A stretch of DNA of 64,000 bases from Leptolyngbya iicbica LK (GTDB lineage Bacteria > Cyanobacteriota > Cyanobacteriia > Phormidesmidales > Phormidesmidaceae): positions 62,001 through 126,000 of the forward strand of contig NZ_QVFV01000007.1 of assembly GCF_004212215.1 (NCBI RefSeq), given 5' to 3'. Shown here piece after piece: positions 1-64,000 of this stretch. Both the position numbers and the translations under genes were made by a program. The notes under the pieces are model-generated. The model searched no databases, was not told where the DNA came from, and was given only the letters and a program-made list of their open reading frames with translations. Numbering within the stretch: position 1 is the stretch's first letter; each line of letters begins with the position of its first letter.

Positions 1-1
1 G

Positions 2-640
2 GAACTTTTTGACAGATTGAATGAAGACTATCCTGGTTATAGCTATAGTGAGCGTGCCCTCAATCCTACAAACCCTAAAGACTTAGCTGAGGCGTGGCAA
101 GTAGAGCTGATTCAGTATTTTATTCAAAATCCAGATGCAAATGAGGTCGTTGACGAACGCGTTAATCGTGGTGGGCAGTCCACATTATTCGTCGCGGAGC
201 CGATTCGCGTCAACTCAACCAGTTGTCTGGAATGTCATAGCACACCAGATGTTGCCCCTCCAGGACTTATCAAAACCTATGGGCGCTCTAACGGATTTGG
301 CTGGGAGCTGAATGAAACAATTGGAACGAGAATTATCTCGGTTCCGACAGAGATTCAGGATCAGCAGGCAATTAGTTCTGTCTTTTCCTATCTTGTACTG
401 ATTGCTGGGGTTTTCTTACTAGCTTATGCGGCCTTGAGCATTATCGTTCGGAAGTGGCTCACGATTCCCCTGGGGAAAATCACTCAACTCGTGGAAGAAA
501 TCAGCCTGAGAGAAACCGAAATTGAGAGTCAATTACCCGAAGACAGAACGGATGCCATTGGGCGACTTAATCGATCGATTAATCGACTGATTACGACTTT
601 GAATAAAGCGCTACTGAATAAAGAAGAAAATATTCGTTAG
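2..640 (+). CDS. DUF3365 haem-binding / HAMP membrane sensor, 5' end outside window
   Basis: The reading frame is open to the left edge, so the N-terminus is missing. The visible part begins inside a DUF3365 (Tll0287-like) extracytoplasmic domain with a CLECH c-type haem motif near nucleotide 224-238. A single membrane helix (around nt 375-455) and a HAMP-type linker follow, ending in charged helices. A normal sensor of this class would continue into a kinase or cyclase, but this one stops after HAMP at nt 640. It is therefore a short redox or ligand sensor without an output domain, or it signals through a partner. The MscS-like gene starts 5 bp later, suggesting co-transcription. The family call is from the haem motif and layout; the function is inferred. 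Confidence 0.75.
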   Translation, partial: ELFDRLNEDYPGYSYSERALNPTNPKDLAEAWQVELIQYFIQNPDANEVVDERVNRGGQSTLFVAEPIRVNSTSCLECHSTPDVAPPGLIKTYGRSNGFGWELNETIGTRIISVPTEIQDQQAISSVFSYLVLIAGVFLLAYAALSIIVRKWLTIPLGKITQLVEEISLRETEIESQLPEDRTDAIGRLNRSINRLITTLNKALLNKEENIR

Positions 641-645
641 CCCTG

Positions 646-2268
646 TTGATCATTCCATACAGCTGCATGCTTAACTCAAGAATTATCCTGGTGAGTGCCT
701 TAACGGGTTTCACGCTATTCGTTTATTTACTGCTGATCAATAGTCCACAGACGACCCCGGAAGCTTTGGTCGAGGTTTTTCAGGCGATCGTGCTAGTTGG
801 GCTCAGCATCATTGTTGTTGATATCCTTTCTTTCCTACTCATTAACGTTTGGTTTGTCAGAGCCACGCGCAAACAGCCTTCTGATCTGTTAAAAATCGTT
901 GTCTCTATTCTCCTATATGTTGCCTGCGCATTTGTGATCTTTCCGATATTGGGGCGCGACATTACGGCCTTAGCCGCAACGTCGGCGATCGCAAGTGCGA
1001 TCATTGGCTTTGCTTTACAAACTCCGTTAGGCAACTTTCTCTCGGGGGTGTTTCTTCAGTTTGACCAACCCTTTCATATCGGCGATCGCGTCCGGTTTAA
1101 CGGATACGAAGGTAACATCGCCAAAATGGATTGGCGATCAACCGAAATTCGCTTGAATTCGGGAGAGATTTTGCACGTGCCGAATAGCTCAATTGCTCAA
1201 AACTTAATTGGCGTAATCGCAACTGGCAGTTCGGTATATCGCACGATAGAGTTTACGGCTCCTGCGACTGTTCCTCCTGGCAAAGTTGCTGAAGTTGCCA
1301 CTAATGCCGTCTTAAATACGCCTAATCCCAACATTGATGTCGACCAACCTGTTTTCACCCGAATGGGGATATACAGTCTTGATGAAACTCAGTATCGGCT
1401 TTTCTACTACCCCAAAAGTCATCACCAGGCAGAGATTCACACCGACTCAGAAATCCGATGTCGGCTGTGGTACGCGCTCAGCCGAGCTGGCTTTGGCAAT
1501 CAGCATCAATTGAGTGAGTCCAAGCACATTCAGCCACTTATTCAAGGCATTGAGTTCTTCCAAGAGTTGAGTCACCAAGCCCAGCAGGGGGTCATCAAAA
1601 ATTCCCAAAAGTTGCTTTTTGATACTGGTGAATTGCTGACCAAGCGAACATTTCCGCCAGAGGCGCTAATCATCGTGCTCAAAGGAGAAATCGAGATTCA
1701 ACTAGAGGCGACCAAGCCAGCGGGCAGTCAAACATTTACTCCATCATTTACTCCGTTTAGCCGTCGGCCCAAAACTTCATCACGCTACCCCCTGAATCCC
1801 CGACTGCTCAATCGAGCCGCTAGCCAATTAGCGAGTCATATTGGTCCCATTGCATTCCCGTTGACCCAACGTAAAGCTCAAGATGTCGCCTCGGCATATT
1901 GTTTGTATGAGGCGTTAGGGCAGGAAATTTCTGACCCTCAGGAACGGCGAGCATTTTTGAGTTATCAACCCCAAGCACCAACAGAAAGATTTAGACGCGG
2001 CGATGTGTTGGGTGAAATGAGCCTATTTTTAGGGACTCCTTTGCCGGATGTGGTCATGACGACCCCCGAGGAGACTGAGGTATTGGCCGTGACCCCACGG
2101 GCAGTGATGGCAGCCATAGAACAAGATGATGCGACTGTGAACAGCTTGAGTCGGCGAGCCCAAGGTTATTACCAAAATTATCTGGAGCAGTCTTTGCAAG
2201 CAGTCACAACACCGCCAGTCAAGGCCTCTGCGATCGCTCAGCATTTACAACAATATTGTCTCAGTTGA
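646..2268 (+). CDS. MscS-type mechanosensitive channel with cyclic-nucleotide-binding-like C-terminus
   Basis: About 540 residues. Hydrophobic helices occupy residues 10-135. The MscS pore and beta domain follows (TSAIASAIIGFALQTPLGNF, then FDQPFHIGDRV and the LHVPNSS stretch). The C-terminal 250 residues look like a CNMP-binding fold: ALIIVLKGEIEIQ at one end and FRRGDVLGEMSLFLGTPLP at the other. These two halves are separated by roughly 100 residues, much longer than in ordinary CNBDs. MscS proteins open on membrane tension to release solutes; a CNBD suggests gating by a nucleotide or a structural role. The start could be TTG at 646 or ATG at 667; neither has a strong ribosome site. It probably forms an operon with the haem/HAMP gene just upstream. 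Confidence 0.85.
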   Translation: MIIPYSCMLNSRIILVSALTGFTLFVYLLLINSPQTTPEALVEVFQAIVLVGLSIIVVDILSFLLINVWFVRATRKQPSDLLKIVVSILLYVACAFVIFPILGRDITALAATSAIASAIIGFALQTPLGNFLSGVFLQFDQPFHIGDRVRFNGYEGNIAKMDWRSTEIRLNSGEILHVPNSSIAQNLIGVIATGSSVYRTIEFTAPATVPPGKVAEVATNAVLNTPNPNIDVDQPVFTRMGIYSLDETQYRLFYYPKSHHQAEIHTDSEIRCRLWYALSRAGFGNQHQLSESKHIQPLIQGIEFFQELSHQAQQGVIKNSQKLLFDTGELLTKRTFPPEALIIVLKGEIEIQLEATKPAGSQTFTPSFTPFSRRPKTSSRYPLNPRLLNRAASQLASHIGPIAFPLTQRKAQDVASAYCLYEALGQEISDPQERRAFLSYQPQAPTERFRRGDVLGEMSLFLGTPLPDVVMTTPEETEVLAVTPRAVMAAIEQDDATVNSLSRRAQGYYQNYLEQSLQAVTTPPVKASAIAQHLQQYCLS

Positions 2269-2551
2269 ATGGCTTAACTGACGAACCGTTCATTGTCCAG
2301 CGGTTAGTGTCGTCACATATGGCCAGGAACCTGCTTCACCTTATTGATAACTGTTCCACTCGGTTCGATCAAGACAACAATTGCTTAATCGGTGAGGAAG
2401 CATGAACCACGGCACCAAACCATTGCTTGCAAATAGGCGGTTAACTGATTCCACAATTTATCTGGCTAGGGAGTGTGAAGGCGCAAACCCCTATGGCACA
2501 ATAAAGGTTCACTTTTGAAAGCCTGTTCTCAAGAATTTGTAAGAGAGTTGT

Positions 2552-3655
2552 TTGCCTGTGATTGCGACTGCTGAACGTTCGACCACTCCGCGCCGCATTG
2601 TCTTCCCCTTTACCGCTGTAATCGGTCAGGAAGATATGAAACTGGCCCTGATTTTGAATGTGATTGATCCGCGAATTGGCGGCGTCATGATCATGGGCGA
2701 TCGCGGCACCGGCAAATCAACCACGATTCGCGCCTTGGCTGACCTATTGCCCGAAATCGAAGTCGTGGCGGACGATCCCTTTAGCCGCGCGCCGAGCGAT
2801 CCCGATATTCAACGTGAGCGCGGCACCGACACGCTGCCCACCTCAGCCAAGAAAGTGCCGATGATCGACTTGCCACTGGGCGCGACCGAAGACCGCGTCT
2901 GTGGCACCATCGACATCGAAAAAGCCTTGTCTGAAGGGGTCAAAGCCTTTGAACCGGGTCTCCTCGCGAAAGCCAATCGCGGCATTTTGTACGTGGATGA
3001 GGTGAACCTGCTGGACGACCACCTGGTTGACGTGCTGCTGGATTCAGCGGCTTCGGGCTGGAATACCGTTGAGCGGGAAGGGATTTCCATTCGCCACCCG
3101 GCCCAGTTCGTTTTGGTGGGGTCCGGCAACCCTGAAGAAGGTGAGTTGCGGCCCCAGTTGTTAGACCGCTTTGGTATGCACGCTGAGATTCGAACGGTGC
3201 GTGACCCAGAATTGCGGGTGCAGATTGTGGAACAGCGATCGGACTTTGACCAAGATCCCCAGAGCTATTTAGAAAAGTTTGCTGAGCCCCAAACCGCCTT
3301 GCAAAAGCGCATTACCGATGCCCAAGCACGGTTGGCCGAGGTCACCATTGAGCACGACTTCCGCATCAAGATTTCTCAAGTTTGCTCGGAGTTAGATGTA
3401 GATGGCCTGCGCGGCGACATTGTGACGAATCGCGCGGCGAAAGCGCTAGCCGCTTACGAAGGGCGCACCGAAGTGACTCTGGATGACATTCGCACCGTGA
3501 TCGTGATGTGCTTGCGGCACCGCTTGCGGAAAGATCCGCTGGAGTCCATTGATTCTGGTTACAAGGTTGAGAAGGTCTTTAGTCAGGTCTTTGGTGTGGC
3601 GCTTGAAGACGAAGATGCGGCGACCAATGGGCGACAGCCAGTCGGGGCGCGCTAG
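2552..3655 (+). CDS. chlI: Magnesium chelatase ATPase subunit I
   Basis: About 367 residues, the usual length. ChlI is the AAA+ subunit that, with ChlD and ChlH, inserts Mg2+ into protoporphyrin IX, the first committed step of chlorophyll synthesis. Walker A is GDRGTGKST, Walker B is [10 protein letters not shown], and the [19 protein letters not shown] sensor/arginine-finger region and the C-terminal SGYKVEKVF tail are intact. The start is TTG at 2552 with AAGAGAG about 5 bp upstream, or GTG at 2558; the first dozen residues are variable in this family, so the start is uncertain. Its stop overlaps the start of ruvC by one base, so the two are translationally coupled. Confidence 0.97.
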
Positions 3656-4140
3656 TGGGCCAGCGGATTCTGGGGCTTGACCCAGGTCTGGCGATTTTGG
3701 GTTTTGGCGTCATTGACGGGGGCGATACTACGGCCACTGCAGCGGGCGCTGCGGTGGTCGATTTTGGCATTGTTGAAACCCCAGCGAATACTCCGGTCGG
3801 CGATCGCCTCTGCACCCTCCATGACGATTTGCACAGCTTGATTCAACAATTTCAGCCGGACTTGGTCGCGTTAGAAAAGCTGTTTTTTTATCGCATGGGT
3901 AACACCATTTTGGTGGCTCAAGCGCGGGGAGTCGTGATGTTGGTGCTTGCCCAGCATCGCCTCACGCCAGTGGAATTTACCCCAGCTCAAATCAAGCAGG
4001 CGCTGACGGGCTATGGCAACGCCGACAAAAGCATGGTGCAAGAATCGGTGATGCGCGAATTGGGGTTGCCCAAAATTCCGAAACCTGACGATGCCGCCGA
4101 TGGCTTAGCTGTGGCCCTGACGGCCTGGTTTCAGCGATAA
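3655..4140 (+). CDS. ruvC: Crossover junction endodeoxyribonuclease RuvC
   Basis: 161 residues starting at GTG, sharing one base with the chlI stop codon. RuvC is the dimeric Holliday junction resolvase that acts with RuvAB in homologous recombination. The four acidic catalytic positions of the RNase H-like fold are visible: D9 (GLDPGLA), E74 (ALEKLFF), and D146/D149 ([12 protein letters not shown]). Length and motif spacing are normal, so the enzyme should be active. Coupling to a chlorophyll gene has no obvious functional reason and is probably just a compact operon. Confidence 0.96.
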
Positions 4141-4335
4141 CTGAGGAAATCCAAGACCGGGTTCGCCATTCTTTTTTTAGAGAACGTTCTTTGGGCATTG
4201 CAGTTTGATGTAGCGATATCAAAATGCAATGCGTGTGATTAGCGATCGCGTTGCGCCAAGCGGGCTGTGATGCAAGAACCTCACGGTTTTGTGTTAGAAG
4301 AATGGAGTAGCGAACTTTTTAGGAACTCAAAGAGT

Positions 4336-4524
4336 ATGCTTTTTCCTGGTGCGGCGGTTCGTGTCGTGAATCTGGACGACACTTACTACGGATTCCAAGG
4401 TCAAGTGCAGCGCGTTTCGGATGGCAAAGTAGCCGTACTCTTTGAAGGGGGCAACTGGGACAAGCTCGTAACGTTTAATGCGACTGAGTTAGAAGCTTTG
4501 GACAAGCGGCGGGGCAAAAAGTAA
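4336..4524 (+). CDS. ndhS: NAD(P)H-quinone oxidoreductase subunit S
   Basis: NdhS is the SH3-like subunit of the photosynthetic NDH-1 complex that helps form the ferredoxin docking site for cyclic electron flow. The family core is plain: PGAAVRV, then [34 protein letters not shown] and a short basic tail. I place the start at ATG 4336, which gives 62 residues, the normal family size, with AGGAACTC about 10 bp upstream. An in-frame GTG/ATG at 4267/4270 would add 23 residues that do not look like the family. The gene follows ruvC with a 195-bp gap and may have its own promoter. Confidence 0.88.
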
Positions 4525-4661
4525 GGAGGGTGCTTGAGATCGCCTCCTTGACCGTTGGGGTTGGGCATTGCCAAACCCTTACCGCGACCTTTTGGTCTTG
4601 AGGAGCTGATTTAAGTGCTCAGTCCTAAGTTCGCCTGCCTCCACTACCCAGGTCTTTTTGT

Positions 4662-5303
4662 ATGCGATTGCCTTTACCGCAGCTAGCCACCCAGTCACGG
4701 CAACCCGGTCACATTGCCGAAGTGATTGAGACCTCGACGACGGAGTTTTTGGCTCAGTGCCTAGAACCGGATTCCTTAGACTTTGCGCAGATGCCGCCCT
4801 TTGGCAGTTGGGTCAGGGCCGCTGATGAAGACTCTGGCAACCAGATTTATGGTGTGGTGTACCACGCAACGACGAGCCCGTTAGATTCGGTGCATCGGGC
4901 CACGGCGTTGGGGCTCTCTCTGGCAGAACTCCGGGAACAGCAGCCGCAGATCTTTGCCATGCTGAAAACCGAATTTCGGGTAGCGATCGTGGGGTTTTGC
5001 CCTGCTGGCGACAATATCATCTATCAACATTTGCCACCGCGTCCCCCGCAGGTACACCAGGCGGTTTACCGTTGCCAGCCCGAAGAGGTGGTCACCTTTA
5101 CCGAGCAGCTCGATTTTTTGCGGACGCTGATGGATACGCGCAGCGCGCCAATCGATGGCCTGATTGCTGCTGTGATTCGTGAAGTCTATCAATTGCGTAA
5201 GCTCGATCGCGATTGGCTGGTACAGGCTGGCCGCATTCTCAACGTGCAACTCAAGGACGATTACGATCGCCTGCGCATCATCCTCTCGCAAATTCATCCT
5301 TAA
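4662..5303 (+). CDS. HAS-barrel domain protein, conserved in cyanobacteria
   Basis: 213 residues. The N-terminal 100 residues resemble the HAS-barrel, a small beta barrel found at the front of HerA/FtsK-type ATPases and their relatives: MRLPLPQ start, GHIAEVIETSTTEFLAQC, PPFGSWVRA, and IYGVVYHATTSPLD. The C-terminal half is helical and has no ATPase motifs. The protein is a stand-alone version whose function is not known to me. It ends 6 bp before the FAD oxidoreductase gene, so the two are likely co-transcribed. The domain assignment is from resemblance; the biological role is unknown. Confidence 0.7.
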   Translation: MRLPLPQLATQSRQPGHIAEVIETSTTEFLAQCLEPDSLDFAQMPPFGSWVRAADEDSGNQIYGVVYHATTSPLDSVHRATALGLSLAELREQQPQIFAMLKTEFRVAIVGFCPAGDNIIYQHLPPRPPQVHQAVYRCQPEEVVTFTEQLDFLRTLMDTRSAPIDGLIAAVIREVYQLRKLDRDWLVQAGRILNVQLKDDYDRLRIILSQIHP

Positions 5304-5309
5304 ATCGTC

Positions 5310-6494
5310 ATGCCCACCTTTGACTGGATTGTGGTCGGCAACGGCTTGACGGGCGCGGCCCTGAGCTATGAGCTGGCCAAGCAGGGAGCAGCCGTGCTGC
5401 TGCTGGAACGATCTCCCAGCCCCGAAAGTGCAACGCGATACACCTATGGTGGGGTGCCCCACTGGTCTGGCGACACTGCCATGCTGCGCCAGCTTTATCG
5501 CGAGAGCCGAGCGCGATATACCGCCTTATCCGATGAAACGGGTGTGCCTCATCACTATCGGGAACTCGACTTGCTGCTGACAGTGGAGCCTGGGCAAGAT
5601 CCTCAAGCGCTGGCCCAACGCTACGCCGCTGTCGAGACGCCGCCAGTCCCCATTACGGCTGCCGAAGCCCAGGAACGAGAGCCTTATTTGAATGCAGCGG
5701 CGATCGCGGGAGCGCTGACCGTGCGTCACGGTCACGTTGATCCGGCGGCCCTGGTCAAGGCTTATAACCACGGTCTGCAAAATTTAGGTGGGCAAATCAT
5801 CATCGCGACGGTGACGGGATTAGTCCGCATGGGCGATCGCATTACCGGCGTTACGACCCCGACCCAAGCCTACGCGGCGGGCAATGTCGCAGTGGCAGCA
5901 GGCGGACTGACGCGCGAACTAATCAAAACCGCTGGCGTTAAAGTGCCCGTGTATTTCAGCCATGCCGAACTGGTGGAAACGCCGCCGCTGGACTGGGAAC
6001 TGCGATCTCTGATTATGCCCGCCGATTTGACGCGATCGGCGATCGAGGCCGAAGCCACCGATGACGACACCCATGATCTGTGGGACAAACCCAACCACGA
6101 AATTCGTCCCCCCATGCTCGATTCTGGCTGCGTCCAGTTCCCGGATGGACGTCTGCGCATCGGCCAGATTAGTCGCATCAACACCGCATTAGAGCCCGCC
6201 CTCGACGCCACTCGAGGGGAACAGCGGATTCGGCAGGGCATCGAACCTCTGATACCTGCGCTAGAAAAAGTGCCGGGGCAGTGGCATGCCTGCCGCGTTG
6301 CCTTTAGCGAAGACGGTTTGCCGCTAGCGGGGGCGATCCCTGGTTTGTCGGGGGGGTATGTGTTTTCTGGGTTTACCAGTCCGTTTGGCTTAGTGCCCGC
6401 GATGGCAGAGCACTTTGCTCGGTGGGTCAGTGATGGGGACAGCAATATTTTGCAGGCTACTCGACCCGATCGCTTCACCATTAGCCCCACCTAG
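5310..6494 (+). CDS. FAD-dependent oxidoreductase of the DAO/glycine oxidase family
   Basis: 394 residues. The N-terminus is a Rossmann FAD site (VVGNGLTGAALSYELAKQGAAVLLLER). The DAO-type architecture continues with a substrate domain in the middle (HGHVDPAALVKAYNHGL, AAGGLTREL) and ends with a second FAD-contact segment (DGLPLAGAIPGLSGGYVFSGFTSPFGL). Enzymes of this group oxidise primary or secondary amines or D-amino acids; members include glycine oxidase ThiO and D-amino acid dehydrogenase. There is no thiazole-synthase fusion or thiamine gene nearby, so I do not assign a substrate. The start at ATG 5310 lies 6 bp after the upstream gene. Confidence 0.82.
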   Translation: MPTFDWIVVGNGLTGAALSYELAKQGAAVLLLERSPSPESATRYTYGGVPHWSGDTAMLRQLYRESRARYTALSDETGVPHHYRELDLLLTVEPGQDPQALAQRYAAVETPPVPITAAEAQEREPYLNAAAIAGALTVRHGHVDPAALVKAYNHGLQNLGGQIIIATVTGLVRMGDRITGVTTPTQAYAAGNVAVAAGGLTRELIKTAGVKVPVYFSHAELVETPPLDWELRSLIMPADLTRSAIEAEATDDDTHDLWDKPNHEIRPPMLDSGCVQFPDGRLRIGQISRINTALEPALDATRGEQRIRQGIEPLIPALEKVPGQWHACRVAFSEDGLPLAGAIPGLSGGYVFSGFTSPFGLVPAMAEHFARWVSDGDSNILQATRPDRFTISPT

Positions 6495-6602
6495 CCCTCA
6501 TCACCACCAGTACGAGGAGCCGATCAAGTCATTCACAGCGAAGCTCCATCGGCATGAATTTTGGCGGGTTCACCCAGAACCTCGATTGGCCACGTACGAA
6601 GA

Positions 6603-7370
6603 TTAGGCGACGCTGGCGGCCATTAGATCTTCGGCCATATCAAAGTTGGCAGTGACTGATTGCACGTCGTCGAGGTCTTCCAAAGCGTCCATCATTTTGA
6701 GCAGCGATCGCGCGTGGTCAGTGTCCGTCACGTCAATCGTGTTGCTGGGAATCCAGCGATTTTCGACCTGAGCGATCGCATAATCCGCCGCCTGCAACGC
6801 ATTGTTCAGGGTCTCTAAATCGCTGGGGTCACAAAACACATCAAAGCCGTCGCGATCGTCATCGATCTGGGTCGCTTCATAACTTTCGGCCCCGCCCTCG
6901 ATCGCCGCTTCCAGCAAGGCATCTTCATCGACAGGACCGACGACCGTGACAACGCCCTTCTGGTCAAACATCCAGCCGACGCAGCCTGTTTCGCCCAAGT
7001 TGCCGCCATTTTTGCTGAACGCAGCGCGCAGATCCGCTGCCGTGCGGTTGCGATTGTCCGTCAAGGCTTCGATCAGGACAGCGACGCCGCCCGGACCATA
7101 CCCTTCATAGCGAATGGCTTCGAGGGCATCATCGCCGCTGAGTTGGCCCGACCCTTTGGCGATCGCGCGATCGATATTGTCATTGGGAAAGCCCGCCGCC
7201 TTCGCCTTGTCGATCGCCGTCCGCAATTGAAAATTGCCCGCCGGATCCGGCCCCCCAGTTCGCGTGGCGACGATAATTTCTCGCGAGAGCTTGGCAAAGG
7301 TTTTGCCCTTCACCGCGTCAACCCGTGCTTTTTGGCGCTTAATATTCGCCCATTTACTATGACCAGCCAT
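6603..7370 (-). CDS. YebC/PmpR family regulatory or translation factor
   Basis: 255 residues from ATG at 7370, giving the conserved N-terminus [19 protein letters not shown] 57-bp longer frame exists but adds non-homologous sequence. Family hallmarks are [11 protein letters not shown], the central [21 protein letters not shown] segment and the acidic C-terminal domain ([18 protein letters not shown]). YebC proteins were long called transcription regulators; newer work links some members to ribosome stalling relief at proline-rich stretches. Gene order gives no further clue: it is convergent with the FAD oxidase and 178 bp downstream of glk. Confidence 0.95.
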
Positions 7371-7548
7371 ACTCGCAATTACGCAGCTTTGAAACAGTGG
7401 CAACGTGGCGATGGCACCAGGTTCCATCGCTCAGTTCCGGCAGGATGAAACGGCTGTGGCGAGCCTCCACCCCTGTTGCCTCAGGATACCCGATCGCCGA
7501 ATCGCCCCGAAATTTCCCGTCGTCGGCAGGGGCGATCGCGTTGCTCCG

Positions 7549-8583
7549 CTACAGTCCGGCAGCCCGCCGGGCCGCGCCAATCAGCCCCACCTGGGGATTG
7601 AGGACAATGTGTACGGGCACCGCCTCTAGCAGCTTGCTGACCCGCCCTTTATGAATGAACGCATCGAGAAAACTGCCCGCCGTCATCAGCGACAAATTTT
7701 TGGCGGCGATGCCCCCGGCGACGTACAACCCGCCATAGGGCAACAGCTTAAGGGCCAGATTTCCCGCTTCTGCACCGTAGGCCCCCACAAACAAATTCAT
7801 GGTTTGCACCGCTAGGCTATCGGTGCCCTGCTGCGCCGCTTGGGAAATCGCCGCCGCCGGATCTACGGTTTTGGTCTGACCCGCTTCTCTTTCCCAGGTT
7901 TCGACCACTTCGGCGAGTTCTGCCGTGCCGTGGGCGATGCCGCGATCGCGCAAAAACTGGTAAATCGCCACGACCCCCTGCCCCGACACCACCCGTTCGG
8001 CAGACACTCGCGTGATCTGGTGTTTGTCCAGCAAATATTTCAACAGCTGAAATTCCAGCTCGGAGCGGGGGGCAAAGTCCGCGTGCCCCCCTTCGGACGG
8101 AAAGACCCGAAACATCTCACCCTGTTTAATCAGAAAGCCTTGGCCTAAGCCCGTGCCCGCCCCAATGATGGCGATCGGTGCCTGGTCGTCTGGGGTGCCC
8201 GCTTGCAGGGTATGCAGATCATCCGGCTCAAGGCCCAACACGCCATACCCGATCGCGGCAAAATCGTTGATGAGTTCCGTGGCCTCAAGTTCCAGGTCGC
8301 GAGCGAGGCGATCGCCATCCAGATTCCACGTCAGGTTAGTGAGCTTCGAGGCATTGTTAACCACCGGCCCCGCGATCGCAAAGCAGGCCCGAGTGGGTTT
8401 ACCAAAGTCTGCCCCCTGTTCCTGGGCGGTCGCCAAAAAGGTTTCCACCATTGGCACCAAATCAGGAAAGTCCTTCGAGACATATTCCCGTTCATAGCAG
8501 GTTTGTAAGTGGGCAGCATCCGCCCCTACCAACCGCAAAATGGTTTTGGTGCCGCCAATGTCTCCCGCCAGGAGGTACCTCAT
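7549..8583 (-). CDS. glk: Glucokinase (ATP-dependent)
   Basis: 344 residues. Glucokinase phosphorylates glucose to glucose 6-phosphate, feeding glycolysis, the oxidative pentose phosphate route and glycogen turnover in the dark. The ATP phosphate-binding signature is AGDIGGTKTILRLV at the N-terminus. The sugar-binding and catalytic segment TELINDFAAIGYGV carries the base Asp, and IIGAGTGLGQGFL and VFPSEGGHADFAPR follow the bacterial glucokinase pattern. The C-terminus has GGLYVAGGIAAKNL. The start ATG at 8583 places MRYLLAGDIGG at the front, as expected for the family. Confidence 0.95.
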   Translation of the reverse strand: MRYLLAGDIGGTKTILRLVGADAAHLQTCYEREYVSKDFPDLVPMVETFLATAQEQGADFGKPTRACFAIAGPVVNNASKLTNLTWNLDGDRLARDLELEATELINDFAAIGYGVLGLEPDDLHTLQAGTPDDQAPIAIIGAGTGLGQGFLIKQGEMFRVFPSEGGHADFAPRSELEFQLLKYLLDKHQITRVSAERVVSGQGVVAIYQFLRDRGIAHGTAELAEVVETWEREAGQTKTVDPAAAISQAAQQGTDSLAVQTMNLFVGAYGAEAGNLALKLLPYGGLYVAGGIAAKNLSLMTAGSFLDAFIHKGRVSKLLEAVPVHIVLNPQVGLIGAARRAAGL

Positions 8584-8911
8584 CTCTTTACCTCAGTCGA
8601 TTAATGCCTTGCTGTGACAGTAACACTAGACCCCGCAGTTATGGCGGTGCTTTCCTCAAGGACTGGCCCTGCATCGGCTCAGTGGCCAAGACGTTTAACC
8701 GATACCGACAGTCATCAGCGCTTTTGATGGTTAGGCCAGTCCAGATGAGTTGAAAAAAGGAACTGCTCGGCGTTCGCGTAATCGGACGCCGGACGAAAGC
8801 CCTGCATGACTGCTGGGAGCAGGCAGGGGTTTGTGTTTCAGAGAGACTTACCGAATCGTCACCGTGGGACGACTATTAAAGAGGCGGGAGGCAATGGTTC
8901 GAGCCAAAGGT
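8584..8911. other. Intergenic stretch, nothing recognised
   Basis: About 330 bp between glk and the proline-rich membrane protein. It should contain the glk promoter (minus strand). I see no ORF of substance, no rho-independent terminator and no tRNA. A GGTTCGAGCC string near 8897 resembles a T-loop but lacks the rest of a cloverleaf. Confidence 0.4.
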
Positions 8912-9538
8912 TTAAGCGCTGACGGTCACGGCGATCGCAATGACCAGCATTGCCACAGTAAAGACCCCCGTGGAAGCCACAAACGCGAGTTGCCGAGTTG
9001 GCATACCCCGGCCCAAGACAAATGCCAGCAACGCCAACGCCGCCGCCATAAATAGCTTGCTAAAGAAGGGGTGATATGGCAGCAGCAGGCATAAACACAA
9101 CAACAGCAGATGGGCGGCGATCGCATCAATCACCAGCTCAAAGCGCTGCCAATAAATGAGATAAATCGCCTTAGCCTCAGCCTGAAAGGGGAGTTGCGAT
9201 CGTCGCCGCCAACAACGCCAACCGTCGAGCATCAGATAGCCAAGGCTCGTGGTCACCACCGCCCAAAACGGCATCCACTCCATCATGTCTCTTTCCACAG
9301 CGCTGATGGTCGGCGGCCAAACCGTCGCCACCAAAATCTGTAGCAAAATCCCAATGCCAATCGTGACCGAGAGAAACATCAGGTCGCAGGCCAGCGTGAG
9401 CACCACCGCTTCTGGATTTGGCGGTCGGGGTGGCTCCGGCCCAAAGAGAATGGGGGGCGGCGGTGGCGGATAGGTTGGCCGCGGCGGGGGCGGTGGCGGC
9501 GGGGGATAGGTGGGTGGCGGCGGCGGGGGAATTTGCAT
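8912..9538 (-). CDS. Proline-rich N-terminus, four-helix membrane protein, unknown function
   Basis: 208 residues. The first 43 residues are almost all proline with tyrosine, a flexible cytoplasmic-type tail that could bind SH3/WW-like or profilin-like folds or act as a spacer. Four hydrophobic segments follow, at roughly residues 45-72, 87-105, 132-158 and 160-205. A basic loop with WRCWRRR sits after the second. No catalytic motif is recognised. The proline codons make the plus strand G-rich here. Reading-frame integrity and the hydrophobic pattern support a real gene; function is unknown. Confidence 0.6.
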   Translation of the reverse strand: MQIPPPPPPTYPPPPPPPPRPTYPPPPPPILFGPEPPRPPNPEAVVLTLACDLMFLSVTIGIGILLQILVATVWPPTISAVERDMMEWMPFWAVVTTSLGYLMLDGWRCWRRRSQLPFQAEAKAIYLIYWQRFELVIDAIAAHLLLLCLCLLLPYHPFFSKLFMAAALALLAFVLGRGMPTRQLAFVASTGVFTVAMLVIAIAVTVSA

Positions 9539-9875
9539 GGCAGTGCAAAACAGTGAAGGGAGGGGCTATTCACTATTACGCTGGGGCTGACCAAAATCCT
9601 GATAGTTTCAGCTGCCAACAGCGTGGCAAACCTGTTCCAGCTCAACCCCGTTGATCCGCATCCCCGAGCGGGTTGCCAGGAGCGTATCCTGTGACTGTTC
9701 GATGAGCTTGCACCGTTCAGAATGACTGGCACTCAACCCTATTGCTTGCCAGTCGGTTCGGGAACTCAGCACGAAGTCAGTTGCTCAAGACGAACCGCTC
9801 CGACTGCCCAGAGCGCTCGCCGCAACGATAAAATCAAAACCACATACTGCCGCAAGTGGATCGTTTCCTAAACCC
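9539..9875. other. Intergenic promoter region, no further structure recognised
   Basis: About 337 bp between divergently transcribed genes: the proline-rich protein on the minus strand and glcD on the plus strand. It must hold both promoters. I see no convincing gene, repeat or hairpin. Confidence 0.4.
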
Positions 9876-11357
9876 ATGGTTGCTCAACTCACTGCCCCGA
9901 CCACCCAGCGCGACTGGCAACCCATCATTCGCGCCCTCGAAAAAGCCGTCGGCAAAAACCAGGTCGTGCGCCGCAAAGAAGAGTTGTTGGTATACGAATG
10001 TGACGGCCTCGCCAGCTATCGCCAGCGGCCCCCGGTAGTTGTGTTGCCCCGCACCACAGAGCAAGTCGCCGCCGCCATCAAGGTTTGTCACCAGTTTGAG
10101 GTGCCCTTTGTGCCTCGGGGGGCAGGCACGGGCTTATCTGGTGGGGCGCTGCCCGTTGAGGATGCGGTGCTGATCGTCACCGCCACGATGCGGCAAATTT
10201 TGGACATTGACTATGACAACCAGCGAGTCGTCGTGCAGCCGGGAGTCATTAATAACTGGGTCACCGAGGCCGTCAGCGGTGCCGGATTTTATTATGCGCC
10301 CGACCCTTCGAGCCAGAGTGTGTGTAGCGTGGGCGGCAATGTGGCCGAAAATTCCGGCGGCGTCCACTGCTTGAAATATGGCGTGACGACTAACCACATT
10401 CTCGGCGTGAAGCTGGTGCTGCCGGATGGCGAAATTGTGGACGTCGGTGGTGCCGTGGGCGAGCAACCCGGTTACGACCTGGTGGGGTTGATTGTCGGTT
10501 CTGAAGGCACCCTGGGCATCGTCACAGAAATCACCCTGCGGATTCTCAAAGCGCCGGAAACGATTAATGTGCTGCTGGCAGACTTCACCAGCGTAGAAGC
10601 GGCGGGGGCCACCGTTTCTGACGTCATCAGTGCGGGCATCATTCCTGCTGGGATGGAAATGATGGATAACTTTAGCCTCAACGCCGTGGAAGACGTGGTG
10701 AAAACGGACTGTTATCCCCGTGATGCCGAGGCGATTTTGCTGATCGAAATCGATGGCTTGCCTGCGGAGGTCGCTGCGAGCCGCGATCGCATCACCGCCA
10801 TTTGCCAACAAAACGGTGCGCGCAACGTGACCATTGCTGCCGACCCGGTCGACCGTCTGCGCCTCTGGAAAGGTCGCAAAGCCGCTTTTGCCGCCATGGG
10901 TAAACTCAGCCCCGATTACTACGTGCAAGACGGCGTGATTCCGCGCACGCAGTTGCCCTATGTGTTGCAGGAAATTGCTGCCCTGGGCGAAAAGCATGGC
11001 TACCGCGTCGCCAACGTGTTTCACGCTGGGGATGGCAACCTACATCCCCTCATCCTCTTTGACAACAAAGTGCCTGGCCAGTTAGAAGCCGTGGAAGAAC
11101 TGGGCGGCGACATTCTCAAGTTGTGCGTCAAAGTGGGCGGCAGCATCTCCGGTGAGCACGGCATTGGGGCCGATAAGCGTTGCTACATGCCGGATATGTT
11201 TTCCCCTGCCGACCTGGAAACCATGTGCTGGGTCCGCGCCAGTTGGAATCCTCAAGGGCTGGCGAATCCCACCAAGATGTTTCCCACCCCTCGTACCTGT
11301 GGCGAAGCCGCGCGATCGCCTCTATCCCCTGGATTAGAAAACGTCGAGCGGTTTTAG
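9876..11357 (+). CDS. glcD: Glycolate oxidase/dehydrogenase subunit GlcD, FAD-linked
   Basis: 493 residues. GlcD oxidises glycolate, made from 2-phosphoglycolate by Rubisco oxygenation, to glyoxylate, starting the photorespiratory salvage route. The PCMH-type FAD domain shows VPFVPRGAGTGLSGGALP and GGNVAENSGGVHCLKYG; the second domain ends with NVFHAGDGNLHPLILFD, the conserved His segment of this oxidase class, and ISGEHGIGADKR. There is no adjacent glcE or glcF gene. Length is normal. D-lactate dehydrogenases share the fold, so substrate preference is by family similarity only. Confidence 0.92.
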   Translation: MVAQLTAPTTQRDWQPIIRALEKAVGKNQVVRRKEELLVYECDGLASYRQRPPVVVLPRTTEQVAAAIKVCHQFEVPFVPRGAGTGLSGGALPVEDAVLIVTATMRQILDIDYDNQRVVVQPGVINNWVTEAVSGAGFYYAPDPSSQSVCSVGGNVAENSGGVHCLKYGVTTNHILGVKLVLPDGEIVDVGGAVGEQPGYDLVGLIVGSEGTLGIVTEITLRILKAPETINVLLADFTSVEAAGATVSDVISAGIIPAGMEMMDNFSLNAVEDVVKTDCYPRDAEAILLIEIDGLPAEVAASRDRITAICQQNGARNVTIAADPVDRLRLWKGRKAAFAAMGKLSPDYYVQDGVIPRTQLPYVLQEIAALGEKHGYRVANVFHAGDGNLHPLILFDNKVPGQLEAVEELGGDILKLCVKVGGSISGEHGIGADKRCYMPDMFSPADLETMCWVRASWNPQGLANPTKMFPTPRTCGEAARSPLSPGLENVERF

Positions 11358-11393
11358 GCGCAACGGTTGGTCAGTTCAAGGAAAGCCGTACCG

Positions 11394-12659
11394 TTACGAT
11401 GGGTCATCGGGGGCGGCGGGTGGGGCGGCGTCGGCATTAAGCAGGGGCATGGGGGCGTAGGCGCTGGCGCGTTCCGTGGGCAGGCGCTTGAGCAGGTCGG
11501 CGGCGACGAGTTTATCCAGAATCGGCATAATCTCGCTGAAGGCTTCCATTTTGAGCTGTTCGAGCTCGGCCAGGGTGATGGTGTCGTCGGAGAGGATGCG
11601 CCGTTCCAGCACCATTTCAAAGACGTAATAGTCTTGGGGGGTGAGGCCGGGTTGGCCCTTGAGTTTGTCGCGGGCGTGGTCGAGTCCCGCCTGCAAAACC
11701 TCCGGGGTAATCTGCGGAGCCTTCAGGTCAACGGCTTTAAGGAGGACATAGCTGGCCATGCGGTTGAGCCAGCGGGGGACGCCTTCGGCGACACGACAGA
11801 TGTCGCGGGCGGTGGCGGGGGTGAAGGGATGCACGGCAGCGGCTTCATCGTCGGGATCTGGGGGGTGGCGACGGGCGCTGGCGAGGTAGTTTTTCAGCAT
11901 GGTGTAGCTGGTGTCTTCGTCCAATGGCCCCAGTTCGAGGGCGAGGTCAAAGAGGCCCCGATCGCGGATCAGGTAATCGCGGGTAATGCCGGAGGGATGC
12001 CCGGTGAACAAAAACCAGGCGCGACCTTTGAGCAACCCCTGGGCGTTGAGCAAAAGTTGGCGGGCCACGGCGGGGTCTTGCTTGTCGAGGTCGTCGATCG
12101 CGATAATCACCCGGTCGTGTTTCGCCATGGCCCGTTCCAGCAGGTCTTCGAAGCTGAGGTTGGGGAACTGGGGCGCTTCGGGATTGACGCGCTGTTCTTC
12201 GACGGTGCCCTGAAACACCATGTTGGCCCCGGCGGTGGTGGTGCGGTTGTAGAGGTCGCGATCTGGCCGCAGCCCCAGCCGATTGAGCTGAAACTGTGCC
12301 CAGTCGTCGTGGGGCATTTCGCGGGCGAGGGCGATGAGGGCGGCGGTGGCGAGGTCGGTGTGGGGTTCCAGCTTGATGGAAGCGGTGAGGACGCGATCGC
12401 CCAGGTTGCGATCGTACCCTTCGAGCACTTCCCGCACGAAGGCGGTTTTGCCGATGCCGATCCAGCCGTAGACGAGGATGGATTTGGCATCGCGGCTGCT
12501 GAACTGATTGATCACCTGGCTCAGCTCATCCCGCCGCCCGGTGAAGACCTGACTCAACTGCTGGAGCTTTTCGGCACTTTCGGCGAAGGGGAGCGCTGTT
12601 AGGTTCCACTGCTCGTATAGGTCATCTTTAGCCTGAAAGAGATCGTCAAAGGTGCTCAT
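11394..12659 (-). CDS. P-loop ATPase partnered with TPR protein
   Basis: 421 residues. An N-terminal WNLTALPF segment and FTGRRDEL precede a Walker A (VYGWIGIGKTAFV, about residue 65) and Walker B (VIIAIDDLDK). A winged-helix-like C-terminal part follows (TLAELEQLKMEAF, PILDKLVAADLLKRL), ending in a low-complexity Pro/Ala tail. This layout resembles Orc1/Cdc6- or ExeA-like AAA ATPases that gate a signal through a C-terminal winged helix. The start ATG overlaps the stop of the upstream TPR gene (ATGA), so they form a two-gene operon. Function is unknown; such sensor/ATPase pairs occur in bacterial conflict and regulatory systems, but that is inference. Confidence 0.75.
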   Translation of the reverse strand: MSTFDDLFQAKDDLYEQWNLTALPFAESAEKLQQLSQVFTGRRDELSQVINQFSSRDAKSILVYGWIGIGKTAFVREVLEGYDRNLGDRVLTASIKLEPHTDLATAALIALAREMPHDDWAQFQLNRLGLRPDRDLYNRTTTAGANMVFQGTVEEQRVNPEAPQFPNLSFEDLLERAMAKHDRVIIAIDDLDKQDPAVARQLLLNAQGLLKGRAWFLFTGHPSGITRDYLIRDRGLFDLALELGPLDEDTSYTMLKNYLASARRHPPDPDDEAAAVHPFTPATARDICRVAEGVPRWLNRMASYVLLKAVDLKAPQITPEVLQAGLDHARDKLKGQPGLTPQDYYVFEMVLERRILSDDTITLAELEQLKMEAFSEIMPILDKLVAADLLKRLPTERASAYAPMPLLNADAAPPAAPDDPS

Positions 12660-13498
12660 AGAGGTTGTTTCTTCTTCACCTTTTGGGCCAGTTCATAAGT
12701 GGCTTGGGCTTCTTGCAGACGAGTGGGCTGATCGAGCAGGCGATACAGGTCGCAAGCCTGCCGTAGCTCCGCCAGGGCGTCCTCCACAAAGTTGAGCCGC
12801 AACAGCAACCGTCCCAGCCCGGTGCGGCAGTTGGCCTCGCCCAGGGGGTTGGCCTCGGCCTGATAGAGCCGCAGGGCATCGCGAAAGTACAGCCGCGACT
12901 TGTCGAAGTTGCCCATGAGGTAGTGGGTGCGGGCCATTTGTTGCAGGGCGTCGGCGCGGCCCAGGCGACTCGCAGCCTCGCGATAGGTGTGCAGGCTGGC
13001 TTCCAGGTGGGCCAACCCCTCGTACCACGCGCCGTCTTGGGTGCGGGCAATGCCGAGTCGATATTGGCTATCGGCGGCTTTTTCAATAGCAAAAAGCTTT
13101 ATCTTAGGCGAGGAGGTGGCATCAGCAGCGCGACGGTAGGCGGCCTCAGCCCAGACTAGATCTTGCGGATCATGGTGCAGGCTGTAGCGATAGTCGTATA
13201 CGGTACCTAGGGTGTAGTAAAAACAGGCATCGCCATCAGTGTCGCCTCTAGCAGTAAAAGTGCTCGCTCGCTCGATCAACTCATCCAGGCCAGTGTTTTC
13301 CCCAGATATCTTTAATCGCTTCAGCTGTTCTCCAATCAAAGCACTAAAAGCCCAACTTAAAGTCTCAGTTTCGAGTTCTCTCAAGTCAACGGCTTCGGAT
13401 GGTTTTTGCCCACTAGCAGCAAGGCGTGAGACTCGTTGCAAATAGGCCACAGCTTCCGGCGTGGGGGTAAAGTGTGGCGATGGCGACTCTAAGGCCAT
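12656..13498 (-). CDS. Tetratricopeptide-repeat protein, first gene of a TPR/ATPase pair
   Basis: 280 residues, almost entirely helical. After an unstructured start (residues 1-45) there are about five TPR-type hairpins from residue 80 to 275, for example FYYTLGTVYDYRYSLH, SQYRLGIARTQDGAWYEGLA, ALQQMARTHYLMGNFDKSRLY and GLGRLLLRLNFVEDALAEL. TPR arrays bind peptides or partner proteins. Its stop codon overlaps the ATPase start by 4 bp, so the two products are probably made in fixed ratio and work together, with the TPR protein as sensor or adaptor. No catalytic domain is visible. Confidence 0.78.
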   Translation of the reverse strand: MALESPSPHFTPTPEAVAYLQRVSRLAASGQKPSEAVDLRELETETLSWAFSALIGEQLKRLKISGENTGLDELIERASTFTARGDTDGDACFYYTLGTVYDYRYSLHHDPQDLVWAEAAYRRAADATSSPKIKLFAIEKAADSQYRLGIARTQDGAWYEGLAHLEASLHTYREAASRLGRADALQQMARTHYLMGNFDKSRLYFRDALRLYQAEANPLGEANCRTGLGRLLLRLNFVEDALAELRQACDLYRLLDQPTRLQEAQATYELAQKVKKKQPL

Positions 13499-13909
13499 GA
13501 GACAGAAGTTAGATGGGTTTAGCTCTATTTTAGAACGACGTTCCAGTGGGTGAGTAAGTAGGATAGGCGAGGTTATAGCGCATGCCGGACAGTGTTTCTA
13601 CCCCATACGATAGAATCCCCTGGCCCCGTCCAATGACTACTGGGAGCAGCACAGCGAATTTTGCGGCATTTGAGCAATCGTTCTGAGTAGTACAGAGTTT
13701 TTTGGGTGATCGCCTTGCGCTTTAACCGCTTCCCTGCACTCCTGCAATATAGCTATAGTTGCGGGACTTTACAGAATGTAAGCAGGTTGTAAAGACGGCA
13801 TCCTCAGCAACGTAGACTTTTAACATTCTGCGATCGCGTCCCTGCTCATCAGTGTCGGCGAGCGATCGTGGGTTTGCTCCTTTGGCCTGCTCAGTGCATT
13901 TGTCAATCT
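13499..13909. other. Divergent intergenic region upstream of the TPR gene and hemB
   Basis: About 410 bp holding promoters for both directions. I note a CTATAGCTATAG-like AT-rich string near 13750 and a run ending in TTTTAACATT near 13820, but no operator or riboswitch that I can name. Confidence 0.4.
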
Positions 13910-14908
13910 ATGTTTCCGACTCATCGTCCTCGTCGTCTCCGGAGCCATCCCCAACTGCGCCGCATGGTGCGCGAAACGGTGGTTTCGACTAATGATCTGA
14001 TTTATCCCCTGTTTGCAGTCCCCGGTGAAGGGGTGGCCGAAGAGGTCAAGTCCATGCCAGGGGTCTACCAACTGTCTATCGACAAAATTGTCGAAGAAGC
14101 CAAGGAAGTTTACGACCTGGGCATTCCTTCCATCATTCTGTTTGGCATCCCCGATACCAAAGACACCGAAGCGACGGGTGCCTGGCATGATTGCGGCATC
14201 GTGCAAAAAGCCACCACGGCGGTGAAAGAAGCGGTGCCTGATCTGATCGTCACCGTTGACACTTGCCTCTGTGAATACACCGACCACGGTCACTGTGGCT
14301 ATCTGGAAGTGGGTGATCTGAGCGGGCGTGTCCTCAACGATCCCACGCTGGAATTGCTGAAGAAAACCGCCGTTTCTCAAGCCCAGGCAGGCGCTGACAT
14401 TATTGCGCCCTCTGGCATGATGGACGGCTTTGTTACGGCCATCCGCGAAGGCCTGGATGCCGCTGGGTTTACCAATATTCCGATCATGTCCTATGCGGCG
14501 AAATATGCGTCGGCGTACTACGGTCCCTTTCGGGATGCGGCGGACTCGGCTCCCCAGTTTGGCGATCGCCGCACCTATCAAATGGACCCCTCCAACAGCC
14601 GCGAAGCCCTCAAAGAAATCGCCCTCGACATTGATGAAGGGGCCGATATGCTGATGGTGAAACCGGCTCTGGCCTATATGGACATTATTCGGCAGGTGAA
14701 AGACGCGACGGATCTGCCCGTGGCGGCCTATAACGTCTCTGGCGAATATTCCATGGTGAAGGCCGCCGCGCTCAACGGCTGGATTGACGAACAAAAAGTC
14801 GTGCTTGAAACGATGACTAGCTTTAAGCGATCGGGCGCGGACTTGATCCTGACCTATCACGCTAAGGATGTTGCCCGCTGGCTCGACAAAGTCAACACGA
14901 TTTTTTAG
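13910..14908 (+). CDS. hemB: Porphobilinogen synthase (5-aminolevulinate dehydratase)
   Basis: 332 residues from ATG 13910 ([20 protein letters not shown], the normal family N-terminus; an upstream GTG at 13868 adds 14 unlike residues). HemB joins two 5-aminolevulinate molecules to porphobilinogen, the common precursor of haem, chlorophyll and bilins. Visible signatures: [15 protein letters not shown] (the metal-site cysteine region), the Schiff-base lysine regions [20 protein letters not shown] and [17 protein letters not shown], and [14 protein letters not shown] strong terminator follows within 15 bp, so it is transcribed alone. Confidence 0.97.
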
Positions 14909-14920
14909 GCATCCCAACAG

Positions 14921-14961
14921 AACAGCGGCTGATCGCAATTAGCAATCAGCCGCTGTTTTTT
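14921..14961 (+). terminator. Rho-independent terminator after hemB
   Basis: A perfect 13-bp stem (AACAGCGGCTGAT at 14921-14933 pairing with 14945-14957) with an 11-nt loop, followed at once by a T run. This is the cleanest intrinsic terminator in the window and lies 12 bp after the hemB stop. Confidence 0.93.
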
Positions 14962-15014
14962 GCGTCACAAGTCAGTCATACGCTGTGTCCAGCGCCTAAC
15001 CCCCAGCGGGAGAG

Positions 15015-15422
15015 TTATGGGCAACTCAAGTCGCTGTAGAGTTGTTCGCGAGCCGTCTGCACGGTTGCCAAGCTCTCGCTTACCTGAGTCGCAGCCTCGC
15101 CCAGGGTATCCCGACCCGAAATACCGTCTACTGTTCTTTGCAGATCAGCGTAAGCCGTTTCTACGCCAACAATGCGAGCATCTTGCACCGTGTTGGCTGC
15201 CGTTTTCATCGCCTCGTAAGAACTCACCACGTCTTCGCGAGCCGTTTGCAACTCATCCACCGTTGAGTCGGCTGTTAATTGACCATAGGCGGCCAGGGAA
15301 CTGCCAAAATCATCGATCGCACCACATAGGGCGGCTTCTGCATCCGCGACAGAGGGGGTGCCACCACCGCAAGCGGCGAGCAGCAATGGCAAAGACCACA
15401 GGGCTTTAAGGGTTAATTTCAT
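15015..15422 (-). CDS. Small predicted lipoprotein, unknown function
   Basis: 135 residues. A basic start and hydrophobic stretch (MKLTLKALWSLPLLLAAC) end in a lipobox LLAAC, so the mature protein should be lipid-anchored at Cys19. The remainder is alanine-rich and helical with a likely coiled-coil character (ADAEAALCGAIDD, TAREDVVSSYEAMKTAAN, AATQVSESLATVQTAREQL) and two more cysteines, one near the C-terminus, that could pair outside the cytoplasm. No family is recognised. Confidence 0.75.
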   Translation of the reverse strand: MKLTLKALWSLPLLLAACGGGTPSVADAEAALCGAIDDFGSSLAAYGQLTADSTVDELQTAREDVVSSYEAMKTAANTVQDARIVGVETAYADLQRTVDGISGRDTLGEAATQVSESLATVQTAREQLYSDLSCP

Positions 15423-15790
15423 GCTTCTTATTCCAAAGCGAGTTTTAACGTCTTTTATAAATACCTCATTCAGGGGACAAAAAGTAGTCTATTTAACAAA
15501 ATGCTTGGACGTTAACTGTATCCAGAGCTCCCATGCTTTTTACTAAGAGCAACGGAACTGGCAGGACGTATTTGGCCGCGATCGCCCCAGAAACGGCTGC
15601 GGTGCCCTGCCCCGGCTTTCCCCAAGGATGCCTTAGTCAAGGACTCTCAGGACTGCTTGGGCGACCCGCATCGCCACCCAACCCGCAAATGCAAAACCCT
15701 GACAGGGTGAGCCGCCAGGGCGAAAGAGGAATCAGGAATGCGGCTGACAGAATGGACTCATGTGGCAAATTGACGCCGAGCCACCCCCCA
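15423..15790. other. Intergenic stretch, no gene recognised
   Basis: About 370 bp upstream of the lipoprotein gene. A short inverted sequence ACCCTGACAGGGT occurs near 15696 and the right part is rich in CC/GG. I see no terminator, RNA gene or credible ORF. Confidence 0.35.
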
Positions 15791-16270
15791 TCAAACGCGC
15801 GTTGGCCCTAAAGTGACTCGAGTCAGCTCAATCAAGGGACAAAACAATGCGGCTTCATCGGCAGTCAGCAAGTTCTTCAACACTTTCTGCATAGCTCGGT
15901 AGGTGGCTTCACAGCTGCGTTCAGCCTTAAACGATTGCATGATCGTCTGAAACCAGATCAATAGCTTCTCTTTGAAAACCACTTCATCGTCCGTGAGGAC
16001 AGCTGTAGCGGCATAGCGTATCAGGCGCACCGTATCTCGCTGCCATTTGGCAGTCAAGTCTTGACCATTGATGATCAGTAAATCGGGCTCCTTGGTTTTC
16101 AATTCGAAGAGCACTTTGTCGATAATTTGGGGCTCTAGCTTTTGCAGCTTTTGGTAAAGCGCAAATCGGAGTCGCGCTGTTTTGAGATAACGCTGAAAAA
16201 AGAGAAGTTCGTCATCGGTCGCGTACCGGCCATCGGCCTGGACACAAAGTTGGTCAATTTGCTGGATCAT
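15791..16270 (-). CDS. Phycobilisome-type globin lacking the bilin cysteine
   Basis: 159 residues from ATG 16270 (MIQQIDQLCVQADGRYATDDEL). A longer frame adds 24 hydrophobic residues that are not family-like. The helical pattern and segments such as GRYATDDELLFFQRYLKTARLR, WQRDTVRLIRYAATAVLTDD and WFQTIMQSFKAERSC match phycobilisome alpha/beta-like globins. At the position of the CLRD-type chromophore cysteine it reads W-Q-R-D, so no bilin should be attached at the canonical site. Such paralogues may be scaffolding, sensory or phycobilisome-degradation factors; the role here is unknown. Confidence 0.75.
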   Translation of the reverse strand: MIQQIDQLCVQADGRYATDDELLFFQRYLKTARLRFALYQKLQKLEPQIIDKVLFELKTKEPDLLIINGQDLTAKWQRDTVRLIRYAATAVLTDDEVVFKEKLLIWFQTIMQSFKAERSCEATYRAMQKVLKNLLTADEAALFCPLIELTRVTLGPTRV

Positions 16271-16579
16271 GAGCCGGATAAGAATTAAGTGTGTGAGCAG
16301 AACGCTAACCAAAGATACCCGAATCTTGACATTTATTAACAATTAATGAGTAGGTGATTCTGCTGTTCTTTGGTTCTGTAAATCTTTTTGTGGTGGGGCT
16401 TTAATATTTCCAGCTTACTGACATGGCCAGATGATTTCCAATCACGGTGGAGATTGCTGCGGTTGAGTCGCGATCGCCGGACGAGATTGCCCACGTCGCG
16501 GCCGCAATCCCCATCTGGAAGGCTGGCATTGCTTTCTGATTCAGTCACCAGGCCCTTGATCGACGGACTGAATAGGCTG
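16271..16579. other. Intergenic stretch upstream of the phycobilisome-like gene
   Basis: About 309 bp. It presumably holds the promoter of the minus-strand globin gene; the stretch just upstream of it (16280-16395) is AT-rich. Nothing else recognised. Confidence 0.35.
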
Positions 16580-17086
16580 CTAGTAGAGCCATTCTTGATA
16601 CTGGGGGCAGCGATCGCTCATCTCGTCACACAGCCACACCATGCGATCGAGAAACCACGTTTTGCCCAAAATCACCCAGGATAGTCCCATCAGGGTGAGG
16701 TAGGGATGCAGACTCCAGAGACCCCAAAGGCAAATGCCAAAGCCGATCGCGTTGACAGTATTGGTCACTGCGATGACTGGACGATGATGCCGAGGAATCG
16801 GCACTTGCTTCTGGTTGAGCCAAATCCGCTCACCAATGACCGCTTTGGAGGCCCATTGCCGAGTGGTTTTCGGTTTGGGAAACATTCGAGGATTGAGCCA
16901 AATCCACAAGATGACTAAGAGCGTTGGCAGCAGCGCGAACCATCCCCACCAAACCCGCGACCAAATTGCCCCGATCAGCAAAGGTAAGGCCCCATAACGG
17001 GTCCAGACACTCCAGGGGTTGGCGTGGCGACTCCAAACCTGATCGGTCATATGAAACAGGTTAGTCAGTTGGTCAAGGCTAGTCAT
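16580..17086 (-). CDS. DUF6653-type membrane protein
   Basis: 168 residues. It starts with LFHMTDQVWSRHANPWSVWTR, a signature I associate with DUF6653. Two closely spaced hydrophobic segments (around residues 33-65) are followed by a basic loop (PKPKTTRQWASKAVIGERIWL) and two more helices near residues 103-145 (IAVTNTVNAIGFGICLWGLW; LTLMGLSWVILGKTWFL). It ends MVWLCDEMSD with a short polar tail. Four membrane helices and no catalytic motif; function unknown. DUF naming is from memory and should be treated as provisional. Confidence 0.7.
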   Translation of the reverse strand: MTSLDQLTNLFHMTDQVWSRHANPWSVWTRYGALPLLIGAIWSRVWWGWFALLPTLLVILWIWLNPRMFPKPKTTRQWASKAVIGERIWLNQKQVPIPRHHRPVIAVTNTVNAIGFGICLWGLWSLHPYLTLMGLSWVILGKTWFLDRMVWLCDEMSDRCPQYQEWLY

Positions 17087-17134
17087 GGGCAGTGACTCCC
17101 TGGTCAGATATTCGGCAGATCATGCAATTCACCG

Positions 17135-17386
17135 CTATTTTTTCAACCCCATGAGCAAGATGAACACCCCTAAAAGTAAGGCTTCGGTACCCAAGAGGCC
17201 ATTCAAGGTCTGGGCATCTTCTGGTTTGAGGATGAAGTGCGATCGCAACAGCGGGTCAGGTCCAAATTGGCAGAACCGCCTGTCCAAAGGCGTTGTAGTG
17301 CAGTTTGCAAGAAGTCGAGGGATCGCATGGTGACTCAATGGACGGTTTTTGCGAGTCTCGGCTGTCCTAACTGATTCAATTCTCAT
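17135..17386 (-). CDS. Possible small protein with C-terminal membrane helix
   Basis: 83 codons beginning 2 bp after the stop of the 317-residue gene. The N-terminal half is polar and basic without clear character. The C-terminal 20 residues (GLLGTEALLLGVFILLMGLK) would make one membrane helix with a Lys-Lys end. It could be a tail-anchored small protein co-transcribed with the gene before it. There is no convincing ribosome site and no recognised family, so it may be a chance frame. Confidence 0.3.
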   Translation of the reverse strand: MRIESVRTAETRKNRPLSHHAIPRLLANCTTTPLDRRFCQFGPDPLLRSHFILKPEDAQTLNGLLGTEALLLGVFILLMGLKK

Positions 17387-17388
17387 CC

Positions 17389-18342
17389 CTAAGCGTCACC
17401 CGGCTCGCGAGTACCCGCCGCAAGTTGCAAAATCATGGGGTGGCCGCCCTCTTGGTGATACTTATCGGCCCAAGCTTTGAGCATCGTGTCGAGTTCTGCC
17501 AGGGCTTTCTCCCGCTGCTCTGGCGCCACATCAAACACTTCTAAGCCGCGTAGCACATCAGGCTGTTCGACCACCCAATCTTGCATGAGCTTACCAAAGC
17601 GAGCCAAGTCGTCGATCATGGTGAAGACCCGCTCTTGCTGACCTTTGGGGGCATAGTGGGTGCGCGTCAGCGCAAAAATCGGAATCGATAAAAAGGGAAT
17701 ATCTACCTGGGTGACCGTGCCAGAGTGCAGCAGTCGAAATTTGATGTGCTCAGTCAGGGCATCACTCAGCGGCATCTGGCGACTGGGGGGATATTCAGCC
17801 TGCGACTTTTCGTGGAGCAGCTGAATCAGATCTAAAAACTCCAGCATGTCTAAAAACCGGGCGGAGGGCAGATCTGCTGGCAGTTGCTCATACAGTGCTT
17901 CATGCTCTTTGGCACTGAGGTAATGGTTGTTGAGGCGGCATTGTCCGGCTTCCCAGGGATATTTTTCCTGCCAGAGGAAGGGCAGACCAATGAGGTAGTA
18001 GGGCTCTTGGTCGCTGAGGCTGGTGAGAGATTTGCCGTCGGCTTTCAGGGCTTCGACCTCTTTGACGATCGCCCGCACCCGCTTTGGCTCAACATGATGC
18101 AAAAAGCTGGTTTTACGGACGTTGTGGCCCTGTTCTAAATAGGATGAATAGATCGCTAGTTTGGCTGCGGTGTTCGCCGCTTCTAGAAACGAGCCATACC
18201 GATGCCCCCCAAGCTTCATCACGCTGATGGCCAGGTAAAACAAGATGCGATCGGCCGAACTCACTTTTAGGTCGGCAATGATTTCGGTATCGTCTCCAAC
18301 GGGTAGAGACACTTCCTGAGCAGACGTCGCGGATTCGGTCAC
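17389..18342 (-). CDS. Conserved-looking cytoplasmic protein, unknown function
   Basis: 317 residues, soluble and mostly helical. Distinct segments include ADRILFYLAISVMKLGGHRY, AANTAAKLAIYSSYLEQGHN, HHVEPKRVRAIVKEVEAL and ARFLDMLEFLDLIQLLHEKS; the last 60 residues are an amphipathic helical region. The regular composition and long intact frame argue for a real gene. I do not recognise a family and see no metal, nucleotide or catalytic motif. Neighbours give no functional hint. Confidence 0.7.
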   Translation of the reverse strand: MTESATSAQEVSLPVGDDTEIIADLKVSSADRILFYLAISVMKLGGHRYGSFLEAANTAAKLAIYSSYLEQGHNVRKTSFLHHVEPKRVRAIVKEVEALKADGKSLTSLSDQEPYYLIGLPFLWQEKYPWEAGQCRLNNHYLSAKEHEALYEQLPADLPSARFLDMLEFLDLIQLLHEKSQAEYPPSRQMPLSDALTEHIKFRLLHSGTVTQVDIPFLSIPIFALTRTHYAPKGQQERVFTMIDDLARFGKLMQDWVVEQPDVLRGLEVFDVAPEQREKALAELDTMLKAWADKYHQEGGHPMILQLAAGTREPGDA

Positions 18343-18514
18343 ACTCCTGCACTCATATCAAAGAGAACGATTCGCTAAAAACGGCATCCTGTGGCTTAGT
18401 TAGGCAAGTTGACCAGACACATCCGGCTCTCACTCGTTAATGGCCTAACCTGTCAGGCATTGTAGTTCGACAGACCGACAAGTTTCCAGCCTGTTTGTAA
18501 TTTGACGCAGGTCA

Positions 18515-20980
18515 TCAAGGGGCGATCGCGGCTGGCTGCTCAGTATCCGGTGAGGCCCGCTCCGGCTGTTTGAGATACGTGGCCAACCAGCGCTCCATTT
18601 CCCACAGCACATGACCAACCGCTTCGCGCGACTCATAGCCGTGCCCTTCCAACGGTAGTTCGACCCAACGGACCGTGCCGCCGAGCCCTTTGATTGCGCC
18701 ATAGAGCCGTTCGCTTTGAATCGGATACGTGCCCGCATTTTCGTCATTGGCCCCATGAATTAAGAGCAACGGTTCATTAATCTTTGCCGCGTGGGTGAAA
18801 GGCGACATCGTTAAATAGGTATCGGTCGCGTCCCAAAAGGTGCGTTGCTCACCCTGAAAGCCAAAGGGCGTCAGACTGCGGTTGTAGGCTCCGCTATTGG
18901 CAATCCCCGCTTGGAATAAATCGGTGTGGGCCAGCAAGTTAGCCGCGGTGAACGCACCATAAGAATGGCCGCCGATCGCCAGTTGATCGCGCCGACTAAT
19001 GCCCTGTTCAACCAGATAGTTCACCACCGCCTCAGCACTCTGAGTGAGTTGTTCCACATAGGTATCGTTTGGTTCAGCGTCGCCTTCGCCAATGATGGGC
19101 ATGGTCGGCCCCATGACGATGGCATACCCCTGAGTCAACAAAAAGCGGGGATCATAGGCGTAGGGACGACGAAAGGCATTTTCCGCCGTGGTGACCTGCG
19201 AAGCGGCATCGCGACTTTTGAACTCTTGGGGATAGGCCCACAGAAACGTTGGCAGTGGTCCATCCGTGGCGGGATCATGACCCGGTGGGAGATACAGCGT
19301 CGCCGATAGCATCACACCATCGGCTCGCTCATAACGAATCACCTGGGGCACCAAATCTCGATACCAAGGACGCGGGTCGGCAAAGTCGGTTAGCGCGATC
19401 GCCTCGCCCGTCATCAAATCGTGTCGCCAATAATTGGGGGTTTCCGCCGTCGATTCGCGGTGGGTGATGATTTGGGTGGCGTCATCATTCAGCAAGGCCA
19501 CCACAGATTCGTAATAGGGATCAGCCGCTTGCCACAGGCGGGTTTTTGCTTGCGTGGCGAGGTGCCAGCGATCGAGAAAGGGATACACGCCCTCGGGCGA
19601 CGCGCCCCGTCCCCGGAGGTAAAGGCTCTGTTGATCGGGAGAAAGCATGAGGACGCGGCGTTGATAGGGACCAGGCGTCGTCATCGGTTGGCCCGGATCG
19701 TTGTAGCGGTCTTGATAATCGCGATCGTCCAGCAGCGTTGGCGGCTGTGCTGGAGTTTCCGGATTGAGCTGCCAAACGCGGACGCGGCGGGTGTCGTACC
19801 AGGCTTCAATGCCGAGGGCGAGGGTGTCGTGGCCCCAGAGAATGTCGTTGTAGCGGAGTTGGGTTTGCCACAGCGGTTCAGGCGGCTGCTGAAAGGGGGC
19901 CGACAGTTGAAATACGGCGTCGCGGTACTCGACTTCGGCGCTGGCATCTCCCCCGTCGAGGGCTTCGATCCAGTACAGGGTGGCGGGGCGATCGCTGCGC
20001 CAACCCGTCGTACGTCGGCCAGTGCGCACCGAGTCAAAGGTGACCGGAATATCATCGGCCAGCGGCAAGTCATCCACGCGATATACCTCTTCCCCCGCTT
20101 GATTGAGCACGCTGATGCGTTTAGGAAAGAGTCGTGCGGGCACCTGGTAGGAAAACGGTCGCTGGATTGTGCGCAAGAGAATCCACTGGCCATCGGGGGA
20201 GGGCGCAGCGGCGGCGATCAGTTGGGGAGCGGTCAACACAATGCGATCGCCCTGCAAATCCACGCGCGCCAGTTCTGAGGTGAGGTAATGCTCAAACAGG
20301 GCTTCATCCGCGGGCGACTCTAGCAAGTTAGTGTAGGTGCGTACCGGAGCAGTGCGCCCCAGGTTTTGCTCAATGCGCGGCCCCGTCGGAACGGCGTGGG
20401 CGATCGGCGCTGGCCCCAAATTAGCGGGCACCATTTTGCAGAGCAGGCCGGCATCGTTCGCCAGCCAACGACAGGGCGCACCGTAGGTATTGTTGAGGGT
20501 GGGCTCGGTCAGTTGCCAGGCTTTGGCCGTTGTCATATCGGCGACCCACAGCGCCACACCCGTCGGTTCATCCAGGGTGAACGCCAGCAGATTACCCGTG
20601 GGCGACCAGCGGAAATTGCGAATGCCCGCAGCTTGGGGAAGGGCGATGTCCACTTGCTCGCCAGTGGCGATCGCTTGCACCGTCAGGCCCACAAACCCAT
20701 AGGCCTGGGCGGGCGCTCTCAAGGCCGGGTTGAGCTGCAGCCCAGCCAGTTCTAGCCGGGGTTGGGCCAACTCCGCGAGTGGCGTCAAGGCGGGACGATG
20801 CAGCCGCACGAGCCATTGGTGATTGGGGGAAATAATCACGCCCGGATACCAGGGCGTATCCAGCATCGAGGCGATGGGTTCGGGCGGTTGTTGCCAGGTG
20901 GCTTGGGCCATTGCAGGAATGAAAGAAACGCTAATTAGGCCGACGACAATTCCTAATAGACGGCGAAATGGCTTTTTCAT
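18515..20980 (-). CDS. Secreted S9-family serine peptidase (glutamyl endopeptidase-like)
   Basis: 821 residues from ATG 20980 (a TTG at 20986 is possible). A signal peptide (MKKPFRRLLGIVVGLISVSF, then MAQA) directs export. Residues 40-540 form the beta-propeller-type domain (for example FRWSPTGNLLAFTLDEPTGVALW, SPDGQWILLRTIQ). The C-terminal alpha/beta hydrolase holds the triad: Ser in GGHSYGAF (about residue 673), Asp in IHGANDE, His in PLEGHGYES. The order and length match S9D chloroplast-type glutamyl endopeptidases. It likely degrades peptides in the periplasm or thylakoid lumen; the substrate is inferred from the family. Confidence 0.9.
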   Translation of the reverse strand: MKKPFRRLLGIVVGLISVSFIPAMAQATWQQPPEPIASMLDTPWYPGVIISPNHQWLVRLHRPALTPLAELAQPRLELAGLQLNPALRAPAQAYGFVGLTVQAIATGEQVDIALPQAAGIRNFRWSPTGNLLAFTLDEPTGVALWVADMTTAKAWQLTEPTLNNTYGAPCRWLANDAGLLCKMVPANLGPAPIAHAVPTGPRIEQNLGRTAPVRTYTNLLESPADEALFEHYLTSELARVDLQGDRIVLTAPQLIAAAAPSPDGQWILLRTIQRPFSYQVPARLFPKRISVLNQAGEEVYRVDDLPLADDIPVTFDSVRTGRRTTGWRSDRPATLYWIEALDGGDASAEVEYRDAVFQLSAPFQQPPEPLWQTQLRYNDILWGHDTLALGIEAWYDTRRVRVWQLNPETPAQPPTLLDDRDYQDRYNDPGQPMTTPGPYQRRVLMLSPDQQSLYLRGRGASPEGVYPFLDRWHLATQAKTRLWQAADPYYESVVALLNDDATQIITHRESTAETPNYWRHDLMTGEAIALTDFADPRPWYRDLVPQVIRYERADGVMLSATLYLPPGHDPATDGPLPTFLWAYPQEFKSRDAASQVTTAENAFRRPYAYDPRFLLTQGYAIVMGPTMPIIGEGDAEPNDTYVEQLTQSAEAVVNYLVEQGISRRDQLAIGGHSYGAFTAANLLAHTDLFQAGIANSGAYNRSLTPFGFQGEQRTFWDATDTYLTMSPFTHAAKINEPLLLIHGANDENAGTYPIQSERLYGAIKGLGGTVRWVELPLEGHGYESREAVGHVLWEMERWLATYLKQPERASPDTEQPAAIAP

Positions 20981-21467
20981 CAGCAAGACATTAGGCGACG
21001 GTCGGCAACTTTGTTGTTTATCCTGCCATGTTTGAGTTGTAAAAGTCTTGTGGAGAGAAAAACATCCGCAATTCTCAACGGATCGGAAATTAAATGATGT
21101 GCTGATTTATCCCCTCGCGGGAGGGGTGCCTGTAGGGCGGGGTGGGTTCCGACGCGGGCTCTTATCCCTTCTGAGGATGCGATTTCTATGAGTCACGGGT
21201 GCTCCAGCGGCAACGGTTGGCGTCGAGTCATCAAGCGGCCAGGGAACGCTTTTTTGGGCATGTTAACCCTAGCAACCCCCGTTAGATAGAATTGGTACAA
21301 CCTAAAGAGCTTTCGTCAAGGTTGACGTTTGCGGCGATCGCTTCTTTCACTGTCAACCACTTGCAACAGCAAACAACTGTCTAGCTGGGTTGTGTCAAGG
21401 TGCTGGCACCCGGCTTAGCAATGTGTTGCCCCCCACGAAGTATTTGCTGTTCTTTCCTGAATTTCTG
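20981..21467. other. Intergenic region with a dispersed GC-rich repeat
   Basis: About 487 bp between two divergent genes, with both promoters. It holds one copy of the CCCCTC...GGGTGGGTT element (separate entry). The rest has no recognised structure; TAGAATTGG-like AT-rich strings near 21286 could belong to the promoter of the GGDEF/EAL gene. Confidence 0.45.
21110..21149 (+). repeat. Dispersed GC-rich hairpin element, copy A
   Basis: A 40-bp sequence starting TCCCCTCGCGGGAGGGG and ending GGGTGGGTT. CCCCTC pairs with GAGGGG across a GCGG-like loop. A second copy in the same orientation lies at 46815-46854, followed there by an inverted copy. This is an intergenic small dispersed repeat; I know of no function. 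Confidence 0.7.
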
Positions 21468-24400
21468 ATGGCCCACTCTTCCCGCGCGAACTCTCCCCCT
21501 CAGTTAGAAAACAATTTCCTGGCGATCAATCCAGAAGCATTAACCCTGCTCCAAATGATTTCGATGGAAGTCAGCAAAGCCGCTGATTTTGAGTCGGCGT
21601 TGACCTGCCTGCTAGAGCTCGTGTGTAGCCACACAGCATGGGTTTATGGGGAAGTGTGGCTGCCCTCAGGCCCTCAAGTGCTAAAGCATAGCGGGGTCTG
21701 GTTTGCCTCACATCCGCAATATCATGCCTTTAGCCAAGGGAGCCAGACTTGGACGTTTGAGGCGGGACAAGGCTTGCCTGGGCGCGTCTATCACTCGGGG
21801 CAAACCGAGTGGATTGCCGATGTCGCAGAGGCCTCATCGTCTCTGTTTAAGCGCCGCGATTTGGCGGCGGAATATGGCTTGGGCGCGGCTGTCGGGGTGC
21901 CCGTTTCGCTCGACGATGACACCCTGATGGTGCTGGTGTTTTTGATGAATGAGGCGCATGCTTGCGATCGCCTCCAGATTCATCTAGTCGAAGCCGTCGC
22001 CGCCCATTTAGGCGCGATCTTGCGGCTCAAACGCACCGAAGCTGAGCTTTTGACCCACCAGCAATATTTGCAACGGTTAATGAATACCCTGCCGGGGATT
22101 GTGTTTACGGCCAAAGGCCCCCCCGACTGGAAGATGCGATCGCTCAGTGACGGTTGCCTGCGCCTCACCGGCTATAGCCATGCCGATCTGACCACCGAAA
22201 CTGACCCGATCTCTTATAACGACATCACCCATCCTGACGATTTGCCCGGAGTGCTGGCCGCGATTCAGCAAGCGCTCTCGGCGGCGCAATTTTACGAGGT
22301 AGAGTACCGGATCATCACCCGCAGCGGTGAAACCAAATGGGTATGGGAAAAAGGGCAGGGCGTTTTAGATCAGCAGGGCAATCCCATCGGGCTGGAGGGG
22401 TTTATCACTGATATTTCGACTCTCAAGCAGGCCGAAACGGCGTTGCGCGAAAGTGAAACCCGTTACCGCATGCTGGCAGAGCGATCGCTCGACCTGATCT
22501 CACAACACGACCTGCATGGCAACATTCAGTACATGTCTTCGGGCTGTCAGAATTTGTTGGGCTATGCCGCCGCCGAACTTGTCGGCAAATCACCCATGTG
22601 GCTCGTGCATCCCCAAGACCACCGACACGTTGTTCATTACTTCCGCCAATTTTTAAGCCGCCAAACCACGCACCCCTTGCGGTTCCGCATGCGGCATCGC
22701 GATGGCTCCTATCGCTGGTTTGAAACCATTAGCTGCATGATGGAGCAGTCCATCCTGACGGATGAGGCCCAAGTGTTGGCCGTGACCCGGGACGTGACGC
22801 AAACCGTGGAAGCCGAAACGACCCTGGTTGATCGAGAAAAGTTTCTCAATCTCGTGCTCGATAGCATTCCTCAACGCCTGTTTTGGAAAGACCACAACGG
22901 CGTTTATCGGGGCTGTAACCAGACGTTTGCCGAGAGTATTGGGCTGCCGACGACGGCGGCTGTGGTGGGCAAGACTGACTACGACATTGCGGCCTATTCG
23001 CCCGAAGCGGCCCGCCAGTTTCGGCAGCAAGATCACCAGATCATGCAAAATAATTGGCCTGAGATTAACGTCCTAGAGCAGCATGGCCAGGGGGCCGAGC
23101 AAACCTGGATTAATGTCAGCAAATTTCCCATTCACAATGCCGAACAGCAGGTGGTCGGCGTACTCGGTAGCTTAGAAGATGTGAGCGATCGCATCGAGTT
23201 TCAGCAAAGTCTTAACCGTCGCGAACAGTATTTGACTGCCCTGGTCGAGCTGCAGCGCCAGCTCCTTGATTTAGACGACACCTGGAACCATGAGCGATTT
23301 GAGGCCACCCTCGAACCCTTGGCGACCGCCACTGGCGCCAGTCGCGCCCTGTTATATGTCGTTGATGCTCACGACCCGAGCCGCCTGTTACAAACCGCGC
23401 AGTGGACGGATGCCGAGACGCCCTCGACCTTTGGCGATCCCCAAGTGGCGGTCTTGGCGCGCGATGGCGCTCTGGCCGACTGGACCGCTGCATTGGCCCA
23501 AGGTGAATGCATAAACCAAACGGTGGATGAGTTTCCGCCAGCAATTCGGCCCATTTGGGGAGCGCCGCCGTCTAATGTGAAATCCATTTTGTTATTGCCG
23601 TTGCTGATTCGCGGGCACTTTAACGGCTTGGTGGGATTTAGCAATTGCCAGGTGGCGCGGCAGTGGTCGCCGTCTGAAGTGACGTTGTTGCGGGTGGCTG
23701 CCAACGCGATCGCGATCGCCATGGAGCGTTTACAAGCCGAGCAGTCACGACAACAGGCCGAGAGCAAATATCGCAGCATTTTTGAAAACGCCGTTGAAGG
23801 GATTTTTCAAACCACCACTGAGGGGCGCTACATCACCGTCAACCCGATGTTGGCGAAGATCTATGGCTATGACTCGCCGGATGATTTGATCACCAGTTTG
23901 ACCAATATTGCCACTGAGCTCTACGTGGATGTGCACCAGCGCCACACGTTTGTGGAACGCATGCTCCGGGACGGCGCGGTGATCGGCTATGAGTCGGCGG
24001 TATACCGCAAAGACGGCAGCATCATCTGGATTTCGGAATCGGCCCGCACGATTTTCGATGCCCAAGGACAGATCATGGGGTTTGAGGGCACGGTCGAAGA
24101 CATCACCCAGCGCAAACAGGCAGAAATCGAGCTGCACCAGCGCGATCGCCTACTGGAAGGGGTGGCTCAAGCGAGCCAGCAGTTGCTCACCAACCTCAAT
24201 GTCGAAGACTCCATTCACAAAATGCTGGCCACCCTGGGCGAGGCTGCTGCTGCCGATCGCGTCTACATTTACGAAAATCATCTGCATCCGATATCCGGTG
24301 AGCCCTGCATGAGCATGCGCTACGAATGGACGCAAGCCCACATTACTCCCAGCATCCATCAATCGCACTGGCAAAACAAATGCTATAGCGAACACGGCCT

Positions 24401-26012
24401 CATTCGCTGGTATCGCGCCTTGCAGGCAGGGCAGTCCATCCGGGGACGAGTGAGTACCCTGCCACTCCAAGAACAAGACTTGTTGAGCCGGGATGCGATC
24501 GCGTCGATTTTGATGGTGCCGATCTTCATTGACCAGGACTTGTGGGGCTACATCGGGTTTGACGCTTGCGACCCCGACCGCGACTGGACCCCCAGTGAAG
24601 AATCCATTTTGGTGACGATCGCCGCCAGTGTTGGCGGTGCCCTCAAGCGCCAACACACCGAAGCCCAAATGCGCTACCAGGCGTTTCATGATCCCCTCAC
24701 GGGGCTGCCCAATCGCACCGCCTTTAATCAAGAACTGCCGCTGATCATCACCGCCGCCCGTCGCCGCGACCAGAGGGTAGCGGTCATGTTTTTAGACCTG
24801 GATCGGTTCAAAAATATCAACGACACCCTCGGCCATGCGATCGGCGATCAGCTCTTGGTACAGGCCACCCAGCGTTTGAGTGACGGTTTGCGCCGCGAAG
24901 ATTTACTCGCCCGGTGGGGCGGCGACGAGTTCACGCTGATCTTGCAAAACATTGACAGCCTCGACGAAGCGAGTCGCGTCGCTGAGCGTCTGAGCCAAAA
25001 ACTCAAGCCCCCCTTCCTGATTGAGAACCACGAACTTTACGTGACCAGCAGCATCGGGATCGCCGTCTTTCCGCAAGATGGGGATAGCGTCACTACCCTG
25101 TTGCAAAATGCCGACGCCGCCATGTATGCCGCCAAAGCCGCTGGTCGCAATACCCATCGCTTTTACACCTCGACCCTGAGTTCCCACGCTTCCCAACAGC
25201 TGCTCCTCGAAAAACACCTGCATCAAGCGTTACAGCGCGAAGAGTTTCGCCTCTACTTTCAGCCTCAAATTGATGTGGCCCAGGGACGCATCTGCCGGAT
25301 TGAGGCGTTGTTGCGCTGGCGCAGTCCAGAACTGGGTGAAGTTATGCCCAATCAGTTTATTCCCATAGCGGAGGAAATCGGCCTCATTATTCCCCTCGGT
25401 GACTGGGTGCTCAAGCAAGCCTGCTGTCAGCTCCAAATCTGGCAAGAGCAAGGCTTTTCCGACTTGGAAATCGCCGTGAATCTATCGGCGCGGCAGCTGC
25501 ATCATGCGACCCTGGTGCAAGACGTGGAACAGGTGCTGGCGGCCTTTGACTTGGCCCCCCAGTCGCTGGAGCTGGAGGTGACTGAAACCGCAGCGTTGTC
25601 GAACTTGGACGTTTCCATCGCGACGCTGCAACAACTCCGCCAGCTAGGCATTCGCTTGGTGATGGATGATTTTGGCACCGGTTATTCATCCCTCAGTTAT
25701 TTGAAGCGGTTGCCGTTTCATGGCTTGAAAATCGATCGCTCTTTTGTCGAAAACATTCCCAACGATGCGCAAGATATGGCCATGCTCAAGGCCGTCGTGG
25801 CGCTAGGGCAAGCGCTGCAATTGGGCTTGGTGGCCGAAGGGGTCGAAACCCCCGAACAAGCCACCTACTTGAGAAGTCTAGGGTGTGAGCAGATGCAGGG
25901 GTATTGGTTTAGTCGTCCTTTGAGTCGTCAGGCCATGACGGCGTTTTTGCAACGGCACTGGCCTCACTACAATACAGACAACACAACTGGCGTCACGAAA
26001 CAGGAATCATGA
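21468..26012 (+). CDS. Multi-sensor diguanylate cyclase/phosphodiesterase (GAF-PAS3-GAF-PAS-GAF-GGDEF-EAL)
   Basis: 1514 residues from ATG 21468 (MAHSSRANSPPQ; a frame 78 bp longer exists). Order: GAF (residues 30-190), PAS (205-320), PAS (330-450), PAS (460-580), GAF (585-760), PAS (770-880), GAF (890-1050), GGDEF (1060-1220) and EAL (1240-1500). GGDEF residues 1151-1155 are intact, with an RRED inhibitory site just upstream; the EAL motif (1279-1281), DDFGTGYSS and KIDRSFV are also intact. Both synthesis and hydrolysis of cyclic di-GMP are therefore possible. No membrane helix, so cytoplasmic. Its stop overlaps the next gene by 4 bp. Confidence 0.93.
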   Translation: MAHSSRANSPPQLENNFLAINPEALTLLQMISMEVSKAADFESALTCLLELVCSHTAWVYGEVWLPSGPQVLKHSGVWFASHPQYHAFSQGSQTWTFEAGQGLPGRVYHSGQTEWIADVAEASSSLFKRRDLAAEYGLGAAVGVPVSLDDDTLMVLVFLMNEAHACDRLQIHLVEAVAAHLGAILRLKRTEAELLTHQQYLQRLMNTLPGIVFTAKGPPDWKMRSLSDGCLRLTGYSHADLTTETDPISYNDITHPDDLPGVLAAIQQALSAAQFYEVEYRIITRSGETKWVWEKGQGVLDQQGNPIGLEGFITDISTLKQAETALRESETRYRMLAERSLDLISQHDLHGNIQYMSSGCQNLLGYAAAELVGKSPMWLVHPQDHRHVVHYFRQFLSRQTTHPLRFRMRHRDGSYRWFETISCMMEQSILTDEAQVLAVTRDVTQTVEAETTLVDREKFLNLVLDSIPQRLFWKDHNGVYRGCNQTFAESIGLPTTAAVVGKTDYDIAAYSPEAARQFRQQDHQIMQNNWPEINVLEQHGQGAEQTWINVSKFPIHNAEQQVVGVLGSLEDVSDRIEFQQSLNRREQYLTALVELQRQLLDLDDTWNHERFEATLEPLATATGASRALLYVVDAHDPSRLLQTAQWTDAETPSTFGDPQVAVLARDGALADWTAALAQGECINQTVDEFPPAIRPIWGAPPSNVKSILLLPLLIRGHFNGLVGFSNCQVARQWSPSEVTLLRVAANAIAIAMERLQAEQSRQQAESKYRSIFENAVEGIFQTTTEGRYITVNPMLAKIYGYDSPDDLITSLTNIATELYVDVHQRHTFVERMLRDGAVIGYESAVYRKDGSIIWISESARTIFDAQGQIMGFEGTVEDITQRKQAEIELHQRDRLLEGVAQASQQLLTNLNVEDSIHKMLATLGEAAAADRVYIYENHLHPISGEPCMSMRYEWTQAHITPSIHQSHWQNKCYSEHGLIRWYRALQAGQSIRGRVSTLPLQEQDLLSRDAIASILMVPIFIDQDLWGYIGFDACDPDRDWTPSEESILVTIAASVGGALKRQHTEAQMRYQAFHDPLTGLPNRTAFNQELPLIITAARRRDQRVAVMFLDLDRFKNINDTLGHAIGDQLLVQATQRLSDGLRREDLLARWGGDEFTLILQNIDSLDEASRVAERLSQKLKPPFLIENHELYVTSSIGIAVFPQDGDSVTTLLQNADAAMYAAKAAGRNTHRFYTSTLSSHASQQLLLEKHLHQALQREEFRLYFQPQIDVAQGRICRIEALLRWRSPELGEVMPNQFIPIAEEIGLIIPLGDWVLKQACCQLQIWQEQGFSDLEIAVNLSARQLHHATLVQDVEQVLAAFDLAPQSLELEVTETAALSNLDVSIATLQQLRQLGIRLVMDDFGTGYSSLSYLKRLPFHGLKIDRSFVENIPNDAQDMAMLKAVVALGQALQLGLVAEGVETPEQATYLRSLGCEQMQGYWFSRPLSRQAMTAFLQRHWPHYNTDNTTGVTKQES

Positions 26013-26371
26013 TGGTGCGATCGCTGCTCAAGTTCGGGCTCTGCCTGCTCGCTGTGCTCTGTAGTGGACTGCTCTGGCTCCCGCTGGGGGCGACGGCAGG
26101 AGACTTACAAGAGCCAGAGGCGTCGGCACCGGCTTTGTTTGAAACTCACTGTGCAGGCTGTCACGTCGGCGGGGGCAACATCGTGCGACGGCGCAAAACT
26201 TTGAAGCAGCGAGCCCTAGAACGCAATGGCGTAGATTCCGTCGCGGCGATCGCTAATCTGATCACTAATGGCAAAGGCATTATGTCGGCCTATCGCGATC
26301 GCCTCACCGCAGCAGAAATCGATCAACTCGCCCAGTACGTTTGGCAACAAGCCCAAGACGACTGGCAGTAA
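26009..26371 (+). CDS. Cytochrome c6-like small exported c-type cytochrome
   Basis: 120 residues. A signal peptide (about 31 residues, hydrophobic core LLKFGLCLLAVLCSGLLWLP) exports it to the lumen/periplasm. The haem site is CAGCH, with ALFETHCAGCHVGGGN in front as in cytochrome c6. A KGIMSAY motif supplies the likely axial Met, and LAQYVWQQAQDDW ends the protein. The RRRKTLKQRALERNG stretch is more basic than in PetJ and points to a c6-like paralogue (c6B/c6C type), so I leave the symbol blank. Its start ATGATG overlaps the GGDEF/EAL stop, which is unusual company. Confidence 0.88.
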   Translation: MMVRSLLKFGLCLLAVLCSGLLWLPLGATAGDLQEPEASAPALFETHCAGCHVGGGNIVRRRKTLKQRALERNGVDSVAAIANLITNGKGIMSAYRDRLTAAEIDQLAQYVWQQAQDDWQ

Positions 26372-26475
26372 CCCCTGCACCACACCGCAAAGGGGAGCAA
26401 TGGCATTCTATTTGGCCTGTACCCGCACCCAATGATTATCATGAAACTCAGCGTTGCAGTCGAGTCTATCCTTCT

Positions 26476-27144
26476 ATGACCCTGTCCCTCGCCCCGTTCA
26501 AGACCCGCGATCGCTATCAGCATCAGTACAACGCCACTTGGCAAGACTATGTGGCAGTGCGCGATAGTGACGCGATCGACTGGCAAAAAATCGCTTTTGA
26601 CGAAGGATGGTTGTGGATTGATATGGGATCAGAAGGGCCAAACCACGCTTCTTTGAGTGACTTAATTACTATCATCATTGGCTTTTGGGCCTTTCTGCAT
26701 CCAGATACGCCGCTGCAATCCTATGGGCGATGCTTGATTGAGCATCCTGATACCCAAGCCTGCGCCCCTGATCTGGTGCTCTATCGAGGGGATGACATAC
26801 CGCGTTGGCAAAGTGGGGAACCGCGCCGGATCGTCGCACCCAGCCAGCGCCTGCCGGACTTGGTCGGCGAAATATCTGACACGACCCTGAGCCTTGATTT
26901 AGACGAGCAAAAGCAACTGTATGCCAAATTGCAGATCCCTGAATATTGGGTGGTAGATGTCAAAGGTTTACGACTCTTTGCGTTTGGCCTCACGCCTGCC
27001 GGTGTTTACGAACCGATTCAGACGTCACAAGTGCTGGCTGGACTCGCCATCGACTTAGTCGAGCAGGCGATAGAGCGATCTATGACGGAGACCAACACTG
27101 CCGCCGCCAACTGGGTGATGACTCAGTGGCGATCGCAGCAGTAG
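26476..27144 (+). CDS. Uma2-family (DUF820) restriction-endonuclease-fold protein
   Basis: 222 residues from ATG 26476 (MTLSLAPFKTRDRYQHQYN). The Uma2 family is a PD-(D/E)XK fold very expanded in cyanobacteria. Conserved features are CAPDLVLY (Asp of the active site), DLVGEISDTTLSLDL (Glu region) and KLQIPEYWVVDVKGLRLFAF. N-terminal residues EGWLWIDMGSEGPNH take the usual E(E/D)G...LIxG... place. Catalytic residues seem kept. The biological role of this family is not settled; mobile-element or defence roles are proposed. Confidence 0.88.
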   Translation: MTLSLAPFKTRDRYQHQYNATWQDYVAVRDSDAIDWQKIAFDEGWLWIDMGSEGPNHASLSDLITIIIGFWAFLHPDTPLQSYGRCLIEHPDTQACAPDLVLYRGDDIPRWQSGEPRRIVAPSQRLPDLVGEISDTTLSLDLDEQKQLYAKLQIPEYWVVDVKGLRLFAFGLTPAGVYEPIQTSQVLAGLAIDLVEQAIERSMTETNTAAANWVMTQWRSQQ

Positions 27145-27272
27145 TGCTCAGGTAGGATCGCGTGCGCGGCGAAGACCAAATCCTTGCGATTGATAGCGAC
27201 CTGGCGAAAATCGGCCCCAACAGGAGAGATTAATGCCAGAATGGACGGCAGTTTTTACCATCAGAGAATTTG

Positions 27273-27737
27273 ATGCAGGATCCGTCCGCCCCGCGCCTGA
27301 TCTTAGTGCTACAGTCCGATCCCGCCCATGTCAGCGTGATTCGAGACGTGCTCGCCCATCATGAACTGCAGCCGCAATTGGTGGCGATCGCCGACCCCCA
27401 AGCCGCCCTCGACTATTTGCATCGCCAGGGCGAGTACGCCACGGCCCAGCGCCCCGACCTGATTTTGCTGGATTTGGAGTTAGGCCACAACGCCGAGGGC
27501 ATGGCCGGGGCCAGCAACGGTTATGAGCTTTTAGCGACCATCAAAGGCGATGCGCGATTGCGCCGCATCCCCATCATCGTGCTGACCCTCTCGGACTGTC
27601 CTGACGACATTTTCAACACTTACGCCATTCAGGGTAATTGCTATGTGATTCACCCCAGCGATCGCGACCAACTCACCCACATCTTGCGCCGCATTGAAGA
27701 TTTTTGGCTCAACATTGTGACCCTGCCCCAGGAGTGA
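27273..27737 (+). CDS. Degenerate Rcp1-like response regulator receiver
   Basis: 154 residues from ATG 27273 (TTG 27270 is possible). It is a lone receiver of the phytochrome-partner (Rcp1) type. The phosphoacceptor Asp is present in DLILLDLELG, and the family C-terminus EDFWLN matches. The acidic N-terminal pair expected as EDN reads QSD, and the conserved Lys near CYISKS reads CYVIHPS, so Lys is lost. Phosphotransfer is thus probably weak or absent. It sits 283 bp upstream of the phytochrome gene, which is followed by a normal Rcp1, so this is a diverged duplicate, perhaps a binding competitor. Confidence 0.85.
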   Translation: MQDPSAPRLILVLQSDPAHVSVIRDVLAHHELQPQLVAIADPQAALDYLHRQGEYATAQRPDLILLDLELGHNAEGMAGASNGYELLATIKGDARLRRIPIIVLTLSDCPDDIFNTYAIQGNCYVIHPSDRDQLTHILRRIEDFWLNIVTLPQE

Positions 27738-27808
27738 ACACTGTCACGAGTAAAAATACTTGCAACATTCCGTCAAGGAAGCCCGATTTTTAACACGTTT
27801 ACCTAAGC

Positions 27809-27842
27809 AATTGACTCGTTTTAATACAGCAATGAGTCAATT
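27809..27842. promoter_or_regulatory. Inverted repeat upstream of the phytochrome gene
   Basis: AATTGACTC at 27809-27817 and its complement GAGTCAATT at 27834-27842, separated by 16 nt. It lies about 70-105 bp after the degenerate receiver gene and 180-210 bp before the phytochrome ATG. It could be an operator or a weak terminator; no T run follows at once. The surrounding 283 bp are AT-rich. Confidence 0.45.
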
Positions 27843-28020
27843 TATTGCAATAAAAAACGCTTTGTCTCACCTTTTTTAAACCTTCGCGTTTGTTTAATAA
27901 TTCCCCAGTAGAAACGCCAAATGACTGTTCTATCTTCGAAGTGAAAGGTGCTGTGTTTCCACGCAACGTTTCACAGTGCGGATTTGCTTTTAACAGCCTT
28001 TTAATGCGGAGAGAGTGGAT

Positions 28021-30330
28021 ATGAACAGCCAAGCCCTACAGATCAGCGATCGCAGTTTAGCCAGCCTCAAGCAACCGGCGATCAACACTCTGACCCAAGT
28101 GCAGCCCCACGGGGCTATTCTCGTGCTCAAAGAGCCAGACATGACGGTGCTGCAAATTAGCCGCAACGTTTCTAAGCTATTCGGTCGACCCGCCGAAGAC
28201 CTGGTCGGCAAGCCTTTGGAAGATATTTTGGATTCCTATCAGGCCGATCTCTTCCTCCGGGCTCTTGCTGCCGACAATCTGGATTTGATGAACCCCGCTA
28301 AGGTTTGGGTGCGGCGTCAAGGGGATGATTATGGCGTCTTTGATGCGATCGTGCATCGCAGTGCGGACGGCTTTTTAGTGCTGGAACTTGAGCCCGCACT
28401 CATGCAAGAAAATATTCCCTTTTTGGGCTTTTATCATCTCGCCAAAGTCTCCATTAATCAGTTGGAAGCGGGTGCAAAGCTCAACCAGTTTTTCCAAATG
28501 ATTGTGGAAGAAGTGCGTAAGGTGACGGGGTTCGATCGCGTCATGCTGTATCGCTTTGACCAGGATGGTCACGGCGAAGTGATGGCCGAGGACAAAATTG
28601 CCGACCTGGAATCCTACATGGGGCTGCACTTCCCCGAGTCCGACATCCCCGCTCCGGCCCGCAAGATGTTCGTCTCCAACTGGATTCGCACCATCCCCGA
28701 CGCCACTGCCGAGCCAGTTGACCTCTATCCCGAAGTGAACCCGGTCACCAACCGCCCCACCGATCTCATCCAATCGATTTTGCGGAGCCCCTACCCCTGT
28801 CACCTGAAGTATTTGGAAAATATGGGTGTGGGTTCATCCCTCACCATTTCGTTGATGAAGGACCAGAAGCTTTGGGGACTGATTGCCTGTCACCATCGCA
28901 CGCCCCGCCAAATCCCTTATGAATTGCGGAAAGCCTGTGAATTTTTGGGCCGCATGATTTTCTCTGAGATCGCCAACCGCGAAGAAGAGGCCGACACCAA
29001 CTACCGGATGCAGCTCTCGCAAACCCAGGCCTTGCTGATTGATGCGATGTCGCGAGAGGACAGCTTCATCGACGCTCTCGTACAGGGGGATCCCAATCTG
29101 CTGGATTTGGCGAAGGCGAGCGGGGCGGCCATTTGTTTCAACGGGCGGTGGACCACCCTCGGGCTGACTCCCAACGAAGAAGAACTGACCTATTTGGCGC
29201 AGTGGCTCAGCAACAACGTCTCCGAAGACGTGTATTACACCGACTCCCTACCGCGCATCTACTTCGAGGCCGAGCGCTTTAAGGACATTGCCAGTGGCTT
29301 GCTGGCGATTCCGATTTCCAAACGCAGCTTCATTCTGTGGTTCCGGCCTGAGGTGATTCAAACGGTGAATTGGGGCGGCGATCCGAACAATGCGTACCAC
29401 TTTGAGGGCACCCAAGACGACCCGCAGCTGTGTCCGCGCCAGTCCTTTGCCCTGTGGAAAGAGACCGTGCAGCTGAAGTCGCTGCCCTGGCAGCCAGTGG
29501 AAATTCGCAGCGTGTTGGAATTCCGCAAAGCAGTCGTCAACATTGTGCTGCGGCAGGCGGAGGAATTGGCGCTGCTGGCCCAAGACCTGGAGCGGTCTAA
29601 CGCGGAGCTGAAGAAATTTGCCTACGTCGCGTCTCACGATTTGCAGGAGCCGCTGAATCAGGTGGCGAACTACGTGCAACTGCTGGAAATGCGCTATGAC
29701 GACGCCCTGGATGACGACGCCAAGGACTTCATCAACTTCGCGGTGGATGGTGTGGGCCTGATGCAGACGTTGATTGATGACGTGCTGGCCTATTCCAAAG
29801 TGGATGTGAAGGGTATTGAGTGTGCCTTGACCAATGTGGAAGAGTCGCTGACCCAGGCGATCGCCAACCTGCGGGGCCGCATTGCGGAAACTCAGGCCAC
29901 GGTCACCTACGACAAGATGCCGACGATGGTGGCGGACGGTACGCAGCTGATGCAGCTGTTCCAAAATCTGATTGGCAACGCCATCAAGTTCCGGCGGGCG
30001 GATGTCGCGCCCCAAATTCACATTGGGGTGGAGCGCACGGAGGAATCCTGGCGGTTTAGCGTCAAAGACAATGGCATTGGGTTGGATCCGCAGTTCGGCG
30101 ATCGCATTTTTGTGATCTTCCAACGTCTGCACACCCGCGATGAATATCCGGGCTCGGGCATGGGGCTGGCCATCTGCAAAAAAATTGTGGAATGCCACCG
30201 GGGACAAATCTGGGTCGAGTCGGCCCTGGGAGAAGGTGCCAACTTCTGCTTTACGCTGCCTGTGGGAGGTCTCGATGCCAGCCATGCCAACCGATGGAAG
30301 ACGCAAAACTATCTTTTTAGTGGAAGATAA
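28021..30330 (+). CDS. cph1: Cph1-type phytochrome histidine kinase
   Basis: 769 residues from ATG 28021, with GGAGAG 7 bp upstream. Order: PAS (residues 15-120), GAF (130-305), PHY (310-495), dimerisation/phosphoacceptor (515-590) and HATPase (630-755). The bilin-attachment Cys is C260 in SPYPCHLKYL, the plant/Cph1-type position, so phycocyanobilin is the likely chromophore. The PHY tongue PRQSFALWKE is intact. The phosphoacceptor is H539 in VASHDLQEPL, and the N, G1 and G2 boxes (NLIGNAIKF, DNGIGLD, GSGMGLAIC) are complete. It should be a red/far-red switchable kinase that phosphorylates the Rcp1 encoded next, whose start lies inside this gene. Confidence 0.95.
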   Translation: MNSQALQISDRSLASLKQPAINTLTQVQPHGAILVLKEPDMTVLQISRNVSKLFGRPAEDLVGKPLEDILDSYQADLFLRALAADNLDLMNPAKVWVRRQGDDYGVFDAIVHRSADGFLVLELEPALMQENIPFLGFYHLAKVSINQLEAGAKLNQFFQMIVEEVRKVTGFDRVMLYRFDQDGHGEVMAEDKIADLESYMGLHFPESDIPAPARKMFVSNWIRTIPDATAEPVDLYPEVNPVTNRPTDLIQSILRSPYPCHLKYLENMGVGSSLTISLMKDQKLWGLIACHHRTPRQIPYELRKACEFLGRMIFSEIANREEEADTNYRMQLSQTQALLIDAMSREDSFIDALVQGDPNLLDLAKASGAAICFNGRWTTLGLTPNEEELTYLAQWLSNNVSEDVYYTDSLPRIYFEAERFKDIASGLLAIPISKRSFILWFRPEVIQTVNWGGDPNNAYHFEGTQDDPQLCPRQSFALWKETVQLKSLPWQPVEIRSVLEFRKAVVNIVLRQAEELALLAQDLERSNAELKKFAYVASHDLQEPLNQVANYVQLLEMRYDDALDDDAKDFINFAVDGVGLMQTLIDDVLAYSKVDVKGIECALTNVEESLTQAIANLRGRIAETQATVTYDKMPTMVADGTQLMQLFQNLIGNAIKFRRADVAPQIHIGVERTEESWRFSVKDNGIGLDPQFGDRIFVIFQRLHTRDEYPGSGMGLAICKKIVECHRGQIWVESALGEGANFCFTLPVGGLDASHANRWKTQNYLFSGR

Positions 30331-30730
30331 TCGCGGCGATATTCGGCTGATTCAAGAAGCGCTGAAAAGTACCGCCGTGGATTGTGAGGTAGCGATCGCC
30401 CGCGACGGCGTCGAGGCCATGACTTATCTGCGGCGCGAGGGCGACTTTGCTGAGGCCACCCTCCCCGACCTGATTTTGCTGGACTTAAATCTGCCCCGCA
30501 AAGACGGTCGGGAGGTGCTGGCCGACATCAAAGCCGATCCCAATTTGCGCCACATTCCGGTGGTGGTGTTGACCACCTCACGCAACGAGGAGGACATCTT
30601 CAACAGCTATGACCTGCATGTGAACTGCTACATCTCGAAATCGCGCAACCTCAAACAACTGTTTCAGATTGTGCGCGGCATCGAGGAATTTTGGCTGGAA
30701 ACCGTCGCGTTGCCTTACACCGATCCCTAA
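30275..30730 (+). CDS. rcp1: Response regulator Rcp1, phytochrome partner
   Basis: 151 residues from ATG 30275, with GGGAGGT about 5 bp upstream; an internal ATG at 30284 is possible. The start lies 56 bp inside the phytochrome gene, giving tight translational coupling. It is a single receiver domain: acidic pair in LVEDNRGD, phosphoacceptor in [14 protein letters not shown], Thr in [10 protein letters not shown] and Lys in CYISKSRN. The EEFWLETV C-terminus is the Rcp1-type dimer helix. It should accept phosphate from the phytochrome kinase; its output is unknown because it has no DNA-binding domain. Confidence 0.93.
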
Positions 30731-32739
30731 TGTGTCCTATTGAGAACATTCTGCTGATTGAAGATAACCGGGCAGAGGCGCGGCTGCTCCAAGAAACGTT
30801 GAAAGGGAGTGTGCTGCATCAAGCTCAGGTCGCTGCGGTGACGCGCCTGACCGAAGGCATTGAGCATTGCCGCAGCCATCCGGTCGATGTCATCATGCTG
30901 GATCTGACCCTGCCTGACAGCTATGGCCTGGCGTCGCTGGATAAGCTGCAAACCCAAGTGCCCCAGGTGCCCGTCGTTGTGCTGACGAACACCAACGACG
31001 ACGCGCTAGCGGTGGAAGCGGTGCGGCGGGGGGCGCAAGACTATTTGGTGAAACGCCAGGTGAATCAAGAGCTGCTGGTGCGATCGCTGCGGTATGCGAT
31101 CGAGCGCCAGCAAATTGAAGAAGCCCTGCGGGAGGCTAATGAAACCCTGGAACAACGGGTGCAAAGGCGCACGGCCCAGCTAGAAAACGCCAACCAACTG
31201 CTGCGGCAAGAGATTTTGGAACGACAGCATTTTCAAGAGCGCTTGGTGCTGGCTCAACGCGCCGCCAAGATGGGCACCTTTGAGTGGAATTTGAGCAACG
31301 GTGAGGTGATCTGGTCGCCAGAACTCGAAACCCTCTACGGGATGGCGGCGGGCGCATTTCAGGACAACTACGATCGCTGGCTGCAAACCCTACATCCCGA
31401 CGATCGCCCCGACATCGAGTTGGCCCTCCAGCAAGCCCTTACCGACCAAAAGCCCTTGGAGACGGAATTTCGGATTGTGCGCCGCGACGACACCACTCGG
31501 TGGATTAGCGTACAAAGCAAGGTCTTTTTTAGCGACAGTGGCGAACCCCAGCGCATCGTTGGCATTCACCGCGATGTCACCGAAAACAAAGACCTGCAAG
31601 CGCAATTTCTCCGCGCCCAACGGCTCGAAAGTCTCGGCACCCTGGCCAGCGGCATTGCCCACGATTTGAACAATATCCTGACCCCGATCTTGGGCGTCAC
31701 CCAACTGCTCCCCCTCAAATTTCCGGATCTGCCGGACTCGACCCAGCAGTTACTCGACACGCTGGAATCCAGCGCGCGGCGGGGGAGTTCGCTGATCAAG
31801 CAAATTCTCTCGTTTGCCCGCGGGGTCGAAGGCAAGCGCATCACCCTCCAGCTGTCCCATATTCTGCAAGAAATTCGGCTGATCGTGAACCAGACGCTGC
31901 CCAAATCCATCGAAATTTCCCTGGGGTTGGAGCCCCACCTGTGGCCCGTGGTGGGGGATGTGACCCAGCTGCACCAGGTCTTTATGAATTTGTGCGTCAA
32001 TGCCCGTGACGCCATGCCGGAGGGCGGTAGCCTGCGCATCGAGGGCTGCAATGTGCAGTTTGACGAGGTGACGGCGGGCGAGTTTTTAGCAGCCCAACCG
32101 GGGCCTTATGTGCGCGTCACCGTTGCCGATACCGGCAAGGGCATTCCGCCCGAAATTGTCTCCCGCATTTTTGACCCGTTTTTCACCACTAAAGAGATTG
32201 GCAAGGGCACGGGCCTGGGCTTGTCGGCGGTGATGGGCATTGTGCAAAGTCACGGGGGCTTTGTAGATGTCAAAAGTGAGGTCAATCAGGGCAGTCAGTT
32301 TGCGGTGTATCTGCCCGCTAGCCGGGAAGCGGCGATCGCCCCCGACGACAATACCAATCTGCTCGCGGGCCATCAGGAGACTATTCTGGTGGTGGATGAT
32401 GAAGCGGCCATTCGCTCGGTGATGGCGACGGTGTTAGAGCTCAACCACTATCAGGTGCTCACCGCTGAGAATGGGACCGCCGCGCTGGATCTGTATCAAG
32501 ACCAGTGGCGCACCATTGATCTGGTGCTGATCGACATGATGATGCCGGGGATGGATGGCGCGACGCTCATGCCCCTGCTGCAACATTGGAATCCTCACCT
32601 GAAGGCGATCGCCACTAGCGGCGTCAATGCTTACCAAACCTCTGATTTAACCACTCATCTCGGCTTTTGTGATTTCCTAGCCAAGCCGTTCAACACGCCC
32701 GACCTGCTGACGATGCTGCGCCGCCATTTAGATGAGTGA
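30730..32739 (+). CDS. Hybrid sensor histidine kinase (REC-PAS-HisKA-HATPase-REC)
   Basis: 669 residues from ATG 30730, which shares one base with the rcp1 stop, so the chain cph1-rcp1-kinase is one operon. Order: receiver (residues 5-125, phosphoacceptor in [10 protein letters not shown]), coiled coil (130-175), PAS (180-295), HisKA with H in [12 protein letters not shown] (about 320), HATPase (425-535; [18 protein letters not shown]) and a C-terminal receiver (555-665; [12 protein letters not shown], Lys in FLAKPFN). It may take a phosphate signal at either receiver and couple light input from the phytochrome to other outputs. Partner and target are not shown by the sequence. Confidence 0.92.
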
Positions 32740-32839
32740 GGGGACCGGACGGCGAGCAAAATCCCTCTTGCGTAACTATCCAAATGATCCCTCCCATGCC
32801 TACAGTAGGCTGTAGCAGTCAGAAGACGCAGGTTTGGGG

Positions 32840-33913
32840 ATGGATTTTGAGTATTTGCATCTCTTTGTGCACAATGCGGCGGTTTGGCGGGACTGGTTTG
32901 TCAAAACGCTCGATTTTGCCGCGATCGCCGCGCCGACGTGGCAAGCTTTTGGCGAGTTGGCCGTGCAGCGCGATCGCATCCTCATTTTGCTCTCGTCACC
33001 GGGCTCGGGCCGTCGCGAGGTCTCGCACTTTCTCCACCACTATGCCGAGGGGGTAGGCGATGTGGCCTTGCGGGTGCGCGATTTGGACGCGATCGCGGCG
33101 CGGCTCCAGCGCTTGGGCGTCCCGTTAACAGCTCCCATCAGCACTGAAGTGACGGCGGCGGGGCCGCTACGGTGGTGTCGCATTTCGGGCTGGGGTAGCC
33201 TGACCCACACCCTCATTGAGCGTCCCGCCGACCCGCCGCGATCGCCCGTTTGGACTCCCCCCCGACCCATCGCGTTGCCCTGGCTGGCGATCGACCATGC
33301 CGTGCTGAATGTGCCGGAGGGCGAACTTTTGGCGGCGGCCACCTGGTACGAAAAGTGTCTGGGCTTCCAGCCGGAGCAGCAATTTGTGATCCAAACGCCG
33401 CGATCGGGCCTGCGCAGTCTGGTGCTCAAACACCCCGACGGCGATGCCACCCTGCCCATCAACGAGCCCACCTCCGACAATTCCCAAGTGCAAGAATTTA
33501 TCACCCAACATCGGGGCGCGGGCATTCAACATGCGGCCCTCAAAACCGCCGACTTGGTGACCACCATTGCCGAGCTGCGACGACGGCAGGTGCAGTTTTT
33601 GTCGGTGCCCGCCAGCTATTATCAGCAGTTGCCGAACCGGGCCGGGTTTTGGCGTGCAGCGGGGGATTGGGCCGCGATCGCCCAGCAACAAATTCTGGTG
33701 GATTGGCCCGCCGACTCCCCCCAGTCTCGCCTGCTGCAAACCTTTACCCAGCCCCTCTTCGAGCGGCCCACCTTCTTTTGGGAATTCATTGAGCGGCAGT
33801 CGGCCCCCACCCCCACGGGTCAGCGCCCCGCCGATGGCTTTGGGGAAGGGAATTTTCAGGCGTTGTTTGAAGCGATCGAGCGGGAGCAGCAGTCACGGGG
33901 CAGTTTGGGATAA
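32840..33913 (+). CDS. hppD: 4-hydroxyphenylpyruvate dioxygenase
   Basis: 357 residues from ATG 32840 (a TTG 6 bp upstream is possible). HPPD is a two-domain VOC-fold Fe(II) enzyme that makes homogentisate from 4-hydroxyphenylpyruvate, the first step to tocopherol in cyanobacteria and part of tyrosine breakdown. The metal ligands are H153 (IDHAVLNV), H231 (IQHAALKT) and E315 (FFWEFIERQ). The C-terminus GFGEGNFQALFEAIEREQ is typical. The N-terminal half is a diverged VOC module. No homogentisate phytyltransferase gene is adjacent. Confidence 0.93.
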   Translation: MDFEYLHLFVHNAAVWRDWFVKTLDFAAIAAPTWQAFGELAVQRDRILILLSSPGSGRREVSHFLHHYAEGVGDVALRVRDLDAIAARLQRLGVPLTAPISTEVTAAGPLRWCRISGWGSLTHTLIERPADPPRSPVWTPPRPIALPWLAIDHAVLNVPEGELLAAATWYEKCLGFQPEQQFVIQTPRSGLRSLVLKHPDGDATLPINEPTSDNSQVQEFITQHRGAGIQHAALKTADLVTTIAELRRRQVQFLSVPASYYQQLPNRAGFWRAAGDWAAIAQQQILVDWPADSPQSRLLQTFTQPLFERPTFFWEFIERQSAPTPTGQRPADGFGEGNFQALFEAIEREQQSRGSLG

Positions 33914-34272
33914 TCCACCTTGTTGGCTGGGCGTCGCGCCTGGAATGCCCAGCCAGGCTCAGAAGTAGAGTATTAGCATCTGTCCGAACCTCACCGCCTG
34001 CGGCACCTCTCCTAAGCCCTTCGGGCAGGCTGCGCCAACGCAAGGAGAGGTTTAAGAAGACTCTGGTTCCTCTCCTTTGCAAGGTGAGGTTAGGTGAGGT
34101 TTTCCCGAACACGCAAAACTCCAGCTTCACCTTGGTTGAAGTTACTCATAGCGGGCCTGACGGGCGGGACGCCCGTGCCGACAAACCGCCACCCATCCCA
34201 CCGACTACCCCCACCCACTTCACCCACCTCACCGATCCCATCACCCAACCACCCAGCCACCCTCATACCCTG
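33914..34272. repeat. Intergenic repeat cluster between hppD and the TIR gene
   Basis: No gene. It contains an inverted repeat with CCTCTCCT at 34006-34013 and AGGAGAGG at 34043-34050 enclosing a GCCCTTCGGGCAGGCTGCGCC core, and a small hairpin ACGGGC/GCCCGT at 34160-34176. From about 34185 to the gene end the plus strand is C-rich with repeated ACCCAC/CACCCA, so the transcript side of the TIR gene is GGGT-rich just after its stop codon. These look like dispersed cyanobacterial palindromes and low-complexity sequence. Confidence 0.6.
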
Positions 34273-37110
34273 CTACTCCCCCACCCTCTCTCCCAACTCC
34301 CGCAACAACGCCCCCGCCTCATCAAACGCCACGCGATACACATACTCGCCGCCATCACAGCTTGCCAGCTCCCGCGCCTGCCGCGCGTGCCCCAACGCCG
34401 CCGCCCTATCGCCCTGCTGCAACGCCTGCTGCCCCAAAAATAGCCGCACATCCGCCCCTTGCAGACTGTAGCCGGTGCGCTCCGTAATCAGCAGCGCCTC
34501 CTGGGCCAGCCGTAGCGCCGCGTCACCCTGCCCCTGCGCGGCCCGCAACCGCGCCAGATCGAGCAGAATATCGGCTTCGTCATAAATTGCATTAATGGTG
34601 CGGCAGCGGGTGAGAGCCTCGCTGAGGTGGGTGTCGCTCTGGGCCCGGTCGCCATTGAAGCGGTGGGCCGCCCCCAGCAGCCAGTGCGATCGCACGTAGT
34701 CTCGCTCATACGGAAATTGAGTGCGGGCCGTTTCATCGGCGAGGTCGAGGGCGCGCTGGGCGGCGGCCAATGCCGTAGCCGCAGCAGATGCTTCCCCCGC
34801 CCGCTCCTTGAGCAGGGCAGCGAGGGCACGGTAAGCCCAGATAATACCCTGACCCTGAACGTAGCTCTGCTGCTCGAATATCGCCAGCGCTTGGTCGAGC
34901 TCAGTGGCGGATTCGGCCCAATTGCCTCGGTAGGTTAGCAGTCGGCCCAGTTCTTGGTGAGCGATCGCCTCCCTGAACTCATCCTCAATCTCCTGGCAGA
35001 GGGCGATGCGGCGGCGCAGGTTGGCCTCTGCAGCTTGGAGGGCACCGATGGGGAGTTGCGCCATGTGAGCCAGGTTGCCGAGGGCGATCGCCCAATTTCC
35101 CTTATCCTCCCGCCGCTCATAAATTTCTGTTGCCTGCTCAAACAACGGCACCGCCCTCTCAGGCTGACCGCTGAAGCTGTAGACACAGGCTAAGTCGTTT
35201 AAGGTTCTACTACAGGAGCCTTCATTACTTAATTTCGGAAGGCAGTTTTCTCCGTCAGGAAATAGGGCTCTCAGTAATTCGATCTGAAGCTGGTAGGCTC
35301 CAAGTTGGTAATAGGTAGGCTGATCAAGACGCTCTTGAAACAGTCTCTGCGCCTCGTCATACTGCCCTGCTCGCACCATATGGTGATACAGCTCAATCAC
35401 CGGCTCCAGATCCGCCATCGTCCCCACCCGCTCCGGTTGCGGCACCGCCTCAAAGTAGTCTCGCAGTTGCGCATGGGCTGCCGTGCGCTCGGGCCTCGCC
35501 ATGCGGTCATAGGCATAGCGCCGCACAATCGGGTGCAGGTCAAACCGCCGCGTCGGCCCATCAAACTGCAACAGCCCCCGCGTCACCAAATCCCGCAACA
35601 ATTTCTGTAGGGGCGCACGGCCGTGCGCCCCTACGGCATCCCCAAATTGCCCCACCTGCGCCAGCACGACAATTTGCACCGGCCCCCGAAAACAGGCAAT
35701 CCGCCCCAATAGCTGCCGCGCCGCCTCCGACAAATTCTCATACGATCGCGCCAGCACATGATTCCGCCGCTGCACCAGATCCCCCGTCAAATCCAGGCTC
35801 GCCGCCGCCTTCACATCTCCCGGATATTCAAAATCATCCAAAATGAAACCCGCCAGCAGCCGCAAACTCAGCGGGTGATAGCCATACGCCCCACAAATCT
35901 GTGCAATCTCTGCCCGCGTCCCCCGAATCCCCTGCTTCCAGAAAAACGCCACCGCATCCTCCGGCTGCAGCTGCGTCAGCTCCACCTCCCGACAGCCCTG
36001 CAGCACTTCCCGCGACGAGATTTCCACCGCCCGTGGCCGCAGCCGCGTCGACATCAGCACCCGGCCCCGCACCCCCGGCAAACTCGCCACCCCCCGCAAA
36101 AAATCCTCCGCCAACGGATTCACACAGTCCCGCCCCGAGTCAGCCCTCACCCCCGGCCCCTCTCCCAAAACTGGGAGAGGGGAGGTAGAGCTTGGCTCTT
36201 CCCGAAGGGTGGGATCCGCAGGCTCATCCCCCTGATACGCCGCCCCCATGCCGCTATACGCCCGCAACTCCCGCTCAAACCCATCCAGCACCAGCAGCAC
36301 CCGCCGCTCCTGAACCAGCCTCAACAGTTCATTCAACTGCTCCCGCTTGCTCGGTCCCGGCTCCCGCCCCGTCAAATATCCCAGCGTCTCGTATAAAAAA
36401 GCGTCAAAGCTCGCCGACGTTTCATAAAAGCTCCACCACACCACCTGCGGCCACTGCCCCGCCGCTACCCGCTCCGTCAGCCAACACCACGTCAGCGCAC
36501 TCTTGCCAAAGCCCCCCAGCGCCCGCAACACCAACAGCGCCGGGGTACTCTCCCCCGCCAGCCACTCATCCAGTAGCCCCAGCTCCGCCTGTCGCCCCGT
36601 AAAGTTTGGCGGCATGCCATAGGGGTGTGCCAGTAACCAGCCACTCGGGGTTGGTGATTGATCAGCGGCTATAGGTTGTGGGGATTTTCCCAAAGCGGTG
36701 AACAGTTGCGTCCAGGCAAAGATAATGTCGTCCGGGGTCGCAAAATCGATGTAGGTCAGGAAATCGATGCTGGTTGGCAGCTCACAGGGCTCTTTTAACA
36801 GCGGTAACAGCCTGCGTTTACGATTCACAGGATCCTTAGTTTGCAGCAAATACCGCTCAAACAATGTCCAGTCACTTTCCAAGTAATTGGGCGTTAAGAC
36901 GAGGAGCGTCTTACGGCTGGTATTTGCCGCTCGTTCAATTTCCTCTAGCGTCGGGGCTCCCCGTTCAAAGTCCCGGTAGTCAATGCAGACCCGGAGCTTT
37001 GCGTCTTCCAGTCGTCTGAGCAGTTCGCCCCGCACCCAATCCTTGTCCTGGGTACTGTAAGAGATAAACACGTCGTATGCGTAAGACTCTGGGGCGGGGG
37101 AATCGGGCAT
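34273..37110 (-). CDS. TIR-NTPase-TPR protein (bacterial NLR-like)
   Basis: 945 residues from ATG 37110 (MPDSPAPESYAYDVFISYS; a longer frame is non-homologous). TIR domain at residues 9-140 with VFISYS, the acidic LEEIERA segment (E56-E59 region, where the NADase Glu usually lies) and VLTPNYLESDW. STAND/NB-ARC-like NTPase from about 165: GRQAE, P-loop RALGGFGKSA (197-205) and Walker B VLLVLDGFE (271-279). Winged helix about 440-580, then TPR repeats to the end. Such proteins sense a signal through the repeats, oligomerise and may deplete NAD+; a phage-defence role is inference. Two palindromic repeats lie in frame, at residues 310-318 and 493-501. Confidence 0.9.
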   Translation of the reverse strand: MPDSPAPESYAYDVFISYSTQDKDWVRGELLRRLEDAKLRVCIDYRDFERGAPTLEEIERAANTSRKTLLVLTPNYLESDWTLFERYLLQTKDPVNRKRRLLPLLKEPCELPTSIDFLTYIDFATPDDIIFAWTQLFTALGKSPQPIAADQSPTPSGWLLAHPYGMPPNFTGRQAELGLLDEWLAGESTPALLVLRALGGFGKSALTWCWLTERVAAGQWPQVVWWSFYETSASFDAFLYETLGYLTGREPGPSKREQLNELLRLVQERRVLLVLDGFERELRAYSGMGAAYQGDEPADPTLREEPSSTSPLPVLGEGPGVRADSGRDCVNPLAEDFLRGVASLPGVRGRVLMSTRLRPRAVEISSREVLQGCREVELTQLQPEDAVAFFWKQGIRGTRAEIAQICGAYGYHPLSLRLLAGFILDDFEYPGDVKAAASLDLTGDLVQRRNHVLARSYENLSEAARQLLGRIACFRGPVQIVVLAQVGQFGDAVGAHGRAPLQKLLRDLVTRGLLQFDGPTRRFDLHPIVRRYAYDRMARPERTAAHAQLRDYFEAVPQPERVGTMADLEPVIELYHHMVRAGQYDEAQRLFQERLDQPTYYQLGAYQLQIELLRALFPDGENCLPKLSNEGSCSRTLNDLACVYSFSGQPERAVPLFEQATEIYERREDKGNWAIALGNLAHMAQLPIGALQAAEANLRRRIALCQEIEDEFREAIAHQELGRLLTYRGNWAESATELDQALAIFEQQSYVQGQGIIWAYRALAALLKERAGEASAAATALAAAQRALDLADETARTQFPYERDYVRSHWLLGAAHRFNGDRAQSDTHLSEALTRCRTINAIYDEADILLDLARLRAAQGQGDAALRLAQEALLITERTGYSLQGADVRLFLGQQALQQGDRAAALGHARQARELASCDGGEYVYRVAFDEAGALLRELGERVGE
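35607..35634. repeat. Perfect 28-bp palindrome inside the TIR gene
   Basis: The half-site GTAGGGGCGCACGG is followed directly by its exact reverse complement, with no loop. It is read in frame as GAHGRAPLQ-type residues (about 493-501) between the NTPase and winged-helix regions. GC-rich perfect palindromes giving a GRAPLQ peptide look like an inserted small mobile palindrome rather than domain sequence. Confidence 0.85.
36157..36182. repeat. Inverted repeat (CCCCTCTCCCA/TGGGAGAGGGG) inside the TIR gene
   Basis: An 11-bp perfect stem with a 4-nt loop, read in frame as SPLPVLGEG at residues 310-318. It lies directly after the Walker B strand in a stretch (residues 295-330) that is low-complexity and unlike NTPase core. 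It is likely a dispersed palindrome inserted in frame. Confidence 0.8.
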
Positions 37111-37158
37111 AGTCCAGAGGGTGTCGGGCCAGCAACAAAAAATTCTGCTACTACTATA

Positions 37159-37206
37159 TTTTGCGAGCCTGGACTGTGCCACTTTTGCGAGCTTGGAGGG
37201 TGCCAC
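37159..37206. repeat. 24-bp tandem direct repeat upstream of the TIR gene
   Basis: Two adjacent 24-bp units (37159-37182 and 37183-37206) share 21 of 24 bases; both begin TTTTGCGAGC and end GTGCCAC. They lie 49-96 bp upstream of the TIR start codon, in the likely promoter. They could bind a regulator or be the remnant of a transposon end with repeated transposase sites. Confidence 0.7.
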
Positions 37207-37215
37207 TAAACAGTC

Positions 37216-37265
37216 CAAGGGCAAGGGGGCAACGGAGCAGAGGGGCAGAGGGGCAGAGGGGCAAT
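37216..37265 (+). repeat. G-rich low-complexity run (GGGGCAGA units)
   Basis: Purine-rich run ending in three consecutive GGGGCAGA-like units (about 37240-37265), within the divergent promoter region of the TIR and HEAT-repeat genes. It resembles the other G-rich intergenic tracts near 59.5, 59.9 and 61.5 kb. Confidence 0.55.
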
Positions 37266-37301
37266 GGTTATTCTGAGAAGTGCTGAGGCCAAGGGCGAGT
37301 T

Positions 37302-38261
37302 ATGGCGAAGTCTCGGAAACTAGAAGCATTAACGGCAAAGCTGAACGCGGTCCGGGCGGACCCGACCTCGGCGGCGGGGGTGGCAACACTGACGGCGGTG
37401 ATTGGCAGCCAGCACAGCATCGCGATCGCTCAGGCCGCCAATCTGGTCAGCACCAGCGAGATTTACGCTCTGATCCCGCCGCTCGTCGATCGCTTCCACT
37501 GGCTGATGGAAAAAGCGGGCGATCGCGATCCGGGATGTCGAGCCAAGGCGGCGATCGCGGAGTGTCTGTACCGTTTGGAGCATCGAGACGCGGACCTGTT
37601 TCTCCAGGGCATTCGCCATTTGCAGCCGGAGCCCGTGTGGGGTGGCCAGGTGGATACGGCTCCTAAGCTGCGGGGCCTCTGCGCTCTGGGCCTCGTGCGG
37701 ATGAACTATCCCGACGTGATGGTGGAGCTGGCGGATCTGCTGGCCGACTCGGAACCGGAGGCACGGATTGGGGCGGCGCGGGCGATCGCCTACAGCGAAA
37801 ATCCGTTGGGGGTGGCATTGCTGCGATTGCGCATCAAGGTCGGTGACATGCCCACGGTGCTGGGGGAATGCCTGTCGGCGCTGTTACAGCTTTCAGTGGA
37901 ACGGGGAATGCCCCTGGCGGCTGAGTTTCTGGAAGCAGGGCGCAGGGCATCAGATGATCGGGCCGCGATTGAGACGGCGGAGGTCATCGCTCTGGTGTTG
38001 GGCGAGTCGCGATTGCCCGAAGCGTTTCCGGTGCTACGGGACTGGTGGCAGCGTACCACCCATCGGGAACTGCGACCAACGGGCTTGTTGGCGATCGCCA
38101 TGCTGCGCCGCGAGGACGCGATTCAGTGGCTGCTGCAACTCCTCGCCGACGCCCCCAAACCGGATGCCGCAGCGGCCCTGGAGGCGTTGGGCCTGTACCA
38201 AAATGACCCGATCCTGTGGCCGCAGGTGCAGGCAGTGTTGGGCAACCGACCGGAGTTGTAG
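37302..38261 (+). CDS. HEAT-repeat protein
   Basis: 319 residues from ATG 37302. It is an all-helical solenoid: repeated two-helix units such as YALIPPLVDRFHWLMEKAGD, PKLRGLCALGLVRMNYPDVM, EARIGAARAIAYSENPLGVA and ALEALGLYQNDPILWPQVQ. HEAT arrays act as protein-binding scaffolds; in cyanobacteria some are bilin lyases (CpcE/F type), but I see no lyase-specific motif here. It is divergent from the TIR gene with 191 bp between the start codons, so shared regulation is possible but unproven. Confidence 0.8.
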   Translation: MAKSRKLEALTAKLNAVRADPTSAAGVATLTAVIGSQHSIAIAQAANLVSTSEIYALIPPLVDRFHWLMEKAGDRDPGCRAKAAIAECLYRLEHRDADLFLQGIRHLQPEPVWGGQVDTAPKLRGLCALGLVRMNYPDVMVELADLLADSEPEARIGAARAIAYSENPLGVALLRLRIKVGDMPTVLGECLSALLQLSVERGMPLAAEFLEAGRRASDDRAAIETAEVIALVLGESRLPEAFPVLRDWWQRTTHRELRPTGLLAIAMLRREDAIQWLLQLLADAPKPDAAAALEALGLYQNDPILWPQVQAVLGNRPEL

Positions 38262-38393
38262 CACCAGGCTCAAACCGGGTGATGTCAAGCCCTCTAACGG
38301 GGACTAATGAGTCGCACTCAAAAGGGCCGCATTACCCGTCATCCTTTCAGTGATACATTAAGTTCTAAATTTTACGGTCACCCCCATCGCCCC

Positions 38394-39434
38394 ATGCAAA
38401 TTGTGAGCCAAACGACTTCAGAACTACGGCTACAAAGCGTCGTTGAGCGTCAACGGTTGATGCTGCCCATCGGCTTGTTGAGCGTCGTAGTCGTGGGCCT
38501 CGGCCTGGCGATCTTGGCGGGGGCCGTCAATATTCCCCTCTTATTTATTGTGGGACTTTTCGGCTTCTTGGGGGGAACGATGCTCAATGATGAGTGCAAG
38601 TCGGAAGTGCTCACGCTGGATCGGGGCGCGGATCAGCTGCGGTGCGATCGCAAAACCCTCTGGGGCACCCAACAGTGGCAGTTGCCGCTGTCCACGTTGC
38701 AAGATGTCAGCGTTGTCACCCGCCAACGTCGCCGTCAAAAAGCCAATGGCAACGAGGGTACCCAATGGTTCTATAGCCTCCAGTTTGTGGCTCCAGGTCA
38801 GGCCCCGCAAACGTTGCTGTATTCTCACGATGGCGACAGCGTCAATGCCGCTTACCGAACCATTCATGATTTTCTAAGGACGACCCATTCCGCTACTTCC
38901 GCAACTAATGCGCCGTCTAACCTGCCTAGTGGTCAGGGCATTGGCCTGGTCATGACGTCAGACTATGAACGCTGGCGTCAAGAGATATTTACCCGATCGC
39001 CCGAACAGGCTGGTGGCACTAGTGATGAGCGCGATCGCGTCTATGGGGTGTTGATGGATATGGGCATGTTGGACTCGTCTACGTCGCAACTGTGGGCCAT
39101 CTCCATGACTGCCTGGCTCAGCGGTGAGGCTTCCTTCTTTCCGACGCCGGGGGGCGCAGTCATCGGCCTTGGGAGTGAACCACAGGTCGCAGAGGCGGCC
39201 CAGACGATTCTGCAACTCGCGCAGACGGTGCTACCGAATGCTTCTCCTTTGCCTGATCAGGCTCTCCCCGATCAACCAGACTTAGTCCAGTTTTGGCTAT
39301 TCACCCCTGGCGGTGTGTATGGAGTAGCGGATATGCTCCAACGCCTGCGAGTACCCTCGAATGACTGGGGACAAATGTTTCAGCAGTTTAGCCTGATTCG
39401 ACAGGTGGCCGAACGTCAGTTGGATCAACGATAG
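38394..39434 (+). CDS. Membrane-anchored protein of unknown function
   Basis: 346 residues from ATG 38394 (MQIVSQTTSELRLQ; the frame extends 87 bp further upstream without good character). Two adjacent membrane helices lie around residues 26-70 (LMLPIGLLSVVVVGLGLAIL and IPLLFIVGLFGFLGGTML). A beta-rich stretch follows (SEVLTLDRGADQLRCDRKTL, WQLPLSTLQDVSVV), like the PH-type modules of DUF-class membrane proteins. The C-terminal 150 residues are soluble, with WLFTPGGVYGVADMLQRL. No family is recognised. Confidence 0.65.
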   Translation: MQIVSQTTSELRLQSVVERQRLMLPIGLLSVVVVGLGLAILAGAVNIPLLFIVGLFGFLGGTMLNDECKSEVLTLDRGADQLRCDRKTLWGTQQWQLPLSTLQDVSVVTRQRRRQKANGNEGTQWFYSLQFVAPGQAPQTLLYSHDGDSVNAAYRTIHDFLRTTHSATSATNAPSNLPSGQGIGLVMTSDYERWRQEIFTRSPEQAGGTSDERDRVYGVLMDMGMLDSSTSQLWAISMTAWLSGEASFFPTPGGAVIGLGSEPQVAEAAQTILQLAQTVLPNASPLPDQALPDQPDLVQFWLFTPGGVYGVADMLQRLRVPSNDWGQMFQQFSLIRQVAERQLDQR

Positions 39435-39599
39435 CGACCCGAATGCTGATTGCGGTCGGCATCGCCGCTGTTCCCTCTTCAACGCCCACGACGCAGTGCT
39501 CGTTCTGTGCGCTGTCGTTGTTGTTGGCAGGTTGTCTGTTCAACCCAAACGAGACTCGGCAACGCGATCGCGCCACGCGCCATCAGCAGGTGCGGCAAA

Positions 39600-39659
39600 G
39601 GGGACGGTTCCCTGCTGTGCCCGTTACATTAACTGGGCTGAGATCGGGGAACCGTCCCC
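39600..39659. repeat. Long-loop inverted repeat between convergent genes
   Basis: GGGGACGGTTCCC at 39600-39612 pairs with GGGAACCGTCCCC at 39647-39659 (13 bp, perfect) across a 34-nt loop. It lies 27 bp from the 3' end of the glutamate synthase gene on the minus strand. There is no T run, so it is more likely a palindromic intergenic repeat than an intrinsic terminator, although it may protect 3' ends. Confidence 0.65.
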
Positions 39660-39686
39660 TCAGGGGGCTCTTTTCAGAGACAATCC

Positions 39687-42600
39687 CTAGACGGAACTCA
39701 GCACTTTGTCTTCAGCGACGGCGTCGGGATTCGCCAGCGGCGTGTCGGCCTCAGACGGCGGCACCACCTGCCAGAATTTTGGCAAGTAGGTGTCCCAATC
39801 CGCCAGAATCTTAGCCGCTTTGGCACTGCCAGTGCGCTCAGCGTGGGCCGTAATCATCGCCTTGAGCTGCGCCGCTCCGGCCTCGGTGATCACCCGCTGC
39901 ACCTTCACGATTTCCGGATTCACCCGAGTGGGGAAGTTGCCCGCCTCATCGAGGAAGTAGGCGAGACCGCCGGTCATGCCCGCGCCGACATTGCGCCCGA
40001 CATGACCGAGGACGACCACGACACCACCGGTCATGTACTCACAGCAGTGGTCGCCTGCCCCTTCGATGACCGCTTGACCGAGGGAGTTGCGCACCGCAAA
40101 GCGCTCGCCCGCGATGCCCTGGGCGTACAGCGTCCCGCCCGTGGAGCCGTACAGACAGGTGTTGCCCAGAATCACATTTTCCGAGGGATCGTAAGTGACG
40201 CCGGGGAAGGGCTTGATGACGATTTCGCCACCGTGCATCCCCTTGCCTACATAGTCGTTGGCTTCCCCGATTAGGGTCAGAGTCATGCCGGGCAGGTTGA
40301 ATGCGCCAAAGCTCTGGCCAACGCTGCCTTCAAAGGTCAGGTCGAGCTGGCCCTCGAAGCCGCTGTTGCCGTACTGCTCGGCGATCGCCCCCGACACCCG
40401 CGCTCCCACGGTGCGATCGGTGTTGATCACCTTGAAGGTTTTCTGGACGGTGCCGTGATGGGCGATCGCCGCTTGAATGTCGGCATCCGCCAGCATCTCG
40501 TCGTCCAGCACTGGACCGTTGCTGTGGACACCGCCGTGATCGAGCCAGGTACGGTCAGTGGACACGTCGGGCAGATCTAGCAGGGTAGCCAGGGTGAGGG
40601 AGTCGGTCTTGGTTAGCTTCACGCCGTCGCGGGGCTGCAGCAGGTCGGTGCGGCCAATGATCTCGTTCAGCGAACGGAAACCCAGCCGCGCCAGCAGCGA
40701 TCGCACTTCTTCCGCCACAAAGTAGAAGAAGTTCACCACATGCTCGGGAATGCCGGTGAAGCGCTTCCGCAGTTCTTCCTTCTGGGTGGCGACGCCGACG
40801 GGGCAGTTGTTGGTGTGGCAGACCCGCGCCATGATGCAGCCCTCGGCGATCATGGCGATGGAGCCGAAGCCGTACTCTTCTGCGCCCATGAGGGCACCCA
40901 TGATCACATCCCAGCCGGTCTTCAGGCCACCGTCGACCCGCAGCAGGACGCGATCGCGCAGCTGATTCGCCATCAGCACCTTGTGAACCTCGGTGAGACC
41001 CAGTTCCCAGGGCAGTCCGGCGTGCTTGATGGAGCTGAGGGGCGATGCGCCCGTGCCGCCATCGTGACCGGAAATTTGAATCACGTCGGCGTTGGCTTTG
41101 GCAACTCCCGCAGCAATGGTGCCGATGCCGATTTCCGCCACCAGCTTCACCGAAACCCCCGCTTTGGGATTGATCTGGTGCAGGTCAAAGATTAGCTGTG
41201 CCAGATCCTCAATGGAATAGATGTCGTGGTGGGGCGGTGGCGAAATCAGGGGCACACCGGGCTTGGAGCGCCGCAGCATCGCAATGTAGGGGCTCACCTT
41301 CTTACCGGGAAGTTGCCCCCCTTCACCGGGCTTCGCGCCCTGGGCCATCTTGATTTCGATTTGCTTGGCGTGCATCAGGTACTCAGGCGTCACGCCAAAG
41401 CGACCCGACGCCACCTGCTTGATGGCGGAGCTGGCGGTATCCCCGTCCCGCAACCCTTTCAGGTTCGGGTACAGTTCGGAGCGCCCTTCTGCATCCACGT
41501 TCTTCAGCACTTTGAAGCGCTTCGGATCTTCGCCGCCCTCGCCAGAGTTCGACTTGCCGCCAATACGGTTCATGGCGATCGCCAGCACTTCGTGAGCCTC
41601 CTGGGATAGCGCTCCGAGGGACATGCCCCCGGTGCAGAACCGCTCCATGATGCTGGCAGCGGATTCCACCTCGTCAATGGGAACAGGTGTGCGATCGCTG
41701 GTCAGATCCAGCAGATCCCGCAAGGCCGTGGGGGTGCGCCCTTCGAGCTGCGCTTTGTAGACCTCGTAGTGGTCGTATTCTTTCGACTCCAGCGCCTTGT
41801 GCAGCGCTTTGGTCAGGGCAGGCGTATTCATGTGGTACTCGCCCTTGGGCATCGCCTTCACAAAGCCCATGTTTTCCAGGCGCTTGCCGCCGAGTTCTGG
41901 GAAAGCCTTTTGGTGGAACACATTAGTTTCCTGGGCTAGATCCGCCAGGGTCAGGCCACCCAGGCGAGAGGTGGTGCCCCAGAAAGCAGTTTCCAGCAGA
42001 TCCGCACCAATGCCCACTGCTTCAAAAATCTGTGCGCCCTGGTAGCTGGTGATCAGCGAGATCCCCATCTTGGAGAGAATTTTCAGCAGGCCGTTCTCGA
42101 CCGCTTTGCGATAATTTGCTTGGGCTCCATTCAGCGTCACGCGCTCGATTTTGCCCGTTTCCATCAGCTTTTGGGTGCGGCTGTCGTGCCACCAGTGACG
42201 CACCGATTCCAGCGCCAGGTAAGGACACACGGCACTCGCGCCATAGCCGACCAGGCAAGCAAAGTGATGGGTGCTCCAGCATTGGGCGGTGTCCACCACG
42301 ATGGAAGCTCGCATCCGCAGGCCGGCGCGGATCAGGTGGTGGTGAACGGCTCCGGTCGCGACCAGCGGCGGAATGTAGGTCATGTCGGCAGTCAGGGTGC
42401 AGGGATTGCCGTCAGCATCCACGCGATCGCTGAGCACAATGATTTCGCTTCCGGCTTTGACAGCGGCATCGACGCGATCGCAGAGGGCCGCGATCGCCTG
42501 CTTCAGACCATCCGGACCGCCCTTCACGTCGTACAACGTCGAAATCGTCGTCGTCGGAAAGTCCGACTTCTGCACCTGCTCCAGTTCAATCTCGTTCAAC

Positions 42601-44363
42601 ACCGGAGATTCTAGCTTCAGCAACCGAGCGTACTCGGCATGTTCTTCCAGCAGGTTGCCGCGCTTGCCCAGTTGCGTTTCCAGCGACATCACCAACCGCT
42701 CCCGCAGGGGATCGATCGGGGGGTTGGTTACCTGGGCAAACCGCTGCTTGAAATAGTCGTACAGCAGGTGCGCCTTGGTGGAAAGCACTGCCAGGGGAAT
42801 GTCGTCGCCCATGCAGAAGGTGGGTTCTTTGCCCTGGGCGGCCATGTCTTGAATGATCATGTCCACGTCTTCGGCGGTGTAGCCAAAGGCGGTTTGCTGC
42901 TGCAAGAGGGTGGCGCTTTCCAGGGTGGCGTCTTCCGCAAAGAGCTGGGGCTGAATGGATTGGCGATACTGGGCCAGCCATTCACCGTAGGGCTGCTGGG
43001 CGGCGATGCGCTGTTTGATATCCCAGTTTTTGAGGATTTCGTGGGTCTCGAAGTCCACTGCGATCATCTGACCGGGGCCGAGGCGACCTTTTTCCACAAT
43101 GGTCTCGACGGGCACATCGACGACGCCCGCTTCAGAAGAGACGATGATTAACCCGTCCGAGGTGATGATGTAGCGAGCCGGGCGCAACCCGTTGCGGTCT
43201 AGCGCGGCGGCGACTTGCTTGCCATCGCCAAACGCAATCAGGGCCGGACCATCCCAGGGCTCTTGCAAACCACTGTGGAAGTCGTAGAAATCGGTAATTT
43301 CGGGATACTGCTCTAGGTCTGGCTGATTACGATAGGCTTCCGGCACCATGATCATCAGCGCTTCTAACGGACTGCGGCCCGATCGCACCAGCAGTTCCAT
43401 CACCCCGTCCAGGTTGGCGGAGTCGCTGTTGTCCATATTCACGATGGGCAGCAGTTCTGCGATGTGCCCCTTCCAAATGGGGTTGGCCAGGTCGGCCTCC
43501 CGCGCCCTCATCCAGTTAATGTTGCCGACGAGAGTATTGATTTCGCCGTTGTGGCCGACCAACCGCATGGGGTGCGCCAAGGGCCACTTCGGCATGGTGT
43601 TGGTGCTAAAGCGACGGTGATAAATAGCGAAGGGACTGATGTAGTCGGGATTCTGTAAATCCAGATAAAACTGGCTCAGCACCTCAGATCGCACCATGCC
43701 TTTGTACACAATCGTGCGGGAGGAGAAGGAGCAGGTGTAGGTATCTTTGAGGGCGGCAGCGATCGCGGCATCCCCTGACCAGTCATGCAGGACGCGGAAA
43801 ATGCGGCGGCGCAGACGGAAGAGTTCCCGCTCCAGTTCATCACCGCTGGCATGGTTGCACTCGACTAGCAGCTGCTCAATGTGGGGCTGATTTTGCTTGG
43901 CCAACACGCCTAGCACGTCAGCTTTAACGGGTACCTCACGCCATCCCAGTACGGTGAAATCTTCCGCTTTAGCGGCTGTTTCAAAGAGGTCACGGGCGAT
44001 CGCGGCGGCTTCCTCATGCATCGGCAAAAAGACCATCGCCACCCCGGTCTTCTCCGCCGCCAGGGTCGTTTCAATGCCCTGTTCGGTGGCCCAGGCTTGC
44101 AACAGCGCCCAGGGAATGGCCGTCATCACCCCCGCCCCGTCGCCGGAATCGCGATCGGCACAACACCCACCCCGATGCTCCATACAGCCCAGGGCGTTCA
44201 GGGCCTGCTGCACCAGCTTAAAACTGGGGCGACCTTGCTGATCCGCCACAAATCCAACGCCACAGGCATCACGCTCCTCGACAATGGCGCGCGGCCCCCA
44301 TTGCAGCATGCTGTGGGTTGGATGTTGGGTGGACGGGTGTTGGTTCAACGGTGTATTCCCCAT
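39687..44363 (-). CDS. glsF: Ferredoxin-dependent glutamate synthase, large single subunit
   Basis: 1558 residues from ATG 44363 (MGNTPLNQ). It converts glutamine and 2-oxoglutarate into two glutamates with reduced ferredoxin, completing ammonium assimilation with glutamine synthetase. The mature enzyme likely starts at Cys in [10 protein letters not shown] after removal of about 36 residues. GCMEHRGGC and [14 protein letters not shown] match the plant/cyanobacterial ferredoxin type more than NAD(P)H GltB. FMN/3Fe-4S region: [15 protein letters not shown] and [15 protein letters not shown]; the C-terminal beta-helix is complete. No gltD small subunit is next to it, which agrees. The gene is also called gltS or gltB in some genomes. 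Confidence 0.93.
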
Positions 44364-44877
44364 GAGACGGCTCAAAAAGTGTGATGTCAACGAAAACAGT
44401 CGCCTCAAGCGACTCGGTCATACCCGAAACAGTGGCTGACGTCAGGCGCCGTGCGTAAAGTTCCGGATCAAGCGTCGATTGCGGCGACAAGATGGTTCTG
44501 GCTAGTTTTTTAGCCTAAACCCCAAACGTTGCCATTGGCCTGCAGGCGATCAAACCCCTTAAATTAACCAGGCTGTTAGCGTTTCAGTACTGCCGCTGCC
44601 CGCTCAGACGCAGGCTGGTTTTAAATCAATCCAAGGCTTCATGATTTATTTCTATCATGGGCCTGGGTTGATGATTATACTGCCTATTCTGGCATGGTGC
44701 AGAGTATCGCGATGGTCAACCCTGAAGCCAAAATATGGCGTCCCAGACAGCGATCGCAACCGCTATTAAAGATCCCTAGTGTGCCGGAAAACGAACAGCG
44801 TTTGCTGTGTGACTGATTACGCTTTTGCGGAACTTACGAGGGGCGAACACCGACCGATACCCACAGGAGCGCGGAGT
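44364..44877. other. Divergent promoter region between glsF and the NAGPA gene
   Basis: About 514 bp without a credible gene. A dyad CATGAT (44640-44645) / ATCATG (44654-44659) with an 8-nt AT-rich spacer could be an operator. I looked for the NtcA pattern GTA-N8-TAC expected for nitrogen genes and saw no exact match by eye. Confidence 0.4.
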
Positions 44878-46713
44878 ATGCCGATAACAATGCCTGGAAA
44901 ACCGTTTTGGAAAGAGCTTGGCCCCTGGATGAGCTCGATCTTGGGAGTGAGCCTCGTGAGCCTGTCTTTGGGCGTGGCTATCGTGGTCGAAGCAGCCTCC
45001 AGCGCGCTCTCGGCGGAACAAAATCAAGCCGTGCCCAAACTAGTGCCGGCAGTCGCCCAATTACCGACCCAAGCCCAGGGCACTAGCGTCACCCTGGGCA
45101 ACACCACCGTCCCCATTCCGTGGGAACAGCGGGGCGATCGCATCGGGTTGGCCGATCTCCCGTTGATGAGTCATTTGGGGCTTGATCTGCAAAACAGCAC
45201 CACAGCCGATCAGCAGCCCCTGGTCTGGTTTTCGGATGACGCCGACTTCGTCTCCACCTGGTTCAGTCAGGGCTATCGCTATCTCGATTTGACGGCCTGG
45301 GCGGCGCAACGCGGCTGGCATCTGGTGCCCGATGGCAACAATTTGCGGATTCAAGCGCCGACTGGCACTGTGATGGCGGGACGGCGCGGCAAACAAACCT
45401 GGGGCGATCGCTTGGTGTTGGATGTAGATCGCCCTGTGTTGTGGAGCTTTGACGAAGACGCTACCGCTTTTACGCTGACGATTCAGGCCCAGGCCGGGGC
45501 CGCCTTTGATCCCGCTGCGCTGACCACCGGCGAGGGCAATGAACTCAACTCTCTGACCGTGACGACCAGTGGGGGACAAATTCAAATTAGGGGCACCTTT
45601 GACAGCACCTCGCGCCCCCGGGTGTGGAGCTTGCCCAATCCCAATCGCATTGTGATTGACATCAGCCAGACCGATGTCGTGCCGCGAGAAATTCGCTGGG
45701 CTCCCGGCGTGTTGTGGAAGCAGCAGTATTTGAGGGTGGGCGATCGCGCATTTCCGGTGCACCAAATCTGGCTCAGCCTCAGCGACCGTACCCAATTGAT
45801 GCCGATTTGGGGCAATCCCGCCCAGCTCCCCGGCATCACCCCGCTCAAAACGATGGCTGAGAATGCTCAAGCTTACGTCGCTATCAATGCGGGATTCTTT
45901 AACCGCAACAATCAACTGCCGCTGGGCGCGATTCGCCGCGATGGTCAGTGGATCTCGGGACCCATTTTGGGGCGGGGGGCGATCGCCTGGAATGCCCAGC
46001 GTCAATTCACCCTCAGTCGCCTCTCCCTGGCTCACACCCTCACCACCCAGCAAGGCCAATCCCTCACGGTGAACCACATCAACAGTGGCTATGTGCAGGC
46101 GGGCATCGGCTTGTATACCACTGCCTGGGGCCGCACCTATACCCCGATTGTGGATGGCGAATTGCTCATTACTGTGGAAGGAAATCGGGTCACCCGGCAA
46201 ACGCCTGCTGGTGGGGCGGGTACAGGTACTTACCCCATTCCACCGCAGGGCTATTTGCTGGCATTGCGATCGTTTAACTCCGCGGCCCAATCCTTGCCCG
46301 TGGGCACCACTGTGGCGCTAACGCCTGATCTGCGACCGCCGAACTTTGCGAATTTTCCCTCGGCGATCGGTGGCGGCCCCGTGTTAGTGCAAAACGGTCA
46401 GATTGTCGCCAATGCCCAAGCGGAAGGATTCAGTGCGGCCTTTGCGGCGCAGGCGGCTCCCAGAAGTGCGATCGGCGTCACTCCCGACGGCAACCTCATG
46501 CTCGTCGCCATTCATTTCAGTCCGGGGGGACGCGGCCCCACCCTGCGCGAAGCCGCCGAAATCATGCGGCAACTCGGAGCAACGGATGCCCTGAATTTGG
46601 ATGGCGGCAATTCCACCAGCCTTTACCTTGGCGGCACCCTGATCAATCGCCACGGCAGCACGGTGGGGCGGGTCCATAACGGGCTCGGTGTCTTTCTGGC
46701 TGCGCCGGAATAG
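44878..46713 (+). CDS. Exported AMIN-like / phosphodiester glycosidase (NAGPA) domain protein
   Basis: 611 residues from ATG 44878, with GGAG 2 bp closer than ideal but clear. A signal sequence or single membrane helix lies at residues 17-45 (MSSILGVSLVSLSLGVAIVV). Residues 75-290 contain an AMIN-like beta module (RLVLDVDRPVLWSF, PNRIVIDISQTDVVPREIRW). The C-terminal half is the NAGPA (phosphodiester glycosidase) domain: AYVAINAGFFNRNNQLPLGAI, SAIGGGPVLVQNG, SAIGVTPDGNLMLV and ALNLDGGNSTSLYLGG. In other bacteria this domain removes sugars linked through phosphodiesters; AMIN modules bind envelope sugars, so a cell-wall role is likely. Confidence 0.88.
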   Translation: MPITMPGKPFWKELGPWMSSILGVSLVSLSLGVAIVVEAASSALSAEQNQAVPKLVPAVAQLPTQAQGTSVTLGNTTVPIPWEQRGDRIGLADLPLMSHLGLDLQNSTTADQQPLVWFSDDADFVSTWFSQGYRYLDLTAWAAQRGWHLVPDGNNLRIQAPTGTVMAGRRGKQTWGDRLVLDVDRPVLWSFDEDATAFTLTIQAQAGAAFDPAALTTGEGNELNSLTVTTSGGQIQIRGTFDSTSRPRVWSLPNPNRIVIDISQTDVVPREIRWAPGVLWKQQYLRVGDRAFPVHQIWLSLSDRTQLMPIWGNPAQLPGITPLKTMAENAQAYVAINAGFFNRNNQLPLGAIRRDGQWISGPILGRGAIAWNAQRQFTLSRLSLAHTLTTQQGQSLTVNHINSGYVQAGIGLYTTAWGRTYTPIVDGELLITVEGNRVTRQTPAGGAGTGTYPIPPQGYLLALRSFNSAAQSLPVGTTVALTPDLRPPNFANFPSAIGGGPVLVQNGQIVANAQAEGFSAAFAAQAAPRSAIGVTPDGNLMLVAIHFSPGGRGPTLREAAEIMRQLGATDALNLDGGNSTSLYLGGTLINRHGSTVGRVHNGLGVFLAAPE

Positions 46714-46814
46714 AGGTGGTTAGAAATCCGGATTTTATAAAATCCCAGTATGCTCAGGCGGCCTTTTGGCCGGACCTTGAACAGCCGAGAGTATCTGTTT
46801 AGCGTTCCGCAAGA

Positions 46815-46907
46815 TCCCCTCCACTGGAGGGGTGCCCGCAGGGCAGGGTGGGTTTACCCCCCTTGAGTACAGGGCCGACCCACCCCTTCGCCCCTCCCAG
46901 GAGGGGA
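46815..46907. repeat. Dispersed GC-rich element, copy B plus inverted copy
   Basis: A 40-bp unit at 46815-46854 (TCCCCTCC...GGAGGGG...GGGTGGGTT) matches copy A at 21110. It is followed after about 20 bp by an inverted, slightly shorter copy at 46877-46907 (GACCCACCCC...GAGGGGA). The pair would make one large stem-loop in the 274-bp gap between two convergent genes, where it could also end transcription. Confidence 0.7.
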
Positions 46908-46943
46908 TTCAGTTCTGAATGAGCGTGTTGGCGCCAAACTGAG

Positions 46944-46960
46944 ACAGCCGAGACGGCTGT
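46944..46960. repeat. ACAGCC-GAGAC-GGCTGT hairpin element, copy 1
   Basis: A 6-bp stem with a GAGAC loop followed by TCACACTGAG. The same hairpin plus flank occurs at 58704-58722, followed by CCACACTCAG. Both copies are also preceded, at different distances, by TTATAAAATCCCA (46736 and 58662). It lies about 28 bp after the stop of the TPR gene on the minus strand. Confidence 0.65.
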
Positions 46961-46987
46961 TCACACTGAGATCAAATTCCCCATTCC

Positions 46988-47899
46988 CTAGTCGATAAAC
47001 TCGTCGTCGGTTTCCTCTGACTCCGGTGCAGCGGGCTCGGATGGTTCGGTAGGAGCAGCAGACTCGTCAGGGGCGATCGCCTCACCTTCGGGCGTAGCCT
47101 CTTGATTGCTCGACAGTTGCCGCACCTGATCTTTGAACTGGGCGGGGGCGAGTTCCTCCGCCTGCCGGAATAACACCACGGCGTCCGGTTCGCGACCCGC
47201 ATCGCGCAAGACCAGTGCCTTGGCTAAGACGGGGCGAAAGTCTTCAGGGGCAGCGTCAATGGCGTCGTCATAAACCCGCAGCGCTTCGTCAATGTCGCCC
47301 TCTTCCACGTAGACCTGAGCCAGCAAGAGTTGGACTGACCCGACATCCACGGCGCCGGGCGTTACTTCATTAATCTGGGGCGCAGACTGCAGCGTGTCTT
47401 GCAGCAACCCGACGGCGGCCTGGGGACGTTCCTGTTGCAACAAGAGGGCGGTGAGACCCTGGAGGGCATTCATCTCGCCGGGCCGCTGATCGAGCACCGT
47501 GCGAAATTCATCCGCTGCGCCATCTAAGTCGCCAATGCTCTGTTTGGTTTGCCCCAGCAAGACGCGATATTCGGGGGTGTTGGGGTTCAATTCCGCTAAT
47601 TTTTCCAGCGGCTCCACCACGCCCTCTAAATCGCCGAGTTGAATGCGGGCATCCACTAAGCCTTCGATCGCGGTTTGGTTATCGGGCTCCCGTTCCAGCA
47701 CCAATTCATAGCCCTTGGCGCGGGCTTCGAGTTCGGCTTGGGCATCGTTGACCTCGGGCGAGGCATTGCTCGTGGAGGTAGCAGTAGAGGAGCGATCGCC
47801 ACCAGCGGTTAAGAAAGGCAACACCGATAAGGCCAAAAAAGCCCCCACGGCCACCACTAGGACACTGATGACTAACCAACGGTTGCGCTTTACAGCCAC
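46988..47899 (-). CDS. Membrane-anchored TPR protein
   Basis: 303 residues starting at GTG 47899 (MAVKRNRW). One N-terminal membrane helix (residues 9-32, LVISVLVVAVGAFLALSVLP) is followed by a short linker and TPR repeats over residues 55-245, for example YELVLEREPDNQTAIEGLVDA, PEYRVLLGQTKQSIGDLDGA and VYVEEGDIDEALRVYDDAI. The last 45 residues are a highly acidic, Pro/Ala/Glu-rich disordered tail. Such anchored TPR proteins in cyanobacteria act as assembly or scaffold factors at membranes; the specific partner is unknown. Confidence 0.82.
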   Translation of the reverse strand: MAVKRNRWLVISVLVVAVGAFLALSVLPFLTAGGDRSSTATSTSNASPEVNDAQAELEARAKGYELVLEREPDNQTAIEGLVDARIQLGDLEGVVEPLEKLAELNPNTPEYRVLLGQTKQSIGDLDGAADEFRTVLDQRPGEMNALQGLTALLLQQERPQAAVGLLQDTLQSAPQINEVTPGAVDVGSVQLLLAQVYVEEGDIDEALRVYDDAIDAAPEDFRPVLAKALVLRDAGREPDAVVLFRQAEELAPAQFKDQVRQLSSNQEATPEGEAIAPDESAAPTEPSEPAAPESEETDDEFID

Positions 47900-48211
47900 A
47901 AGCGAGATCCCGAATTCAACCTGCTCATCTTAGCGCCTTCATTTGGCAATCCTTGTCCCATGACCGTATAAAAATCAATGAAGAAATGACAAATCTCCCG
48001 CCACTCCAGCAAAAGCGTGCTGATTTGTCCCTTACGCTATCGGAAACATTTATTAAACGTAGTGGCTTAATAGCCATTTCCCACCTAATTAGACGGCAGA
48101 CTGGCAAGGATCTCGCGGGATAGAAACGGCGGTGTTAACCTTGAGGGAATAACCCCCACGCAGCCAGCAATTTCGGTGGGAGTGTTCAGGTTCAGGAGGA
48201 TCCGAAGACCC

Positions 48212-49252
48212 ATGAGTGCAGCGGAGAATACGCCCCCAAAAGCATCAGCGCCCGACCAGAGCCAACCCTTGAATGGCCCGCCCAAACGTCCTTCTCTGCG
48301 TAAGCCGCCGCCCCGTCCTGCTGCCACGCCGCCATCGGCGCATCAGCCCGCCTCGCCTGCTCCAGCCCTGGAAACTCCGGCGGCGTCCACCGTGGTGACT
48401 GCCGAGCCGGCTCCCAGTGTGCCTGAGACTAAGTCGTCGCTGCACCCCATTGCGCCGCCGAGTGAACCGATGCAGTATCGCGCGATCGGGCTTGTGCGAG
48501 GGGTTTACCAACCCTCGGAAGAGCAGCTCAATCGCGGCAATATTGTGGCTGATGACGGCACCACTCAGATCGATTCAGTCTTGCTGGGGCGCGTCACCAG
48601 CCTGATCAAAAAGCATATTGATCTAGAAAAACCTCACTTATGGGTGGTTTATCCCCGCACTCGTCAGGCGACCGAATACGACGCCGATGCCGAAGAAGAA
48701 AGTAGCTTGCACCTGCAAATTGTGGGGGTTTGGGAGCCGGATACCTTGGGGTTACCGGGCGAAAATCCCAAAACGGAAGACGGCTCCGATGACGCCGAAG
48801 CGGACGCGGCCACTGACGAGCCGGAAACTGCAGTGGCTGATAGCGACGCAGCGGCGACCCTGCCCTCAGAAAATTACTTCTCTGTGCGCGGTGAGGTGTT
48901 GGCCTATGACGAAGATACGGAGACGATTCTCGTCAAAATCGTGCAAGGATCGAAGCGCTCTGGCAAGGGACCCAAAGCATTTAAGGTGCATGTGTTTGGC
49001 GCGATCGCGGGCAAGACTGTCGGGTACTTTTGGGAATTTGAGGTGGAGCGCCAGGGCGAAAAGCTGGTCATGACCGATGGTCGCCCCATTCGCATGGTGC
49101 CCCCGAAGAAGAAAAAGCAAGGCGGTCGTGGCGGCGGGTTCCCTCGACGGAATCGACGGGGGGATGGGGGCGATCGCCCCAGCCGCCCGACTCGCAACGC
49201 GGATAAGCCTCGGGTCAAGCCGCCCGCGCCGGTCAAGTCCAATCCTTTGTAA
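48212..49252 (+). CDS. Conserved protein with disordered N-terminus and basic RGG-like tail
   Basis: 346 residues from ATG 48212, with AGGAGGA 11 bp upstream. Residues 1-85 are Pro/Ala-rich and disordered. The folded core is QYRAIGLVRGVYQPSEEQLN, VLLGRVTSLIKKH, PHLWVVYPRT and, after an acidic spacer (about 195-225), NYFSVRGEVLAYDEDTETILVKI and AFKVHVFGAI. The tail is Lys/Arg/Gly-rich (PPKKKKQGGRGGGFPRRN), which suggests nucleic-acid binding. I believe it is a conserved cyanobacterial family but cannot name it. A hairpin terminator shared with the next, convergent gene follows. Confidence 0.72.
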   Translation: MSAAENTPPKASAPDQSQPLNGPPKRPSLRKPPPRPAATPPSAHQPASPAPALETPAASTVVTAEPAPSVPETKSSLHPIAPPSEPMQYRAIGLVRGVYQPSEEQLNRGNIVADDGTTQIDSVLLGRVTSLIKKHIDLEKPHLWVVYPRTRQATEYDADAEEESSLHLQIVGVWEPDTLGLPGENPKTEDGSDDAEADAATDEPETAVADSDAAATLPSENYFSVRGEVLAYDEDTETILVKIVQGSKRSGKGPKAFKVHVFGAIAGKTVGYFWEFEVERQGEKLVMTDGRPIRMVPPKKKKQGGRGGGFPRRNRRGDGGDRPSRPTRNADKPRVKPPAPVKSNPL

Positions 49253-49326
49253 AGGGAGTAGATGGTAAAGGCCGCGGCGGCAGTGGTTGGCGATCGCCGA
49301 CGTTCAGGGCGGTCAGCCGCATCCCC

Positions 49327-49362
49327 AAAGCGCTATCGGCAGGTTGCCCGGTAGCGCTTTTT
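49327..49362 (+). terminator. Terminator hairpin shared by convergent genes
   Basis: AAAGCGCTA (49327-49335) pairs with TAGCGCTTT (49352-49360) across a 16-nt GC-rich loop, followed by two more T. The stop codon of the minus-strand hydroxylase gene (49333-49335) lies inside the stem, so the hairpin overlaps its coding end. It probably terminates the plus-strand gene ending at 49252. Confidence 0.65.
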
Positions 49363-49839
49363 GAGTGAGCGCAAATACTTCAGCCACCACTCAGCGGGTC
49401 GCCCATAAAACGCGAAAATATCGCCAAAGGCCCGGTTACCGTTCTGGTGATGAATCTGGTGGCGTTCTGGCGTGGTGATACCGAATGCCCAGCACAGTTT
49501 CGTCAACCACACGGGGCGTGGCCGGGGGGGAGAAAACCGGTGCCGCCAAATCACGTGCAACTCGGCCAACCCCAGCCCTAAGCCCACGCCCCAAGGCGAA
49601 AGGGTCCACAGCCACGGAATGAACACAAAATAGGGGAACGCACTCAAAAACCCATCGATCAGCGCGATCGGCTGGCGATGCTGGATGGCATAGCAGACAA
49701 AACTGCGGCGGGGACTATGGTGTACCAGACCATGAAATTTGCCAAACACATGCTCTGGCACGTGGTAACCAAACGTTGCGACAAAATCTCCCAGCAGCAA
49801 CAGCAGTCCAGCGGTGAGCAAAATCTGCGCCCCTTCCAT
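49333..49839 (-). CDS. Small fatty-acid-hydroxylase/sterol-desaturase-like membrane protein
   Basis: 168 residues from ATG 49839 (MEGAQILLTAGLLLLLGDF), with GAGGAAGG upstream. Histidine clusters suit a di-iron membrane oxygenase: GYHVPEH, KFHGLVHHSPRR, LHVIWRHRF and ERHQIHHQ. Hydrophobic segments lie at 5-25, 65-80 and 85-105. It is shorter than most sterol desaturases (about 250 residues), but the four His groups are present. The substrate could be a carotenoid or fatty acid; the sequence does not say. Confidence 0.78.
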   Translation of the reverse strand: MEGAQILLTAGLLLLLGDFVATFGYHVPEHVFGKFHGLVHHSPRRSFVCYAIQHRQPIALIDGFLSAFPYFVFIPWLWTLSPWGVGLGLGLAELHVIWRHRFSPPRPRPVWLTKLCWAFGITTPERHQIHHQNGNRAFGDIFAFYGRPAEWWLKYLRSLKKRYRATCR

Positions 49840-50219
49840 GACCCTTCCTCCTCGTCCTCGTCTCCACAACGGCTCTGGGCGCACGCTATCAAGACAGGAT
49901 TAATAATTATTTAATGATGGATTTAGAGCAGATTTAGAGCCCACGTTGGTGAGAACCCGTCGCCAGACAAACAAACAGTGGCAGCGGCATCTTGCTTACA
50001 AACTTACAAATGCGCAGGGCTCTCACGGGGTCGCCGTAAACTTTTGGATAATTTTTACCGTGATCTGTGGGCATCTGCTGAAAAGTGGACCCGTCGGTCT
50101 TTAAGATTAAAACCCGTAGCCGCGCCAAGATTGACTTGTGTTAAGGAGTGCTGGTATTTGCTCGATGCCTGAGCGCTTTTTGCTACAACCATCTATCAAG
50201 GATTTGTTCATCAGCCCCT
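49840..50219. other. Divergent promoter region, nothing recognised
   Basis: About 380 bp between the hydroxylase-like gene (minus) and a conserved hypothetical gene (plus). AT-rich around 49900-49930 and 50040-50070. No repeat, terminator or RNA gene is seen. Confidence 0.35.
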
Positions 50220-51869
50220 ATGTATTCTCTCAGCCCTTTTACGTGTGCTCGATTGCAGCGGTTGCCCAAGCAGCCGGTGGTGTGGGAGGGCGATCGCCGT
50301 CCGATCTCGGAGGGCATGTTGGATGCGTTTGGCTATGACGGGGGCGGTTCCGATGACGATGCCGACGAAGCCAGCGACTGCATCATTTGGGTCGATGGCA
50401 CCGAGGGGGTATTGCGGGCGGTGACAATTATTCCCGCCGATACTGGACATGAAGCGGTGGTGAGAACGCTGCTGCAAGCGATGGAACATCCCCAAGGGGC
50501 GATGCCACCGGGGCGACCGCAAAAACTCGTGGTGTGCGATCGCGAGATTCACTTTTTTTTGCGGGGGGCTTTGCAAGACCTCGATATCACTGTGGATTAC
50601 GCCGAAGTGCTGCCCATCATTGATGAGATCTTTGAGAGCTTGCAGCAGCCCGACGACTTGGCCGAATCGCCTTTGCCTCCGGATTGGGAAGCCGCTCTGA
50701 ACCAACAAGCTCAGCAACTCTGGGATAACGCCCCGTGGAATCATTTGGGAGATGACCAAATTCTCCAAATCGAGTTGAACCAGTGGAACCTTGGCACGCT
50801 GTACGTCTCAGTGCTGGGCATGGCGGGCTTAGAGTACGGACTGCTGATTTATCGCTCCCTCGACTCCCTAACGCAGTTTCGCAAAACGGCCACTGAGAGC
50901 AACTTGACGACGCGCCAAATGCAACAGGCGTTTCTGTCCCAAGACTGCCTGTTTCTCAATTTTGAACTGGTACGCGACGAGACCGCCGCCCCCCTATTGC
51001 CTCTGCCGTGGATGCAAACGGCACCGTCCGAAGTGATTCCTGAGTTTGGTAGTTTACACCCGCTCGAGGGCTTGCGACACACCTTAGAGCTAGAAGAAGC
51101 GGCCGCCCTGCGAGTGTGCTTAGAAGGACTCAACCGCTTCTTTAAGGCTCACGACGAAGCGCTGAGTGTTGCCGATTTTCCTGACCTCGTCAATACCTAC
51201 AAACTGCGGAACCCGTTAGATAAAGCCCAGTTGACGGTCAAAATTTCCACGTGCCCCGATATTACGGCCCAACTGGCGATCGCCGAAGGGTTGGGTGAAC
51301 GAGACGCGAGTCTGCCGTCCTTTGATCTGCCCCGCTTTCGGGATGACTACGTGCCCGAAGGCTCGATGGTGTTGCTGACCCGCTTGCCCAACCAAGTGCT
51401 CGATGGCGTACGGCAACCTCGGAGCGATCGGAGTCGCGGCAAATCCAACGCTAGTGAGATGATGCCGGTGGTCGCCATCCAGACATCGCGGCCCAAGGCC
51501 AAAAAGCTCGCCTCTCAGTTAGAAGCTGCCCAGGGCATCGAGGCGGTCTGTTTTAATCCCGGCAGTGATCCCATGTCTGGCGACACCTTGCAACTCGGGC
51601 TGTTACACACTGGCGATGGCGACTTTCATCTCTTTATTGAATTTTTGATGCAGGATGCCCACGACAGCGGGTTGCTCACCCAGTGGCAAAATTGGTGCGA
51701 GGCCAGTAACGGTGTTTGTGGCGTCATGATTGCGTCCGGCGTGACTGGTGCCGCCAAAGGCCGACCCGGCCCCAAAGAGACCGTCGCGTTTTTTGAAACC
51801 TGTTTGAAAACCCCCGAGGAACTGAACATTCCGCCGCTGCAAATGAGCTATGCCCTGGATTGGGAGTAG
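50220..51869 (+). CDS. Conserved cyanobacterial protein, unknown function (possibly DUF6930)
   Basis: 549 residues from ATG 50220 (MYSLSPFTCARLQRLPKQP; the frame runs 72 bp further upstream without family character). The protein appears soluble: acidic segment DAFGYDGGGSDDDADEASD, then IIWVDGTEGVLRAVTIIPAD, KLVVCDREIHFFLRGALQ, and a C-terminal beta-rich part with VVAIQTSRPKAKKLASQL and GVCGVMIASGVTGAAKGR. No nucleotide or metal motif. I associate this layout with DUF6930, but only from memory. Its stop is followed directly by a GGGT-rich tract. Confidence 0.65.
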   Translation: MYSLSPFTCARLQRLPKQPVVWEGDRRPISEGMLDAFGYDGGGSDDDADEASDCIIWVDGTEGVLRAVTIIPADTGHEAVVRTLLQAMEHPQGAMPPGRPQKLVVCDREIHFFLRGALQDLDITVDYAEVLPIIDEIFESLQQPDDLAESPLPPDWEAALNQQAQQLWDNAPWNHLGDDQILQIELNQWNLGTLYVSVLGMAGLEYGLLIYRSLDSLTQFRKTATESNLTTRQMQQAFLSQDCLFLNFELVRDETAAPLLPLPWMQTAPSEVIPEFGSLHPLEGLRHTLELEEAAALRVCLEGLNRFFKAHDEALSVADFPDLVNTYKLRNPLDKAQLTVKISTCPDITAQLAIAEGLGERDASLPSFDLPRFRDDYVPEGSMVLLTRLPNQVLDGVRQPRSDRSRGKSNASEMMPVVAIQTSRPKAKKLASQLEAAQGIEAVCFNPGSDPMSGDTLQLGLLHTGDGDFHLFIEFLMQDAHDSGLLTQWQNWCEASNGVCGVMIASGVTGAAKGRPGPKETVAFFETCLKTPEELNIPPLQMSYALDWE

Positions 51870-51970
51870 TTGGGTGTTTGGGTGTGAGAGTGGTTGGGTG
51901 TGTTGGCGGAGCCTGCCCGAAGGGCTTGGGTGTCTGGGTGTGAGGGTAGCTGGGTGGCTGAGTGGGTGAG
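51870..51970 (+). repeat. GGGTGT-rich tract immediately after a stop codon
   Basis: Repeated TTGGGTGT/CTGGGTGTGAG units, interrupted by GGCGGAGCCTGCCCGAAGGGC, a piece also found inside the repeat near 34015-34035. It begins at the base after the upstream gene's TAG. The coding-strand G-rich character mirrors the sequence after the TIR gene stop. No function known. Confidence 0.6.
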
Positions 51971-52166
51971 CTTAGGCACGAAACGGTTTTGATTCTCATG
52001 GAAGGTGAGCTGAGAGATTTAACTGGAAGAAGCTCCCCTGCTCCTCCGCCCTTCTGCGCAAGCGATCCCCTTCCAGCCGCAGTGGTAATTCCCCATTCCT
52101 CCCCATAAGCTGCCGCCGACCATTAAAATACGTAAAGTTATCTTCATAAAGGACACGTCACGACGC

Positions 52167-53603
52167 ATGCGAGTTGCGATTGTTGGGGCAGGCTTGGCTG
52201 GTTTATCCACAGCGGTGGAGTTGGCCGATGCGGGCCACGAGGTCGAAATTTTTGAGAGTCGCCCTTTTGTCGGCGGCAAAGTGGGTAGCTGGGTTGATAA
52301 GGATGGCAACCATGTCGAGATGGGGTTGCATGTCTTTTTTGGCTGCTATTACAACCTGTTTGCGCTGATGCAGCGGGTCGATGCCTTCCAGCATTTGCGC
52401 CTCAAAGAGCACACCCACACGTTCGTGAATCGTGGCGGTCAAACGGGCGAACTCGATTTTCGGTTTATCACGGGCGCGCCATTTAATGGCCTGAAGGCGT
52501 TCTTCACGACTTCGCAGCTCTCAGTGGCCGATAAGGCGATGAATGCGATCGCCCTCGGCACCAGTCCCATCGTGCGCGGCTTGGTGGATTTCGAGGGGGC
52601 GATGAGGGTGATTCGAGAGCTGGATCGCATCAGCTTTGCGGACTGGTTTCGCAAGCACGGCGGCTCGAATGGCAGTCTCAAGCGCATGTGGAATCCGATC
52701 GCCTATGCGCTCGGCTTTATCGACACCGAAAACATTTCCGCCCGCTGCATGTTGACGATCTTCATGTTCTTCGCGGCGAAAAGTGAAGCGTCGGTGCTGC
52801 GCATGTTGGAAGGCTCGCCCGACGAATTTTTGCATAAGCCGATTCTGAACTATTTGACGGAGCGGGGCGCCAAGGTCCATACGCGGCGCAGCGTGCGGGA
52901 AGTGTTGTTTGCTGACAGTGGCAACGCGACCCACGTGACGGGATTAGCGATCGCGAACGGCGATGAGACTGAAACCGTGACGGCAGATGTTTATGTTGCG
53001 GCCTGTGATGTCCCCGGCATTAAGCGGCTGCTGCCCGAGGTGTGGCGGCGCTGGCCCGAGTTCGACAATATCTACAAGCTGGATGCGGTGCCGGTTGCCA
53101 CGGTTCAATTGCGCTTTGATGGCTGGGTGACGGAGCTGCAAAATCCAGCAGCGATGAAGCAAATTGATACGCCGACGGGGTTAGACAATTTGCTTTACAC
53201 TCCTGATGCCGATTTCTCGTGCTTTGCCGATTTGGCGCTGACTAGCCCCACCGACTACTACCGTGAGGGCGAGGGCTCGCTGTTGCAGTGTGTGCTGACC
53301 CCTGGCGATCCGTTCATCAAGGAGAATAACGAGGCGATCGCTCAACACGTCCTCAAGCAAGTGCACGACCTCTTTCCCTCGTCCCGCGAACTCAATATGA
53401 CTTGGTCGAGTGTGGTCAAGTTAGCCCAGTCGCTTTATCGCGAAGGTCCGGGCATGGACCCCTACCGGCCGAGCCAAGTCACCCCGGTCGATAACTTCTT
53501 TTTGGCGGGAAGTTATACGCAACAGGACTATATCGATAGTATGGAGGGGGCAACCCTGTCTGGGAAGCAAGCTGCCCAGGCCATTTTGGAGCGCATGAGA
53601 TAA
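52167..53603 (+). CDS. crtQ: Zeta-carotene desaturase (9,9'-di-cis type)
   Basis: 478 residues. CrtQ/ZDS desaturates zeta-carotene through neurosporene to poly-cis-lycopene in carotenoid synthesis, using FAD and passing electrons to quinone. The N-terminus is the dinucleotide site [20 protein letters not shown] followed by [19 protein letters not shown], and the C-terminus [20 protein letters not shown] is the second FAD contact. [20 protein letters not shown] and [14 protein letters not shown] are ZDS-type rather than phytoene-desaturase-type segments. The SRPBCC gene starts 3 bp after its stop, so they are co-expressed. Confidence 0.95.
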
Positions 53604-53606
53604 CCC

Positions 53607-54065
53607 ATGAGTGACTGGCTAGAACATAGTGTCTTGGTCGAGGTCGATGCCCCAGTGCAGCTGACATGGGAGCTCTGGTCTGACCTGGAACAGATGCCCA
53701 AATGGATGAAGTGGATCGACTCCGTCAATATTCTGGAGGAAGATCCTGACTTGTCCCGTTGGAAACTGGCCTCCGCTGGGTTTGAATTTACCTGGCTATC
53801 TCGAGTGACGAAACTAGTCCCTTATCAGCTCATTCAATGGGAAGCGGTAGATGGGCTGCCCAATCGGGGCGGGATTCGCTTTTACGATCACAAAGAAAAA
53901 AGCGCGGTGAAATTGACCGTGGCTTATTCGATCCCAAGCTTCATCGGCAAGCTGATGGATAACTTGATCATTGGCCGTCTGGTGGAAAGCACGTTGAAGG
54001 CAGACTTGAAGCGGTTTAAAAAATACGTCGATAATATTCAGCAAGGCCAATCGCCGAGTTCGTAA
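53607..54065 (+). CDS. SRPBCC (START/polyketide-cyclase-fold) protein
   Basis: 152 residues starting 3 bp after crtQ. It has the helix-grip fold pattern: HSVLVEVDAPVQLTWELWSD, QMPKWMKWIDSVNILEED, the mid-strand FEFTWLSRVTKLVPYQLIQW, GGIRFYDHKEKSAVKLTVAY and a long C-terminal helix. SRPBCC domains hold hydrophobic ligands in a deep pocket. This gene commonly follows the zeta-carotene desaturase gene in cyanobacteria, so a carotenoid-intermediate handling role is plausible but unproven. Confidence 0.88.
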   Translation: MSDWLEHSVLVEVDAPVQLTWELWSDLEQMPKWMKWIDSVNILEEDPDLSRWKLASAGFEFTWLSRVTKLVPYQLIQWEAVDGLPNRGGIRFYDHKEKSAVKLTVAYSIPSFIGKLMDNLIIGRLVESTLKADLKRFKKYVDNIQQGQSPSS

Positions 54066-54068
54066 CCC

Positions 54069-55931
54069 ATGGAGCTTGGTCCTCAGACGCTGGTCTCAGT
54101 GCTCTCGAATTACCACAGCCAGTTAGCCAATACCTTGAGCGGTGTCTCTGACCCGGCAGCGCGACGGCAGTTGGCCCATGTGCTGTTGTGTCGCTTGGTG
54201 CTGGTTTATGACCTACAAGTCGGCGGTTTTTTAGCCGGGGGCGATCGCTGGTATTTGCACAATCAGCTAGGCCGCCAGCCGTCAGACAGTCAAAGCAGTT
54301 TTTTTCAGTCATTTTTCCAACCGCTGTGTCATCAGGGCTTGAGCTTGCCAGCGGTAGAACTGCCCAAAGCCCTGAGTCAACGCCTGGGAACTTTGCCTTA
54401 TTTGGGCTGCCGCTTATTCACGCCGCATCCCCTAGAACAGCAACATCCGCAGCTCGATGTGCCCGACGAAATCATGGAGAAGCTGTTGGGGTGGCTCGCT
54501 GAGCAAACCTGGCAGCGCCAATCTCTGGAGAGTGATCCAGACCTCCCCACAACGGCCCTTGCGGACAATGCGATTACGCGGGAGGCATTGGCCCAAGCGT
54601 GGGAAGCTTTGCTAACCGTCCCCGGAGCAAAAGCCACTGCAACTTCGACTGCCCAGTTGTGCGCGATCGCTCAGCAAACGGTGGATCAACAGATTGTCCA
54701 GGCCATCGCTTTCCCGACGTCGGAGCCAGCCACAGAACTGACGGAACTCTTATCCACACTGACGGACGATCGCTGTCAGCAGCTCATTGCCACCGTTTTG
54801 CCCAACCTCTCCATGCTCGATCCGGCCTGCGGTTCTGGACGCTTTTTGCTGATGACGCTAGAACGCTTGCAAACGGTTTACCAAAGCTGCTGGGACTATG
54901 CCCAAACGTCCAGCCATCCAGCTTTGCAAGATTGGGTGCGATCGCTCCAAAATCACGACTGTCCGCCGCAGTGGTTCTGGACGCGGCAAATCATCACTCA
55001 AAGTCTCTACGGTGTGGATCTGCGGCCTGAAGCGATCGCGGTCACGCAAACCCAACTCTGGCTCCGCCTCCTGGCTACCCTCCCTGCTGAGAAGCCACTC
55101 CCCCTACTGCCCGATCTCGATTTCAACATCGTCATGGGGAATGCCCTGGTGGGCTTTATCCGGGTGGATGCGGAAAGCTTTGACCAAATCGCCCCCAAGC
55201 GATCGCCCGCTGAGGCCGAGAGCGAAACCATCTTACAAGGCAACCTCTTGCAGCCCCTGGCTGCCGCCAGTTATCGCGACACCCTGGCGGAAATCCAGAT
55301 TCGCATTGAGCATTACCGCGCTCAAACCCAAGCCATGGGAGCCGAAGGCGGCATTCCCGACTATGTGCAACGGGAGTTTTTGCGCGATCGCATTGCAACC
55401 GTCAACGATGCCGCCCAGCAAAAACTCAACGACCTGCTGTTTGCCACCTGGAGTCGCCAACTCGGTATTGTCGTCAAAGAGCCCCAGGCCACTGGTCGTG
55501 CCCGTAAACGGCTACTGACTCCCGCCGATGTGGCCGCATTACACCCCCTACACTGGGGCTTTGCGTTCAACAAAATCATGGCTCAGGGCGGCTTCGACCT
55601 GATTATTACCCACCCCCCCGAGGGCACCCTCCGTCCCCAAGTCGAGGCGTTCTACTATCAGCATCAAGCACTGTTTGAGCGGGCTGACATTTCGTTGGCG
55701 GCGTTTCGACGATCGCGGCGACAAATTCTTCAGCAGCGACCCGAACTCGCGGCGCTGTGGGCCACCTACGCAGGACGCATCAACAGCCTGCGCGATTGCG
55801 TCCGCCGCAGCCTCGATTATCCTGACTCGGGTGGGGTCAATACCCGGCGATCGATTTCGCTCAAAAGCTTGTTCAGGCAACGGTGCGCTGGGCTAGCCAA
55901 AGCCGACGGCATTGTGCCCCAAGTATTGTGA
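54069..55931 (+). CDS. Type IIG-like N6-adenine methylase, shortened and with altered catalytic motif
   Basis: 620 residues, 3 bp after the SRPBCC gene. S-adenosylmethionine motif I is intact (LDPACGSGRFLL, residues 250-261), and the helical N-terminal region plus GVDLRPEAIAVTQTQLWL and VMGNALVGF follow the Eco57I/type IIG pattern. The catalytic motif IV, normally NPPY/NPPW, reads THPPEG (514-519). Only about 100 residues remain after it, ending LKSLFRQRCAGLAKADG where homologues continue through the rest of the methylase and the target-recognition domain. It is thus probably a decayed or repurposed methylase; there is no separate nuclease gene. Base methylation by it is doubtful. Confidence 0.82.
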   Translation: MELGPQTLVSVLSNYHSQLANTLSGVSDPAARRQLAHVLLCRLVLVYDLQVGGFLAGGDRWYLHNQLGRQPSDSQSSFFQSFFQPLCHQGLSLPAVELPKALSQRLGTLPYLGCRLFTPHPLEQQHPQLDVPDEIMEKLLGWLAEQTWQRQSLESDPDLPTTALADNAITREALAQAWEALLTVPGAKATATSTAQLCAIAQQTVDQQIVQAIAFPTSEPATELTELLSTLTDDRCQQLIATVLPNLSMLDPACGSGRFLLMTLERLQTVYQSCWDYAQTSSHPALQDWVRSLQNHDCPPQWFWTRQIITQSLYGVDLRPEAIAVTQTQLWLRLLATLPAEKPLPLLPDLDFNIVMGNALVGFIRVDAESFDQIAPKRSPAEAESETILQGNLLQPLAAASYRDTLAEIQIRIEHYRAQTQAMGAEGGIPDYVQREFLRDRIATVNDAAQQKLNDLLFATWSRQLGIVVKEPQATGRARKRLLTPADVAALHPLHWGFAFNKIMAQGGFDLIITHPPEGTLRPQVEAFYYQHQALFERADISLAAFRRSRRQILQQRPELAALWATYAGRINSLRDCVRRSLDYPDSGGVNTRRSISLKSLFRQRCAGLAKADGIVPQVL

Positions 55932-56308
55932 GGCGATCGCCACCTCTGTTTCATCGAAATCACACAATCTGGCAAAACACAAACGCATCGCTACAACCAA
56001 GAACTTGAAGCGCCAAATGCGTTCTCAACTGGCAAATCCAATCATTGGTCAGAGCGGGCCACTAACCCGAAGTCAAATTCTGCCACATACCATTGGAAAC
56101 CCGTAATGCTGAGCGAATTGGGGATGTGTGCCGAGAATTCTCAGCCTCTCAATCCAGCAACTGAGTGTCACTTAATCTAAAGCCTAAACATACGACAGCA
56201 GCATCCAATTCAGATAATTGAGTGATTTCCTCATGCTCGGTTTAGCTTTTTTAGAGATGTTTCAGTGTGTCTCCTTAGAAGAGTAAGAAACCAACACTTA
56301 CTTCATGG

Positions 56309-56467
56309 CTCTCAGCTTTTTAATGAGAGGAAATATCAAAAACTTGCTTGGATGCTGCTGTCTTTGATGAAACTAAATCAGACGCTAAATCGATATTCAA
56401 CCTCCTATTTAACGTGGCCTAGTTTGTCTTTCGAACTCGGAGCTAACTGCTCCTTGATTACTAATAT
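56309..56467 (+). repeat. Duplicated element, copy 1, with conserved terminal hairpin
   Basis: Shared blocks with copy 2 include AAATATCAAAAAC, GATGCTGCTGTCTT, AATCAGACGCTAAATCGAT and AACCTCCTATTTAACGTGG, in the same order and spacing. It ends with a hairpin GGAGC-TAACT-GCTCC at 56439-56453 followed by an AT-rich run ending CTAATATA. Confidence 0.75.
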
Positions 56468-56691
56468 AGGGGCAAATACCTTCCTTGTGGGCGAATAAAA
56501 TCAATGTTTATGGCTGTACTAAGAAATGTTTGCTTTGGTTTTATTCTGTACCATCGCGATCGCATTCTGGCATCAGGGGAGTATACAACTCGTCAAGGGT
56601 TCAAGCCGTGAAGCTGAGCGTCAATCAGCTCGGTGTGGGGCTCAAATCAATTAGTTGGGGTGACCGGCATCGCAGTTTTGCCCTACGCCAA

Positions 56692-56725
56692 AAAGCAGCT
56701 ACTGCGGAGGCGCAATAGCTGCTTT
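56692..56725 (+). terminator. Hairpin between the two element copies
   Basis: AAAGCAGCTA (56692-56701) pairs with TAGCTGCTTT (56716-56725), 10 bp perfect with a 14-nt loop, no long T run after. It could be a weak terminator or part of the decayed element. Confidence 0.4.
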
Positions 56726-56880
56726 GAAGTGATTTTGACCTTCTAGGTGTTCTTTGAAACAGTGACAGCAGCACCTAGAGCGGTTTTTGGAAGTATTCTT
56801 CCTCTTTTTCTTAGAGACTATTTGGAGTTGCGTTCGTATCGGAATCAACTATCTAAACTGGCGCGATACTTAATTGCAGT

Positions 56881-57050
56881 GCTCCCAGCTTTCACGACAG
56901 GAAAATATCAAAAACCTGATGAGATGCTGCTGTCTTAGACGAAATCGAATCAGACGCTAAATCGATGCTTAACCTCCTATTTAACGTGGATTGATCTTTC
57001 GATCTCAGACCGGAGCTTTTAGCTCCTTGCTAATAATATAAACCCTGGTT
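56881..57050 (+). repeat. Duplicated element, copy 2, with conserved terminal hairpin
   Basis: Same ordered blocks as copy 1, 572 bp further on. The terminal hairpin is GGAGC-TTTTA-GCTCC at 57012-57026, so the stem is kept while the loop differs, followed again by an AT-rich run ending TAATAATATA. The region from its end to the argJ start (about 220 bp) presumably holds the argJ promoter. Confidence 0.75.
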
Positions 57051-57268
57051 TTTTCGATTTGCAGTCTCTGAAACCAAACTTTAAGACCAGGTTAACTCCG
57101 CTTTCAGTTATGTTGCAGTTCATGTAGAGACGGTTGATCCGGACTGCTGAACCCGACATCTTGCTGCACAATCCATACAGTTCAACCTTTGCAGTGGCAA
57201 GGCCTGAGGCCTTGAGACGGTTGGGCAGTGGTGGGACGGTGATCGACTAGCTAAGCAGATGAAGTGAC

Positions 57269-58510
57269 ATGGCAGATTGGCAAGTGGTAGAAGGTGGCGT
57301 GACCGCGCCAAAAGGGTTTCGGGCAGCCGGGGTAGCAGCGGGGTTGAAGCCGTCGGGCGCGGCAGACCTCGCCTTGATTGTGTCTGATACGAATGCGATC
57401 GCTGCTGGGGTCTACACCCAAAGTCAAGTCCGCGCCGCCTGTGTCGATTACTGTCGCCAGCGGTTAGAGGCCAAGCCCTATGCCCAGGCGATTGTGGTGA
57501 ATGCGGGGCAGGCCAATGCCTGTACGGGGACCCAAGGCTGGCAAGATGCCGTGGCGACCTGTGCCGCTGCGGCTCAGGCATTGCAGATTGCCGAAGAGTC
57601 GGTGCTCGTCGCCTCGACCGGGGTGATTGGCCAGCGCATTAAGATGGACGCGCTGCAAGCGGGCATTCCCCAAGTGGTGGCGGCCTTGTCGACCACGGGC
57701 TCTGATGATGCGGCGAAAGCCATTATCACCACTGATTTAGTGACCAAGTCCATCGCGTTAGAAATGGATTTAGATGGTCGCCCGGTGCGGGTGGGCGGCA
57801 TCGCTAAGGGCTCTGGCATGATTCACCCCAATATGGCGACCATGCTGGGATTCATTACCTGCGATGCGACGGTGTCGCCGTCCTTGTGGCAGTCGATGTT
57901 GCGGCGGGCGATCGCCCATAGCTTTAACCAAATCACGGTGGATGGCGACACCAGCACTAATGACTGTGTGTTGGCGTTGGCAAATGGCGAATCGCGCACC
58001 CCAGCCATCACCGAATCGGGTCCGGAAGCGGCGCGGTTGGAGGCCATGCTGACGGCAGTATGCGATCACTTAGCGAAGGCGATCGCCCGTGATGGCGAAG
58101 GGGCCACCTGTCTGATGGAAGTGACCGTGAGTGGAGCGGCGGACGATGCTGCGGCGCGCCAAATTGCCAAAGCGATCGCCGGTTCTTCGCTGCTGAAATG
58201 CGCCATCTTTGGCCACGACCCCAACTGGGGCCGCATTGCGGCGGTGACGGGCCGCGCTGGTATCCCCTTTGATCAGGGCGATTTGCGCATTCAACTGGGC
58301 GATTTTTTGCTGATGGAGCACGGGCAACCGTTGCCCTTCGATCGCCCCGCCGCCAGCCATTATTTGAAGCAGGCCACAGAGGGAGAATACCTGCAAACGG
58401 ACACCGTCAACATTGACGTGAGTGTGGGACACGGCCCCGGACAGGGCATCGCTTGGGGCTGCGACTTTAGCTACGACTACGTCCGCATCAACGCCGAATA
58501 TACGACCTGA
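57269..58510 (+). CDS. argJ: Bifunctional ornithine acetyltransferase / N-acetylglutamate synthase
   Basis: 413 residues. ArgJ transfers the acetyl group from N-acetylornithine to glutamate, recycling acetyl groups in arginine synthesis; bifunctional forms also use acetyl-CoA. The precursor self-cleaves into alpha and beta chains at the conserved Thr in HPNMATMLGFITCDA. Other signatures are VNAGQANACTG, AKGSGMIHPN, GDTSTNDCVL, FGHDPNWGRI and the C-terminal NAEYTT. Everything is complete. Arginine feeds cyanophycin and nitrogen storage in cyanobacteria, fitting the nitrogen genes nearby. Confidence 0.96.
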   Translation: MADWQVVEGGVTAPKGFRAAGVAAGLKPSGAADLALIVSDTNAIAAGVYTQSQVRAACVDYCRQRLEAKPYAQAIVVNAGQANACTGTQGWQDAVATCAAAAQALQIAEESVLVASTGVIGQRIKMDALQAGIPQVVAALSTTGSDDAAKAIITTDLVTKSIALEMDLDGRPVRVGGIAKGSGMIHPNMATMLGFITCDATVSPSLWQSMLRRAIAHSFNQITVDGDTSTNDCVLALANGESRTPAITESGPEAARLEAMLTAVCDHLAKAIARDGEGATCLMEVTVSGAADDAAARQIAKAIAGSSLLKCAIFGHDPNWGRIAAVTGRAGIPFDQGDLRIQLGDFLLMEHGQPLPFDRPAASHYLKQATEGEYLQTDTVNIDVSVGHGPGQGIAWGCDFSYDYVRINAEYTT

Positions 58511-58856
58511 CCCTGCCGATGGAGAAACCTGAGTCAGCATCAGCATCACTGTTCTGATTTTCCTCCCCCTTTTACTTCGCTGCCTTCTGGGATAGCGTTG
58601 CGCCGATCGCTCCGTTCATCTCTTGGGCAGACAAACTAGGGGCTGAAGCAGCAGGATGTTATAAAATCCCACTTTTGTTGCGCAGGCATCTTGCCTGCGT
58701 CGGGACAGCCGAGACGGCTGTCCACACTCAGATTTAATGCCCATGCTTTAAATTTTGGGGTTCTCGGCACCTGACTGCGGATTGCTATAGGTGATGAACC
58801 GCTGTCTTAGGGGGCCAACGGCTCTAATCTCCCTGCCTCGTTGGCCTGTGCTTGGA
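58511..58856. other. Intergenic stretch with palindromic repeats
   Basis: About 346 bp after argJ, convergent with the next gene. It holds the double hairpin at 58681-58722 (separate entry), preceded by GTTATAAAATCCCA. No gene seen. Confidence 0.45.
58681..58722. repeat. Paired hairpins CGCAGGCA-TCT-TGCCTGCG and GACAGCC-GAGAC-GGCTGTC
   Basis: Two perfect small palindromes in tandem: an 8-bp stem at 58681-58699 and a 7-bp stem at 58704-58722. The second is the same element as at 46944-46960. The pair lies between two convergent genes and may serve as a bidirectional transcript end. Confidence 0.7.
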
Positions 58857-59471
58857 CTATTTGGCTGGGCAAAAGTGCTCTTCAATCAGCGCGGGAATGT
58901 GTTGTGGTTTCAGACTGCTGTAGCGGTGTTTGCCGGGCATAATCGTGAGGCTGGGCGCTTTGGAGCAGCGCTTTTGACAGCCCGTGTATTGGATTTTGAC
59001 CTGATCGGCGAGTTGGTGGTCTTGCAGGGCTTGTTCGACCGCGGCGAGCACTGACTTGCCGGCCCGTTTTTGGCAACCCGATTTGCGACATACCAATATT
59101 TTGCTGGGGGAGTTCGTAGCTGTGGAAGAGGAAGACGGGTGAGTTAGGCAGGGAGCAGGAGAGCAGGGGGGCGTAGGGGCGGCTGTCGGCGCGATCGCGG
59201 GGCGACTGAGGCCAAAGACCTGAGCGGCTTTGAGCTTGATCAGTCCCGCTTTATAGTCCACTTCGGTAAAGCCGACGCAGGAGACGCGATCGCCGGGTTG
59301 GAGATAGCTCTGAATGCGCGATCGCAATTCCTTCGGCAGTTGAATCGCGATGGGTTCTTGCTCAATGTCTAAAACTAGTGACTTGGGTTTGTGGGGCTTG
59401 CCACCGAGAAAGTCAACGAGTGTGCCTTCCAGGTTGAACAGGCGCGAGGGGCTGGGGGGATTGGTGGGCAT
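58857..59471 (-). CDS. Thioredoxin-like [2Fe-2S] ferredoxin domain protein, nif-adjacent
   Basis: 204 residues from ATG 59471 (MPTNPPSPSRLF; a longer frame only adds low-complexity sequence from a G-rich repeat). Residues 10-95 are beta-rich and contain GTLVDFLGGKPHKPKSLVLD and PGDRVSCVGF, like an OB-fold-type module. A low-complexity linker follows, then a thioredoxin-like [2Fe-2S] domain (about 125-204): KILVCRKSGCQKRAGKSV and YTGCQKRCSKAPSLTIMPG give two Cys pairs. It is the last gene of the minus-strand nif run, so an electron-transfer role in nitrogenase support is possible. Confidence 0.8.
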   Translation of the reverse strand: MPTNPPSPSRLFNLEGTLVDFLGGKPHKPKSLVLDIEQEPIAIQLPKELRSRIQSYLQPGDRVSCVGFTEVDYKAGLIKLKAAQVFGLSRPAIAPTAAPTPPCSPAPCLTHPSSSSTATNSPSKILVCRKSGCQKRAGKSVLAAVEQALQDHQLADQVKIQYTGCQKRCSKAPSLTIMPGKHRYSSLKPQHIPALIEEHFCPAK

Positions 59472-59486
59472 GGGAAGTAGAGGGTA

Positions 59487-59575
59487 GGGGAGCGGAGAGG
59501 CAGGGGGAGCAGGGGAGCGGAGGAGCAGGGGCGCGGAGGAGCAGGGGCGCGGAGGAGCGGAGGAGCAGGAGTGCT
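59487..59575 (+). repeat. G-rich low-complexity tract (GGAGCAGG/GGCGCGGA units)
   Basis: Repeated GGAGCAGGGGCGC and GGAGGAGC units on the plus strand, i.e. C-rich in the transcript of the minus-strand nif genes. It lies between nifT and the [2Fe-2S] gene, just ahead of the latter's start codon. Confidence 0.6.
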
Positions 59576-59646
59576 CACAATCAGAAGTTTGAACTGCTTC
59601 TGCCACTCACTCATTTACTGTCTTCAAGTGGACGGTTGCTGGTTAA

Positions 59647-59850
59647 TCAATTGAGGCGTTTGGCGTTGACGGTTTTGGGGAGTTGCAGGGGTTCGGTCAG
59701 GCCATTGATGGAGAGCTCCCAGCCGTTCGACAGGGTGACCAGGGTGGCGTCGCCGTCGGTACTTTGGCTCACGACTGCTTCTTCCAGGTCTTTTTTGGCG
59801 ACGTAAACCATGAGTTGGCCGTTTTCACCGTTGTGCAGCATGACTTTCAT
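59647..59850 (-). CDS. nifT: NifT/FixU family protein
   Basis: 67 residues, the usual size. Family features: MKVMLHNGENGQLMVYVAKK, DLEEAVVSQ, TLSNGWELSI and a C-terminal LPKTVNAKRL. A GAGGAAA ribosome site precedes the ATG. NifT is commonly co-transcribed with nitrogenase maturation genes, but its biochemical role is not established. In other cyanobacteria the usual order is nifV-nifZ-nifT; here nifZ is absent and a tandem octamer array lies between nifV and nifT. Confidence 0.9.
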   Translation of the reverse strand: MKVMLHNGENGQLMVYVAKKDLEEAVVSQSTDGDATLVTLSNGWELSINGLTEPLQLPKTVNAKRLN

Positions 59851-59901
59851 GAATTTTCCTCAATGTGATTTCGATGGGAGGGGCAGGGCAGGGGCAGGGC
59901 A

Positions 59902-60109
59902 GGGGAGTAGGGGAGTAGGGGAGTAGGGGAGTAGGGGAGTAGGGGAGTAGGGGAGTAGGGGAGTAGGGGAGTAGGGGAGGAGGGGAGTAGGGGAGTAGGG
60001 GAGTAGGGGAGTAGGGGAGGAGGGGAGTAGGGGAGTAGGGGAGTAGGGGAGTAGGGGAGTAGGGGAGTAGGGGAGTAGGGGAGTAGGGGAGTAGGGGAGT
60101 AGGGGAGCA
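59902..60109 (+). repeat. Tandem octamer array, 26 units of GGGGAGTA
   Basis: 26 consecutive 8-bp units in perfect register: 23 GGGGAGTA, two GGGGAGGA (units 10 and 15) and a last GGGGAGCA. It fills 208 of the 286 bp between nifV and nifT. The plus strand has a G4 run every 8 bp, with AGTA loops, so several G-quadruplexes could form; this is the template strand for the nif genes. The minus-strand frame through it would encode only a PYSPTPLL repeat and is not a gene. Confidence 0.97.
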
Positions 60110-60136
60110 GGGCTCGATCATGTGCCGTGTTAGGGG

Positions 60137-61285
60137 TTAGCGGAGGCTGGGCTGGGTCTGATCAGACTCATAGGAAACGAGGGCGAGCAGTTCGTCGGGG
60201 GTGAGGCTGCGCTTGAGTTGGGTGGAGCGATCGCGCACTGCTTGCAAGACCGATTGACCATTTTGGGCATCGAGCTGCACGCCATAGGTTTGCAGCACCT
60301 GATTGAGCAGGCTGCGGCCCGAATGTTTGCCGATGACGAGGCTGCGCTGACAGCCGACTTCTTTGGGATCGAAGGGTTCGTAGGTGCTGGGATTTTGCAA
60401 GATGCCGTGGGCGTGAATGCCGGACTCATGGGCGAACGTGTTTTGGCCGACGATCGCTTTCCAGGGGGGCACTGGGCAGTTCACCGCCTTCGCCACGAAG
60501 CGGGATAACTCTAAAAAATGCTGGGTCTGGATGCCCAACTTCATCCCATAGATTTGCTTCAGCGTCATCACGACTTCTTCCAGGGCGGCATTACCGGCGC
60601 GTTCGCCCAGCCCGTTAACGGTGGTGTTGACCGAAGTGGCGCCAGCGCGGACGCCTGCAAGCGCGTTGGCCGTGGCTAAGCCCAGATCATTGTGGGTGTG
60701 CATCTCGACGGGAATGTCGAGGGCGGCCACCAGTCGCTGCACTTTGTCGTAGGTGCTGAAGGGGTCGAGAATGCCGACAGTGTCACAAAACCGGAAGCGA
60801 AATGCGCCCCATTCCTGGGCATATTGGGCGGCATCGATTAGGAAGGTGTCATCAGCGCGGGAGCTGTCTTCGCCGCCCACACTGACTTCTAAGCCATGGT
60901 CGCGAGCAAAGGCGATCGCATCGCGCAACTGTTCCAGCATCCGGGCCCAGCGCCCCTGAAACTTGACCTGAATCTGGATGTCGGATACGGGAATGGAGAT
61001 ATGGACCCGCTTGAGCCCGCAGTGCAGCGAGGCTTCGATATCGCTGATGACGGCCCGGTTCCAGCCGAGTAGGTGAGCATTCAGATCCAGGTCGGCGATC
61101 GCACGAATGGCCTGGGCTTCGGCTGCACCCATGGCGGGGATGCCGACTTCTAACTCCTGCACACCAATGGCATCGAGGAATTTGGCGATCGCGATCTTTT
61201 CTTCGAACCCAAAGGCTACGCCAGCGGCTTGTTCGCCATCGCGCAGGGTCGTGTCATTGATGGCAATTGCGGGGGGCTGAGTCAT
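60137..61285 (-). CDS. nifV: Homocitrate synthase NifV
   Basis: 382 residues. NifV condenses acetyl-CoA with 2-oxoglutarate to make homocitrate, the organic ligand of the nitrogenase FeMo cofactor. The TIM-barrel features are [17 protein letters not shown], the metal-site [32 protein letters not shown] and [11 protein letters not shown]. An AAGGAAG ribosome site precedes the ATG. The nif-type rather than leucine- or lysine-type assignment rests on length and on the neighbours nifT, nifP-type cysE and the Asr1405-family gene. Confidence 0.93.
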
Positions 61286-61345
61286 GGTGGCTTCCTTCTC
61301 AGAGTGGAGCGCAAGGGGGCAGCGGGCAACGGGGTGGGGCAGCGG

Positions 61346-61492
61346 TCAGGAAGGGGGATTGCTGTGGGTCGGCGAATTGGCTGGATGGGATTGCAGGGCT
61401 TCGAGATCGGCTTTCATCAAGCGATTGAGAAAGCATTGTTGTAACCAGGCAAAGGCGAAGAAGAAACTGACAACGGTGAGGGAGGTAAACAT
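61346..61492 (-). CDS. Possible 48-residue single-helix membrane protein in nif island
   Basis: ATG at 61492 to TGA at 61346. The predicted protein begins MFTSLTVVSFFFAFAWLQQC, one membrane helix, followed by FLNRLMKADLEALQSHPANS and a short Pro/Ser tail. It lies between the Asr1405-family gene and nifV on the same strand. No ribosome site is visible, because the sequence before it is a C-rich low-complexity run, so it may be a chance frame; the helix with a charged amphipathic follow-on is protein-like. Confidence 0.35.
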   Translation of the reverse strand: MFTSLTVVSFFFAFAWLQQCFLNRLMKADLEALQSHPANSPTHSNPPS

Positions 61493-61562
61493 GGTGAGGG
61501 TGGGGGGTAGAGGGTAAGGGGAGCGGGGGGGCAGAGAGGGCAGGGGAGTGAGGGAGTAAGGG
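61493..61562 (+). repeat. G-rich low-complexity tract in nif island
   Basis: Irregular GGGGTAGAGGG, GGGGAGC, GGGGGGGCAGAGAGGG and GGGGAGTGAGGG units on the plus strand, directly after the stop of the Asr1405-family gene on the minus strand. It includes single octamer-like units of the same kind as the array at 59902. Confidence 0.55.
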
Positions 61563-61835
61563 CTAGGGGACGGGGGGATGGCTGAGAACAGAGGTGTGCC
61601 AGCAGCGATCGAGCCAGTCGCGTTGTTCTTGGAAGGTGGTGGTGAACTGTTGGACGGTGCTGCGGGCCAAGATCAGGGCCACTGCATGATTAACTTCAAG
61701 GCGCAGGGTGCCGTCTGCAGGGCAAGCACAGGGAATGTTGAGTTCTTGTAATCGGTGGTAAATCGACCAGCGATCGCACCGTTGAATCGAACTCACCGCA
61801 AAGCGGACAGCGGTCGCTGAGTGGGGATTATTCAT
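61563..61835 (-). CDS. Asr1405/Asl0597-family protein, nif-associated
   Basis: 90 residues from ATG 61835 ([12 protein letters not shown]). Its start lies inside the last codons of the cysE gene (8-bp overlap). The core [24 protein letters not shown] followed by [20 protein letters not shown] and WLDRCW matches the small family known from cyanobacterial nif clusters (Asr1405/Asl0597). Function is unknown; conserved Cys and Trp residues suggest a protein-binding or metal role. Family naming is from memory of nif cluster annotation. Confidence 0.75.
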
Positions 61836-62562
61836 GGGAGAGAACCGGGGAAGGAGTGAGAGCGCGGGCCGCCGCCAGCTGCTGAACCTGGGTTTCGAGG
61901 GCTTCGATGCGATCGAGCAATTGCCGGATGGTGGCGGCTTCGGCATCGGGCAACTGGGCATGGTTAAGCGGCGCATCGGCGATGTTGCAGCGGCCAACGA
62001 TGCGGTTGGGCACGCCGACGGCGGTGCAGTTGGCGGGCACGGCGGTCAAAACAACGGAACCGGCCCCAATGCGAGCACCCTCACCGATGTGAATGTTGCC
62101 GAGGACTTTGGCTCCAGCTCCGATGACGACGCGGTTGCCCACGGTGGGGTGTCGCTTGCCGGTCTCTTTGCCCGTGCCGCCCAGGGTGACGCCTTGGTAA
62201 ATCAACACGTAGTCGCCCACGATCGCCGTTTCGCCAATCACGACACCCATGCCATGGTCGATGACCAGGCCGCGCCCCAACTGCGCACCGGGATGAATTT
62301 CGATGCCCGTCAGGCAGCGGCTGAGGTGGCTAATGAGTCGCGGCAATAGCGGCAGTTGTTGGCGATGAAGGGCATGGGCCAAGCGATGGAGAGCGATCGC
62401 ATGCAGTCCGGCAGAACACAGTAAGACTGCCAGCCAGTGGGTGGCGGCGGGGTCTCGTTCAAAAATCGCCTGAAAATCTGCGACTAGCGGTAGGGTACGG
62501 AACCCGCAAAGTCCAGACAATCGCCACTGAGTAGTTGTTAGACGAGGGGAAGAAAGAGACAT
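61828..62562 (-). CDS. nifP: Serine O-acetyltransferase, nif-type (NifP)
   Basis: 244 residues from ATG 62562 (TTG at 62571 possible). CysE-type enzymes acetylate serine to O-acetylserine for cysteine synthesis; a second copy in nif clusters (nifP) boosts cysteine for Fe-S cluster building. The N-terminal SAT domain shows [20 protein letters not shown] and [10 protein letters not shown]. The left-handed beta-helix has [56 protein letters not shown] and the catalytic His region. The last 45 residues form a coiled-coil tail. It is the first gene of the minus-strand nif run; three TGTACTCA motifs lie upstream. Confidence 0.88.
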
Positions 62563-62657
62563 GACGCGCAAGGGGCTTGGTTTCCTTGCTTATACCAACC
62601 GCCTCAGTTAACAATCAGCCGCCGTCGGCCGTCCAAACTTACTAAGGATATTAGTGA

Positions 62658-62853
62658 TGTACTCAGGTGGGCGATCGCTGACCCTAGCGACGGTCTCGAC
62701 TTTATTGGAGGGGTAGGCACGAGTATTTTGCTGCCTCAGTACACGTATTTTGAGAGCCTGCGACAGGTATTGTGTACTCAGTAAAATCACTTGATATCGC
62801 AGGCTTTGAGGCCGTTTGCTGTCTACCGCAAAGACGGGCACAAGGTGTACTCA
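62658..62853 (-). promoter_or_regulatory. Three TGAGTACA motifs upstream of nifP (putative nif activator sites)
   Basis: TGTACTCA (TGAGTACA read in the nifP direction) occurs exactly at 62658-62665, 62773-62780 and 62846-62853; a near match TCAGTACA lies at 62736-62743. An 8-mer is expected only about twice in the whole window on both strands, so three in 196 bp is a strong cluster. From memory, a TGAGTACA-type element is the recognition sequence of the activator CnfR in Leptolyngbya nif promoters; I could not check that here. Confidence 0.6.
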
Positions 62854-63040
62854 AATCCCCGACGATGGCGACTGCCGCAACGTTTCGGCCATTCAAAACG
62901 TATCCGATTATGCAAAGTGAAAATCGGCTTTTTCAGCATCCCTTAACAAAGTTATTGTCTCATCAACGAATATAGTGTGGTCGGGATACCGCCTCCCGAC
63001 CGCTTCGATGACTTGCTGCCCTAACGACCTGGTGCGCCCT

Positions 63041-63835
63041 ATGCCGACTCCTGCAATTCTCGCCCTCGACTTTGACGGTGTGCTCTGCGATGGCCTGGTG
63101 GAATATTTTCAGACTGCCTGGCAAGCCTATTGCCAACTGTTTGACCAATCGCCTACGGTCCCCCCGGCGGGATTAGCCGAGCGCTTTTACCCTCTGCGGC
63201 CCGTGATTGAAACCGGGTGGGAAATGCCGCTGTTGCTTCACGCACTCCAGCAGGGAGTCGAAGATGCCGCCGTGTTGGACCACTGGCCCACGATCGTGCA
63301 GGAAATTTTGGCAGAGACGAAAATTCCATCAGATGTGGCAATGGCGGCGGTGGATGGCGTGCGCGATCGCTGGATGCAGTCTGACTTAGCGGGCTGGCTG
63401 AGCCTCCATCGCTTTTATCCCGGCGTGATTGAGCGGTTGCAAGGGGCGATCGCGGCGGGCGTCTTTCCCGTCATCATTTCCACCAAAGAGGGGCGCTTCA
63501 TTCAGGAACTGTTGGCTCAAGCTGGGGTCGAGTTGCCCCGCGAGCAAATTATCGGCAAAGAAATTCAACAACCGAAAACCACCACCCTCAAGCAACTGCA
63601 AGCCGAGCCGCCGATCGCTGCCGCTGCTGCCCAACCGATCTGGTTTGTCGAAGATCGCCTGAAAACGCTAGATAAGGTGCAAGCAGATTCGGCATTAAAT
63701 GACATCACGTTATTTTTGGCGGATTGGGGCTATAACACGGCGGCAGAACGCGATCGCGCAACCAGTGATCCGCGTGTCCATCTCCTATTGCTGTCCCAAT
63801 TTGCAGACGAATTTGCTAACTGGATATCGGCTTGA
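63041..63835 (+). CDS. HAD-superfamily hydrolase
   Basis: 264 residues from ATG 63041 (MPTPAILALDFDGVLCDGLVEY; an upstream in-frame ATG adds 22 unlike residues). Motif I DFDGVLCDG holds the nucleophile Asp; motif II is VIISTKEGRF, Lys is in IIGKEIQQPKTTTLKQL, and motif III lies in IWFVEDRLKTLDKVQAD. This is a subfamily-I-like HAD with a helical cap. Substrate unknown, probably a small phosphorylated metabolite. It is transcribed away from nifP, so the 478-bp region between them is a divergent promoter; in other diazotrophs nifB often occupies this position. Confidence 0.88.
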   Translation: MPTPAILALDFDGVLCDGLVEYFQTAWQAYCQLFDQSPTVPPAGLAERFYPLRPVIETGWEMPLLLHALQQGVEDAAVLDHWPTIVQEILAETKIPSDVAMAAVDGVRDRWMQSDLAGWLSLHRFYPGVIERLQGAIAAGVFPVIISTKEGRFIQELLAQAGVELPREQIIGKEIQQPKTTTLKQLQAEPPIAAAAAQPIWFVEDRLKTLDKVQADSALNDITLFLADWGYNTAAERDRATSDPRVHLLLLSQFADEFANWISA

Positions 63836-63880
63836 TGGTCTGCCGCGATCGTCCCACACACCCCACTCACCACTTCCCAC

Positions 63881-64000
63881 TTACGGGGTGGCAGAAGCGG
63901 GCTCATAAAGGCAGGTCAAGGTATTAGAAGTTTTGAGCACATCCAAAGGTTCACTTTGAAAATAATCATTCAAAACCGTGAGCAAGTCGTCTGGGGCGGG
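63881..64000 (-). CDS. 3' end of an unidentified minus-strand gene (partial)
   Basis: An open minus-strand frame enters from the right edge and stops at TAA 63883-63881. The 39 visible codons read as PDDLLTVLNDYFQSEPLDVL, then KTSNTLTCLYEPASATP. The composition is protein-like and the frame is open for the whole visible length. Not enough is visible to name a family. Confidence 0.55.
   Translation of the reverse strand, partial: PAPDDLLTVLNDYFQSEPLDVLKTSNTLTCLYEPASATP

Follow-up and report, generated by a model that had tools for sequence, protein, structure and literature searches.

A well-preserved candidate CnfR-dependent promoter of nifP in a cyanobacterial genome whose nifB and nifP lie far apart

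The region upstream of nifP in the 64-kb window analyzed here (G000:C7:62001-126000, the whole stretch of DNA under study, from a 5.72-Mb genome in 16 contigs) is in all probability the CnfR-dependent promoter of the nifP-(asr1405-like)-nifV gene group, to which CnfR is predicted to bind. A CnfR-type nif promoter had been proposed in the preliminary description of this DNA, and this reading is supported by a cnfR-like gene, by the presence of the spaced motif at both nifB and nifP, and by its nif-linked enrichment. Judged from its sequence, the nifP promoter is a well-preserved example of a known cyanobacterial type. The type is not new, because CnfR-driven PnifB and PnifP with conserved motifs have been published for L. 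boryana, in which CnfR drives the divergent transcription of nifB and nifP, also in Synechocystis carrying cnfR (according to the part of PMC5943405 drawn on here, which mentions motifs I to IX). The earlier claim of a new arrangement was thus given up. A local feature of this lineage is that nifB and nifP lie far apart, with a full element at each.

Results

The nifP locus and its upstream region

We assigned nifP, a nif-linked serine O-acetyltransferase gene, to 61828..62571 on the minus strand (TIGR01172 cysE, 6.2e-72, above cut-off); its ORF begins with TTG at 62571, and an in-frame ATG was read by eye at 62562. Downstream on the same strand are a small protein of the Asr1405/Asl0597 family (61563-61997; NF045598 above cut-off), located between nifP and nifV, and the homocitrate synthase gene nifV itself (60137..61285; TIGR02660, 1.1e-161). 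Among the matches listed, 57 of the 63 nif-linked loci described below had an Asr1405-like match no more than 1 kb from the end of nifP. Near nifV, a 249-aa protein (58857-59606, minus strand) has a C-terminal match of the 2Fe-2S thioredoxin type that did not reach the cut-offs. Elsewhere in the window, a 620-aa protein (54069-55931, plus strand) gave MmeI and Eco57I methylase matches just above the Pfam cut-offs, and BREX PglX matches far below cut-off.

The three exact copies of TGAGTACA upstream of nifP that had been described were confirmed, all on the minus strand and hence in the sense of nifP. The distal site (62846-62853), whose position is conserved in relatives, is separated by 73 bp from the middle site (62773-62780), a distance of 71-74 bp in relatives, and the proximal site (62658-62665) comes after a further 115 bp. 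Three AATAC boxes, AATACCTGTCGC, AATACGTGTACT and AATACTCGTGCC (62716..62771, minus strand), occupy the interval between it and the middle site, starting at 62771, 62749 and 62727 with an exact 22-bp period. The one-mismatch copy TCAGTACA (62736-62743, plus strand), previously counted as a fourth spaced site, falls inside the middle one of these boxes and is not a fourth TGAGTACA site. Directly downstream of the proximal site, a box of the form CTAAT..TTAGT, CTAATATCCTTAGTAAGTTTGGA (62632..62654, minus strand), is conserved in our alignments A1 and A2. This is followed by the extended -10-like TGGTATAAG (62589..62597, minus strand), identified by sequence match, from which nifP transcription would start near 62582. 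In L. boryana, the distance from the element to the start site is reported to be about 76 bp.

On the other side of this region lies a divergent HAD-like hydrolase gene (62975..63835, plus strand; PF00702, 0.00076, below the curated cut-off), which probably just adjoins the nif promoter without belonging to it. Control in both directions, with this gene also driven by the element, would be compatible with the distance of about 190 bp between the distal TGAGTACA site and the in-frame ATG read by eye at 63041, and the HAD-nifP neighbourhood recurs in one same-genus genome among the matches listed. We consider it very unlikely, in view of the orientation of all three sites and of the -10-like sequence towards nifP, and of the fact that nifB, where it occupies the other side, mostly has an element of its own (12/16 and 8/9 in the two sets below). 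The divergent HAD gene in the place of nifB had been put forward as a novelty; among the 110 loci listed, many of them short, it stands beside nifP only in the window and in L038 with its duplicate L067, which are the same region of one same-genus genome.

Clustering of the sites and occurrence within the genome

The signal is the clustering of TGAGTACA sites and not their abundance in the window. The window holds five exact copies, of which the two outside the cluster are at 40034 and 46864, and the genome count of 98 on both strands corresponds to a density of about 1.1 per 64 kb. When one mismatch was allowed, there was no clear enrichment over the whole window (30 observed against a mean of 23.5 expected, with 11 of 100 shuffles reaching 30). 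The genome-wide count, which is moderately above the 73 copies of the reversed control word, lends some plausibility to the idea that a common 8-mer has clustered here by chance. Against this, random placement of 98 sites predicts about 0.0005 triples within a span of 196 bp in the whole genome, and the position, orientation and spacing of the sites are conserved across genera, so that we regard chance as a negligible explanation. The lone 8-mer was rejected as a genome-wide marker, since with 98 copies it is uninformative.

We then searched the genome for the composite element. Three GAGTNC words at the observed spacings gave two matches, the nifP and nifB promoters, while the reversed control gave none. 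The looser pair of ATACTCG and GAGTNC was rejected because only two of its six matches were nifB and nifP and its control gave one. For a profile search, we built the sequence-only profile R1 from 31 nifP elements (alignment A1) chosen from 38 tight triples, leaving out L037, L038, L041, L043 and L044 as own or same-genus loci, on the basis of names only, and L097 and L101 as close Nostoc copies. With 150 of 443 first-look candidates scored, the profile recovered nifP (E 7.5e-25) and nifB (E 1.9e-17), and the sole further match up to E 10 had a value of 0.0755. The element is thus common to nifB and nifP of the same genome, with no other significant match. As for the nif enrichment that the motif was expected to show, the clustered, spaced form occurs only at the nifB and nifP promoters, whereas the single 8-mer is scattered. 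The upstream region of nifB contains GAGTRC at L006:15586, 15659 and 15775, and two AAYAC boxes with a 22-bp spacing, at 15690 and 15712.

Other nif genes and a cnfR-like gene

The nifB gene starts at C2:1511130 in the ORF table (TIGR01290, 8.7e-199), and the single NifH match above the family cut-off in the genome lies beside the nif cluster on this contig, C2. After nifHDK, at the place expected for nifE and nifN, there is a single 995-aa ORF (L007, G000:C2:1520650-1523637), whose position and length suggest a fused NifEN. In tblastn, this ORF also found matches in L128, as a single stretch of about 2.7 kb (68%), and in L138 (70%).

The preliminary description had made its reading depend on a cnfR homologue, and a cnfR-like gene is present at C12:6277-7920. 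The encoded protein of 547 aa has an N-terminal Fer4 (PF00037) and a C-terminal HTH_3 domain, both above Pfam cut-offs, and one CxxCxxCxxxC string; a second cysteine group was recognized by eye, and Fer4_9 and Fer4_10 were below cut-off. This domain layout is close to that published for CnfR, which has two ferredoxin-type 4Fe-4S sites at the N-terminus and an XRE helix-turn-helix at the C-terminus (in the part of PMC8510180 used here). Furthermore, in 3 of the 110 loci listed (L067, L071 and L132), this ORF has a match about 2-3 kb downstream of nifV. On the basis of the domain layout and of this nif linkage of its relatives in three loci, we call C12:6277-7920 a putative CnfR gene.

nif-linked nifP genes and other cysE-type genes

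To the best 30 places from the family of this genome, 58 of whose 63 genomes gave a match, we added the best 80 of 459 from public genome contigs, so that the resulting set leans to close NifP relatives. Among these 110 loci (L037-L146), 63 were nif-linked, as defined by a match to NifV, NifB, the Asr1405-like ORF, NifEN, CnfR or NifH, and 47 were non-linked; removal of eight duplicates left 55 linked loci. L087, with a NifV match of 31% identity, was assigned by hand to the non-nif group, and some non-linked loci are short and may count as unlinked for that reason alone. Since both sets contain close relatives, the counts are not independent events.

As a result, among the matches listed, exact TGAGTACA was present within 700 bp upstream of 52 of the 55 nif-linked nifP genes, being absent from the other three, as against 6 of the 47 other cysE-type genes; the corresponding totals were 112 and 6 sites. 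The motif is therefore far from equally frequent upstream of these other cysE-type genes. The distances between same-strand GAGTRC words were mostly 71-74, 112-118 and 184-202 bp in the linked set, with smaller groups at 10 (12 loci), 83-84 and 127 bp and stray values of 11, 14, 172, 220, 231 and 243 bp, and only 96, 233 and 253 bp in the non-linked cysE set, all among the matches listed. The looser word GAGTNC or GAGTAT also gave pairs, spaced by 182 or 198 bp, in two non-linked cysE loci. A doublet of GAGTGC and then GAGTAC, 10 bp apart, forms the distal site in some Nostoc loci, among them L091 and L097.

The tight triple occurred upstream of 38 of the 55 nif-linked nifP genes and was missing from 17, and AAYRC boxes between the middle and proximal sites were separated by 22 bp (34 counts) or 44 bp (23 counts) in relatives, again among the matches listed. 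Upstream of nifB, the triple was found in 12 of 16 cases including our own, with four lacking it, and in 8 of 9 cases of a second set, partly from the same genomes, in which L192 lacked it. By these sequence comparisons, cyanobacterial nifP promoters commonly have three spaced sites, and the multiple spaced sites of the window, once regarded as novel, thus belong to the usual pattern.

Distribution in the phylum

We next surveyed 386 genomes of the phylum, with cross-tables compiled by hand and membership compared by eye. nifB was above cut-off in 71 genomes and a cnfR match, in some cases partial, was present in 73, with both in 70. This bears on the alternative that another nitrogen or redox regulator, such as NtcA, binds the sites and CnfR acts only indirectly. 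CnfR binding at the sites is our reading of the sequence, and in A. variabilis the expression of cnfR2 requires NtcA (in the cited part of PMC8510180), both of which leave some room for such a regulator. The cnfR match in 70 of the 71 nifB genomes speaks against it, as does, for NtcA, a pattern search for GTAN8TAC, which found none in 62500-62900. We accordingly give this alternative little credence and retain CnfR as the probable direct activator. The 700 bp upstream of the cnfR-like ORF likewise contained no GTAN8TAC.

A loose composite pattern of three GAGTNC words matched 65 of the 386 genomes (47/71 with nifB, 18/315 without), and its reversed control matched 72 (21/71 with nifB, 51/315 without). 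We rejected it as a phylum marker, as it is a poor one by itself when the control is found in 72 genomes and some of the matches are simple or short repeats, for example in G070, G124, G217 and G273. A tightened pattern, GAGTAC followed by two GAGTRC, which was chosen after this control result, matched 43 genomes, each of which is one of the 71 with nifB and one of the 73 with a cnfR match. It did not occur in any of the 315 genomes without nifB above cut-off, and its reversed control gave none among the matches listed. The tightened pattern was absent from 28 of the 71 nifB genomes, in which the layout is therefore looser or different.

Separation of nifB and nifP

In this genome, nifB and nifP are on different contigs, C2 and C7, each with a full three-site element. 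In seven of ten relatives (G004, G005, G006, G058, G036, G021 and G014), nifB and nifP are a few kb apart on one contig, with nifB pointing away from nifP; the nifB match of G005 is partial and below cut-off. Of the remaining three, G003 had no nifB match, G057 has nifB and nifP on different contigs, and the same-genus G002 has them on a single contig at a distance of about 4.4 Mb, with a triple at 73 and 115 bp upstream of nifB (L194). Since nifB is near nifP in seven of the ten relatives, and the HAD gene stands beside nifP only in our own locus and L038/L067 among the loci listed, it seems that a shared nifB-nifP region was separated once in this lineage, both halves keeping the three-site element.

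The occurrence of nifP apart from nifB is in itself not new and was already reported for Anabaena variabilis, where about 11 kb separate the nif1 cluster from nifP downstream of it (part of PMC4284476). In addition, several Nostoc loci among the matches listed have distal and proximal sites at nifP and no nifB within the fetched stretch.

Discussion

The element described here shares with the CnfR cis-acting element of PnifB and PnifP in L. boryana, which Tsujimoto et al. (2016, doi 10.1111/mmi.13402) reportedly described, its location at the nifP and nifB promoters, its several conserved motifs and CnfR as the activator (parts of PMC5943405 and PMC8510180). The two differ in that nifB and nifP of L. 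boryana diverge from one shared intergenic region, whereas here they are on separate contigs with a full element each. It also resembles nifB1 and nifB2 of A. variabilis, which have a conserved TGAGTATA motif together with another motif, and three cis elements (parts of PMC4284476 and PMC8510180). These nifB promoters have an extended -10 without a -35 (same sources), and TGGTATAAG is a candidate for the corresponding -10 upstream of nifP. In A. variabilis, the organism is heterocyst-forming, the gene is nifB and not nifP, and the elements lie 300-600 bp upstream of the start site (same sources). The three conserved elements upstream of nifB are thought to be CnfR sites, and in A. variabilis nifB1 transcription falls by about 50% when one of the first two is lost and by 75% when both are (as given in part of PMC8510180). 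Literature searches with TGAGTACA and nif brought unrelated papers among the matches listed, TGAGTAC with cyanobacter and nitrogenase gave no match, and among the titles listed in two further searches, one on CnfR and one on patB with nif, none other than those of the papers cited here concerned CnfR binding.

We propose that CnfR, with its ferredoxin-type cysteine region and XRE helix-turn-helix, would be active at low oxygen and bind several sites that lie roughly on one side of the helix. The bound CnfR may then recruit RNA polymerase to the extended -10, and nifP and nifV would thereby be switched on together with the nifB cluster. The spacings of 73, 115 and 22 bp are near whole helical turns, which suggests that the sites are on one helix face. 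Rarer variants, representing few independent events, are about one turn off, namely 83-84 instead of 73 bp and 126-129 instead of 115 bp in some lineages among the matches listed. A strictly helix-phased scaffold, with TGAGTACA sites about 7 and 11 turns apart, AATAC boxes in steps of about two turns, and lineage spacer changes tending to about one turn, is a tentative idea that we would not yet favour. If it is true, CnfR acts on one face of the DNA as an assembly of several subunits, and each of perhaps two box types is recognized by its own protein surface or its own protein.

The nif switch of this strain would thus be the ordinary cyanobacterial one, its anatomy having been derived from sequence alone. 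The profile and the spacing rule may be used to find CnfR-controlled genes in other genomes. Furthermore, the separated nifB and nifP suggest that, when a shared intergenic region breaks, each gene group retains one full element, and such retention would be useful to consider in moving nif clusters into new hosts.
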